Source of the DNA: an uncultured Endomicrobiia bacterium
GTDB lineage: Bacteria; Elusimicrobiota; Endomicrobiia; DTEH01
Direction of reading: 5' to 3'
DNA: 43,912 bases
NCBI GenBank assembly: GCA_937936785.1
Contig: CALDDQ010000002.1
Span: 125,192 to 169,103, forward strand
In this document: positions 1 through 43,912 of the stretch, in pieces
How the letters are laid out: every line of letters starts with the position of its first letter
Position numbering within the stretch: position 1 is the stretch's first letter
Position numbers and translations under genes: made by a program
The notes under the pieces: generated by a model
Seen by the model: only the letters and a program-made list of their open reading frames with translations
Databases searched by the model: none
What the model was told of the DNA's origin: nothing

Positions 1-15
1 ATCTTTTATAGTATT

Positions 16-564
16 ATGAAAAAAATATTGATAGATATAGAGAAATGTTATAGTTGTGAAAACATTAAGGATAAAAATGGTTGTGTGGCTAAATGTTCAT
101 ATTTTTACAACCATTCTCATGTTTGGAATGACAAACAAAGAGAAGAGTCTAAGAACAGAGGATATGAAAAATTTTTTTCAAAAGTATTACAATATATAAT
201 TTGTCGTAGGTGTGAAGACGCATTTTGTATTAGTAGTTGTCCTAACGAATCTTTGTTTAAAGACGATAAAGGTGTTTTACATAAAAGTTTGTTTAGATGC
301 ACTTCGTGTAAAAGTTGTATGATAGGATGTCCGTTTGGCACTATTTATGAAGAAGTTTTAGAGTTTAAAAGTTCGCAGTGCGATTTTTGTATTCCGAGAA
401 GGACAGATGAAAATCCACCTTTGTGCACAACAACATGTCCTGAAGGAGCAATAAAATATTTAGACATAGAACCGAATGAAAAAGAGAACATTTATCAGAT
501 AACAGATAATTTGCTTGTCCATGCAATAAAATGGGTTTTGAAAGAACCGGTAAATAGTAAATAG
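16..564 (+). CDS. Four-cluster [4Fe-4S] ferredoxin-like electron-transfer protein (HycB/CooF/HydN type)
   Basis: This 182-residue cytoplasmic protein has four cysteine groups: CYSC..C..C at the N-terminus, CRRC-x4-C-x3-CP, CTSC-x2-C-x3-CP, and CDFC followed by a spaced C-x3-CP. That is the layout of the HycB/CooF/HydN family, which carries electrons between a catalytic oxidoreductase and a hydrogenase. There is no signal peptide or membrane segment. It lies upstream of a group 4 [NiFe] hydrogenase operon with one small CBS gene between, so I infer that it feeds or drains electrons from that complex. No Shine-Dalgarno sequence is visible before the ATG. Its usual partner (formate dehydrogenase, CO dehydrogenase or another oxidoreductase) would lie left of the window. 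The family is clear; the partner is unknown. Confidence 0.85.
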   Translation: MKKILIDIEKCYSCENIKDKNGCVAKCSYFYNHSHVWNDKQREESKNRGYEKFFSKVLQYIICRRCEDAFCISSCPNESLFKDDKGVLHKSLFRCTSCKSCMIGCPFGTIYEEVLEFKSSQCDFCIPRRTDENPPLCTTTCPEGAIKYLDIEPNEKENIYQITDNLLVHAIKWVLKEPVNSK

Positions 565-600
565 ATGGTAGATGTCAACATAGTTTTAAGATATATAGAA

Positions 601-623
601 ACTTAAGTGTTAAATTAACTTAA
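601..623. repeat. Short inverted repeat in the 105-bp gap between the ferredoxin and CBS genes
   Basis: TTAAGT (603-608) pairs with ACTTAA (618-623) around a 9-base loop, and ACTTAAGT (601-608) is itself an 8-base palindrome. It could be an operator or a weak hairpin. In sequence this AT-rich it could also be chance. No run of T follows it closely, so a terminator is unlikely. Confidence 0.25.
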
Positions 624-669
624 AAATAAGGTAGTGTAAAAGTTTAATTATTTTTTTTGGGAGAAAAAA

Positions 670-1050
670 ATGTTAAAAGCAAAAGATGTTATGTCAACAA
701 AAGTGATTTCAGTCAGACCAGATACTACAGCATTAGATTTGGCACAAATTTTATATGAAAAACGGATCAGTGGTGTACCGGTCGTAGATGAAAAAGGTGT
801 TTTAGTGGGAGTGGTTTCGGAACGCGATTTGTTAAATTTAATTTTTAGTGGTAATGCAAATTCAACAAAAGTTTCTGAGATAATGACAAAAAATCCTATA
901 AGTTTTACTCCTGAAACAGAATTAGACAAGATTTCGTTAGCAATTTCGGAGCGAGGATTTAGAAGAGTTATAATAGTTGATAATGAGAATAAAGTTGTTG
1001 GTATAGTGAGTAGACATGATATAATAAAAATAATTCTAGAACAAAGATAA
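670..1050 (+). CDS. Tandem CBS-domain protein
   Basis: This 126-residue protein consists of two CBS domains and nothing else. The first is about residues 1-60 (starting KAKDVMSTKVISVRPDTTA, with GVPVVDEKGVLVGVVSERDLL) and the second about 66-126 (EIMTKNPISFTPETELD, with RRVIIVDNENKVVGIVSRHD). CBS pairs usually bind adenosine nucleotides and sense energy state. A good ribosome site (GGGAG, about 659-663) precedes the ATG. Its place between the ferredoxin-like gene and the hydrogenase genes suggests a regulatory role for that complex, which is inference. Stand-alone CBS pairs are also common without a known partner. Confidence 0.85.
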   Translation: MLKAKDVMSTKVISVRPDTTALDLAQILYEKRISGVPVVDEKGVLVGVVSERDLLNLIFSGNANSTKVSEIMTKNPISFTPETELDKISLAISERGFRRVIIVDNENKVVGIVSRHDIIKIILEQR

Positions 1051-1079
1051 ACGTATGTTGAAAAACAGATTTGTTTAAA

Positions 1080-2279
1080 ATGAAAAAAATATTTTTTATA
1101 ACAATATTTTTTATCAGTACTCTTTTTGCTGAAAAAATACAGATAAGAGTTGTTGCTTCTGATGACAAATTAGCTCGGTATATTGCGATTCAAGAAGCTG
1201 CATCAAAAGTTGGTCAAGAAGTGATTGTTGTTAGTGGAGAACAGATCCATCCTTCTAAAATTGAAAAGATTAGTATGATGTCTAAGTCATTATTGGGAAG
1301 AGATACTTATGAATATATTTTTTTAGTTCACACTAAGGATGATAGCATGAAATATTCTATTTTTTGGACAATAGATAAAATATTACCTTTATTTAACTTT
1401 TTAATTTTTCCTGGATTACTATTTTCAATTTTTTTTGCGTTTATAATAAGTTTCATAGATAGAAAACTTACAGCAAGGATACAATGGCGACAAGGACCAC
1501 CGTTATGGCAAGGAATGTATGATTTTATTAAACTTTTAGGGAAGGAAGTCTTAATTCCGTCCCGTGCACAAAAAACAATTTTTGTTTTATCTCCTATAGT
1601 AGGTTTTTCAATAACAGTTTTAGTTTCAACGATGTTATGGTTATACTTTTTTGTTCCAAAATACAGTTTTTCAGGAGATATAATCGTAGTTTTGTATTTA
1701 ATGACAGTTCCTGCAGTGGTTTATATGTTAGGAGCAAGTGCTTCAGGCAATGTTGTTGCTGGGTTAGGAGTTAGTCGTGAAATGAAACTTATGTTATCAT
1801 ATGAATTGCCTCTAATAACGGCAATTTTAGTCCCGGTGATAAAATCTTCCAGTATAAAAATTTTAGACATTATGCAAAACTCTTCACAACCAATTATTTT
1901 TAGTTTATCAGGATTTTTAGCATTTTTAGTTGCAGTGATAAGTTTTCAGGCAAAGATTGGTTTAGTACCATTTGACGCATCAGAGGCAGAGCAAGAGATT
2001 GCTGGAGGTATAACAATAGAATATTCAGGAATTTTGTTAGGACTAATAAAATTAGCGAAACAAATTTTGTATTCAATTGTTCCATTGTTTATAATAATGA
2101 CATTTTTTCCTGGTGGTGGATTATTAGTGGTTATTAAATATTTTATTGTGTTGCTGTTATTTGTTTTAATAAGAAATACAAATCCGAGATTAAAGATAGG
2201 TCAAAGCATAAATTTTTTTTGGAAAATAATTTTTCCTATAAGTTTGATTGCTATAATATTAGCAGTTTCAGGTAAATAA
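1080..2279 (+). CDS. mbhM: Group 4 hydrogenase membrane anchor subunit (MbhM/EchB/NuoH family) with an exported N-terminal domain
   Basis: From about residue 103 on this is a NuoH-family membrane subunit, which links the hydrogenase arm to the ion-pumping arm. It shows IDRKLTARIQWRQGPP and FDASEAEQEIAGGITIEYSG, both hallmarks of the family, and about eight hydrophobic helices. Ahead of that lie a clear signal-peptide-like stretch (residues 1-17, MKKIFFITIFFISTLFA) and about 80 polar residues (18-100) that I do not recognise. With 399 residues it is about 75 longer than typical NuoH. I chose the ATG at 1080 because the signal sequence starts there; an in-frame TTG at 1071 is possible. No Shine-Dalgarno is visible. 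It opens the hydrogenase module, 13 bases before mbhJ. Confidence 0.88.
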   Translation: MKKIFFITIFFISTLFAEKIQIRVVASDDKLARYIAIQEAASKVGQEVIVVSGEQIHPSKIEKISMMSKSLLGRDTYEYIFLVHTKDDSMKYSIFWTIDKILPLFNFLIFPGLLFSIFFAFIISFIDRKLTARIQWRQGPPLWQGMYDFIKLLGKEVLIPSRAQKTIFVLSPIVGFSITVLVSTMLWLYFFVPKYSFSGDIIVVLYLMTVPAVVYMLGASASGNVVAGLGVSREMKLMLSYELPLITAILVPVIKSSSIKILDIMQNSSQPIIFSLSGFLAFLVAVISFQAKIGLVPFDASEAEQEIAGGITIEYSGILLGLIKLAKQILYSIVPLFIIMTFFPGGGLLVVIKYFIVLLLFVLIRNTNPRLKIGQSINFFWKIIFPISLIAIILAVSGK

Positions 2280-2292
2280 TTTATTAAATTGT

Positions 2293-2709
2293 ATGGAAAT
2301 AATAAAAAAGTCGTTACTAAAATCTTTATGGGTGATGCATGCGCCGATGTCACCGTGTAACAACTGTGATATAGAAATTTTAGATGCGTTAACTCCAAGG
2401 TATGATTTAGAACGGTTTGGTATACAATTGGTTGGTTCAATAAGACATGCAGATGTTTTGTTAGTAAGTGGAGTGCCAAATTATAAGAATTACAAGAAAT
2501 TGAAATATCTGCTTGACCAAGCAGCAAAACCATGTTTTGTTGTGGGAGTTGGGACTTGTAGTTGTGGTCGTGGTATGTTTAAAGATTCTTACAACAGTCC
2601 GTGTAATGTTGACGATTTGGTAAAAGTTGATGCTTATATTCCTGGTTGTCCACCAAGACCTGAGGCAATTATTGCTGGTGTGGTAAAACTTATTAATGCA
2701 TTGAAATAA
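2293..2709 (+). CDS. mbhJ: [NiFe] hydrogenase small subunit, group 4 (MbhJ/EchC/NuoB family)
   Basis: This is the cytoplasmic small subunit that carries the single [4Fe-4S] cluster next to the catalytic subunit. Its 138 residues match the short group 4 form, not the larger uptake-hydrogenase form. Likely cluster ligands are C22 and C25 (PCNNCDIE), C89 (GTCSCGRG) and C119 (IPGCPPRPEAI). The CxxC arrangement separates it from true complex I NuoB, which has adjacent cysteines. It sits between the NuoH-like and NuoC-like genes. No upstream ribosome site stands out. Identification is firm. Confidence 0.93.
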   Translation: MEIIKKSLLKSLWVMHAPMSPCNNCDIEILDALTPRYDLERFGIQLVGSIRHADVLLVSGVPNYKNYKKLKYLLDQAAKPCFVVGVGTCSCGRGMFKDSYNSPCNVDDLVKVDAYIPGCPPRPEAIIAGVVKLINALK

Positions 2710-2728
2710 ATTTTTGGAGAATTTAAAA

Positions 2729-3163
2729 ATGAGTATAATAGAACAAGTAAAACAAAGTTTATCTGATAAAATAATAAGTATTGAAGAAAATAATAATTTA
2801 TTTAAAAAACGTTTTTATATAGAAGTTAAGAAAGAAGATGTTGTAGAACTAACAAAAATAATGTTTAAAGATCTTAAGTTTAGATTTATTACTGCTACTG
2901 CAACAGAATTAGAAAAATATTTTGAAATTGTCTACCATTACAGTTATGATAAAACAGGTGAAGTTGTATCTTTAAGAGTAAAGTTAGAAGACAAGTCCAA
3001 TCCAAGCATAGATTCTATAACACCAATTTTTATTGCAGCGGAATGGATTGAACGAGAAATGTGGGAACTAATAGGAATAAATTTTGTTGGTCATCCTAAT
3101 TTAAAACATTTGTTATTAGCAGATGACTGGCCAGAAAAAAATTATCCTTTGAGGAATAAATAA
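2729..3163 (+). CDS. mbhK: Hydrogenase 30-kDa-type subunit (MbhK/EchD/NuoC family)
   Basis: This small cytoplasmic subunit contacts the catalytic subunit. The diagnostic C-terminal run is WIEREMWELIGINFVGHP followed by LLLADDWPEKNYPLR, as in NuoC and its hydrogenase homologues. I place the start at the ATG at 2729, giving 144 residues, because a GGAG ribosome site sits at about 2716-2719. The in-frame TTG at 2714 overlaps that site and is unlikely to be used. The stop codon (TAATG) overlaps the start of the large-subunit gene by one base, which implies translational coupling. Confidence 0.9.
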   Translation: MSIIEQVKQSLSDKIISIEENNNLFKKRFYIEVKKEDVVELTKIMFKDLKFRFITATATELEKYFEIVYHYSYDKTGEVVSLRVKLEDKSNPSIDSITPIFIAAEWIEREMWELIGINFVGHPNLKHLLLADDWPEKNYPLRNK

Positions 3164-4353
3164 TGAAAAAAATTATACCAATAGGTCCATATCACCCACT
3201 ACAAGACGAACCTGAATTTTTTAAGTTATATGTAGAAGGAGAGAATGTTGTTGACATAGATATTGAGATAGGATATAACCATCGTGGTGTTGAAAAATTG
3301 TCTGAGACAAAACATTATGATCAAGTAACATTTTTAGTAGAACGAATATGTGGCATATGTTCAACTTCTCATCCATTTGCTTATGTTAATGCTATGGAAA
3401 ATTTATTAGGATTAGAAGTGCCTCTGAGAGCAAAATGTATCAGAACAATAGTCGGTGAATTGGAACGAATACATTCACACTTGTTATGGTTAGGTTTAGC
3501 AGGACATTTTATAGGTTATAACACAGTTTGGATGTGGTCATGGAAATATAGAGAAAATGTTTGCGATATATTAGAACTAATTTCGGGTAACCGCCAACAT
3601 TACTCAATGTTTAAAATTGGTGGTGTTAGGAAAGATATACCACAGGATTTAATTCCTGAAGTAGAAAAATTGTGTACTAACTTAGTTGCTGTTATAGACA
3701 TGTTTAAAGGAGCAGTTATGGATGATCCTGTGATACAGGCTCGTTTGAAAGGTGTAGGGGTTTTAACAAAAGAAGATGCAATAAATTATTGTGTAGTAGG
3801 ACCAACAGCTCGTGCAAGTGGTGTTGATATTGATGTTCGTAGAGATGATCCTTATGCAGCATATGGTATGATAAAATTCAATGTTATAGTATTACAAAAT
3901 GGTGATGTTTTTGACAAAGCAGTTGTGAGAATTTTAGAAATGTATGAATCAATAAAAATTATACAACAATGTTTAGATATTTTAAAAACAGAGAAAGGTG
4001 AAATCGAGATAAAGATACATTTTATACCAAAAGGTGAAGGTCTTGGCCGGCACGAAGCACCTCGTGGTGAAGTGTTTCATTTTATAAAATCCGATGGGTC
4101 AAATAGGCCTGTAAGACACAAAATTCGTGCTCCATCGTATATGAACGTTGCGTCTAACAAAGTTGCTGCTGTTGGGCAGACAGTTTCTGATGCTGCAATA
4201 ACTTTAGCTGCGGTAGATCCGTGTTATTGTTGTACAGAACGAGCAGTGATTTTGGATAGAAACGATAATATAATTTATAGATACAATGATTTAATAAAAT
4301 TATCTCAACAAAAAACAGAAGGACTAATCAAAAAATTGGTTAAACAAAAATAA
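3163..4353 (+). CDS. mbhL: [NiFe] hydrogenase large (catalytic) subunit, group 4 (MbhL/EchE/NuoD family)
   Basis: This subunit holds the Ni-Fe active site. Both ligand motifs are intact: L1 is RICGICSTSH (C63, C66) and L2 is DPCYCCTER (C354, C357), so it is a hydrogenase and not a complex I NuoD, which lacks these cysteines. An extra Cys (C356) lies inside L2. Thirty-six residues follow R360. Some [NiFe] large subunits have such a tail cut off after metal insertion, but no maturation protease or hyp gene is in the window. At 396 residues its length is normal for the group. Reduced ferredoxin is the expected electron donor for H2 formation, or the acceptor in the uptake direction. Confidence 0.94.
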   Translation: MKKIIPIGPYHPLQDEPEFFKLYVEGENVVDIDIEIGYNHRGVEKLSETKHYDQVTFLVERICGICSTSHPFAYVNAMENLLGLEVPLRAKCIRTIVGELERIHSHLLWLGLAGHFIGYNTVWMWSWKYRENVCDILELISGNRQHYSMFKIGGVRKDIPQDLIPEVEKLCTNLVAVIDMFKGAVMDDPVIQARLKGVGVLTKEDAINYCVVGPTARASGVDIDVRRDDPYAAYGMIKFNVIVLQNGDVFDKAVVRILEMYESIKIIQQCLDILKTEKGEIEIKIHFIPKGEGLGRHEAPRGEVFHFIKSDGSNRPVRHKIRAPSYMNVASNKVAAVGQTVSDAAITLAAVDPCYCCTERAVILDRNDNIIYRYNDLIKLSQQKTEGLIKKLVKQK

Positions 4354-4357
4354 ATGT

Positions 4358-5761
4358 ATGGAAGTTATGGATAACAATTTAGTAAACATAATTATTGCTG
4401 TTCCAATTCTTGGTTCAGTGTTAATTTTATTATTAAAAGAACGTGATTGGAACAAGATTTTATCATCAATCTTTGTTTTTGTAAGTTTTGTTTTAGTTGT
4501 GGTTTTATACTATAACTCTTTTAGTAATAATTTTAGTTTTCAGAAAGAACACAGGACTACATATTTATTTATAGACAATTATGCAATTGTTATGGCATTA
4601 GTTTCTTCGTTTATAAGTTTTTTAATTATATTATATTCATATAGTTACATGAAAAGTTATGATAGACAAAATGAATATTATTTTTATGTGACATTGTTCA
4701 TAGGTTCAATGTTAGGATTAATTTTTAGTTCAGATTTAATTTTAATGTACATTTTTTGGGAAATTACGTCAATATGTTCCTGGAAGTTAATAAGTTTTTA
4801 CAAAAAAGAACAACATATATTTGCTGCTAATAAAGCTTTTTTGATAACATTTTTAGGTTCTGCAATGATGTTATTAGGAATATCTATATTATTTGCAGAC
4901 CATAGAACTTTTAATTTAATTGATTTAAAAGGTCGGCGAATTTCAGATTTAGCTATGTTACTAATTTTTTGTGGTATGATTTCCAAATCTGCCCAGGTTC
5001 CATTTCATACCTGGCTACCAGAAGCAGGAGTTGCACCAACACCGGTTACTGCATTATTGCATGCAGCGGTATTGGTGAAAATAGGAGTATATACTTTTGG
5101 TAGAATTTTTGTTTTTACACTATTACCATCACCAGTTTTTCAAAATTTTGTTATGTGGTTATCATTGTTAACAATTTTATTTTCAGGACTGGTTGCTTAT
5201 GTAGAAAAAGACATAAAACGTATCTTAGCTTACTCAACGATTTCGCAGATAGGATACATTTTTTTAGGTTTTGCAACAAATGTTTATATAGGAATAATTG
5301 GTTCTATATTTTACATTGTTTCACATGGAATTGCAAAAGCAGGATTATTTCTTGCTGCTGGTGTGATAGAACATAATACGCACGAGCGTGACATAACAAA
5401 ACTTGGTGGTTTATATCATACCATGCCAATAACTTCAATAGCATTTTTATTATGTGCTATGTCAGTGATAGGATTTCCTTTATTAAGTGGTTTTTTTGCA
5501 AAATTTTTTGTAGTGAGTGGAATAGTAGCGAGTGGCAAAATTTTTATTGCTGTTGGAGCGATATTAGGTGCAGTTATAACAATGTTATATTTGTTAAGAG
5601 TTTATAATAAAGTTTTTTTAGGAGAAAAAAAGTTTGAAGTAAGAGAAGAAACAAAGATTATGTTGTTTGTGATAATTTTGTTAGGAATAATTTCTATAAT
5701 TTTAGGAATTTTTCCTCAAACAATAATAAATTTTTTAGTTAAAGATAGCAAACTTATATGA
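4358..5761 (+). CDS. Ion-pump subunit of hydrogenase complex (MrpD/NuoL/M/N family), first extra copy
   Basis: This 467-residue polytopic membrane protein is of the proton-conducting antiporter family. The conserved pair used for ion translocation is visible: E135 in YIFWEITSIC and K210 in ISKSAQVPFHTWLPEAG. A further lysine lies in ALLHAAVLVKIGVYTFGR. It starts 4 bases after mbhL and overlaps the next pump gene by 4 bases (ATGA). An ATG at 4367 is an alternative start. The Pyrococcus Mbh has one such pump (MbhH) plus MbhM, so this is an addition. Which ion it moves cannot be told from the sequence. Confidence 0.9.
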   Translation: MEVMDNNLVNIIIAVPILGSVLILLLKERDWNKILSSIFVFVSFVLVVVLYYNSFSNNFSFQKEHRTTYLFIDNYAIVMALVSSFISFLIILYSYSYMKSYDRQNEYYFYVTLFIGSMLGLIFSSDLILMYIFWEITSICSWKLISFYKKEQHIFAANKAFLITFLGSAMMLLGISILFADHRTFNLIDLKGRRISDLAMLLIFCGMISKSAQVPFHTWLPEAGVAPTPVTALLHAAVLVKIGVYTFGRIFVFTLLPSPVFQNFVMWLSLLTILFSGLVAYVEKDIKRILAYSTISQIGYIFLGFATNVYIGIIGSIFYIVSHGIAKAGLFLAAGVIEHNTHERDITKLGGLYHTMPITSIAFLLCAMSVIGFPLLSGFFAKFFVVSGIVASGKIFIAVGAILGAVITMLYLLRVYNKVFLGEKKFEVREETKIMLFVIILLGIISIILGIFPQTIINFLVKDSKLI

Positions 5762-7677
5762 ATATTATGATAATATTATTAATAGTTTTACCTTTAATCA
5801 TAGGAATTTTAATATTTTTTTTAAAAAAATTAGAATATTTATTAAGCATATTTACTTCTTTAATATTATTTTTATTAAGTATAAACCTATTATTTTTTGA
5901 AAATAGAATCGTGGAAATAAAGTGGGTGTCGGAATTTGGAATAAATTTTGTTTTTAATGCAGATTTATATTCGGTATTTTCAATAATTTTAGCTACATTA
6001 TTTGTTTTGTTGATAAGTTTGTATTCTGGTACCAAGAATTTATTTGTAGATAACACAAAAAAACACATTTATTTTTCGTTAATTATGATAAATTTAGGTA
6101 TAATAAATGGCATTTTTTTGTCTACAAATTTGGTAACATTTTTAATTTTTTGGGAACTTGCTGGTATAGTATTATACTTAGCAATAAGATTTTTAGCAAA
6201 GAAAGATAATGAAATAATTGCTACAAAAACTTTGTATATAACAGGTTTTGTAGATTTTTGTTTATTGTTAGGAATAATTATGTTGATAAAAATTTCTGGT
6301 ACTGTATCAATGAGGCCATTTAATTATATGTTAAATTCTCCATATACGATAACAATGTTTATTTTTCTTGTAATAGGTGCTTTAGGAAAAGTTGGTTCAT
6401 TACCATTTCATACATGGATACCATCGGCAGCAGAAAGAGTCCCGGTTCCAGTTGCAACATATTTAATATCTGTAGTTGACAAACTTTTAGGTATTTATTT
6501 GTTGTATAAAATTTGCGGTGAAATATTTTTGTTAAAACCAAATAATGGATTGATGATAATAGGACTAATAACAATAATATCAGCAGTTTTTATGGCTTTA
6601 GTACAGCATGATTTAAAAAAACTTTTGTCTTATCATGCAGTTTCTCAAGTAGGATACATGATTTTAGGTATAGGAAGTGGCACTGTGGTAGGGTTAGCTG
6701 GGGGAGTTTTTCATATGATAAATAATGTAATTTACAAGAGTTGTTTATTTTTATCTTGTGGATCTGTTGAGAGTATGACTGGTAATAGTGATTTGACTGA
6801 CAATGGTGGTTTGGCAAAATTTATGCCGATAACATTTATTACAACTTTAATTTCTGCGTTAGCAATATCTGGTGTTCCACCGTTAAACGGTTTTTTTTCA
6901 AAATGGATGGTTTATCAGGGTGTTGTAGAATCTTTTAGTAAGACTCATTCTTTAGTTCCTATACTATGTTTAATTGGTGCGATGTTTGGCAGTGCATTAA
7001 CTTTAGCCTCTTTTTTGAAAGTTGTATATTCAATTTTTCTTTCAAGTCCTTTAAATAAAAATGATAAAAGTGAAATTAAAGAAGTTTCGTTTAATATGTT
7101 ATTACCAATGATTTTTTTATCAGTTAGTTGTATAATACTTGGAGTATTTGCATTTGAAATTCCATTAAAACAAGTTATATATCCTATTTTATCATTTAGT
7201 AATATTATCACAAAGAATATTTTTAGTGGCAGTTGGCAACCTGTTATATCTACAGCATTAATTATATCAGGGATATTTTTAGGTGTGGTTATATATTTAA
7301 TTTTAAGTTTTAATAAAAGAAGTCGTTTAGTAAAAACTTATTTATACGGAGAAGAAGAAAAGTTTGAAGGAACGGTTTTGCCTGGAACCGATTTTTATAT
7401 TTCAATAACAGAGAAGGAACCTTTTGCCACGATATATTTTTTAGCAAGAAAAAAATTTTTTGATTTTTACAATTGGGCAATAGGATTAGTTGGCATGATT
7501 TCAAGATTACTAAAATTTTTGTTTGACAGAAAAATTTTTGATTTATATTATATAGGTAAAAAAATTGTTTTTGTGATAAGTAAATTTTTATCTTCATTAC
7601 ACAGAGGAAACTTACATGGTTATATGTCATGGATAGTGATAGGTCTGGCAATAATTTTATTATTTTTATTAAAATAA
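5758..7677 (+). CDS. Long NuoL/MrpA-type ion-pump subunit of hydrogenase complex, with a C-terminal extension
   Basis: This 639-residue membrane protein has the same pump fold: E133 in FWELAGIVLY and K211 in GALGKVGSLPFHTWIPSAA, then VDKLLGIYLLYK. After the roughly 14-helix core it carries a tail of about 130 residues with a cytoplasmic stretch (TYLYGEEEKFEGT) and a last hydrophobic helix after LHRGNLHGYMSWIVIG. That layout recalls the NuoL C-terminal lateral arm. I see no separate MbhI gene, so this tail could do MbhI's bridging job; that is inference. It overlaps the upstream pump gene at ATGA and is followed after 6 bases by mbhD-E. Confidence 0.9.
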   Translation: MNIMIILLIVLPLIIGILIFFLKKLEYLLSIFTSLILFLLSINLLFFENRIVEIKWVSEFGINFVFNADLYSVFSIILATLFVLLISLYSGTKNLFVDNTKKHIYFSLIMINLGIINGIFLSTNLVTFLIFWELAGIVLYLAIRFLAKKDNEIIATKTLYITGFVDFCLLLGIIMLIKISGTVSMRPFNYMLNSPYTITMFIFLVIGALGKVGSLPFHTWIPSAAERVPVPVATYLISVVDKLLGIYLLYKICGEIFLLKPNNGLMIIGLITIISAVFMALVQHDLKKLLSYHAVSQVGYMILGIGSGTVVGLAGGVFHMINNVIYKSCLFLSCGSVESMTGNSDLTDNGGLAKFMPITFITTLISALAISGVPPLNGFFSKWMVYQGVVESFSKTHSLVPILCLIGAMFGSALTLASFLKVVYSIFLSSPLNKNDKSEIKEVSFNMLLPMIFLSVSCIILGVFAFEIPLKQVIYPILSFSNIITKNIFSGSWQPVISTALIISGIFLGVVIYLILSFNKRSRLVKTYLYGEEEKFEGTVLPGTDFYISITEKEPFATIYFLARKKFFDFYNWAIGLVGMISRLLKFLFDRKIFDLYYIGKKIVFVISKFLSSLHRGNLHGYMSWIVIGLAIILLFLLK

Positions 7678-7683
7678 AAATTT

Positions 7684-8205
7684 ATGGATATAAATTTAGT
7701 AATTAAAATACTTTTAGTATTAATGATATTTGGTTCTATTGTAGCAATAGAAATTCGTGATTTATTATCTTCAGTGGTAAGTGTTGGTGCGGTAGGGATT
7801 ATTTTAACACTGGTTTTTTTATTATTGCAAGCGCCGGATTTAGCAATAGTACAACTTGTAGTAGAAATTCTTGCGTTGGTAATAATGATAAGAGCAACTG
7901 TTGTTCGTGATGAAACTGTTTATACTACAAAAGAATTCATAAATCGTGTGATAACGTTATTAGGAGTATTTGTTTTTATATATTTTGCAATTTTAGTATC
8001 CAAAGAATTACCTATGTTCGGTAATCCAAAATATAAAGTATCACAGTATTATGTAGATAACGCATTATTTGATACAGGTGCAACAAATGTTGTCTCTTCC
8101 ATAATATTAAACTATCGTGCATATGACACTTTAGGTGAAGCTGTGGTATTATTTACTGCGATAACAGGTGTGTTAACAGTTATGCGTAAAAAAGTGAAAA
8201 AATAG
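7684..8205 (+). CDS. Fused MbhD-MbhE subunit (C-terminal part of MrpA)
   Basis: This 173-residue membrane protein matches the two small domains that end MrpA and form MbhD plus MbhE in archaeal Mbh. The MbhD/DUF4040 signature is QAPDLAIVQLVVEILALV (about residues 55-73). The MbhE signature is TNVVSSIILNYRAYDTLGEA near the C-terminus. About five to six hydrophobic helices are visible. In Pyrococcus these are two genes; here they are one. The product should belong to the Mrp antiporter module between the pumps and the hydrogenase. Confidence 0.85.
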   Translation: MDINLVIKILLVLMIFGSIVAIEIRDLLSSVVSVGAVGIILTLVFLLLQAPDLAIVQLVVEILALVIMIRATVVRDETVYTTKEFINRVITLLGVFVFIYFAILVSKELPMFGNPKYKVSQYYVDNALFDTGATNVVSSIILNYRAYDTLGEAVVLFTAITGVLTVMRKKVKK

Positions 8206-8222
8206 TTTTTGTATATAAATAT

Positions 8223-8675
8223 ATGAAACAAAAGACTAATAAAGAAGGAATGACATTGATAGTAAAAACAATTACTAGATTAACGGTGTTGTTAATAGTT
8301 TTATATGCTATATATATAACATTACACGGTCATTTAACACCTGGTGGTGGTTTTGCTGGAGGAGTAATTTTAGCGTTATCATTTGTGCATGTAGTAATAG
8401 CTTTTGGGAAAGATTTCGTAATGAAAAAATTTTCTAAAGAAATTTTACCAATTTTAGAAAGTTTTGGAGGATTACTTTTTTTAATTATCGCAGTGTTAGG
8501 TTTTATAGGTGGATCTTTTTTTAAAAATGTCTTTGGTGTTGGAAAAAGTTATAATTTATTTTCTGCAGGACAAATTATGCCAAGTAATATTGCAATAATG
8601 TTAAAAGTAGGTTTTGGTATGTTTAGTGCATTTTTATGTTTAATATTATTTGTACACAAGGACGAGGATAAATAA
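8223..8675 (+). CDS. mbhF: MrpB/MnhB-family subunit (MbhF)
   Basis: This 150-residue protein has four hydrophobic helices and the MnhB signature HGHLTPGGGFAGGVILALSF near residues 38-57. It is a structural part of the Mrp cation/proton antiporter module. Its position after MbhD-E and before MbhG is the same as in Mrp and Mbh operons. The leader has no clear ribosome site, so translation may depend on coupling or on an unstructured AT-rich leader. Family assignment is firm. Confidence 0.9.
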   Translation: MKQKTNKEGMTLIVKTITRLTVLLIVLYAIYITLHGHLTPGGGFAGGVILALSFVHVVIAFGKDFVMKKFSKEILPILESFGGLLFLIIAVLGFIGGSFFKNVFGVGKSYNLFSAGQIMPSNIAIMLKVGFGMFSAFLCLILFVHKDEDK

Positions 8676-8678
8676 ATT

Positions 8679-9014
8679 ATGGTATATGTACTTTGTTTAA
8701 TACTATTTTTGGTTGGATTATATGGAATTTTAGTAAAAAAAAATGTTTTAAAGATTATAATTTCGTTTGCAATAATGGATTATGCGATAAACTTATTTTT
8801 TATTTTGGTTGGATACAAGAATGGAGCAAGTTTTCCAATTTTTATCAAAGGAAAAGAAAATGTTTTAATGGTAGATCCATTGCCACAAGCTTTAGTTTTA
8901 ACTTCTATAGTTATAGGTTTATCAATTACGATGTTAATGGTAGCAATAGCTATAAGGTTGTATGAAAAATATGGTACTTTTGATATTTCAGAAATAAGGA
9001 AGTTGAAAGGATAA
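8679..9014 (+). CDS. mbhG: MrpC/MnhC-family subunit (MbhG, NuoK-like)
   Basis: This is a 111-residue, three-helix membrane protein. It has the NuoK-like opening (LCLILFLVGLYGILVKKNVLK), then VDPLPQALVLTSIVIGLSITMLMVA, which is typical of MnhC. It starts 3 bases after mbhF and ends 4 bases before mbhH. In Mrp and Mbh complexes this subunit lies beside the MrpD pump and contributes to the ion path. Length and gene order are canonical. Confidence 0.9.
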   Translation: MVYVLCLILFLVGLYGILVKKNVLKIIISFAIMDYAINLFFILVGYKNGASFPIFIKGKENVLMVDPLPQALVLTSIVIGLSITMLMVAIAIRLYEKYGTFDISEIRKLKG

Positions 9015-9018
9015 AAAA

Positions 9019-10530
9019 ATGTTACCTTTATTTGTAATATTACCATTATTTAGTGCGTTTATAATTTCAATTTTTGGTCGTGTAAACAAATATTTTGGAG
9101 ATATTTTTGCGAATTTTACTAATATATTGTTAGTTTTTATATCTTTTTTAACCTTGTATCTACTAAACATAAACGATCTTTCAGCAATAACATATAACGT
9201 TGGTGGTTGGCGGTTACCAATTGGTATAACTCTTGTTGTGGACTATTATTCGGCATTGATGTTGATAATTATTAACCTGGTATCATTTTTTGTTTCGGTT
9301 TATTCGATATCTTATATGGAAAAATATACTGATAAAACAAAATATTATGTTTTGTTTATGTTAATGTTGAGTGGGATGAATGGAGTAGTAATTAGTGGAG
9401 ATTTGTTTAACATATTTGTATTTTTAGAGGTAGCATCAATATCGTCGTATTCGTTGGTAGCATTTGGAGTTGAGTCGGAAGAGTTAGAAGCAGCATTTAA
9501 ATATTTAGTTTTAGGGACAATTGCTTCAAGTTTAATTTTGTTAAGCATTGCAATAATTTATAGTTATGCTTCGAGTTTAAACTTGGCACATATTGCGTTG
9601 ATAATAAATAGATTACCGGTTGAAAAAGTTTTGTTAACAAAATTTGTTATTATATTGTTAATAGTAGGTTTTTGTATAAAATCTGCAGTAGTACCATTTC
9701 ATTCTTGGTTACCAGATGCTCATCCATCAGCGCCAGCACCTATTTCTGCAATGTTATCAGGTATATTGATAAAAACGTTAGGGATTTATACTATGACAAG
9801 GATAATTTTTAATGTATTTTTTGTTGGAGAAGATATATTTAAATTAGTTTATTGGTTAGGGATAGTTTCAATGTTAGCAGGTGTTATTATTGCATTATAC
9901 CAGTTAGATTACAAACGTTTATTGGCATATAGTTCAATAAGTCATGTAGGATATATTTTATTAGGAATAGGTTTAGGAACACCCCTGGGTATTTTGGGTG
10001 GAATTTTTCATTTATTAAATCACTCTGTTATTAAATCACTATTATTTTTAACCAGTGGGTCTTTAGAATATAGTTTAGGGACAAGAGATTTATTAAAAAT
10101 ATCACAGACAAATCAAAGACTTCCTATAACAAAATTTGCAATGTTAATTGGAAGTTTATCAATAAGTGGTGTTCCACCGTTTAACGGTTTCTGGTCAAAA
10201 TTAATAATAATAATAGCTTGTGTGCAGTCAAAGAAGTTGTTTGCTGGTTTTGTTGCTATATTAGTAAGTGTTTTAACATTATCAGTTTTTATAAAAGTTT
10301 TAAAATATGGGTTTTATAAAAAATCTTTAATTGAAGGTCAGGAACAAAAAAGCATAGAAGTTAAAGATGTTCCATTTTGGATGAAATTTTCAATGTTAGG
10401 GTTAGCACTATTATGTGTTTTTATGGGAATTTTGATTTTTCCTAACATAAGAGATGTTTTGTTAGTTCCAGCATCTGATATTTTAGCAAGGGGTTATGAG
10501 TATAGCAAAATTGTTTTTATGAACAAATAA
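9019..10530 (+). CDS. mbhH: MrpD-type ion-pump subunit (MbhH)
   Basis: This 503-residue, roughly 14-helix protein is the MrpD homologue in its canonical place between MbhG and MbhA. The translocation pair is E137 (IFVFLEVASISSY) and K221 (FCIKSAVVPFHSWLPDAHP); the numbering is nearly the same as the Glu/Lys pair described in Bacillus MrpD. The AHPSAPAPISAMLSGILIK stretch is also standard. It is the third pump-like subunit in this operon besides MbhM. An A-rich leader with a weak AAGGA precedes the ATG. Confidence 0.92.
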   Translation: MLPLFVILPLFSAFIISIFGRVNKYFGDIFANFTNILLVFISFLTLYLLNINDLSAITYNVGGWRLPIGITLVVDYYSALMLIIINLVSFFVSVYSISYMEKYTDKTKYYVLFMLMLSGMNGVVISGDLFNIFVFLEVASISSYSLVAFGVESEELEAAFKYLVLGTIASSLILLSIAIIYSYASSLNLAHIALIINRLPVEKVLLTKFVIILLIVGFCIKSAVVPFHSWLPDAHPSAPAPISAMLSGILIKTLGIYTMTRIIFNVFFVGEDIFKLVYWLGIVSMLAGVIIALYQLDYKRLLAYSSISHVGYILLGIGLGTPLGILGGIFHLLNHSVIKSLLFLTSGSLEYSLGTRDLLKISQTNQRLPITKFAMLIGSLSISGVPPFNGFWSKLIIIIACVQSKKLFAGFVAILVSVLTLSVFIKVLKYGFYKKSLIEGQEQKSIEVKDVPFWMKFSMLGLALLCVFMGILIFPNIRDVLLVPASDILARGYEYSKIVFMNK

Positions 10531-10534
10531 GTTT

Positions 10535-11047
10535 ATGAAAATTATAAAAAGTGTTTATAGCAAAATATTTTTATTTTTTGTTACATTAATTTTTTGGTTT
10601 TTACTAACAAATGTTTTTGACATAGATCATATAATTTCTGGTGTTTTAAGTTCAGGGATAGTAGTACTTTTAGTTGTAGATATTTGTTTGCAGGGCGAAT
10701 GGGAATTTTCTCGTCCGATAAAATATTTGTGGTTTTTTTATTATATTCCAATATTTCTCTGGGAAGTTATAAAAGCTAACTTAGATGTTGCATATAGGAT
10801 TTTAAGTCCAGATATGCCGATAAAACCTGGTATTGTTAAAGTTAAAACAAAACTAAAGAGTGATATAGGTTTAACTTTTTTAGCAAATTCTATAACTTTA
10901 ACACCTGGTACTATGAGTGTTGATGTTGACAAAGAAAATGGATATATTTATGTTCATTGGATTTATGTAAAAACAGAAAATGTAGATGAAGCAACGTTTA
11001 TTATAGTAAAAAAGTTTGAAGATGTTTTAATAAAAATATTTGGGTAA
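10535..11047 (+). CDS. mbhA: MrpE/MnhE-family subunit (MbhA)
   Basis: This 170-residue protein has two to three hydrophobic helices at the N-terminus and a cytoplasmic C-terminal domain holding FLANSITLTPGTMSVDVD, the hallmark of MnhE. It belongs to the Mrp half of the complex. It follows mbhH by 4 bases. Length is normal for the family. Confidence 0.9.
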   Translation: MKIIKSVYSKIFLFFVTLIFWFLLTNVFDIDHIISGVLSSGIVVLLVVDICLQGEWEFSRPIKYLWFFYYIPIFLWEVIKANLDVAYRILSPDMPIKPGIVKVKTKLKSDIGLTFLANSITLTPGTMSVDVDKENGYIYVHWIYVKTENVDEATFIIVKKFEDVLIKIFG

Positions 11048-11053
11048 AAATAA

Positions 11054-11389
11054 ATGAAAAGTATTAAATATTTTACATTTTTTATTTTGTTGATTGTTGG
11101 GTTATATTGTAATTTGACAATAAAAATGGATTTAATATTGAGATTTATAAATCCGTTAATATTATGTATAATTCTGTGTTTACACAGGATACTTTTAGGT
11201 CCAACACCGGCAGATCGTGCTGTTGCAGTGGACATATTAGGTCTTATGATAGTAGGTTGTTGTGGTTTAATTGCTTTGTTTACAAGGGTTAGTTTTTTTA
11301 TAGATATAGGAATTGCATGGGCGCTACAATCTTTTATTGGAACAATTGCGTTATCAAAATATTTAGAAGGAAGAAATTTAGATGAATAA
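11054..11389 (+). CDS. mbhB: MrpF/MnhF-family subunit (MbhB)
   Basis: This is a 111-residue, three-helix protein with the MnhF core RILLGPTPADRAVAVDILG. Its N-terminal hydrophobic stretch is a little longer than in many MrpF proteins (usually about 85-95 residues). It overlaps mbhC by 8 bases, which suggests coupled translation. Function is structural within the Mrp module. Confidence 0.88.
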   Translation: MKSIKYFTFFILLIVGLYCNLTIKMDLILRFINPLILCIILCLHRILLGPTPADRAVAVDILGLMIVGCCGLIALFTRVSFFIDIGIAWALQSFIGTIALSKYLEGRNLDE

Positions 11390-11717
11390 TTTATTAGGAC
11401 TGATATTTATTTCAATAGGTATTTTAGCAGATATTTTTGCTTGTTTAGGTTTATTACGATTTCCTGATGTTTATAACCGACTTCAAGTATCAACAAAATG
11501 TGTAACTTTAGGAACATGTGGGATTTTTTTTGGAGTTTTTTTAGAATCAGGTTTTACTGCGTTAGGAATAAAATCTTTGTTAATAATTTTGTTTATATTA
11601 CTTACATCGCCTGTTTCTGCTCATGCATTATCTCGTGCGGCACATAAGTCAGCAGTAAAATTATGTGAAAAAAGTGTTTGTGATAAATATAAAGAAGATG
11701 GTAATAATAAAGGTTAA
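11382..11717 (+). CDS. mbhC: MrpG/MnhG-family subunit (MbhC)
   Basis: This 111-residue protein has three hydrophobic helices and the family signature GLLRFPDVYNRLQVSTKCVTLG (about residues 21-42). It is the last gene of the Mrp block, in standard E-F-G (MbhA-B-C) order. The C-terminal tail is polar and basic. Identification is firm. Confidence 0.9.
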   Translation: MNNLLGLIFISIGILADIFACLGLLRFPDVYNRLQVSTKCVTLGTCGIFFGVFLESGFTALGIKSLLIILFILLTSPVSAHALSRAAHKSAVKLCEKSVCDKYKEDGNNKG

Positions 11718-11760
11718 AATTTTTAAACTTGTTTTTAATTTTATATTTTAAGTTGATTTT

Positions 11761-12453
11761 ATGAAATATCCAAAATTAAGAGAACTTAAAGAAGCAATAA
11801 AAGCTTTGATTAAAGGACCTTATACCATAAAATATCCTTTTGGTCCATTTACACCTGTAAAATCTTTTAGAGGAAAACCACAACCTTCACAACAAAGTTG
11901 TATAGGATGTGGTGCATGTGCAGAAGTTTGTCCAGTAGAAGCTATAAAGTTAGTAGATATTTATTCTCCAATAGTTAAAAGTTTGGATGTAGTAAACATA
12001 AAAACGACATGGGCAGATAATAGTGTTAACTCTGAACATCCAATGCGTACGCTGACATGGTATTATGACGAATGTATTTTTTGTGGACAATGTGAGCGAA
12101 ACTGTACTACAAGAGATGAAAATCCTCCTGGTGTAAAATTGAATCAAGAGTTTGATCTTGCTTGTGTGAATAGAAAAAATATCCGATCAGAAGAAATAAA
12201 AAAAGAGTTAGTTATATGTTCTAATTGTGGAACTATAATTTCTACAAAGGAACATTTGTTATGGGTTGCAAAACGTTTAGGGCCAAAAGTTTATGGAAAT
12301 ATAAATTTGTTAAATTTAATATCTAAAACATTTAATTCATTAACTACAGGAGTAAAATTTAAACAATTTGACCAGAGAGAAAATATGTTTGAACTTTTAT
12401 GTCCAAAATGTCGTAGAAAAATATTACTTTTCGATGAATATGGTAAAATTTGA
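11761..12453 (+). CDS. mbhN: 2x[4Fe-4S] ferredoxin-type hydrogenase subunit (MbhN/NuoI/HycF family) with an added zinc-ribbon-like tail
   Basis: This subunit passes electrons from ferredoxin to MbhJ. Cluster ligands are C47, C50, C53, C57 (CIGCGACAEVCP) and C105, C108, C111, C115 (CIFCGQCERNC). The second group is followed by TTRDENPPG in place of the usual proline. Beyond the clusters are two CxxC pairs, C153/C156 and C214/C217, that look like a zinc ribbon, as also seen in HycF/HyfH-like proteins. At 230 residues it is longer than archaeal MbhN. It ends the hydrogenase operon proper, 44 bases after mbhC. Confidence 0.9.
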   Translation: MKYPKLRELKEAIKALIKGPYTIKYPFGPFTPVKSFRGKPQPSQQSCIGCGACAEVCPVEAIKLVDIYSPIVKSLDVVNIKTTWADNSVNSEHPMRTLTWYYDECIFCGQCERNCTTRDENPPGVKLNQEFDLACVNRKNIRSEEIKKELVICSNCGTIISTKEHLLWVAKRLGPKVYGNINLLNLISKTFNSLTTGVKFKQFDQRENMFELLCPKCRRKILLFDEYGKI

Positions 12454-12521
12454 AACATATTTTATTCATTAAAATCTTAAATTCATTGACTTCCAAATTT
12501 ATAATTTATAAAATACAAAAT

Positions 12522-13373
12522 ATGTATTCTAAGACAAAATTGGTTTTAATATTTATATTTTTTTGTAGTATAAATACATTTTCGCAAATAAATTATTTCA
12601 ATTTTTATCGTCCTTATCAAGTAACATTATGTTGTCCAGTGAACGTTTATGGTTTAGGTATTGAAGCAAACTATTTTTTGGTTAACAATGACACTGCAAA
12701 GTTGGAGTTTCCTGTATCGTTATATTGGGGTTTGGTGGACAGTATTGAATTAGGATTTAAAGTTTCTGCTGCAACAATAAATAGTAAAAATTCTACTGAT
12801 AAAGGTATAACAGATATTTTGTTAGGTGTTAAATACAATTTTATATCTCCTGCAAAGAAAAAAATGTATGAAACAGAGTCAAAATTTAATTTTGATTCTA
12901 TGCCAAATATTTCATCAGAGTTTGGTTTAACTTTACCTACGGGTGATTTTGTAAAAGGTTTTGGTACTGGAGGAATTGGATTTGTGATAAATTGGTTATT
13001 AGAGAAAGAAATAGTTTTAAGAAGAGGGAATAGTTTTTACTCGTTTTTAAGTATTGGTTATAAAATTAATACAGTTAATTCAGATGAATATTTGTATGGT
13101 AACGAATTGTTTTATAGTTTAGGCAGTTATTTTGATTTAAAGAAAGGTTTGGTAGAAAAAAGTTTTATATTATCGTGTGGACTGAAAGGAATAAGTCATG
13201 GTAGTTCGAAATATAAAGGAGAAAAGGTTTTAAACAGTGAATATGTAGAATCATACATTTTTGGTGGATTAAGTTATGACTTAGATGTTTATCAACAATT
13301 TTTTTTGTCAATATCACTTGGCATAGATGAAAAATCTAAAGTAATAATATTTAATGTAGGGATGAATTATTGA
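12522..13373 (+). CDS. Exported protein, probable outer-membrane beta-barrel; function unknown
   Basis: I place the start at the ATG at 12522 because a signal peptide begins there (MYSKTKLVLIFIFFCSINTFSQ); an in-frame TTG at 12450 would put 24 odd residues in front. The mature part of about 260 residues alternates polar and hydrophobic residues and is rich in Gly, Tyr and Phe. Stretches such as GLGIEANYF, FPVSLYWGLVDSIELGFKV and GLTLPTGDF resemble outer-membrane proteins of the phenol-degradation MetA-like/DUF3187 type, but I cannot assign a family. It ends in a TGATG overlap with the PhoH gene. It may simply share a transcript with the hydrogenase. Confidence 0.65.
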   Translation: MYSKTKLVLIFIFFCSINTFSQINYFNFYRPYQVTLCCPVNVYGLGIEANYFLVNNDTAKLEFPVSLYWGLVDSIELGFKVSAATINSKNSTDKGITDILLGVKYNFISPAKKKMYETESKFNFDSMPNISSEFGLTLPTGDFVKGFGTGGIGFVINWLLEKEIVLRRGNSFYSFLSIGYKINTVNSDEYLYGNELFYSLGSYFDLKKGLVEKSFILSCGLKGISHGSSKYKGEKVLNSEYVESYIFGGLSYDLDVYQQFFLSISLGIDEKSKVIIFNVGMNY

Positions 13374-14734
13374 TGAGAAAAACTTTTGTTTTAGACACTA
13401 ATGTTTTATTGCATGATCCTGATGCTATGTTTGAATTTGCAGACAACAAAGTAGTTATTCCAATGACTGTTATAGAAGAGTTAGACGGGTTAAAACGTAT
13501 TAACGATGATAGAGGGAGAAATTCGCGTGTAGTATCAAGAAAATTAGATTCTTTAAGGCATAAGGGTAGTATTATAGATGGAATAAAATTAGATTCAGGT
13601 GGAATAATAAAAATAGAACTTGACTGGGACATTACAATTCCAGAACGATTTGTTCATGACAAAATGGATCACAGGATTTTAGCGACAGTATTAAAATTAA
13701 AAAAATCTGGTGAAAAAGTTATTTTTATCACAAAAGACATTAATTTAAGAATAAAAGCAGAAGCGTTAGGTATATTAACTCAAGATTATGAAAAGGCAAA
13801 AGTTAACCTTGCAGAACTTTATACTGGTTTTAAAGAAGTTGAAGTTCACAATGAAGATATAATTAACAAAATGTTTTCTGATGGAAAAGTTGGGCAAGAT
13901 TTGTTATTTGATATTGGAATAAGGAAAGAAGATTTATTACCAAATAGTTTTTTTATTTTAAAAATGAACAAGTCAAAAAGTTGTTTAGGGAAAATAAAAA
14001 AATTACCTTCAGGTGAAACCGAATTAGTCACTTTGTCATCAAAAGATATGACAACCTGGGGTTTAAGACCTCTAAATGTGCAACAAAAATTAGCTTTGGA
14101 ATTGTTATTAGATGAAAAAATTAATTTAGTAACTTTGATAGGAGTAGCAGGTGCGGGCAAAACTTTATTATCTTTAGCATGTGGTTTACATAAAGTTATT
14201 GAAGAGAAAGTATATAGACGACTTTTAGTTAGTCGTCCTGTGATACCGATGGGAAGAGATATTGGGTATTTGCCTGGAAGTAAAGAGGAGAAACTTTCAT
14301 CCTGGATGGGAGCAATTTATGATAATTTAGATTATTTGTTGGAAAAATCTTCAAGAATTTATTGCCATGATAAAGAAGATAGAGAAATGAAGACGCAGGA
14401 AACAATTGATTATTTTTTTCAAGCAGGGTATATTGAAATAGAAGCATTGACATATCTTAGAGGTAGAAGTTTGCCAAACCAATTTTTTATTATTGACGAT
14501 GCACAAAACTTGACTCCACACGAAATTAAAACTGTCATTTCCCGTGCCGGAGAAAATACGAAGATAATTTTGACTGGAGATCCGTTTCAGATTGACAACC
14601 CGTACCTAGATGCATCGTCAAACGGATTAACATATTTGGTTGATAGATTTAAAGGACAAGAAATTTTTGGTCATTTAATTTTTGATCGTTCAGAGCGAAG
14701 TAAATTAGCAGCTTTGTCAGCGGAGTTGTTGTAG
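13373..14734 (+). CDS. PIN-PhoH family ATPase (PhoH2/YlaK type)
   Basis: This 453-residue cytoplasmic protein joins an N-terminal PIN nuclease domain (residues 1-140; FVLDTNVLLHDPDA, VIEELDGLK, FITKDINLRIKAEALG) to a C-terminal PhoH ATPase (about 230-453). Walker A is GVAGAGKT (257-264) and GDPFQID is the usual downstream motif. PIN-PhoH proteins elsewhere act as RNA-unwinding ribonucleases. The Walker B region reads IIDDAQNLTPHE with D375-D376 where most relatives have Asp-Glu. The start is the ATG at 13373, overlapping the previous stop by one base. Confidence 0.93.
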   Translation: MRKTFVLDTNVLLHDPDAMFEFADNKVVIPMTVIEELDGLKRINDDRGRNSRVVSRKLDSLRHKGSIIDGIKLDSGGIIKIELDWDITIPERFVHDKMDHRILATVLKLKKSGEKVIFITKDINLRIKAEALGILTQDYEKAKVNLAELYTGFKEVEVHNEDIINKMFSDGKVGQDLLFDIGIRKEDLLPNSFFILKMNKSKSCLGKIKKLPSGETELVTLSSKDMTTWGLRPLNVQQKLALELLLDEKINLVTLIGVAGAGKTLLSLACGLHKVIEEKVYRRLLVSRPVIPMGRDIGYLPGSKEEKLSSWMGAIYDNLDYLLEKSSRIYCHDKEDREMKTQETIDYFFQAGYIEIEALTYLRGRSLPNQFFIIDDAQNLTPHEIKTVISRAGENTKIILTGDPFQIDNPYLDASSNGLTYLVDRFKGQEIFGHLIFDRSERSKLAALSAELL

Positions 14735-14785
14735 TGTTAAAACATTAAAGTATTTGTTAGATAACTTTATATTATTTATCGAACA

Positions 14786-15712
14786 ATGAACAAAAAAAAG
14801 ATAGATTTACATGTACATACAATATATTCTGATGGAAGTTTAACTCCAAAACAAGTTATAGAACTATCAAAAAAAACTGGTGTTGTAGCAGTTGCGATTA
14901 CTGATCACGATACAACTGACGGTGTAGAAGAAGCAGTAAAAGAAGGTGCAAAAAGTGGTATTGAAGTAATTCCTGGTGTAGAACTTTCTTCAGAATTTAA
15001 AGATAGTGCAGAAGAAGAGATACATATTTTAGGTTATTTTATTGATTGGGAAGACAAAACATTACAACAAAAATTAAAAATATTTCGTCAGGCAAGGGAA
15101 CGAAGAGCATATTATATATTTCAAAAACTAAATGATATTGGAATAAAAATTAAGGAAGATGAAATTTTTAGTTCTGTAGGTATAGGTAGTATTGGAAGGT
15201 TACATTTTGCAAAAGTTTTAGTAAAGAATGGTTTTGTAAAAAATATTAAAGATGCTTTTGAATTATATTTAGGATATGGTAAATCTGCTTATGTACCAAA
15301 ATTAAAACTTGACCCTAAAGAAGCCATTAGTATGATACTTCGTGCTCGTGGTGTGCCAGTATTGGCACATCCATATTTTGGTAATTTAGTGGATTCAAGA
15401 TTTATAAAAAAGTTGGTAAATTTAGGATTAAAAGGTATAGAAGTTTATTATTCAAAACATCCATCACACATTATAAAGGAATTACTTTTGATTGCAGAAA
15501 AGTATGATTTATTAGTAACAGGAGGAAGCGATTGTCATGGTGATGTGGCAGGAATAGCCCCTTTATTAGGTACAGTAGATATTCCATATAAAGTTTTTGA
15601 GGATTTAAAATCTTATAAATATGACATAGAAAACTATAAAAATAATATTTTAACTACAAGATGTGATTTGGTGGTTAAGGATAAAGTTGAAAAATTGATA
15701 AATAATTTGTAA
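14786..15712 (+). CDS. PHP-domain phosphoesterase (YciV/TrpH-like)
   Basis: This 308-residue cytoplasmic metal-dependent phosphoesterase has the full set of PHP motifs: DLHVHTIYSDGSLTP, AITDHDTTDG, PGVELSSE, HILGYFIDW, PVLAHPYFG and GGSDCHG. The E. coli relative is a 5'-3' exonuclease/nucleoside 3',5'-bisphosphate phosphatase (RnmAHP), and the full-length match makes that activity likely. It is 51 bases after the PhoH gene and 9 before clpC. PolC/DnaE-type polymerase domains are absent, so it is not a polymerase PHP domain. Confidence 0.9.
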   Translation: MNKKKIDLHVHTIYSDGSLTPKQVIELSKKTGVVAVAITDHDTTDGVEEAVKEGAKSGIEVIPGVELSSEFKDSAEEEIHILGYFIDWEDKTLQQKLKIFRQARERRAYYIFQKLNDIGIKIKEDEIFSSVGIGSIGRLHFAKVLVKNGFVKNIKDAFELYLGYGKSAYVPKLKLDPKEAISMILRARGVPVLAHPYFGNLVDSRFIKKLVNLGLKGIEVYYSKHPSHIIKELLLIAEKYDLLVTGGSDCHGDVAGIAPLLGTVDIPYKVFEDLKSYKYDIENYKNNILTTRCDLVVKDKVEKLINNL

Positions 15713-15721
15713 TATAAAAAT

Positions 15722-18211
15722 ATGAACAAATTTTCAGACCGAGCACAAAAAGTTATACTTGTAGCACAGGAAGAAGCTAAGCGGTTAAACCATGATTATG
15801 TTGGCACAGAACATTTGTTATTAGGTTTAATTGCTTTAGGGGAAGGTTTAGCAGTGCAAGTATTAATAAACATTGGCATAGATTTACGACGAATAAAATC
15901 TGAGATAGAAAAACTTGTTCCTCCGGGTGATAACATAATGGTTTTGGGTGAAATACCATTTTCTCCTCGTGCAAAAAAAGTTTTAGAGTATGCGGTTGAT
16001 GAAGCTGCTACTATGGGACACATTTATGTTGGTACAGAACATATTTTATTAGGGTTATTACACGAAAAAGAAGGCGTTGCATCACGAGTGTTAGAATACT
16101 TAGGTGTTTCATATGATGACATACAACAAGAGATATTTTCAATTTTAGGTGAGATAGAACCTACACCACAAACTTTACGTTCTAAAAGTGTGAAACATCA
16201 CAAGCCCAAGACACCTACTTTAGATGAATTTAGTCGAGATTTAACACAACTAGCAAAAGAGAATCAGCTTGATCCGATTGTAGGTCGGCAAGATGAAATA
16301 GAACGTGTGATACAAATTTTATCCAGAAGAACAAAAAATAACCCTGTTTTAATTGGTGATCCTGGAGTTGGTAAAACTGCTATAGTTGAAGGTTTATCAC
16401 AAAAAATTGCTAGTGGAGAAGTTCCAGAAATTTTGCATAATAAACGAGTTGTAACTTTAGATTTAGGTTCTGTTATTGCTGGGACAAAATATAGAGGTGA
16501 GTTTGAACAAAGATTAAAAAATATAATGGAAGAAATTCGTAGGTCTAAGAACCAAATTATTTTGTTCATTGACGAACTGCATACTGTTATTGGAGCTGGT
16601 GCAGCTGAAGGTGCTGTTGATGCTTCTAATATGTTAAAACCGTCATTAGCAAGAGGAGAACTTCAGTGTATAGGAGCGACTACGTTGGATGAATATAGGA
16701 AACATATTGAGAAAGATCCTGCTTTAGAGAGAAGATTTCAACCAGTATTAGTAGATCCTCCTTCGGTTGATCAAACGGTACAAATATTACGAGGAATAAA
16801 AGAAAAGTATGAAAATCATCATAAAGTGGAATATTTAGATGAAGCGATTTATGCTGCTGCAGATTTGTCAGACAAATTTATTTCAGACAGATTTTTACCT
16901 GACAAAGCAATAGATTTAATTGATGAAGCTGGTAGTAGGTTACGGTTAAAAGCAACACAGTTGCCAGAAGATATAAAATTAAAAGTTGAAGAACTTGAGC
17001 AGATAGTTAAACAAAAAGAATTTGCGTCTCAACAACAGGATTTTGAAACAGCAGCAAAGTTACGTTCAAAAGAAATGCATCTAAAAAAACAGTTAGAAGA
17101 ATTAAAAAAGCAATGGAGACAGAAACGAGATGTTATAAGGCCACAAGTTACTGCAGAAGATATTGCTTACATAGTTTCAAAATGTACCGGTATTCCTGTT
17201 ACTAGAATAACAGAACAGGAAGGAAAAAAGTTATTAAATATAGAAGATCAACTTCATAATAGAATTGTAGGACAAGATGAAGCAGTTCGTGTTATTGCAA
17301 ACGCAATAAGACGTTCAAGAACAGGATTAAAAGATCCTCGTAGACCGATAGGTTGTTTTGTATTTTTAGGTCCTACAGGGGTCGGGAAAACTGAACTTGC
17401 AAGAGCGTTAGCAGAGTTTATGTTTGGTAATGAGGATGCTCTTGTTAGAGTTGATATGTCAGAGTATATGGAAAAATTTAATGTATCAAAACTCATAGGT
17501 GCACCACCGGGTTATGTTGGGTATGACGAAGGTGGTATAATGACAGAAAAAATTCGTAGAAAACCATACTCTGTAGTTTTGTTAGATGAAATAGAAAAAG
17601 CCCATCCGGATGTTTTTAACATTTTGTTACAGATTATGGATAATGGTATTATATCGGATAGTTTGGGGCATAAAGTTAATTTTAAGAATACTATAATAAT
17701 TATGACATCCAACATAGGTGCGAAACTTATTTCAAAGGGAAAATCTTTAGGATTTACTGTTGGTAATGAACAAGAACGTGATTATCAGAATATGAAAGAT
17801 ATTTTGATTGACGAAATGAAAAAATCGTTTAATCCGGAATTTTTAAATCGTCTTGATGATGTTGTAATATTTAAGCCTCTGACAAAAGATGATATGTCAA
17901 AAATCTTGGATTTGTTACTAAGTAAACTATATGATAGATTAAAGAATAAAAATATTAATATAAAAGTGTCTCAAAACGCAAAAGCGTTTTTGTTAAATAA
18001 GGGTTTTGACCAATATTATGGAGCAAGACCTCTACAGAGAGTTTTGCAGAAATATCTTGAAGATGCTATCGCAGAAGAGTTTGTATTAAAACATAACATA
18101 AATACTCGTGGAGAAAAAGTTTATAATGTTAATGTTGAGTTAGATTCTGAAGCTAACAGATTAAATTTTGAATTAGAAAATACCTTATCTAATGTTTCTG
18201 AAAAGTTATAA
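15722..18211 (+). CDS. clpC: ClpC-type AAA+ unfoldase of the ClpP protease
   Basis: This 829-residue protein has two N-terminal Clp repeats (about 1-75 and 76-148), a first AAA+ domain with Walker A GDPGVGKT (212-219), a middle UVR-type coiled coil (around KQKEFASQQQDFETAAKLRS) and a second AAA+ domain with GPTGVGKT (550-557). This is the ClpC layout, with the short middle region that separates it from ClpB. It unfolds substrates for ClpP. No mcsA, mcsB or ctsR gene is nearby, so regulation by the Firmicutes system is not supported here. No ribosome site is evident before the ATG. Confidence 0.95.
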   Translation: MNKFSDRAQKVILVAQEEAKRLNHDYVGTEHLLLGLIALGEGLAVQVLINIGIDLRRIKSEIEKLVPPGDNIMVLGEIPFSPRAKKVLEYAVDEAATMGHIYVGTEHILLGLLHEKEGVASRVLEYLGVSYDDIQQEIFSILGEIEPTPQTLRSKSVKHHKPKTPTLDEFSRDLTQLAKENQLDPIVGRQDEIERVIQILSRRTKNNPVLIGDPGVGKTAIVEGLSQKIASGEVPEILHNKRVVTLDLGSVIAGTKYRGEFEQRLKNIMEEIRRSKNQIILFIDELHTVIGAGAAEGAVDASNMLKPSLARGELQCIGATTLDEYRKHIEKDPALERRFQPVLVDPPSVDQTVQILRGIKEKYENHHKVEYLDEAIYAAADLSDKFISDRFLPDKAIDLIDEAGSRLRLKATQLPEDIKLKVEELEQIVKQKEFASQQQDFETAAKLRSKEMHLKKQLEELKKQWRQKRDVIRPQVTAEDIAYIVSKCTGIPVTRITEQEGKKLLNIEDQLHNRIVGQDEAVRVIANAIRRSRTGLKDPRRPIGCFVFLGPTGVGKTELARALAEFMFGNEDALVRVDMSEYMEKFNVSKLIGAPPGYVGYDEGGIMTEKIRRKPYSVVLLDEIEKAHPDVFNILLQIMDNGIISDSLGHKVNFKNTIIIMTSNIGAKLISKGKSLGFTVGNEQERDYQNMKDILIDEMKKSFNPEFLNRLDDVVIFKPLTKDDMSKILDLLLSKLYDRLKNKNINIKVSQNAKAFLLNKGFDQYYGARPLQRVLQKYLEDAIAEEFVLKHNINTRGEKVYNVNVELDSEANRLNFELENTLSNVSEKL

Positions 18212-18264
18212 ATTATTTCTATAATTACTGCTTGTCAAATTTAAGTATAAAATAAGTTTTAGTT

Positions 18265-21200
18265 ATGAAAAAAGTAGTAAAGTATTCTACATATAGTTTT
18301 ATATTTTTTATCCTATTGTTTCAAGTTTTTGTAAATATTTTTTTACTAAAAAATATTTTAAACCAGTTTACCAAAAATATTACAAAAGTCAAAATTGAAT
18401 ATAATAGAATTTTTTACATAATTCCTAATATTGTTTTTATAAAAGATATGCAGTTAAGTGAAAGTAATTATAATGTTAAAGTTAAACAAGGTTATTTGTT
18501 TTTTAATCCGATATATTTTTTTAACCGAAGTACTGCATATGTTTTGTTAGTTAATATTGATGGAGCAGAGATTAATTTGGACAAATATTCAGATTATTTA
18601 GGGAATAATTTTAATGAAGCCATAGATGAAAAGTTTATAAAGAACATATTAGGAAAATTACCATTTAAATTAAAAATTAGTAATATAAATTTTATCTACA
18701 ACAAAAAAAAATTGTTAACAAATTGTAATATTAAGTTTAATAGATTAAACGAAAAACCTAAGATTAAAGTTAGTTTTGATAGTTATGGGCATACTTATTT
18801 GATAAAAATTTTAGCAGATAATAAATTAAACAAGTGGGATATGAAAATAGAGACAGTACCTTCTATAAAATATTTATCAAATTTATATTTAGATTTAAAA
18901 GGTGAAATACAAGGTTATTATAATTTAACTAAAGATCAACACTACAAGTTTAACATATTAGTAGGGAATAAAAAATTTATAACTAAAGGCATTTTTAAAT
19001 TTTATCCGTTTATAGTAGATGGAAAAATAGATGGAGATATTTTTAAGGTAAAATACAATTTTCAACAAGATGATTTAATCTTTAAAACTAATTTTAATGG
19101 TAACGTTCTATTATCAAAAATACCATTTATAAATGAAGAACTAAGATTAGATACAAAGTTCAATATGGAGATATCTACTACAAATTATATTTGTGACCTT
19201 GTATCAAAATCAGACAAATTTGTTTTAAATGGTTTTTTAAAAGATGGTTTTGGCAATATAAAGATTAAAAAAGAAAAATTTTTTATAGAAACAGATATTA
19301 AATTAAATACTAAAAATAAAATTTTAACCTTAACTTCAAAAACAAAAGAATATCCTTTTAACATAGTTGTTAATTATTTAGATGGAATGTTGAAAAAAAC
19401 TTTAGTGGTTAACGGACAATTTAAAGATTATCGTACAATTGGAGAATTAAATTTTTTAACTGAAGAGATATTTTTAAACACATCAATAATGTCAAATAAA
19501 AATTATTTAGAACTAAACTTTTTAACCAATCGTTCTACAGGAAGTTTAAGAATTACTATTAGGGATAAAATTAATAATGGAACCATAAAATTGTTTAGTG
19601 ATATTAATTATAATGATAAAAAAATAAATCTTGTTACTGATGTTAAAGATTATAATATAAACAATAAAAAATTAAATGGGATTTTAATGTGCGAGATTTT
19701 TGAAGAAAAAATATCAGGGCAACCGAATATTTATTCTGGTAAAATAGAAACAAAAGATTTTTGGTATAATAAAACTAAACTATTTGAAGATACATTTTTT
19801 AACTTAGAAATAAAAAATATAAAAGAGAACATATATTTTACGGTAAAAGATACACAAAAGATATTTAATTCAAACATATCGTATAATCTTGATAAAAAAA
19901 TTATCAATGGAGTAATAGACATTTCTAAAAAAGGATTAAGTTATAATAATATAAATTTTGATTTAATTATGAGTATAAAAGTTTTTGGAAGTATTAAAAA
20001 TATGGATGTTTCTGGTGATTATAGAGTAGAAAAAATTGTTTTGGGCAAAACTGTAACTGACAATTTTTTATCTGGTAAAATATTTAAAAAGAACAAAAAA
20101 ATATATTCTGAAGGAATAGTTTATTTTGATAAAACAAAGTCTGACTATAAATTAGTTTATGATGATAAAACAAAAAAATTGGACATGTTTGTTTCTGACA
20201 TAAAATTGTTAACCAAGAACAAATTAAATGCAGAATTAAGTTTTGATATGAAAAATGTACAAAAGAATTCTTATACATTTTATGGTAAGATATATGACAA
20301 AGAAAGCGAGGTTGAAATATTGTCTGATTCAAAGATTTTCTATAAACCGTTAAATGTTTCATTGAAAGCAAGGTTAAAAAATTTCAATATTAAAAATATG
20401 TCAATAATTGGGAATATGGATTTAGACATAAAAGAAGTTAGTAAGAACGAAATACTTTTTGAATTGACATTCTCAAATTATTGGATTAATCAATTTAATT
20501 TTGACAATAGCAAAATAAATTTGTTATATAACAATCAAAGTAAACAATTAAATTTTTTTACAGAAAAAAATGTTAGCAATAAACATAATACATTATCAGT
20601 TAATGGTAAGATTAAGTTTTTTAAGAATTTTATAGAATATGAAAAGTTTACAATTAATTTTTATACAGACAAAAGTATATATTTAGATGGTAAAATTGGG
20701 GAAGATAAAAATTTATTAAACATTGAGTTTAAAAACTTACCAATAGATTTGTTAAAGAATATATTAAATATTCCCTATGTTCAGATTTATGGAAATATAT
20801 TTGCTTCATCTACAATAAACACTGTATTAGTTAAAAGAAAAGGTATTCTTGATAAAAGTTATAATATTAAATCAAATTTTGAAATAAAAAAACCAAAATT
20901 TTATGGTCTTCAACCTGACACTGTCCAAGGACAAATAAGTTCATTCAAAAAAACAATTTTTATTAATAATTTTATTTTGAATTTTTTTAATACTCAGAAG
21001 ATTGGAATAAGAGGTAATTTAGATTTAGAAAATAATAAGATAAAATTATCAATTAAATCTAAAGATTGTGATTTATCTATTTTTAACAATTTTGCTGAAA
21101 TAATAAAAACTGCAAGAGGACAATTTTTAATAGATTTAAAACTGGAAGGAGATATTAAATCTCCAAAAACAGATGGTGTTTTACAAATAACAAATGGAAG

Positions 21201-22488
21201 AATAGATTTTAATAAATATCTAAAATACTTTGATGATGTAAATGTAAAAATAAACTTTAATTATGACAGGTTGACAATTCAAACATTTAATGCAAGATTT
21301 AAAAATACTAATTTACGTTTAATAGGTTTAGCTAAAATACCAGATGAATACAATTTTAAATTATTTACTGAAGGTGATAGAGGTTTATTAGTAAATATTC
21401 CAGAATTATCATTTCCAGTGGGACAGTTTTTTAAATTTGCTAAAACAGAGAAATTTTTTGCCTCTTATGGAGAACCAGTGATAAAATTAAATTTAGTAAA
21501 AAAGAAAAAATCAATTCCAAAATTAACTGGAGAGATAGTTTTAGAAGATACACATTTTACTTATCCACCAAAGGAAGTTATACATACTAATCCAGGTGGG
21601 AAATTATATTATGAAATAAAGATTAATTCAGGCAAAAACACATGGTATGAAAATGAACTTATTTCAGCAAATATTTCAGGTGGTATAGTGATAAGAAATT
21701 TACCATCAACAAATGGTGAAATAGTAGATGGTGAAATATTTTCAACCAGTGGAGATTTGAATTATTTAGGGACTAACTTTAAATTAAAAAACGCAAGAGT
21801 ACAAGTAATTAATAATATTGTATTTTTAGAACTTGTAGGGGAAACAAACATTGTTGATAAAAGTGGCAGGAGAAATACAATTAATGTTATAGTGGAACGA
21901 GAAAAAGTATCAGATGTCAAACCAAGACTTGTTTCAATAAACAATCCTAATTTAAAATCAGAAGATCTTATTGCATTACTTATGGGATTAAAAAATATTG
22001 ATATAGACAATTTTTATGCCAGGGAACAAGTTGTGGCAAGGGAAGGTTTTGGTGATACTAATATGTATTTAAGGCAACAGATTATAAGGTTGATAGATTC
22101 TAATTTTACCACGCCATTAGCAAGAAAAATTTTACAACGGACTGGTTTAGTAGATACAGTTTCTGTTTCATATGTTCCACCAGAAGAAAAAAATGTTGGA
22201 GATCCTAATTCATTTTTATCTTACTTTAAAGATACAAGATATAGTTTTGGTAAATATTTAACGCCAGACATTTTGATGGGATATAGTATTGTGTTAGGAG
22301 AACAACAAAATAATTTACAGTTAAGACATGAGATAGAAGTTGCATATAGATTAAAAGGAAATTTATTTTTACGTGGAGCACATAATTTTGGTCAAAAAGA
22401 TACTTTGACTGGTAGTATGTATGGTTCTGAAACGAGAGTAGGTATTGAACCAGTATGGCGATTTGGTGGTGACAAATGGGAAGAATAG
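18265..22488 (+). CDS. TamB-like (DUF490) envelope protein
   Basis: This 1407-residue protein starts with a membrane anchor (about residues 7-30) and is followed by a very long beta-rich, Lys/Asn/Ile-rich region of repeated short strands. The last 400 residues resemble TamB/DUF490: LTGEIVLEDTHFTYPP, NGEIVDGEIFSTSGDLNYLGTNFKLKNARV, and the C-terminal LMGYSIVLGEQQ..LRHEIEVAYRLKGNLFLRGAHN. TamB-family proteins bridge inner and outer membranes and take part in outer-membrane protein or lipid transport, so this supports a diderm cell. No TamA/BamA gene is adjacent. The low-complexity middle makes homology there hard to judge. Confidence 0.85.
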   Translation: MKKVVKYSTYSFIFFILLFQVFVNIFLLKNILNQFTKNITKVKIEYNRIFYIIPNIVFIKDMQLSESNYNVKVKQGYLFFNPIYFFNRSTAYVLLVNIDGAEINLDKYSDYLGNNFNEAIDEKFIKNILGKLPFKLKISNINFIYNKKKLLTNCNIKFNRLNEKPKIKVSFDSYGHTYLIKILADNKLNKWDMKIETVPSIKYLSNLYLDLKGEIQGYYNLTKDQHYKFNILVGNKKFITKGIFKFYPFIVDGKIDGDIFKVKYNFQQDDLIFKTNFNGNVLLSKIPFINEELRLDTKFNMEISTTNYICDLVSKSDKFVLNGFLKDGFGNIKIKKEKFFIETDIKLNTKNKILTLTSKTKEYPFNIVVNYLDGMLKKTLVVNGQFKDYRTIGELNFLTEEIFLNTSIMSNKNYLELNFLTNRSTGSLRITIRDKINNGTIKLFSDINYNDKKINLVTDVKDYNINNKKLNGILMCEIFEEKISGQPNIYSGKIETKDFWYNKTKLFEDTFFNLEIKNIKENIYFTVKDTQKIFNSNISYNLDKKIINGVIDISKKGLSYNNINFDLIMSIKVFGSIKNMDVSGDYRVEKIVLGKTVTDNFLSGKIFKKNKKIYSEGIVYFDKTKSDYKLVYDDKTKKLDMFVSDIKLLTKNKLNAELSFDMKNVQKNSYTFYGKIYDKESEVEILSDSKIFYKPLNVSLKARLKNFNIKNMSIIGNMDLDIKEVSKNEILFELTFSNYWINQFNFDNSKINLLYNNQSKQLNFFTEKNVSNKHNTLSVNGKIKFFKNFIEYEKFTINFYTDKSIYLDGKIGEDKNLLNIEFKNLPIDLLKNILNIPYVQIYGNIFASSTINTVLVKRKGILDKSYNIKSNFEIKKPKFYGLQPDTVQGQISSFKKTIFINNFILNFFNTQKIGIRGNLDLENNKIKLSIKSKDCDLSIFNNFAEIIKTARGQFLIDLKLEGDIKSPKTDGVLQITNGRIDFNKYLKYFDDVNVKINFNYDRLTIQTFNARFKNTNLRLIGLAKIPDEYNFKLFTEGDRGLLVNIPELSFPVGQFFKFAKTEKFFASYGEPVIKLNLVKKKKSIPKLTGEIVLEDTHFTYPPKEVIHTNPGGKLYYEIKINSGKNTWYENELISANISGGIVIRNLPSTNGEIVDGEIFSTSGDLNYLGTNFKLKNARVQVINNIVFLELVGETNIVDKSGRRNTINVIVEREKVSDVKPRLVSINNPNLKSEDLIALLMGLKNIDIDNFYAREQVVAREGFGDTNMYLRQQIIRLIDSNFTTPLARKILQRTGLVDTVSVSYVPPEEKNVGDPNSFLSYFKDTRYSFGKYLTPDILMGYSIVLGEQQNNLQLRHEIEVAYRLKGNLFLRGAHNFGQKDTLTGSMYGSETRVGIEPVWRFGGDKWEE

Positions 22489-23237
22489 TTTATGTTAGAC
22501 AAAATAATTTGGTGAAAAAAATATTTTTTTATGATAAAGTTATTTCTACTATGAACATTGCACGGAAAAAATTGTGCAATTATAATGAAGATAAGATTTT
22601 AATAATTGCAAAAAAACAGATTAATGGTAGAGGTAGATTGGGACGAAAATGGGTTTCACCAGAAGGTGGATTGTATATGACTTTTGGGTTTAAAAATAAT
22701 ATTAAAAATCCTATAATGTTAAATTTTTTATTTACTTTAAGTATAGTTCAAACATTAAAGAACTATAATATAAATTCAGTAATAAAATGGCCTAATGATG
22801 TATTAGTGGAAGGGAAAAAAATTAGTGGTGTTTTAATTGAAAACATATTAAATAAAGACAAAACAAATTTTAGTTTTGTTGGTGTAGGAATAAATTTAAA
22901 TATAAATAAAACAATTTTTTATAAAAACAATTTGAACGCTACTTCTTTAAAAATTTTAGTTGGTAAAGATGTGCCAATAAAAAAATTCATAAAATTATTT
23001 TTGGATAATGTGTCAAGAAATTATATTATAATAATGAAAAATAAATTTCGTATGTTATTTAATAGATGGAAAAGTGTTTTAGGTAATATCAATAAAGAAG
23101 TAAAAATAGTTTCTGGTAAAAAAGTTTTGTTTGGTAGAATATTAAAATTAAATATAGATGGTAGCATAAAATTAGCAACGAAAAATGGTATAAAAAAAAT
23201 TTTTTGTGGAGATTGTTTTTTTTTATCGGGTAAATAA
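22476..23237 (+). CDS. birA: Biotin-[acetyl-CoA-carboxylase] ligase, single-function form
   Basis: This 253-residue enzyme activates biotin with ATP and attaches it to biotin-dependent carboxylases or decarboxylases. Motifs are GRGRLGRKWVSPEGGLY, IKWPNDVLVEGKKISGVLIE and VGVGINLNIN. The helix-turn-helix domain found in regulatory BirA proteins is absent, so it cannot act as the classical biotin repressor. The chosen ATG overlaps the tamB-like gene by 13 bases and has GGTGGT just upstream; a GTG near 22512 is an alternative. bioY follows after 71 bases, so ligation and uptake genes are side by side. Confidence 0.93.
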   Translation: MGRIVYVRQNNLVKKIFFYDKVISTMNIARKKLCNYNEDKILIIAKKQINGRGRLGRKWVSPEGGLYMTFGFKNNIKNPIMLNFLFTLSIVQTLKNYNINSVIKWPNDVLVEGKKISGVLIENILNKDKTNFSFVGVGINLNINKTIFYKNNLNATSLKILVGKDVPIKKFIKLFLDNVSRNYIIIMKNKFRMLFNRWKSVLGNINKEVKIVSGKKVLFGRILKLNIDGSIKLATKNGIKKIFCGDCFFLSGK

Positions 23238-23242
23238 AAAAC

Positions 23243-23272
23243 TTGAACTTAATGTTATTAATTTTGTATAAT
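23243..23272 (+). promoter_or_regulatory. Probable sigma-70-type promoter for bioY
   Basis: TTGAAC (23243-23248) and TATAAT (23267-23272) are separated by 18 bases, close to the consensus spacing. The start of transcription would fall about 30 bases before the bioY ATG. This is among the best consensus matches in the window, but in DNA this AT-rich a chance match cannot be excluded. Confidence 0.6.
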
Positions 23273-23278
23273 ACAAAA
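23262..23278. promoter_or_regulatory. 17-bp perfect palindrome over the bioY -10 box (candidate operator)
   Basis: TTTTGTATAATACAAAA is two 8-base arms around a central A, and it contains the whole -10 hexamer. A repressor bound here would block the promoter. It does not match the BirA operator (TTGTAAACC-type arms) or the BioR box as I know them. The local BirA lacks a DNA-binding domain, so a different biotin regulator would be needed. The palindrome could also be partly a by-product of the AT-rich -10 sequence. Confidence 0.35.
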
Positions 23279-23308
23279 AAATATTTTAAATTTTAGGAGA
23301 TGAATTTA

Positions 23309-23896
23309 ATGAAATATAGTACATACATAGATATTTTATTACCGAAAGAAAAATTTTTTGCAATTAAATTTGAAGTTGTGTTATTGTTTGTTTTAAGTAT
23401 GATGATAAGTTTTTCTGCTCATTTAAAAATATTTTTACCTTTTACACCTGTCCCAATAACATTTCAGACATTTACAGTTTTGTTTATTAGTATGTTAGTA
23501 GGTGCTAGAAGAAGTTTATTTATTATTTTGATTTACATATTTCAAGGAATAATTGGTCTGCCAGTATTTGCTTCTGGTGCAGGTGTTAGATATATTTTAG
23601 GTCCTACCGGAGGATATATTTTAGGATTTTTAATTGGTGGATATGTGGTTGGATTTTTGGCTGAGAGAGGTTTTGATAGGGATTTTTATAGAACATTTAT
23701 TGCAATGTTTTTAGGTAATATTATAATATATTTATTTGGTGTTTTGTGGTTATCAAAATTTGTTACAGGGATTTATAAAGCAATAATTGTTGGAGTAGTA
23801 CCGTTTATAGTTGTGGATGTTATAAAAATAATAATTGCAGGTTTTGTTTTGCCCTTGGGATGGAAATTTATAAATAGATATAATGTCTTACCATAA
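23309..23896 (+). CDS. bioY: Biotin transporter substrate-binding subunit BioY
   Basis: This membrane protein of about 195 residues and six helices is the S component of an ECF-type biotin importer. Diagnostic runs are FLPFTPVPITFQTFTVLF, GARRSLFIILIYIFQGIIGLPVFASG and LGPTGGYILGFLIGGYVVGF. I place the start at the ATG at 23309, 9 bases after the AGGAG at 23295-23299; the upstream in-frame ATG at 23300 overlaps that site. No ECF ATPase genes are adjacent, so a shared energising module elsewhere, or solitary BioY function, is implied. Together with birA this suggests use of imported biotin. Confidence 0.93.
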   Translation: MKYSTYIDILLPKEKFFAIKFEVVLLFVLSMMISFSAHLKIFLPFTPVPITFQTFTVLFISMLVGARRSLFIILIYIFQGIIGLPVFASGAGVRYILGPTGGYILGFLIGGYVVGFLAERGFDRDFYRTFIAMFLGNIIIYLFGVLWLSKFVTGIYKAIIVGVVPFIVVDVIKIIIAGFVLPLGWKFINRYNVLP

Positions 23897-23946
23897 TAAA
23901 ACACTTCAATAATTTCGTATTATTATTTTAAGATTTACAAATTTTT

Positions 23947-26856
23947 ATGGATAAGATTACCATTTTAGGTGCAAGGGAACATAATTTAAAAAATATAAAC
24001 TTAGAAATTCCTAAGAATAAGTTTGTTATAATAAGTGGTCTTTCCGGATCAGGAAAATCATCTTTAGCATTTGATACTATATATGCAGAAGGACAAAGGC
24101 GTTATGTGGAAAGTCTGTCTGCATATGCAAAACAATTCTTACCGTTAATGAACAAACCTGAAGTAGAAAAAATAGAAGGATTATCTCCTGCAATTGCAAT
24201 TCAACAACGCAATCCATCACACAACCCAAGATCTACAGTTGGGACAGTGACGGAAATTTATGATTATTTAAGATTATTGTTTGCACGCATAGGGAAAGTT
24301 TTTTGTCCTAACTGTTCTGAGAAACAAGGTGAAATAAGAAGTAGTTCTGCGCAACAAATTGTAGGTGAATTAATAAAAAATTATGCTGGTAAAAAAATTA
24401 TAATTGTTTCTCCAGTAGTAAGAGACAAAATTGGTACTTATGTGGAATTATTTAATAGAATATTAAAAAAAGGTTTTATTAAAGTTCGTGTTGATAAAAA
24501 GTTTTATGATTTAGAAAGTGAAACTGGTTTAGCAAATAAAATAAAACTTGCAAGATACAAAAAACATAGTATTGATATTGTAGTAGACAATATAACGGTT
24601 TCTATAGAGAATAAATCAAGAATTACAGATTCTATAGAAATAGCATTAAAAGAATCTCAAGGTTTAGTTAATATAATATGTGATGATGAAGAGAAAATTT
24701 TTTCTGAACATTTTTCATGTCCTATTTGTGGTTATAGTTTAACTTTACTTGAACCGAGAATGTTTTCTTTCAATTCACCTTATGGTGCATGTCCTGAATG
24801 TTCAGGATTAGGTAGTAAAATAGAGATAGATCCTAATCTTGTTGTTCCAGATAAAAGTTTGTCAATATATGATGGAGCGATAGTTCCTTGGACACAACCA
24901 ATTACTACAAGAACTAACCGTTGGCAAGGTGCTTGGAAAGGGTATTATGAAGAAATCTTGACCGAAGTGTGTAACAAATATAATATAAATTTAAAAAAAC
25001 CGTTTTTTAAACTGTCCAATGAAGAACAGAATTTAATTTTTTATGGTGATATTGAAAAAGGAGGAAGTTTTGAAGGTGTAATTAAAAATTTAACCAGAAG
25101 ATATAAGGAAACAGAATCAGATTTTGTAAGAGAAGAACTTTACACTAAATACATGCGTCGTATAATTTGTCCTAGTTGTAATGGTGCAAGGTTAAGAAAA
25201 GAAAGTTTGTTTGTAAAAATTCCTACAAAAAAAGGTTTTTTAAACATCTCTGAGATCTCTAAAATGTCAATTGTTGAAATTAAGGATTTGTTTAATAACA
25301 ACCTAAATTTTTCTGCTCAAGAGAGAGAAATATCTAAACAGTTGTTGAAAGAAATTTTGCACAGGATAGATTTTTTGTTAAAAGTTGGGATGGATTATAT
25401 AACTTTGGATAGAGAAACTTCTACACTCTCTGGTGGAGAATCGCAGCGTATCCATTTAGCAACACAAATAGGTAGTGGTTTGACTGGAGTTTTATATGTA
25501 TTAGATGAACCTACTGTTGGACTACATCCAAGAGATACACAAAGATTAGTTAATGCTCTGATTTCATTACGTGATTTAGGTAATACATTGATAGTTGTTG
25601 AACATGATGAAAATGTCATTCGTAGTTCTGACTGGATAGTGGACTTAGGTCCTGGTGGTGGTGTTCATGGTGGAGAAATTATGTTTTCAGGAGAAACAGG
25701 TTTAATAATAGATGATATAACAAAAATGGAAACTAAAAAAAATAACAATAAAAATGAATGTTTGGAAATTCAAAGGTATACATCAAGAATATCAGATTCG
25801 TTAACAATAAAATATCTAAACAAAGAATTGAGTATCAACATAGAAAAAAGACGTAGTAAAAACATTAATAAAAATAATGCTACTATTAAAATTATTGGTG
25901 CAAAACAGTTTAATTTGAAAAATATTGATGTAGAAATACCGTTAGGTAAATTTGTTTGTGTAACTGGTGTATCTGGTTCTGGTAAATCTACACTGGTGAA
26001 CGAAATTTTGTATAAAGGATTATCAAAAAAAATTTATGGTTCTAAAGACGAACCTGGTTTACATAAAACAATTAAAGGTGTTGAGAATATTGATAAAGTA
26101 ATCATAGTTGACCAATCACCAATTGGCCGTACTCCGAGATCTAATCCTGCAACTTACACAGGAGTTTTTACTCATATTAGAGATCTTTTTTCACAATTAC
26201 CTGAATCTCGTAGAAAAGGTTATGGTCCGGGAAGGTTTTCGTTTAATGTCAAAGGTGGTAGGTGTGAAAATTGTCAAGGTGATGGAGTATTAAAAATTGA
26301 GATGCAATTTTTACCTGATGTATATGTAAAATGTGATGTTTGTGATGGCAGACGTTTTAATGAAGAAACTTTAGAAATAAGGTATAAAGGCAAGAATATT
26401 TTTGAGATATTAGAAATGTCAGTTGAAGAAGCGTTAACTTTTTTTGGTAACATACCAAAAATTAAAAATATATTATCAGTATTAAACGAAGTAGGGTTAG
26501 GATATATAAAACTTGGTCAAAGTGCAACTACATTATCCGGTGGTGAAGCACAAAGGATAAAATTAGCTTCAGAATTGTATAAACGTTCTACTGGCAAAAC
26601 ATTATACATTTTAGATGAACCAACAACTGGATTACATTTTGTTGATATAGAAAAGTTACTAAAAATTTTGCACCGATTAGTAGACTTAGGTAATACTGTA
26701 GTAATTATAGAACATAATTTGGAAGTTATTAGAACTTCTGACTGGGTAATAGATTTAGGTCCTGAAGGAGGTGATAAAGGTGGATATGTTATATTTTGTG
26801 GTGATTTTGCCGAACTTAAAAAAAATGTTTCGTCTTATACTGCAAAATATGTCTAA
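23947..26856 (+). CDS. uvrA: UvrABC excision repair subunit A
   Basis: This 969-residue DNA damage sensor has two ABC ATPase halves. Walker A motifs are GLSGSGKS (31-38) and GVSGSGKS (674-681), and there are two LSGGE signatures (TLSGGESQRIHLA and TLSGGEAQRIKLA). Zinc-binding cysteines are visible at C258, C261, C282 and C285, and again in CENCQGDG with CDVCDGRRF in the C-terminal half. A roughly 80-residue Lys/Asn-rich linker joins the halves. No uvrB or uvrC is next to it. Full length and clear identity. Confidence 0.97.
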   Translation: MDKITILGAREHNLKNINLEIPKNKFVIISGLSGSGKSSLAFDTIYAEGQRRYVESLSAYAKQFLPLMNKPEVEKIEGLSPAIAIQQRNPSHNPRSTVGTVTEIYDYLRLLFARIGKVFCPNCSEKQGEIRSSSAQQIVGELIKNYAGKKIIIVSPVVRDKIGTYVELFNRILKKGFIKVRVDKKFYDLESETGLANKIKLARYKKHSIDIVVDNITVSIENKSRITDSIEIALKESQGLVNIICDDEEKIFSEHFSCPICGYSLTLLEPRMFSFNSPYGACPECSGLGSKIEIDPNLVVPDKSLSIYDGAIVPWTQPITTRTNRWQGAWKGYYEEILTEVCNKYNINLKKPFFKLSNEEQNLIFYGDIEKGGSFEGVIKNLTRRYKETESDFVREELYTKYMRRIICPSCNGARLRKESLFVKIPTKKGFLNISEISKMSIVEIKDLFNNNLNFSAQEREISKQLLKEILHRIDFLLKVGMDYITLDRETSTLSGGESQRIHLATQIGSGLTGVLYVLDEPTVGLHPRDTQRLVNALISLRDLGNTLIVVEHDENVIRSSDWIVDLGPGGGVHGGEIMFSGETGLIIDDITKMETKKNNNKNECLEIQRYTSRISDSLTIKYLNKELSINIEKRRSKNINKNNATIKIIGAKQFNLKNIDVEIPLGKFVCVTGVSGSGKSTLVNEILYKGLSKKIYGSKDEPGLHKTIKGVENIDKVIIVDQSPIGRTPRSNPATYTGVFTHIRDLFSQLPESRRKGYGPGRFSFNVKGGRCENCQGDGVLKIEMQFLPDVYVKCDVCDGRRFNEETLEIRYKGKNIFEILEMSVEEALTFFGNIPKIKNILSVLNEVGLGYIKLGQSATTLSGGEAQRIKLASELYKRSTGKTLYILDEPTTGLHFVDIEKLLKILHRLVDLGNTVVIIEHNLEVIRTSDWVIDLGPEGGDKGGYVIFCGDFAELKKNVSSYTAKYV

Positions 26857-26872
26857 AAATAAATTATTAATG

Positions 26873-26885
26873 TTCTACTTTGTAG
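26873..26885 (+). terminator. Possible weak terminator after uvrA
   Basis: TCTAC and GTAGA can pair around a 3-base loop (26873-26885), followed by a T-rich stretch (TTTATATTTATTTTTT). The stem has only five pairs, so it is a weak candidate. It lies in the 87-bp gap between uvrA and coaD. Confidence 0.3.
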
Positions 26886-26943
26886 ATTTATATTTATTTT
26901 TTCATTGAAAAATAATGTTTAATTTAATAAATATTTCAAAGAT

Positions 26944-27432
26944 ATGAAAAGAGAAACTGTAGCAGTATATCCGGGTAGTTTTGACCCGCCTACAAATGGA
27001 CACATAGATTTAATAGAAAGATCAAGAAAGATGTTTGATAAACTTATAGTTGCAGTAATTGTTAATCCTACAAAAAAACCGTTATTTAGTGTTAAAGAAC
27101 GTGTGAAAATGTTAAAACTTATTACAAAAAATATAAAGAATGTAGAGGTGGACACATTTGATGGTTTGTTGGTAGATTATCTGAAAAACAAAAAACTTAA
27201 AATTGTAGTTCGTGGTTTACGTGTAATAAGCGATTTTGAGTACGAGTTTCAGATGGCCTTGACTAACAGAAAGTTGTATCCAGAAATAGAGATCATATAT
27301 CTAATGCCTTCAGAAAAATGGACTTATATTTCTTCAAGTTTAGTGAAAGAAGTTGCAAGTTTTAATGGTAATATTATAAATTTTGTTCCTACGGAGATTG
27401 AGAGGTTAGTTAAATTAAAATATAAGTTATGA
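26944..27432 (+). CDS. coaD: Phosphopantetheine adenylyltransferase
   Basis: This 162-residue cytoplasmic enzyme joins ATP and 4'-phosphopantetheine to make dephospho-CoA, the penultimate step of CoA synthesis. It shows the nucleotidyltransferase motif AVYPGSFDPPTNGHIDLIERS (TxGH), then VVRGLRVISDFEYEFQMALTNRKL and the late YISSSLVKEVASFNGNI (SSxxVKE). Length is typical. It lies between uvrA and the pilus genes without tight coupling. Confidence 0.97.
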   Translation: MKRETVAVYPGSFDPPTNGHIDLIERSRKMFDKLIVAVIVNPTKKPLFSVKERVKMLKLITKNIKNVEVDTFDGLLVDYLKNKKLKIVVRGLRVISDFEYEFQMALTNRKLYPEIEIIYLMPSEKWTYISSSLVKEVASFNGNIINFVPTEIERLVKLKYKL

Positions 27433-27482
27433 TTTAATTTAAACATATGTTAACATAAATATAACTAACAAAAAAAATATAA

Positions 27483-29216
27483 ATGAAACTTGTTTCTCCA
27501 CACAAAAAACTTGGTGAAATGTTGTTAAATCTTGGTTTTCTAACCAAGGAACAGTTAGAAACTCTTCTTGAACAACAGCGAAATACAGGAGAAAAACTTG
27601 GTGAATTATTGATAAATTCTAAACTTGTCTCAGAAGAAATTTTGTTTGCTGTGTTAGCAAAACAGTTTAACATTCAGTATGTTTCTTTATCAGAATATGG
27701 TGAAATTCCAAAAGAAGTTTTAGATTTAGTTCCGGAAAAACTTGTTAAGACATATAATATGATTCCAATAGAGTTTGATCATAAGACGAAAACTATAACT
27801 ATTGCAATGTATGACCCATTAGATTTATCAGCAATAGATAATCTTTCCTTAATGACAAAGTTCAATGTAAAAACTGTTGTGGCGGGGAAAAAAGAAATTT
27901 ATGATGCTATAGATAAATATTATACAAAGAAAGATACTTTAAAAGAAGTAGAGAAACAAGTTGAAGAAAAATTTGAGTCTGGTGATGCAGAGGTTGTTGA
28001 AGAAAAAGAAGAAGATGATATTGCTGATGGAGATTCTGCTCCGGTAGTAAAAGCGGTGAATTACATAATAGAACAAGCAATTTTAATGCGAACTTCTGAT
28101 ATTTTAATTGAACCTCAAGATAAAGTTTTACGTGTAAGGTACCGAATTGATGGAGAGTATCATGATCAAAAACCTTTCCCAAAAAAACTTTTAAACTCAA
28201 TTGTTGCAAGAATTAAAATTATGTCAAAGTTAGACATTACTGAACGTCGTAAACCACAAGATGGTAGAATAAAATTAAACTTTGCTGGTAAAGCAGTTAA
28301 TTTACGTGTATCAGTGTTACCATCTGTTTACGGTGAGAAGGTTTGTATTCGCGTGATAGATTCTTCTGCGTTATGTCTTCCATTGTCAGAGTTAGGGTTT
28401 GACGAAGTACAGTTTAAATGGTTTGAAAAAGCTATTAATCAGCCACATGGAATGATTTTAGTTACAGGTCCTACAGGTTCTGGAAAAAGTACAACGTTAT
28501 ATTCTGCACTTAATATGTTAAATAATCCGGACATAAATATTATGACAGTTGAAGATCCTGTAGAAGTTGTAATGTATGGATTAAACCAGGTGAATGTTAA
28601 TGAAAAAGCAGATTTAACATTTGCATCTGCATTAAGAGCATTTTTACGTCAAGATCCTGATGTTATAATGGTTGGTGAAATAAGAGATAAAGAAACAATA
28701 GAAATTGCAATTAATGCCGCATTAACAGGACATTTGGTTTTATCTACCCTTCATACAAACGATGCTGCATCTACAATTACACGATTATTGAATATGGATA
28801 TTGAACCGTTTTTAATTTCTTCTACATTAAATCTTGTAGTAGCACAAAAACTTGTTCGTCGAATATGCAAAAACTGTCGTGAAGCGTATAAAATAACTTT
28901 GGAACAATTAATTCCTATTGGAGTTACACCACAAATGGTAAATAATGCAAATGAAATAACAATTTATCGCGGGAAAGGTTGTCAAAAATGTAATAACGGT
29001 TATAAAGGTAGGGTTGGTGTACATGAAGTTTTAGAAGTTGATGAAACAATAAAAGAATTAATATTAAATCGTGCATCACATTTTGAAATAAAAGAAGTTG
29101 CAAGACAAAATGGAATGTATACGTTAAGAGAATCTGCAATTAGAAAAATGTTAATGGGAATTACTACTATTGAAGAGGTTATAAAAAATACTATTGCAGA
29201 TGAGGTACAACAATGA
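27483..29216 (+). CDS. pilB: Type IV pilus extension ATPase, PilB/GspE family (copy 1)
   Basis: This 577-residue cytoplasmic motor ATPase has an N-terminal T2SSE_N region (about 1-145), an acidic linker (about 155-185) and the hexameric ATPase core. Walker A is GPTGSGKS (329-336), followed by RQDPDVIMVGEIRD, and zinc-binding CKNC and CQKC pairs near the C-terminus. It powers pilus assembly or type II secretion. One family motif deviates: the usual SDIHIEP reads SDILIEP (L208 for His). It overlaps the second pilB-like gene by 4 bases (ATGA). No pilin or pilQ gene is visible, so pilus versus secretion rests on the neighbouring pilT and pilC. Confidence 0.92.
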   Translation: MKLVSPHKKLGEMLLNLGFLTKEQLETLLEQQRNTGEKLGELLINSKLVSEEILFAVLAKQFNIQYVSLSEYGEIPKEVLDLVPEKLVKTYNMIPIEFDHKTKTITIAMYDPLDLSAIDNLSLMTKFNVKTVVAGKKEIYDAIDKYYTKKDTLKEVEKQVEEKFESGDAEVVEEKEEDDIADGDSAPVVKAVNYIIEQAILMRTSDILIEPQDKVLRVRYRIDGEYHDQKPFPKKLLNSIVARIKIMSKLDITERRKPQDGRIKLNFAGKAVNLRVSVLPSVYGEKVCIRVIDSSALCLPLSELGFDEVQFKWFEKAINQPHGMILVTGPTGSGKSTTLYSALNMLNNPDINIMTVEDPVEVVMYGLNQVNVNEKADLTFASALRAFLRQDPDVIMVGEIRDKETIEIAINAALTGHLVLSTLHTNDAASTITRLLNMDIEPFLISSTLNLVVAQKLVRRICKNCREAYKITLEQLIPIGVTPQMVNNANEITIYRGKGCQKCNNGYKGRVGVHEVLEVDETIKELILNRASHFEIKEVARQNGMYTLRESAIRKMLMGITTIEEVIKNTIADEVQQ

Positions 29217-30931
29217 GTGCTGTGTTACGAATAGGAGATATGTTAGTTGCAAAACAAATGATTACCCAGGAGCAGTTAAACGAAGCGTTGGTGTTACAAA
29301 AACAAACTGGAGAAAAACTTGGAAATATTTTGGTAAATCTTGGATATTTAACAGAAGAAGTTTTGTTATCATTTTTGTCCAAACAACAAGGTTTGGAATT
29401 TATTTATATCAAAGAATATGAATTGTTTGAAGATGTAATAAAACGTGTTCCACAAACTTTTATTGAAAGACACAATATTTTACCACTTAGTTATGATGAA
29501 AAAAATAAATTATTAACAGTTGCAGTTCCTGATCCGTTTAGCCTTTTTGTAGTTGAAGATTTAAAACTTGTTACAGGATATGATATAAAACCAGTAGTTG
29601 CATTACCAAATGAAATTAAAGAAAACATTAAAAAACTTCTTGTAAAAGAAAATACACAAGAAGTTGAAAAGATGTTAGATGAAATTTCATCAGACACAAA
29701 CATAAAATTAGAAACATCAATAGAATCTGACGAATCATTACGTCTTGCAGAAGAAGAACCTATTGTAAAGTTGACAAACAATATAATAATTACAGCTGTC
29801 CGAAAAAAAGTTAGTGATATACATTTGGAACCGTTTGAAAAAAAGTGTCGTTTAAGATATAGAATTGATGGTGTAGCACAAGAAGAATCATTTTTTCCTC
29901 ATAAAATATATAATAGTGTAATTGCAAGACTAAAAATTATGTCAAAACTTGATGTGACGGAAACACGTCGTCCACAAGATGGCAGAATTAAAATGTTAAT
30001 TGATAGTAGAGAAATAGATTTTCGTGTATCTATATTGCCGGTAGTTTATGGTGAAAAAGCAGTTTTAAGAATATTAGATTCTTCATCTCTTGCTTTAGAT
30101 TTGTCAAAGTTAGGTTTTGAACAAAATTCTTTAGAAATTATAATCCGTGCAATAAGTTCACCGTTTGGTTTAATACTAATTACAGGTCCTACAGGATCAG
30201 GGAAATCTACTACTTTATATTCGTGTTTGTCAACATTGAACAAGCCAGAAGTTAATATTTTAACAATTGAAGATCCTGTAGAATATATTTTACCGGGAAT
30301 AACTCAGGTTAATGTTAATGCAGAAGTAGGATTAACTTTTGCTTCTGGTTTAAGAGCATTTTTACGTCAAGCACCAGATATAATATTAGTAGGCGAAATT
30401 CGTGATAGTGAAACAGCAAAAATTGCTATTCAATCAGCTTTAACAGGACATTTAGTTTTTTCAACTTTACACACTAACGATGCACCGTCTGCTGTGACAA
30501 GGTTGCGTAATATGGGAGTAGATTCATTTTTAATTTCATCTACACTAACCCTTGTTGTTGCACAAAGGTTAGCAAGAAAAATATGTCAAAATTGTCGTGA
30601 GATATACGAGATACCAATAGAAAATTTATATTCTTTAGGAGTTACTGACGAAATGGTTGGTGGTGCTAAAAGTGTGAAGTTATATAAAGGAAAAGGATGT
30701 CCAAAATGTAATGGTGGATACAAAGGTAGGTTAGGTGTTTATGAGATTATGGAGTTGAATGACGAAATTAGAGAACTAATTTTGAACAATAAGTCAGACC
30801 ATGAAATACGTAAAGCTGCAATTGCTAATGGTATGAGCACATTAAGAAATAGTGCGATAAGAAGACTTTTAGCAGGACAGATAACTATTGAAGAAGTGTT
30901 AAGAGTTACAGTTGCAGATACTTCAGAGTAA
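29213..30931 (+). CDS. Type IV pilus extension ATPase, PilB/GspE family (copy 2)
   Basis: This is a 572-residue paralogue of the gene just upstream with the same architecture: T2SSE_N (about 1-140), Walker A GPTGSGKS (325-332), HTNDAPSAVTRL, and CQNC/CPKC zinc pairs. It keeps SDIHLEP (201-207), which copy 1 has lost. In place of RQDPD, however, it has RQAPD (A387), near the Walker B strand. Sequence similarity along the full length implies an old tandem duplication. The two may form a mixed hexamer or serve different machines; this cannot be settled here. Confidence 0.9.
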   Translation: MSAVLRIGDMLVAKQMITQEQLNEALVLQKQTGEKLGNILVNLGYLTEEVLLSFLSKQQGLEFIYIKEYELFEDVIKRVPQTFIERHNILPLSYDEKNKLLTVAVPDPFSLFVVEDLKLVTGYDIKPVVALPNEIKENIKKLLVKENTQEVEKMLDEISSDTNIKLETSIESDESLRLAEEEPIVKLTNNIIITAVRKKVSDIHLEPFEKKCRLRYRIDGVAQEESFFPHKIYNSVIARLKIMSKLDVTETRRPQDGRIKMLIDSREIDFRVSILPVVYGEKAVLRILDSSSLALDLSKLGFEQNSLEIIIRAISSPFGLILITGPTGSGKSTTLYSCLSTLNKPEVNILTIEDPVEYILPGITQVNVNAEVGLTFASGLRAFLRQAPDIILVGEIRDSETAKIAIQSALTGHLVFSTLHTNDAPSAVTRLRNMGVDSFLISSTLTLVVAQRLARKICQNCREIYEIPIENLYSLGVTDEMVGGAKSVKLYKGKGCPKCNGGYKGRLGVYEIMELNDEIRELILNNKSDHEIRKAAIANGMSTLRNSAIRRLLAGQITIEEVLRVTVADTSE

Positions 30932-30974
30932 ATAAAGTATTTTAAAATTTTTTAATATAATAGAGGTATAAAAA

Positions 30975-32054
30975 ATGAATGACCAAATTTTGTCAATAGA
31001 AAACTTGCTATTTTTAATGTATGAAAAGAAAGCTTCGGATTTACATATTACTTCCGGGTTACCGCCTATGTTGAGGGTAGATGGTAATTTACTCCCAACA
31101 ACATATGGAAAATTAACACCCGAAGTTTGTCAGAAAATAGTTTATTCTGTGCTAACAGATGAACAGAAAGAAAAGTTTGAATCTACTAACGAACTTGATC
31201 TTTCATTTGGAATAAAAGATATAGGTAGAATAAGGATGAACGTTTACAGACAGAGAGGTAGTGTAGCAGCAGCGTTAAGAGCTATTCCAACAAAACCACC
31301 TTCATTTGAAGAGTTGTCATTGCCAAAAGTTGTTAATGATTTAGTTAATTTGCCTAAAGGATTAATTTTGGTTACAGGACCTACAGGTTCTGGAAAAACC
31401 ACGACACTTGCTTCTATGATAAATTATATTAACGAGCATAGAAATGGGCATATTATTACAATTGAAGATCCAATAGAGTATGTTTTTCAACATAAAAATT
31501 GTATGATAAACCAGCGAGAAGTTGGCTCTGATACAGAATCTTTTCCTTCTGCTTTAAAATATGTTTTAAGAGAAGATCCTGATGTTATACTAATTGGTGA
31601 AATGCGAGATTTAGAAACCATAACATCAGCATTGACAATAGCAGAAACAGGACATTTAGTTTTTGCTACATTACATACTACAGATGCACCTTCTTCAGTA
31701 AACCGTATAATAGACGTTTTTCCTGCTCACCAACAACAACAAGTTCGTGTACAGTTATCATTTGTTTTGCAAGCGGTGTTTTCACAACAGTTGTTATTAA
31801 GATCTACGGGTAAAGGAAGAATTTTAGCAGCAGAAGTTATGGTAGTAACTCCTGCTATAAGAAACTTAATAAGAGAAGGTAAACCTGAACAAATATTTAC
31901 ACATATTCAAACTGGAGCAAAGTTTGGGATGCAAACAATGAATCAGGCATTAGCAGAACTTTGCATTAAAAGACAGATTTCTTTAGAAGAAGCGATGTCT
32001 GTATCAATGGATGCTGAAGAATTAAAAAAATTGTTACAAAAATCTGTTTGTTAA
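30975..32054 (+). CDS. pilT: Twitching motility / pilus retraction ATPase
   Basis: This 359-residue ATPase depolymerises type IV pili. Evidence includes the short N-terminal domain (KASDLHITSGLPPMLRVDG), Walker A GPTGSGKT (135-142), REDPDVILIGEMRDLETI, HTTDAPSSVNRIIDVFP and the PilT-specific AIRNLIREGKPEQI near the C-terminus. AGAGG (30961-30965) sits 9 bases before the ATG. Its presence argues for retractable pili over a pure secretion system. Confidence 0.96.
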   Translation: MNDQILSIENLLFLMYEKKASDLHITSGLPPMLRVDGNLLPTTYGKLTPEVCQKIVYSVLTDEQKEKFESTNELDLSFGIKDIGRIRMNVYRQRGSVAAALRAIPTKPPSFEELSLPKVVNDLVNLPKGLILVTGPTGSGKTTTLASMINYINEHRNGHIITIEDPIEYVFQHKNCMINQREVGSDTESFPSALKYVLREDPDVILIGEMRDLETITSALTIAETGHLVFATLHTTDAPSSVNRIIDVFPAHQQQQVRVQLSFVLQAVFSQQLLLRSTGKGRILAAEVMVVTPAIRNLIREGKPEQIFTHIQTGAKFGMQTMNQALAELCIKRQISLEEAMSVSMDAEELKKLLQKSVC

Positions 32055-32154
32055 TACAATTGATATAGATTTTAAAATAAAATATTATATTGTGAGCACC
32101 TAAGTTTACTGGAAATAAATTTGTATAAAAAAATAAAAATTAGGAGTTTATTTT

Positions 32155-33381
32155 ATGCCAAAATATATTTATAAAGCAAGAACATCTTCAGGAAAAATTG
32201 TTTCAGACAAAGTAGATGCATCATCCCAACGTGAAATTGTTGATAAATTAAAAAATTTGAAATATGTAGTAATTGAAATAAAAGAATTTAAAGAAAGTCC
32301 GATAAAATCTTTTTTTAGCAAACTAAATCCGTTCAAAAACAAAGTTAAGTCAATGGATTTAACCTTGTTTTCACGCCAACTGGCTACGCTGGTTACATCA
32401 GGTGTTCCTTTAGTACAAGGATTAGGAATTTTAGAAGAACAGTTTGAATCAGAAAATTTTCGTATGATATTAAAAAGTATAAGGACTGACATAGAAAGTG
32501 GTGTGTCAATTAGTGAAGCAATGAAAAAACATCCTAACGCATTTTCAGAGTTGTATGTATCTATGGTTCATGCAGGAGAAATAGGTGGTATATTGGATCA
32601 GGTATTGGATCGTTTGTCTGCTTATATGGAATCTTCAGAAGCATTAAAAGCAAAAGTTAAAGGTGCAATGACATATCCTATGATGATATTATTTGTAGCA
32701 ATTCTTGCTGTGACAATACTGTTAACTTTTGTTGTTCCACAATTTTCTAAAATGTTTATGGATATGGGACAAAAATTACCTCTTCCTACAGTTATGTTAA
32801 TAAATTTTTCTAATTTTTTAAAAAAATGGATTTTTGTAATAATACTAATCATAGTAACTATAATTAGTTTACTTAGAAAATTTTATAAAACAAAACCAAA
32901 GTTTACTTTTAAAGTGGATTCTATTATGTTAAAAATGCCAATGTTTGGTAATGTAATTCGTAAAACTGCAGTTGCAAAATTTACCAGAACGTTAGGAACT
33001 TTGATAAAATCTGGTGTACCAATATTACAAGCAATGGAAACTGTAGCAAAAACTTCTGGCAACAAAGTTATAGAAAAAGCTATTACGGAAGCAAAAGATT
33101 CTATAAAAGAAGGAGAACGTATTGCAGAACCGTTAAAACGGAGTAAAGTTTTTCCACCGATGGTGTTGCAGATGATTTCTATAGGAGAAGAAACTGGTGC
33201 TTTAGATACAATGTTAACAAAGATTGCTGATTTTTACGACCAAGAAGTAGAATCTGCAGTTGAAGGGTTGACAAATATGATAGAACCGTTAATTATAGTT
33301 TTTATGGCAGCTGTGGTTGGTTCTATAGTAGTTGCGATGTTTTTGCCAATGTTTGAGATTACTTCTGCAGTTTCTGGATAA
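32155..33381 (+). CDS. pilC: Type IV pilus inner-membrane platform protein PilC/GspF
   Basis: This 408-residue polytopic protein has two T2SF domains (about 65-190 and 270-395), each starting with an LxxFxRQLATLVxSGVPL or FTRTLGTLIKSGVPI type motif, and three hydrophobic segments (about 170-195, 220-240 and 375-400). It is the membrane platform on which the PilB and PilT motors act. AGGAG lies 10 bases before the ATG. The preceding 100 bases contain no gene and no structure I can name. Confidence 0.94.
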   Translation: MPKYIYKARTSSGKIVSDKVDASSQREIVDKLKNLKYVVIEIKEFKESPIKSFFSKLNPFKNKVKSMDLTLFSRQLATLVTSGVPLVQGLGILEEQFESENFRMILKSIRTDIESGVSISEAMKKHPNAFSELYVSMVHAGEIGGILDQVLDRLSAYMESSEALKAKVKGAMTYPMMILFVAILAVTILLTFVVPQFSKMFMDMGQKLPLPTVMLINFSNFLKKWIFVIILIIVTIISLLRKFYKTKPKFTFKVDSIMLKMPMFGNVIRKTAVAKFTRTLGTLIKSGVPILQAMETVAKTSGNKVIEKAITEAKDSIKEGERIAEPLKRSKVFPPMVLQMISIGEETGALDTMLTKIADFYDQEVESAVEGLTNMIEPLIIVFMAAVVGSIVVAMFLPMFEITSAVSG

Positions 33382-33409
33382 CAATATTTTTAAAAAAGGA
33401 GAATAAAAT

Positions 33410-34654
33410 ATGAATTATGATTTAATTATAAGAAATGCTAAATTAGACAACTTAAAAGTTGTAGATATAGGTATTAAAGGGAATAAAATAAAAGAAATTT
33501 CAAAAAAAATTAGATCTAAATCAGAAAATGAAATAGATGCAAAAAATAATTTAGTAACACCTACTTTCATAGACCCGCATATACATTTAGACAAATGTAT
33601 GATTAGTGACTATATCCCGAAAAATGTTTCAGGAACTTTAAGAGAAGCAATAGAACTTACCTGGGACAAAAAACGTAAATATACCAACAAAGACATAATG
33701 ATGCGAGCAGGGACTGTGATAAAATGGGCGATACAAAACGGTACTACGATTATGAGAACGCACGTGGATGTGGATCCAATTGGTAATTTAAAACCGTTGG
33801 AAGGTTTACTGGAAGTTAAAGAAAAATTTAAACCTGTGTTTGATTTACAAATAGTAGCTTTTCCACAGGAAGGAATTGTTCAATCGCCCAAAACTATAGA
33901 GTTGATGGAAGAAGCAATAAAAATGGGTGCTGATATAGTTGGAGGAATGCCTCATAATGAAATGATACCATCAGATTCAATAAAACATATTGATATGTGT
34001 TTTGATCTTGCAAAAAAATATAATAAAGATATAGATATGCATGTTGATGAAACAGATGATCCAAACTCACAAACTTTACAATATTTAGCATACAAAACTA
34101 TTAAAGAAAAATATTTTGGCAGAGTTACTGCTGGACACACTTGTGCATTAGCTGCTTATAACGATTATTATGCAGCAAAAGTTATAAATTTAGTTAAAGA
34201 AGCACAAATTCATATGATTACAAATCCAGTGACAAACTTAATGTTAGAAGGACGGTTAGATAAACAACCAATAAGACGTGGAATTACAAGAGTAAAAGAG
34301 TTGATTGCGAATGGTATAAATGTTGCTTATGGGCAGGATTGTATAAAGGACGCTTTTTATCCTACCTGGGGTAAGGCAGATATGTTAGAAGTAGGTTTAG
34401 TAGTAGCACATGCAGCACAGTTTACTATGACAGAAGAAATTGAAACTTTGTATAAAATGCCAACGTATAATTCATCAAAAATTTTGAAAATAAAAAGTTA
34501 TGGTATTGAAGTTGGCAACCAAGCATCATTAAATATTATAAATGCAAAAAATATTTTTGAAATGTTTAGAATTCAACCAGAACGGTTGTTTGTTATAAAA
34601 GATGGTAAAATTATTGCAAAATGGACTTCTGAGAAACAATTGTTTATTGAATAA
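33410..34654 (+). CDS. Cytosine deaminase-like metal-dependent amidohydrolase
   Basis: This 414-residue hydrolase aligns along its length with E. coli CodA. Metal and catalytic residues are visible: H57 and H59 (DPHIHLDK), Q153 (VAFPQEG), H211 and E214 (HVDETDD), H243 (TAGHT) and D310 (YGQDC). The residue after D310 is Cys, where E. coli CodA has Asp (D314), a position in the substrate pocket. That makes strict cytosine specificity uncertain; isocytosine, creatinine or another cyclic amidine are alternatives. A good AGGAG site precedes the ATG. It follows pilC by 28 bases, without a clear functional link. Confidence 0.85.
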   Translation: MNYDLIIRNAKLDNLKVVDIGIKGNKIKEISKKIRSKSENEIDAKNNLVTPTFIDPHIHLDKCMISDYIPKNVSGTLREAIELTWDKKRKYTNKDIMMRAGTVIKWAIQNGTTIMRTHVDVDPIGNLKPLEGLLEVKEKFKPVFDLQIVAFPQEGIVQSPKTIELMEEAIKMGADIVGGMPHNEMIPSDSIKHIDMCFDLAKKYNKDIDMHVDETDDPNSQTLQYLAYKTIKEKYFGRVTAGHTCALAAYNDYYAAKVINLVKEAQIHMITNPVTNLMLEGRLDKQPIRRGITRVKELIANGINVAYGQDCIKDAFYPTWGKADMLEVGLVVAHAAQFTMTEEIETLYKMPTYNSSKILKIKSYGIEVGNQASLNIINAKNIFEMFRIQPERLFVIKDGKIIAKWTSEKQLFIE

Positions 34655-34755
34655 GCAGTAAATATATGCAGAATTTTGTATTATAAATGTATAACTATTT
34701 AGAAATTAGATTTTTTTAAAGAATGTGTTTAATAATAGGAAGGAATTAATAATTT

Positions 34756-35130
34756 ATGAATATAAAAAAATTTTTAGAACAAAAAAATGTTGCAGTAGTA
34801 GGCTCATTTCGTAATGAAGAAAAGGTTGCATACAAAATTGTAAAACAATTACTTTCTAAAGGACGAAATGTTTATCCTGTAAATCCTAATGTTAAAGAAG
34901 TTGAAGGAATAAAATGTTACAAAACAATTTCAGATTTACCAGAAGGGATAGATTTTGTAAATTTTGTTACTCCGCCTGAAGTTAGCAAAAAATTGTTAGA
35001 TGAATGTAAAAATAAAGGTATTAAGATGGCATGGTTTCAACCTGGTTCATCTGATGATGAAGTAATAAAATATGCAGAAAGTTTAGGGATTGAAACTGTT
35101 TATTCAGTTTGTTTGATGGTAAGTGTTTAG
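34756..35130 (+). CDS. CoA-binding (YccU-like) Rossmann protein
   Basis: This 124-residue single-domain protein opens with FLEQKNVAVVGSFRNEEKVAY and continues with GRNVYPVNPNVKEVEGIKCY and VNFVTPPEVSKKLLDEC, typical of small CoA-binding proteins related to the nucleotide-binding domain of succinyl-CoA synthetase. Its role is unknown in most bacteria. An AGGAAGG ribosome site lies about 10 bases before the ATG. The 101-bp gap before it holds AT-rich promoter-like sequence but no convincing promoter. Confidence 0.85.
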   Translation: MNIKKFLEQKNVAVVGSFRNEEKVAYKIVKQLLSKGRNVYPVNPNVKEVEGIKCYKTISDLPEGIDFVNFVTPPEVSKKLLDECKNKGIKMAWFQPGSSDDEVIKYAESLGIETVYSVCLMVSV

Positions 35131-35172
35131 TTTTTTATAACATACAACTTTTCTAAACACGAAAATTCTTTA

Positions 35173-36399
35173 ATGAAAAAAATTTTTAGCACTTTTTTAT
35201 ACATTTTTGAACCATTTAAATATAAAAATTTTATTTATTTTTTGGCTGGAGCATTTTTATCTAATTTAGGTAGTTGGATACAACAAATGGCACTGAGCTG
35301 GTATTTTGTAGAAAAATTGAATTCATCATTTTATCTTGGGATGATAAATTTTATTATAATGTTTCCTGTAATAATTTTTGCGCCTGTAGGAGGTTTATTG
35401 GCTGACAGAATTAACAGAAAAGTGTTAATAATAATTTCAAACATTGTTTTGGCTATTGCTGCGGTAATATTAGGTTTTGTAGTTTTATTTGAAAATAAAA
35501 ATATTGTTTTAGTCATAATAATAATTTCGTTAATATTCGGTATTGGGAATGCATTAAGTATGCCTTCATGGCAATCATATATTACACAAATTATAGAAAA
35601 AAAAGTTTTATTAAATGCTATTTCGTTAAATTCGGCTCAGTTCCATCTTGCAAGATTTTTAGGTCCGTCATTGGCAGCAATGATTATTTCTAAAGCAGGG
35701 TTAAGTTGGTGTTTTTATGTTAACGGAATAAGTTTTTTAGCAGTAGTATTAGGTCTTGTATTGATAAAAAATGAATTAAGTAAACAAGTTTTTTTAAAGA
35801 ATAATAACAAGTGGTATGATGACATAATTGAAGGATTAAAATATATTAAAAATAAAAAAAATCTTGTAATATTGTTAAGTACAAGTGGTGTGATAAGTTT
35901 TTTTGGAATCAGTTATATGGTGTTGTCTGCTATATATGTAAAAAATATTTTTTATGGTGATGTTAAAATTTTGGGAATTTTAATGTCTTCAGCTGGGTTA
36001 GGGGCTTTTATTGGTGCGATGATTGTCTCTGGATTAAATTTACATTTTGTTAAAAAACAAATTATAAATTATTCAATAAAAATATTGTCTATAGCGTTGA
36101 CATTTTTTGCAATTTCAAAGAATTTTTATTTTTCTATAATTTTAATTTTTATAGTAGCGTTAATGATGGTTATGTCAATTTCTTCCATAAACACTTTAAT
36201 ACAAGAATATACACAAGAATCGTATCGTGGTAGAGTAATGAGCAGTTTTGTTTTAATATTTAACGGATTTATGTCGTTTGGTTCGTTGGGGGCAGGTTTT
36301 TTTGCTGAAGTGGTTAATCCTCAAATGACTTTATTTCTTTCATCAGTAGTAATTTTTGTTTGGTCAATATTTTTGATGCAAAAATGGGATTGGGAATAA
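35173..36399 (+). CDS. MFS transporter, EntS-like (MFS_3) family
   Basis: This 408-residue inner-membrane protein has about 12 helices. The first half holds AGAFLSNLGSWIQQMALSW and GGLLADRINRKVLIIISN (the MFS motif A between helices 2 and 3), and the second half has YTQESYRGRVMSSFVLIFNG. The family includes the enterobactin exporter EntS and various drug or metabolite exporters, so the substrate cannot be read from the sequence. It precedes larE by 40 bases. A link to nickel or lactate is possible but unsupported. Confidence 0.87.
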   Translation: MKKIFSTFLYIFEPFKYKNFIYFLAGAFLSNLGSWIQQMALSWYFVEKLNSSFYLGMINFIIMFPVIIFAPVGGLLADRINRKVLIIISNIVLAIAAVILGFVVLFENKNIVLVIIIISLIFGIGNALSMPSWQSYITQIIEKKVLLNAISLNSAQFHLARFLGPSLAAMIISKAGLSWCFYVNGISFLAVVLGLVLIKNELSKQVFLKNNNKWYDDIIEGLKYIKNKKNLVILLSTSGVISFFGISYMVLSAIYVKNIFYGDVKILGILMSSAGLGAFIGAMIVSGLNLHFVKKQIINYSIKILSIALTFFAISKNFYFSIILIFIVALMMVMSISSINTLIQEYTQESYRGRVMSSFVLIFNGFMSFGSLGAGFFAEVVNPQMTLFLSSVVIFVWSIFLMQKWDWE

Positions 36400-36439
36400 A
36401 ATAATTTTTTTTAACATAAAATTTAAAAAATAAAATTAA

Positions 36440-37258
36440 ATGTACAAAAAAAATAAATTTGTTAAATTAAAAAAAATATTACAAAAATATAATTCGGTAA
36501 TAGTCGCATTTTCTGGTGGTGTTGATAGTTCGTTTTTGTTGTATGTATGTAAAAAAGTTGGTTTAAAAGTTTTGTCTGTAACAGCTGTTTCGCAGACTTA
36601 TAGTTTTGAAGAATTAAAATCAGCAAAAGAGTTTGTGAAAAAATATAATATTAAGCATAAAATTATTAATACAAATGAATTGTTAAACTCTGATTTTGTT
36701 AAAAACACATTGAACCGATGTTATTATTGTAAATCGGAGTTGTTTAGTAAATTACAAGATATTAAACAGAAATATAACTATGATGTTATCTTTGACGGAA
36801 CAAATTATGACGATATCAAATACGATCATCGACCTGGTATGTTAGCTGCAAAACAGTTTGGTGTTAAAAGTCCATTATTAGAGGCAAAACTTACTAAAGA
36901 AGATATAAGATTTTTGTCCAAAAAATTTGGTTTAAAAACTTTTAATAAACCACAAATGGCATGTTTATCTTCAAGAATACCTTATGGAGAAAAAATTGAT
37001 ATAAAAAAAATCAACCAAGCAGTAAAATCAGAAAAAATTATTAAAACTTTTTGGAACAAATTTTTTCGTGCAAGGTGTCACAAAGATTATATTAGGATAG
37101 AAGTTGACAAGAACCAGATAACTAATTTTGTAAATAAAGTAAATACGAGTTTGTTGTCAAAAAAGTTGCATAAGTTAGGATTTAAATTTGTAACTTTAGA
37201 TTTAGTCGGTTATATCCCTGCAGGAATGAGAGAGAAATTGTTAAAAGATAAAAAATAA
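36440..37258 (+). CDS. larE: Nickel-pincer cofactor sulfur transferase LarE
   Basis: This 272-residue PP-loop enzyme (VAFSGGVDSSFLLYV, residues 22-36) adenylates and thiolates pyridinium-3,5-biscarboxylic acid mononucleotide, the LarB product. C175 in MACLSSRIPYG matches the sacrificial Cys of L. plantarum LarE. Two further cysteines, C94 and C97 in NRCYYCKSEL, would give the three-Cys set described for [4Fe-4S]-containing LarE proteins, which can reuse a cluster-bound sulfide. larB follows after 18 bases. larC and larA are not in the window. Confidence 0.93.
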   Translation: MYKKNKFVKLKKILQKYNSVIVAFSGGVDSSFLLYVCKKVGLKVLSVTAVSQTYSFEELKSAKEFVKKYNIKHKIINTNELLNSDFVKNTLNRCYYCKSELFSKLQDIKQKYNYDVIFDGTNYDDIKYDHRPGMLAAKQFGVKSPLLEAKLTKEDIRFLSKKFGLKTFNKPQMACLSSRIPYGEKIDIKKINQAVKSEKIIKTFWNKFFRARCHKDYIRIEVDKNQITNFVNKVNTSLLSKKLHKLGFKFVTLDLVGYIPAGMREKLLKDKK

Positions 37259-37276
37259 TATTTTGAAGTATAATAA

Positions 37277-38032
37277 ATGAGAACTAAAAATAAATTAAAA
37301 AAAATTTTGGTAGATTATAAAAAAAATAAAATTTCTATTAAAAATGTTATAAAATATCTAGAATATTTTCCATATCAAAAATTACAAGAAAGTATACTTG
37401 ACATTCATCGTGAAATAAGAAAAGGTGTTCCAGAAATAGTTTATTGTCAGCATAAGACGGTTGACCAATTAAAAGAAATTTTTAACAAACTTTACCAATA
37501 TCATAATTATGTTCTTGGGACAAGATTAGATAAAGAAAAGTATGATAAGATTAAATTTTTAGTTCCTAAAAAACATTTTTATTATGAAGATGCAAGAATT
37601 ATTTTTATAGGACAAAAGTTAAAGTTAAAAAGTAATAAAGAAGATATTTTAATAATTACAGCAGGAAGTGTTGATATTCCAGTCGCCAAAGAAGCTGCTG
37701 TTGTATGTGAATTGTTAGGTAATAAAGTAAAGACAATTTATGATGTTGGAGTTGCGGGATTACATAGAATAAATTTTTTGTTGCCATATATTAAAAAATC
37801 TAAGGTTATTATTGTTGTTGCAGGTATGGATGGTGTTTTACCAAGTGTCATAGGAGGTATTGCAAAAGTGCCAGTGATTGCAGTACCAACATCTACAGGT
37901 TATGGAGCAAATTTTAATGGTATAGCACCTTTGCTTACGATGTTAAACAGTTGTGCGCCAGGTGTTGCTGTGGTAAATATTGACAACGGTTTTGGAGCGG
38001 GTTATTTGGCACATATTATTATAAATTGTTAG
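37277..38032 (+). CDS. larB: Nickel-pincer cofactor carboxylase/hydrolase LarB
   Basis: This 251-residue enzyme carboxylates nicotinic acid adenine dinucleotide and cleaves it to the mononucleotide precursor of the nickel-pincer cofactor. The C-terminal half is a PurE-like fold (ITAGSVDIPVAKEAAVVCELLG, VAGMDGVLPSVIGGIAKVPVIAVPTSTGYG). C226 in MLNSCAPGVAVVNIDNGFGAG corresponds to the Cys that forms an adduct with the pyridine ring in the L. plantarum enzyme. It is downstream of larE, probably in one transcript. The user enzyme (lactate racemase or another LarA homologue) is elsewhere. Confidence 0.94.
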   Translation: MRTKNKLKKILVDYKKNKISIKNVIKYLEYFPYQKLQESILDIHREIRKGVPEIVYCQHKTVDQLKEIFNKLYQYHNYVLGTRLDKEKYDKIKFLVPKKHFYYEDARIIFIGQKLKLKSNKEDILIITAGSVDIPVAKEAAVVCELLGNKVKTIYDVGVAGLHRINFLLPYIKKSKVIIVVAGMDGVLPSVIGGIAKVPVIAVPTSTGYGANFNGIAPLLTMLNSCAPGVAVVNIDNGFGAGYLAHIIINC

Positions 38033-38058
38033 TATAAAATTCATAATTATCTGTCTGT

Positions 38059-38074
38059 TGTGATCTTTATCACA
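38059..38074. promoter_or_regulatory. CRP/FNR-family operator (perfect TGTGAT-N4-ATCACA)
   Basis: TGTGATCTTTATCACA is a perfect 6-4-6 palindrome that matches the E. coli CRP consensus TGTGA-N6-TCACA. It lies in the 81-bp gap between larB and the secreted-protein/sigma-factor genes. TTGATT (38080-38085) and TATTTT (38103-38108) with 17-base spacing could be the promoter, placing the operator just upstream of the -35 box, where an activator would act. A nearly identical site is at 42836-42851. Confidence 0.65.
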
Positions 38075-38113
38075 TTAAGTTGATTTGTAAGATAAAAATT
38101 TTTATTTTATAGT

Positions 38114-38854
38114 ATGAAAAATAAAAAAAAGTGTTATGTAATTATATTGATTTTTACATTTTTAATCTCAAATATCTTTTCTTTAAATAAAGAAATAAGG
38201 TTAAAACTAAAAAACAGATTAAATTTTAGTGAAGAACAAATTATAAAAATAGAAAATATTATTATAGATGTAGATAACAAAAAATTACCAATAGAACCAA
38301 TAGAAAAATTTTTAAAAGAATCTATCACTAAAAATGTTTCGTATGACAAATTTCTTGCAGTATTAAAAAAAATAATAGATTCATTAGAATTAGCAAAATA
38401 TTATGTTGAAAATACTAAAACAGAAAAATTTTTTCCAAAAGATACTGTTTATACAACAACTTTATTGGCGGAACTTATACGTTTTGGTCTAACAGAAGAA
38501 GAATTTAAAACTATAATTTCTTTACTTTCTACTCAGAACAATACTTATGATGATTCTTTAATAAAAATAAATTATTATTTTATATTAAAAAAATATTTTA
38601 ATAACGATGAAACTTTTGTAAAAGATATTGGCGTATCTAATCCAGCAGAAATAATTTTTTTTAGATATATAAACCGTCCAGTAAAAGATTTTAGTTTAAT
38701 AATCCAATCGTTTATAAAATATTTTAATACAAATTTAGATAAAAAACATATTTATAATTTTTTATATAATAACAATGATTTACCGACTAAAAAAATAGTG
38801 GAAAAGATAGAAAATTTTATTAAAGAAGATTTTAAATCTGAACTTAGAGAATAA
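38114..38854 (+). CDS. Exported helical protein of unknown function, first gene of the sigma-factor locus
   Basis: I do not recognise this 246-residue protein. It begins with a signal peptide (about residues 1-24, CYVIILIFTFLISNIFS). The rest is predicted mostly helical, Lys/Glu/Ile-rich, without cysteines or recognisable motifs. It is followed after 6 bases by an ECF sigma factor gene and preceded by a CRP-type operator, so it is probably co-regulated with the surface-protein genes downstream. An extracytoplasmic sensor or chaperone role would fit the context but is a guess. If the TATTTT box is the -10, the transcript would have almost no leader. Confidence 0.7.
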   Translation: MKNKKKCYVIILIFTFLISNIFSLNKEIRLKLKNRLNFSEEQIIKIENIIIDVDNKKLPIEPIEKFLKESITKNVSYDKFLAVLKKIIDSLELAKYYVENTKTEKFFPKDTVYTTTLLAELIRFGLTEEEFKTIISLLSTQNNTYDDSLIKINYYFILKKYFNNDETFVKDIGVSNPAEIIFFRYINRPVKDFSLIIQSFIKYFNTNLDKKHIYNFLYNNNDLPTKKIVEKIENFIKEDFKSELRE

Positions 38855-38860
38855 ATTTTT

Positions 38861-39412
38861 ATGATTTCTGATTTTAAAGATATAGAACTTATTCAACAAT
38901 TTCTACTTGGAGATATAAAAAGTTTTGAACTGTTGGTTGATAAATATCAGAATTATGTTTACAATACAGTTATGCGATTAGTTATAAACAAAGAAGATGC
39001 GACAGATTTAACTGAAGAAATATTTATAAAATTATATACTTTATTAAAAGATTATAGTTTAAAGTATAATTTTAAATCTTGGTTATACAAGATTTCATTA
39101 AATTACTCAATAGATTTTCTTCGTAACAAAAAAAGAGATAAAAGTATATCAACAGATCCTGAAAAAATTTATGAGATAGAAAAAAAGTTTGTTCAAAACA
39201 AAGATGGTGAATTGATATTTGAAATAGAAGAAGTGTATCGTTTGATAGGGAAACTGAGCAACAAATATCGTGAAATAATACTATTGAGATATTTTGAAGG
39301 ATTAGATATTATTCAAATATCTGAAATATTAAAAATAAATCCAAAAACAGTAATGGTAAGATTACATAGAGCAATAAGATTTTTACAAAAAAAATGTGAA
39401 ACATTTTCTTAG
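38861..39412 (+). CDS. ECF (sigma-70 family) RNA polymerase sigma factor
   Basis: This 183-residue protein has region 2 (about 10-80; FELLVDKYQNYVYNTVMRLVINKEDATDLTEE, FKSWLYKISLNYSIDFLRNKKR) and region 4 (about 120-178; LSNKYREIILLRYFEGLDIIQISEILKINPKTVMVRLHRAIRFLQ) and no region 3, as in extracytoplasmic-function sigma factors. It should direct transcription of an envelope-related regulon, possibly the genes that follow. No classical anti-sigma domain is found next to it, although the next gene encodes a single-pass membrane protein in the usual anti-sigma position. Confidence 0.93.
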   Translation: MISDFKDIELIQQFLLGDIKSFELLVDKYQNYVYNTVMRLVINKEDATDLTEEIFIKLYTLLKDYSLKYNFKSWLYKISLNYSIDFLRNKKRDKSISTDPEKIYEIEKKFVQNKDGELIFEIEEVYRLIGKLSNKYREIILLRYFEGLDIIQISEILKINPKTVMVRLHRAIRFLQKKCETFS

Positions 39413-39441
39413 TTTATTACGTATTATATATAAGGAACTTT

Positions 39442-39951
39442 GTGAAACTTATGAAAAAAGTTAATCATTGTGATATAGAAAAACTTTTAACAATAACAGG
39501 CGAAGTTTTGCGCAAACAAGAGTTTGTTTTAGAGAAAAAAATTTTTAATAAAATCTCCCCTATAATAAATTATAATTGTGAAAATAAAAAAAAGCATAAC
39601 GAAATTTTTGTTTTAAATATTATAAGAAACATTTTTATACCTGTGGCTGTTGTTACAATAATATTATTACTAGTATTTAAATTTTTTGATAAAGAAACAT
39701 TTTTTTATGTCCAAGTAGAACTAAAATTAGAAAACATTTCTGCAAACCAAGTTGAGGTTGTTGGAGATTTTACCAACTGGGAACCTGTTAGGTTAAAAAA
39801 ATCTAAAAGTTATTGGTATGCAAAATTTTATTTAAAACCAGGAACTTATAGATATGTGTATATTATTGATAAAAAAAATTATTTTTTAGAACCAAAACGT
39901 GATATTATAGAAGACGATTTTGGTAATAAAAATTCTGTTATAGTAATTTAA
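39442..39951 (+). CDS. Single-pass membrane protein with a C-terminal CBM48/AMPK-type glycogen-binding-like domain; possible anti-sigma partner
   Basis: This 169-residue protein has a cytoplasmic N-terminus (1-60), one membrane helix (about 62-82) and an outside domain (87-169). The outside domain reads like the early-set glycan-binding fold of AMPK beta and isoamylase: VEVVGDFTNWEPVRLKK, YWYAKFYLKPGTYRYVYIID, and DIIEDDFGNKNSVIVI. Its position after an ECF sigma gene, its short N-terminus and its membrane helix are what one expects of an anti-sigma factor, but no known anti-sigma motif is visible. The start is GTG at 39442 after TAAGGA; the ATG at 39451 is an alternative. Confidence 0.75.
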   Translation: MKLMKKVNHCDIEKLLTITGEVLRKQEFVLEKKIFNKISPIINYNCENKKKHNEIFVLNIIRNIFIPVAVVTIILLLVFKFFDKETFFYVQVELKLENISANQVEVVGDFTNWEPVRLKKSKSYWYAKFYLKPGTYRYVYIIDKKNYFLEPKRDIIEDDFGNKNSVIVI

Positions 39952-39980
39952 AAAAAATTTTTTAGGAGGAAAAAATATTT

Positions 39981-41480
39981 ATGAAAAAACAAAATTTTTT
40001 AAGACAATTATTTATAATGTTAATTTTTATAAATTTTGTTTCAATGCTTTATTCTAATCAAGCTATCATAAGTCAGATAGTAGGCAAAGTAGAAGTTGCA
40101 AAAAAAGAGAATAAATGGTTAACGGTATCTATTGGAACAATTTTAAGTTCTCAAGATAAAATTCGTGTTATTGGAGAAAAGTCAAGATGTGTGTTAATTT
40201 TAGAAAATGGTTCTATGGTTCAATTAGTAGGAAACACAGAAGTTGTTTTAGAAACAATTTTTTCTAATGACACAAAAATAAAGTTAGAATCAGGTAGAAT
40301 AAGATCTAAAGTAAGTAAACTAAAACAAGGTGAAACTTTTAACATATACACTCCGGTAGCAGTTGCATCAATTCGTGGAACAGATTTTGGTGTAGAACAT
40401 AATAATGGTGTTACAGGAGTTGAAGTTTATGAAGGTGAAGTAGAAGTTAAGGAAGGATTATTGGGTCATAGCGTTTATGTTAAATCAGGAGAACAAACAA
40501 GTGTGATTCCTAACCAGGCACCGGCACGACCGTCTAATATGCCAAAAGAAGTTTTAGATAAAAAACAAGAAGAAGATACGCAAACACAAAATGGAGAACG
40601 CAGACAAGAAATAATTTCTGATGCACAAAAAGAAATTTTTTATCAAATCTCACAAGAGGAAGTATTATCCCGAGCAACAGATGAACTTAAGATGGCAGAG
40701 TATCAGTTAGGCAAAACTATTATAGATGCTTATGGTAAACGTGTTCGTATGGAAGAATATATTGTTCGACCACAACAAAATCAGTTTAAATATGTAGTTT
40801 TAAACACAAGAGAAGATAGGTTTGATTTTGGTAAAATATTATTTACTTTTAACGATACTTTACCAGCAAATTTAAAAGATGTAACCAAAAATATGTTTTA
40901 TTATGAAGGAATAACGAAACCAAATTTATATTTAACAGGTGTAGATTCAATAATATCTAACACTATTGATCAAGTTAACGAAATAGCTTCTGGTGGAGAT
41001 ATGTTGCCTAATGACACTTCTAATCCAACAAACTGGAATGTGTTTTTTAGTAAATACGAGTTTTATGTAAACCAAAAAAAACGATGGGCATTTGTAGATA
41101 ATGGAGATAAAAAGTTTTCTTTATCAGAAATTTCTTATTTTGACAGTAATGGAAACAAACTAAATTCTGGACCAACTTATAAATTTGAAATGCCGTCAGG
41201 TAATGATCATTTTCATTTTAAACAAACCGATACTTACGCAGACGGTTTTACAATTTCTGCTGAAGATTATATAATAACTGACAATGGCAAAATACTTACT
41301 CTTGGTGAAGCAAAACAGTGGAATAGAAATGACCTAAGAGGCAAGTTAGAAACATTAAATTTTGAACGAGTTTATACTTCAACAGATTTTAGTGGAAGGA
41401 AAATTGATTTAGTATATAGTGCTAAATTATTGTCTGATGCAGGGATACTAACATTACCAAATCCTGCAGAAAAACAATAA
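39981..41480 (+). CDS. Exported FecR-domain protein
   Basis: This 499-residue protein has a signal peptide (about 1-26), then a FecR domain (about 30-160). Its hallmark runs are IGTILSSQDKIRV, CVLILENGSMVQLVGNTEVVL, KLESGRIRSKV and IYTPVAVASIRGTDFGVEHN. A Gln/Glu-rich coiled segment (about 185-250) follows, then about 250 residues I do not recognise. Here the domain is in a periplasmic or surface protein and not in a membrane anti-sigma factor. A strong AGGAGG (39964-39969) precedes the ATG, which suggests high expression. It may be a structural or scaffold component of the surface system. Confidence 0.88.
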   Translation: MKKQNFLRQLFIMLIFINFVSMLYSNQAIISQIVGKVEVAKKENKWLTVSIGTILSSQDKIRVIGEKSRCVLILENGSMVQLVGNTEVVLETIFSNDTKIKLESGRIRSKVSKLKQGETFNIYTPVAVASIRGTDFGVEHNNGVTGVEVYEGEVEVKEGLLGHSVYVKSGEQTSVIPNQAPARPSNMPKEVLDKKQEEDTQTQNGERRQEIISDAQKEIFYQISQEEVLSRATDELKMAEYQLGKTIIDAYGKRVRMEEYIVRPQQNQFKYVVLNTREDRFDFGKILFTFNDTLPANLKDVTKNMFYYEGITKPNLYLTGVDSIISNTIDQVNEIASGGDMLPNDTSNPTNWNVFFSKYEFYVNQKKRWAFVDNGDKKFSLSEISYFDSNGNKLNSGPTYKFEMPSGNDHFHFKQTDTYADGFTISAEDYIITDNGKILTLGEAKQWNRNDLRGKLETLNFERVYTSTDFSGRKIDLVYSAKLLSDAGILTLPNPAEKQ

Positions 41481-41490
41481 GTTTAAGAAT

Positions 41491-41519
41491 TTGAAAAAAA
41501 ATCTTGAAAGTTGTATAAA
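41491..41519 (+). promoter_or_regulatory. Possible sigma-70-type promoter before the barrel-like gene
   Basis: TTGAAA (41491-41496) and TATAAA (41514-41519) are spaced by 17 bases, and the start of transcription would fall about 60 bases before the ATG at 41587. It lies in the 106-bp gap after the FecR-domain gene. AT-richness makes chance matches common, so confidence is modest. Confidence 0.4.
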
Positions 41520-41586
41520 AGACTAAAAGTATAAATTCTCATGTTATATATTGATAAATTTTTATAAATAAAAATTAGGAGGGAAT

Positions 41587-42819
41587 ATGTTAAAAAACAC
41601 AAGAAGTATTTTTGTATTAATAATATCTGTTATAACAACTTTGTGTTCAGAAATAAAGATAATTCCTATTGGTAACATTGATTTTTTAGCAGGACAATAT
41701 ATGATAAAAACTGATGCAACAACTTTAGGTGGTAATTTTAACTTTTCTTTTTCTCCAGTGATAAATTTTAGTCCCAAGGTAGCATTATTACCAATGATTT
41801 TTGCTACATATCGTGGGACAAAAGATATACAAGAACTTGTAGGCGGAGGAACACTTGTTCAAGAATATTTAGATATAGGTCCTATGTCATTAAAATTTTT
41901 ATATAAGTTTGATAACACAACAAAATTGAAATTAAAAACTGGTTATAAAATAGAATATTTAAAAGAAACAACAGATGAAAAATGGCAAAAAGGTTTATTT
42001 GATTATAATAGAACTAATTTAGGGATTGAACTTGAAAAAAGTTTAAAAGAAAAAGTTTATGGTATAAGAACTTATTTTGATTATAATATTACACAATATC
42101 CTAACTATGCTTCTTTGATAACACAGTTTCAAACATCTTTGGACACGACAACATATAGTGAACTATCTGACAATGCAGGAAAAAATGTTTTAGATAACAA
42201 TTCTTTCGATATGGGATTAGAATTTAGTTATAAACATAATAACTTTAATACAAAAATATATTATAACTTAGGAATGAAGAATTTTTCAGACCAAAAAATA
42301 ATTTCTGACATAGGAAAATTTACTAAAGATTTAAGAAAAGATTTTTCTCATTTATTAGATCTTAACTTAAGTTTAAAAACACCTAATACTATAATTTCTT
42401 TATCAAATATTTTGCAATACTATCTTTCAAACCAAAACTCTTATGATGCAGGTAGGACACAATATATCTCAAAATTTTATGATTTTTATCAAAACAGTAT
42501 AAATCCTTCAATACAACTATTAATAGGTACTGTGGAGCCAAAAACTATGTTTGTTTTATATTATGATCTTTCTTTTAGGCAATATATTGAACGGTTAGCA
42601 CAAGATAGTTCAGGAAATTATTCTAAAGATAAAATTTTTCAAAATATCAATACAATTGGTTTAACATTAAAATATCCTTTAAACAATTTAATTTCAGGGT
42701 TATACATAAAGTTTAACACTAATTATCGGACAGTTAGTTCTAATATGAAATATGAGAGATACTATAAATATAACTACTATGTAACAAATTATTTTTTAGG
42801 TTTTACTTGGGAATACTAA
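41587..42819 (+). CDS. Exported probable outer-membrane beta-barrel protein; function unknown
   Basis: This 410-residue protein has a signal peptide (about 1-21, ending TTLCS) and a mature part with alternating aromatic and polar residues: many Tyr, Phe, Asn and Gly, repeated strand-like units such as GPMSLKFLYKFDNTTKLKLKTGYKIEYL, and an aromatic end (YVTNYFLGFTWEY) like the C-terminal strand of outer-membrane barrels. No TonB box or plug domain is seen. AGGAGG (41577-41582) gives a strong but tightly spaced ribosome site. It may form the outer-membrane part of the system that includes its FecR and carboxypeptidase-regulatory neighbours. Confidence 0.7.
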   Translation: MLKNTRSIFVLIISVITTLCSEIKIIPIGNIDFLAGQYMIKTDATTLGGNFNFSFSPVINFSPKVALLPMIFATYRGTKDIQELVGGGTLVQEYLDIGPMSLKFLYKFDNTTKLKLKTGYKIEYLKETTDEKWQKGLFDYNRTNLGIELEKSLKEKVYGIRTYFDYNITQYPNYASLITQFQTSLDTTTYSELSDNAGKNVLDNNSFDMGLEFSYKHNNFNTKIYYNLGMKNFSDQKIISDIGKFTKDLRKDFSHLLDLNLSLKTPNTIISLSNILQYYLSNQNSYDAGRTQYISKFYDFYQNSINPSIQLLIGTVEPKTMFVLYYDLSFRQYIERLAQDSSGNYSKDKIFQNINTIGLTLKYPLNNLISGLYIKFNTNYRTVSSNMKYERYYKYNYYVTNYFLGFTWEY

Positions 42820-42835
42820 AAATTTTAAAATTTTG

Positions 42836-42851
42836 TGTGATTTTTGTCACA
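42836..42851. promoter_or_regulatory. CRP/FNR-family operator (TGTGAT-N4-GTCACA)
   Basis: TGTGATTTTTGTCACA fits TGTGA-N6-TCACA and differs from the site at 38059-38074 only at two central positions; both continue with TTA. It lies 95 bases before the last gene of the window. I cannot place a convincing -35/-10 pair after it; TAATTA (42880-42885) is a possible -10. The remaining gap up to the ribosome site has no other named element. Confidence 0.6.
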
Positions 42852-42946
42852 TTATGAAACATTTATGATTTATTTAGCGTAATTACTAATTAGCAAGTGG
42901 CTGAAAAAACTTTTTAAAAATTTAATTTAGGAGGTAAGAGGTTTTT

Positions 42947-43912
42947 ATGATAAAAAAAATTTTTAAACTAAGTATCTTAAGTATAATTCTATCTGCACAA
43001 TTATTTTCTGCTTCAATTAAATTAAAAGTTATTAATGGTTCAACCGGACAACCCATTAATGATGCAGTTGTTATAATAGTAGCATTTAACAATTTTGATG
43101 GTGAACCAATACCAGAGTTTTCGAAAGTATATAAAATAAGTGCTCCGAATAATTTTCATATCATAGATAATCTTGTTGCAACAGATGCAATGAATAATCC
43201 GATAATTTACAAAATAGGTTTAGCTAAACAAAAATATTTGCCAACGATTAAAGAACAAATATCTAATCCAAATATTCCAACAATACAATTTAATGATAAT
43301 TCTCAAATGGTAGATTTAACTTCTACTCCATTAAGTATGTATCCTGTTCCTTCTGAATTTCAAGCAGGTATATTAAATGTGAAAATTTCTACAGAAGGAA
43401 TTGCTGATGGAGAACTTTTTTTTCTTGATTTAAGACATTCTATTACCGATGAACCAGTAAGTTTTTCAATTCAACCAAAAGAAGGTCAGGATTCAGAAGG
43501 CAAATTCTGGCTACAAATATATAATGTTCCTCCTGCACCACCAAATACATATCGTATTTTTGTTCAAAGAGCAGGCACTATGGAAGGTGCAGAGGTAATT
43601 GTTTCAACAGCAGTTTATGATAACAAAAATACATTTCAAGATGTTCAACTTGGGTTTATCTCAAATACTCGCTCTGAATCTCAACAGCCCTCTGAGCCAT
43701 CAAATATTGCTTTTGAAGGAATTGTTGTTGATATGTCAAGTAAACCGATTTCAAACTGTATAGTTGAGATAAGAGATACAAATAATTTTCAATGGAATTT
43801 TTTTAGAACAATGACTGATGCTGCAGGAAAATTTTATATTTTCCAACCAGTAATGCCATCATCCTATTCAGTTCAAATTTCAAAACTTGGATATAAATCA
43901 ATATTTGATAAA
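42947..43912 (+). CDS. Large exported protein with carboxypeptidase-regulatory-like (CarboxypepD_reg) domains, cut by the window edge
   Basis: The reading frame is open for 322 codons and runs off the right edge. It starts after a perfect AGGAGG (42929-42934) with a signal peptide (about 1-23, ending in LFSAS). Two segments look like CarboxypepD_reg folds: residues about 24-60 (IKLKVINGSTGQPINDAVVI) and about 255-322 (FEGIVVDMSSKPISNCIVEI, then MTDAAGKFYIFQPVMPSSYSVQISKLGYKS). A Pro/Ser/Gln-rich linker precedes the second. Such domains occur in surface adhesins, TonB-dependent transporters and secreted enzymes; the missing part would decide. Regulation by the upstream CRP-type site is likely. 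Confidence 0.8.
   Translation, partial: MIKKIFKLSILSIILSAQLFSASIKLKVINGSTGQPINDAVVIIVAFNNFDGEPIPEFSKVYKISAPNNFHIIDNLVATDAMNNPIIYKIGLAKQKYLPTIKEQISNPNIPTIQFNDNSQMVDLTSTPLSMYPVPSEFQAGILNVKISTEGIADGELFFLDLRHSITDEPVSFSIQPKEGQDSEGKFWLQIYNVPPAPPNTYRIFVQRAGTMEGAEVIVSTAVYDNKNTFQDVQLGFISNTRSESQQPSEPSNIAFEGIVVDMSSKPISNCIVEIRDTNNFQWNFFRTMTDAAGKFYIFQPVMPSSYSVQISKLGYKSIFDK

Follow-up and report, generated by a model that had tools for sequence, protein, structure and literature searches.

The window analysed here, a stretch of 43,912 nucleotides from an Elusimicrobiota genome (positions 125,192 to 169,103 of contig CALDDQ010000002.1, assembly GCA_937936785.1), encodes at positions 1071-12453 a group 4 [NiFe] hydrogenase together with a complete Mrp module and three pump proteins, all on the plus strand and closely spaced (Table 1). 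Subunit identities were assigned with Pfam and NCBIfam profiles, which recovered MbhJ, MbhK, MbhL, MbhM and MbhN along with the complete Mrp set. The first-pass annotation had listed all Mbh subunits except a stand-alone MbhI; every gene it named was confirmed, and no separate MbhI was found in the operon by gene calls or Pfam. The hydrogenase module does precede the pumps and the Mrp genes, as had been described, but the operon begins before position 1080: the ferredoxin gene, the CBS-domain gene and a diaphorase pair further upstream also belong to it. The CBS-domain gene is found at this position only in the closest relatives (loci L033 and L034). MbhM has an N-terminal extension of approximately 105 residues, and MbhN carries additional Cys pairs at its C-terminal end.

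Table 1. Features of the hydrogenase operon (window coordinates) and of the putative maturation cassette (contig C10 of the same genome).
Feature	Position	Strand	Basis
HycB/CooF-like 4Fe-4S protein, 182 aa, 16 Cys	16..564	+	Pfam Fer4_11/Fer4_7; PDB relatives NarH, FdnH, HycB
CBS-domain protein	670..1050	+	Pfam CBS 1e-33
MbhM/NuoH membrane anchor	1071(1080)..2279	+	Pfam NADHdh 3e-59, residues 115-395
MbhJ, small subunit, NuoB-like	2293..2709	+	Pfam Oxidored_q6
MbhK, NuoC-like	2714..3163	+	Pfam Complex1_30kDa
MbhL, [NiFe] catalytic subunit	3163..4353	+	Pfam; PDB; RICGIC...DPCYCCTER motifs
P1, HyfD-like optional pump, 467 aa	4358..5761	+	E135, K210, K241, K382; Pfam/NCBIfam
P2, 639 aa, pump of NuoL/MrpA type carrying a lateral helix	5758..7677	+	E133, K211, K242, K382; Pfam/NCBIfam
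MbhD+MbhE fusion (DE; MrpA C-terminal part)	7684..8205	+	Pfam MbhD, MbhE
MrpB/MbhF	8223..8675	+	Pfam MnhB
MrpC/MbhG	8679..9014	+	Pfam Oxidored_q2; NCBIfam
P3, MrpD/MbhH pump	9019..10530	+	E137, K221, K252, K394; Pfam/NCBIfam
MrpE/MbhA	10535..11047	+	Pfam MNHE
MrpF/MbhB	11054..11389	+	Pfam MrpF_PhaF
MrpG/MbhC	11382..11717	+	Pfam PhaG_MnhG
MbhN, 4Fe-4S subunit, HycF/HyfH-like	11761..12453	+	Pfam Fer4; NCBIfam PRK12387 86 bits, below cut-off
hypC-hydE fusion	C10 8005-9297		HypC (PF01455, HupF_HypC 4e-14) and HydE domains
hydG	C10 9301-10677		HydG similarity

MbhL is a NuoD-like large subunit with both Ni-ligand motifs, as expected of a group 4 [NiFe] enzyme. Its two CxxC pairs are intact (RICGIC and DPCYCC, the latter with an extra Cys), which rules out an Ehr/Mbx-like enzyme devoid of NiFe, and it carries a C-terminal extension. 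Its best PDB matches are Mbh (6cfw, 297 bits) and HycE (7z0s, 279 bits). In the MbhL tree, it belongs to a clade of its own, apart from Pyrococcus furiosus Mbh, Escherichia coli Hyc/Hyf and Ech-like enzymes of the class. The archaeal Mbh of P. furiosus (6CFW), the closest solved relative of MbhL, shares all Mbh subunits and the Mrp module; however, it has a single pump (MbhH), Mrp genes at the front, a separate MbhI and no diaphorase, whereas neither a separate MbhI nor leading Mrp genes are found here, and its MbhL lies well outside the present clade. Hydrogenases 3 and 4 of E. coli have in common with the present system a HycB-like ferredoxin, a HycF-like MbhN, a HyfD-like P1 and the HycI protease, but they are formate-linked, lack an Mrp module and use HypA-F.

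The same gene order was observed in dozens of Elusimicrobiota and Omnitrophota loci on independent contigs, which excludes chance. Among named relatives with sufficient flanking sequence, the ferredoxin gene lies 5' of MbhM in 49/49, and Mrp and MbhN follow downstream in 36 of 38. This multi-pump hydrogenase is a widespread, unstudied type. The same gene set (asrA, asrB, cooF, Mbh, Mrp) had already been reported in 2019 for Saganbacteria RX5A, where it was termed enigmatic and its group 4 hydrogenase had its nearest relatives in Omnitrophica; that region also contains a molybdopterin oxidoreductase, and the available passages of the description do not discuss maturation (PMC6349859). No molybdopterin enzyme was found in the present genome. 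Omnitrophota group 4g hydrogenases, assigned by HydDB, likewise combine [NiFe] group 4 and Mrp genes in related phyla, and the accessible part of that account mentions no diaphorase, extra pump or maturation (PMC8542988). The clade with identical subunit content that the first-pass annotation had named as grounds against novelty therefore largely exists, given the conserved ferredoxin, Mrp and MbhN genes and the set published in 2019.

The Glu/Lys pairs reported for the three pumps (E135/K210, E133/K211 and E137/K221) were all verified, and each pump retains its TM5 Glu and TM7 Lys. This retention would suit three equal pumps that raise the ion-to-electron ratio, as suggested in the first-pass annotation, but we consider that reading rather unlikely: the position of Glu133 in P2 is Gly in 59/64 aligned relatives, which makes this Glu atypical of its family, and P1 is missing from most relatives (present in 9/38), so neither is needed for the core machine to work. 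Moreover, P2 together with the DE gene matches MrpA in both position and fold. The AlphaFold model of P2 (pLDDT 87.5) has a predicted 45-residue lateral helix (residues 570-614) followed by a final TM helix, and its top Foldseek match is MrpA (7qru_A). Since P2 occurs in 38/38 relatives and, with the DE gene, looks like a split MrpA, it belongs to the Mrp module and is not an extra pump. The two additional pump genes proposed earlier are real and intact, but P1, which groups with E. coli HyfD, is the only extra pump and an optional one. A novel three-pump machine was accordingly rejected as the chief novelty, because P2 and DE behave as MrpA and the optional P1 recurs elsewhere.

Absent from the earlier reading was the diaphorase module. 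Two genes (HydB/AsrA-like and HydG/AsrB-like) lie immediately upstream of the window, followed by the ferredoxin gene; the beta subunit contains Fer4_22 and the gamma subunit FAD, NAD and DHODB FeS domains, with scores that do not reach the NCBIfam equivalog cut-offs. The ferredoxin, with its 16 Cys, is expected to hold four clusters and would be the electron wire from diaphorase to hydrogenase. Almost all relatives with sufficient flank have the diaphorase pair and this ferredoxin together with the operon, and it is gene linkage that suggests that diaphorase and hydrogenase operate together. A purely ferredoxin-driven enzyme like archaeal Mbh, with the diaphorase pair acting separately, is doubtful in view of this linkage, though it is the sort of enzyme one would expect from P. 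furiosus, where MbhN alone accepts ferredoxin electrons. POR and Rnf, which would fit such a ferredoxin-driven enzyme, are both encoded in the present genome.

The maturation genes were searched for in the whole MAG (1,557,867 bases). HypD, HypE and HypF were not detected by profile search, and a first tblastn of all bases, with query proteins from E. coli and from relatives, gave no match to HypA, HypB, HypD, HypE, HypF or HycI. With proteins of closer relatives as queries, HypA and HycI were found side by side on contig C3; the searches with PF01750 and the E. coli HypA/HycI queries had missed them. Sister genomes have the arrangements hycI-hypA-hypF and x-hypC-hypD-hypE-y. The present genome instead has hycI-hypA-alaS on C3, and on contig C15 x is directly followed by y with an overlap of about 12 bases, the hypC-hypD-hypE of sister genomes being absent between them. 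Both sites are located within long contigs and have conserved neighbours. Synteny thus shows, at the level of gene order, that HypD, HypE, HypF and the stand-alone hypC were cleanly excised, and an assembly gap was rejected as the explanation at both loci. Compared with canonical HypABCDEF maturation, HypA, a HypC domain and HycI are kept, whereas HypD, HypE, HypF and the stand-alone HypC are lost.

The genome instead carries assembly genes of the unrelated [FeFe] type, coding for radical-SAM maturases, an apparent replacement outside the window that the first-pass annotation did not include. Contig C10, whose composition is like the rest of the genome, encodes a HypC-HydE fusion and HydG. HydG scores 542 bits to Thermoanaerobacter italicus HydG (54% identical) and keeps all motifs: CX3CX2C, the C-terminal CX2CX22C and the conserved His in GPHTISVPR. 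The HydE domain of the fusion scores 230 bits to Thermotoga maritima HydE and has Radical SAM and BATS domains; the fold prediction of a homologous fusion also matches HydE. The HypC domain begins with Met-Cys in all fusions, and its conserved His is replaced by Gln in 8/8 of them. Neither an [FeFe] hydrogenase nor a HydF-like protein was found in the MAG. The sequence similarity of both proteins and the cluster and His motifs of HydG are shared with the [FeFe] maturases, but HydE is fused to HypC here, HydF and [FeFe] hydrogenase are missing, and the hydrogenase that these genes go with is a [NiFe] enzyme. No report of HydG or HydE in [NiFe] maturation was found in the open-access literature.

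Eight other genomes likewise have the cassette next to this operon or at a short distance from it. It adjoins the operon in L036, L049, L051, L102, L109 and G008 and lies about 18 kb from it in G005, while in L076 HydG alone stands beside the operon before the contig ends. HypD, HypE and HypF were not found genome-wide in G005 and G008; for L036, L049, L051, L076, L102 and L109, hyp status is known at the locus only. Classical hyp genes stand at the operon in 16 other loci, and cassette and hyp genes occur together in none (Fisher p about 5e-7, phylogeny ignored). In three hyp-lacking genomes with the hydrogenase (G007, G010 and G015), HydG was not found in the genome parts examined.

Taken as a whole, we favor, at a probability of roughly two in three, a membrane-bound [NiFe] hydrogenase of group 4 that is coupled to ion transport and works with a diaphorase, and whose NiFe centre is matured via HydG and HypC-HydE. 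Which donor supplies its electrons, in which direction it runs, which ion it moves and all of the replacement chemistry are what we infer. The diaphorase pair (FAD and FeS) and the ferredoxin would carry NAD(P)H electrons to the NiFe site of MbhL, possibly with ferredoxin also donating through MbhN, and MbhM would relay the redox change onward to the membrane arm, which consists of a full Mrp-type unit (P2 and DE as split MrpA, then MrpB-G) and the optional P1. Most likely, H2 is evolved during fermentation in a reversible reaction, and the NiFe centre is not matured by HypCDEF here. HydG would turn tyrosine into iron-bound CO and cyanide. The fusion would process this Fe-CO/CN unit in its HydE domain and pass it to MbhL through its HypC domain; HypA would then put in nickel, after which HycI would trim the MbhL C-terminus. 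Judged from sequence, HydG, with the fusion as processing and delivery scaffold, probably replaces HypCDEF for this [NiFe] site. This new maturation route would probably serve a broad range of uncultured Elusimicrobiota, Omnitrophota and related lineages, in which it and the classical route would have replaced one another on several occasions.

The product of HydG is Fe(CO)2(CN), whereas the [NiFe] site requires Fe(CO)(CN)2, so some further step must alter the ligand ratio. HydG and HypC-HydE might instead make a different Fe-CO/CN cofactor in MbhL, in which case the complex would differ from a normal [NiFe] hydrogenase. The Fe(CO)2(CN) formed in [FeFe] maturation would fit this, and so would the changed site shown by the His-to-Gln change in HypC and the extra Cys in DPCYCC; we nevertheless regard it as improbable, because HypA, for nickel insertion, and HycI, a nickel-dependent protease, are kept, and clade-mates of MbhL with the same motif use classical hyp genes in sister genomes. 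Least credible is that hyp genes were lost from the assembly only (a draft of 25 contigs, 95.9% complete) and that HydG and HypC-HydE serve an unseen [FeFe] hydrogenase or represent a contaminant contig, given the clean excision at two loci, the genome-like composition of C10, the lack of [FeFe] hydrogenase and HydF, and the cassettes adjoining the [NiFe] operon elsewhere.

If maturation through HydG and HypC-HydE is correct, a tyrosine lyase replaces exactly the Fe(CN)2CO branch and provides one concrete source of both CO and cyanide, two maturation systems held separate become joined, and a small gene set for producing [NiFe] enzymes is at hand. A genome without hyp genes could then still have an active [NiFe] hydrogenase. 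On the MbhL tree, the cassette type requires at least three changes, two of which are forced by well-supported branches. Eight of the nine HydG sequences form one clade (support 100/98), with the HydG of L102 placed outside it.

The draft source genome (1.56 Mb, AT-rich, 95.9% complete) carries the window on contig C2, where fourteen adjacent genes encode the group 4 [NiFe] hydrogenase and full Mrp set recognized by the first-pass annotation, with both Ni-binding motifs kept in MbhL. Among named relatives, those nearest to MbhL are Endomicrobia-labelled MAGs, followed by other Elusimicrobiota and Omnitrophota; of the proteins with solved structures, P. furiosus Mbh and E. coli HycE match it best. 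In a tree built by a quick method, with long outgroup branches, MbhL falls in a well-supported clade that contains neither archaeal Mbh nor E. coli Hyc/Hyf. The complex belongs to a known, uncharacterised type: the same gene set is already on record from Saganbacteria RX5A, where it was termed enigmatic (PMC6349859), and Mrp-linked group 4g enzymes were reported in Omnitrophota (PMC8542988). Operon versions running from MbhL through a P2-like pump to MbhN, with Mrp genes absent, occur at loci L061 and L080 and in genomes G024 (L015) and G042 (L014). MbhM has about 105 extra N-terminal residues (a signal-like stretch and a soluble part), shared only with locus L034 among the relatives checked.

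Features of the hydrogenase region and related loci (window coordinates unless prefixed by a contig or locus; L113 includes DNA just upstream of the window)
Feature	Location	Remark
HydB/AsrA-like FeS protein	L113:16149-17192	just upstream of window
HydG/AsrB-like flavin NAD(P)H reductase	L113:17230-18054	just upstream of window; not the maturase HydG
HycB/CooF-like four-cluster protein	16-564	
CBS-domain gene	670-1050	
Fourteen adjacent genes	1071-12453	+ strand; MbhM, J, K, L, two pump proteins (P1, P2), fused MbhD-E, MrpB-MrpG (P3 = MrpD), MbhN
MbhM	1071-1400 (N-terminal extension)	
ThiF/MoeB-like protein	L036:18024-18800	
Ferredoxin-thioredoxin reductase beta-like protein with rubredoxin domain	L150:10709-11206	
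V/A-type ATPase K subunit	C12:57810-58283	
2-oxoacid ferredoxin oxidoreductase genes, then Rnf operon	C14:3641-11769	

A search over every base of the genome found no HypB, HypD, HypE or HypF; four sister genomes within its family do have HypD. Among the genomes compared, all draft MAGs, HypD, HypE and HypF are all present in G001-G004, G011, G021, G024, G034, G038, G042 and G049, and all absent from the genome under study, G005, G007, G008, G010 and G015; of the genomes with the maturase cassette described below, genome-wide absence covers this one and, by profile search, G005 and G008. HypA and HycI are retained side by side on contig C3, where hycI-hypA is followed by alaS, whereas hypF follows in sisters G001 and G004. 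In G001, G003 and G004, hypC/D/E lie between a gene for a ~525-aa product and a two-gene block (~253 and ~340 aa), as they do before this block in G002 with another left neighbour; on contig C15 of our genome the ~525-aa gene touches the block with no hypC/D/E between. This gene order indicates clean loss of hypF and hypCDE at two places. In G007, G010 and G015, which lack HypD/E/F, the clade's MbhL is intact, and HydG was not located in the parts examined.

On contig C10, whose composition matches the genome, one gene specifies a 430-aa fusion of a HypC domain, at the N-terminus, to a HydE domain; the gene for the radical-SAM maturase HydG starts 3 bases downstream. HydG supplies [FeFe] hydrogenases with CO and cyanide derived from tyrosine (PMC3105041; PMC9431212); neither an [FeFe] hydrogenase nor any of its three signature motifs was found in the genome, and a HydF-like protein is likewise absent. 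The cassette lies directly 3' of the same hydrogenase operon at L036, L049, L051, L102 and L109 and in G008, 3' of it as far as the contig extends at L076, and ~18 kb away in G005; hycI or hypA often precede it. At sixteen other loci hypF and/or hypCD are near the operon, and none of 25 loci has cassette and hyp genes together. The MbhL tree implies at least three changes of cassette type, two forced by well-supported branches, and in one large Omnitrophota clade (39 rows) there are six cassette loci and zero hyp loci. Of the nine HydGs, eight group in a single supported clade, outside which two [FeFe]-type HydGs fall. The ThiF/MoeB-like gene lies between hycI and hydG at one Omnitrophota locus; the rubredoxin-domain protein, encoded directly 3' of hydG, is a possible electron donor to the radical-SAM maturases.

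By gene content, HydG and the HypC-HydE fusion appear to have taken the place of the lost hyp genes. HydG would assemble an Fe-CO/CN unit for the HydE domain to modify and the HypC domain to pass to MbhL, with HypA inserting nickel and HycI cutting off the MbhL tail. The HypC domain keeps its Met-Cys start and has Gln for the conserved His, which fits delivery without HypD. The route would need a further step that turns Fe(CO)2(CN) into Fe(CO)(CN)2; the main rival explanation is that MbhL carries a different cofactor. No earlier report of [NiFe] maturation by HydG or HydE was found in open-access papers, and prior reports are possible.

The interval first assigned to the hydrogenase, 1080-12453, takes in the hydrogenase and Mrp genes but misses the four-cluster ferredoxin and the upstream diaphorase pair. 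Among 49 relatives having at least 4.5 kb of upstream sequence, the ferredoxin (49/49) and reductase (47/49) lie within 4.5 kb of MbhL; in the remaining two (L034, L092) the reductase is further upstream. Given this linkage, entry of electrons from NAD(P)H would be the simplest reading. The CBS-domain gene between ferredoxin and MbhM, seen in the closest relatives only, is possibly regulatory.

The three pumps (P1, 4358-5761; P2, 5758-7677; P3, 9019-10530) represent three old, separate families, and all keep the Glu/Lys pairs quoted earlier. Among relatives whose sequence reaches far enough downstream, all have P2 (38/38), whereas 9/38 have P1. The predicted P2 structure (pLDDT 87.5) shows a lateral helix of 45 residues and ends in a TM helix, and its best fold match by E-value is MrpA. 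On this model, P2 and the following MbhD-E gene constitute a split MrpA, which makes the membrane arm a full Mrp unit with a single HyfD-like pump added. The position of P2 Glu133 is Gly in most relatives, so the three pumps should not be assumed to be equal ion movers.

Elsewhere in the genome, PGTQG and VETY motifs in the ATPase K subunit resemble Na+-type rotors, which suggests Na+ bioenergetics, and on contig C14 the 2-oxoacid ferredoxin oxidoreductase genes are directly followed by an Rnf operon.
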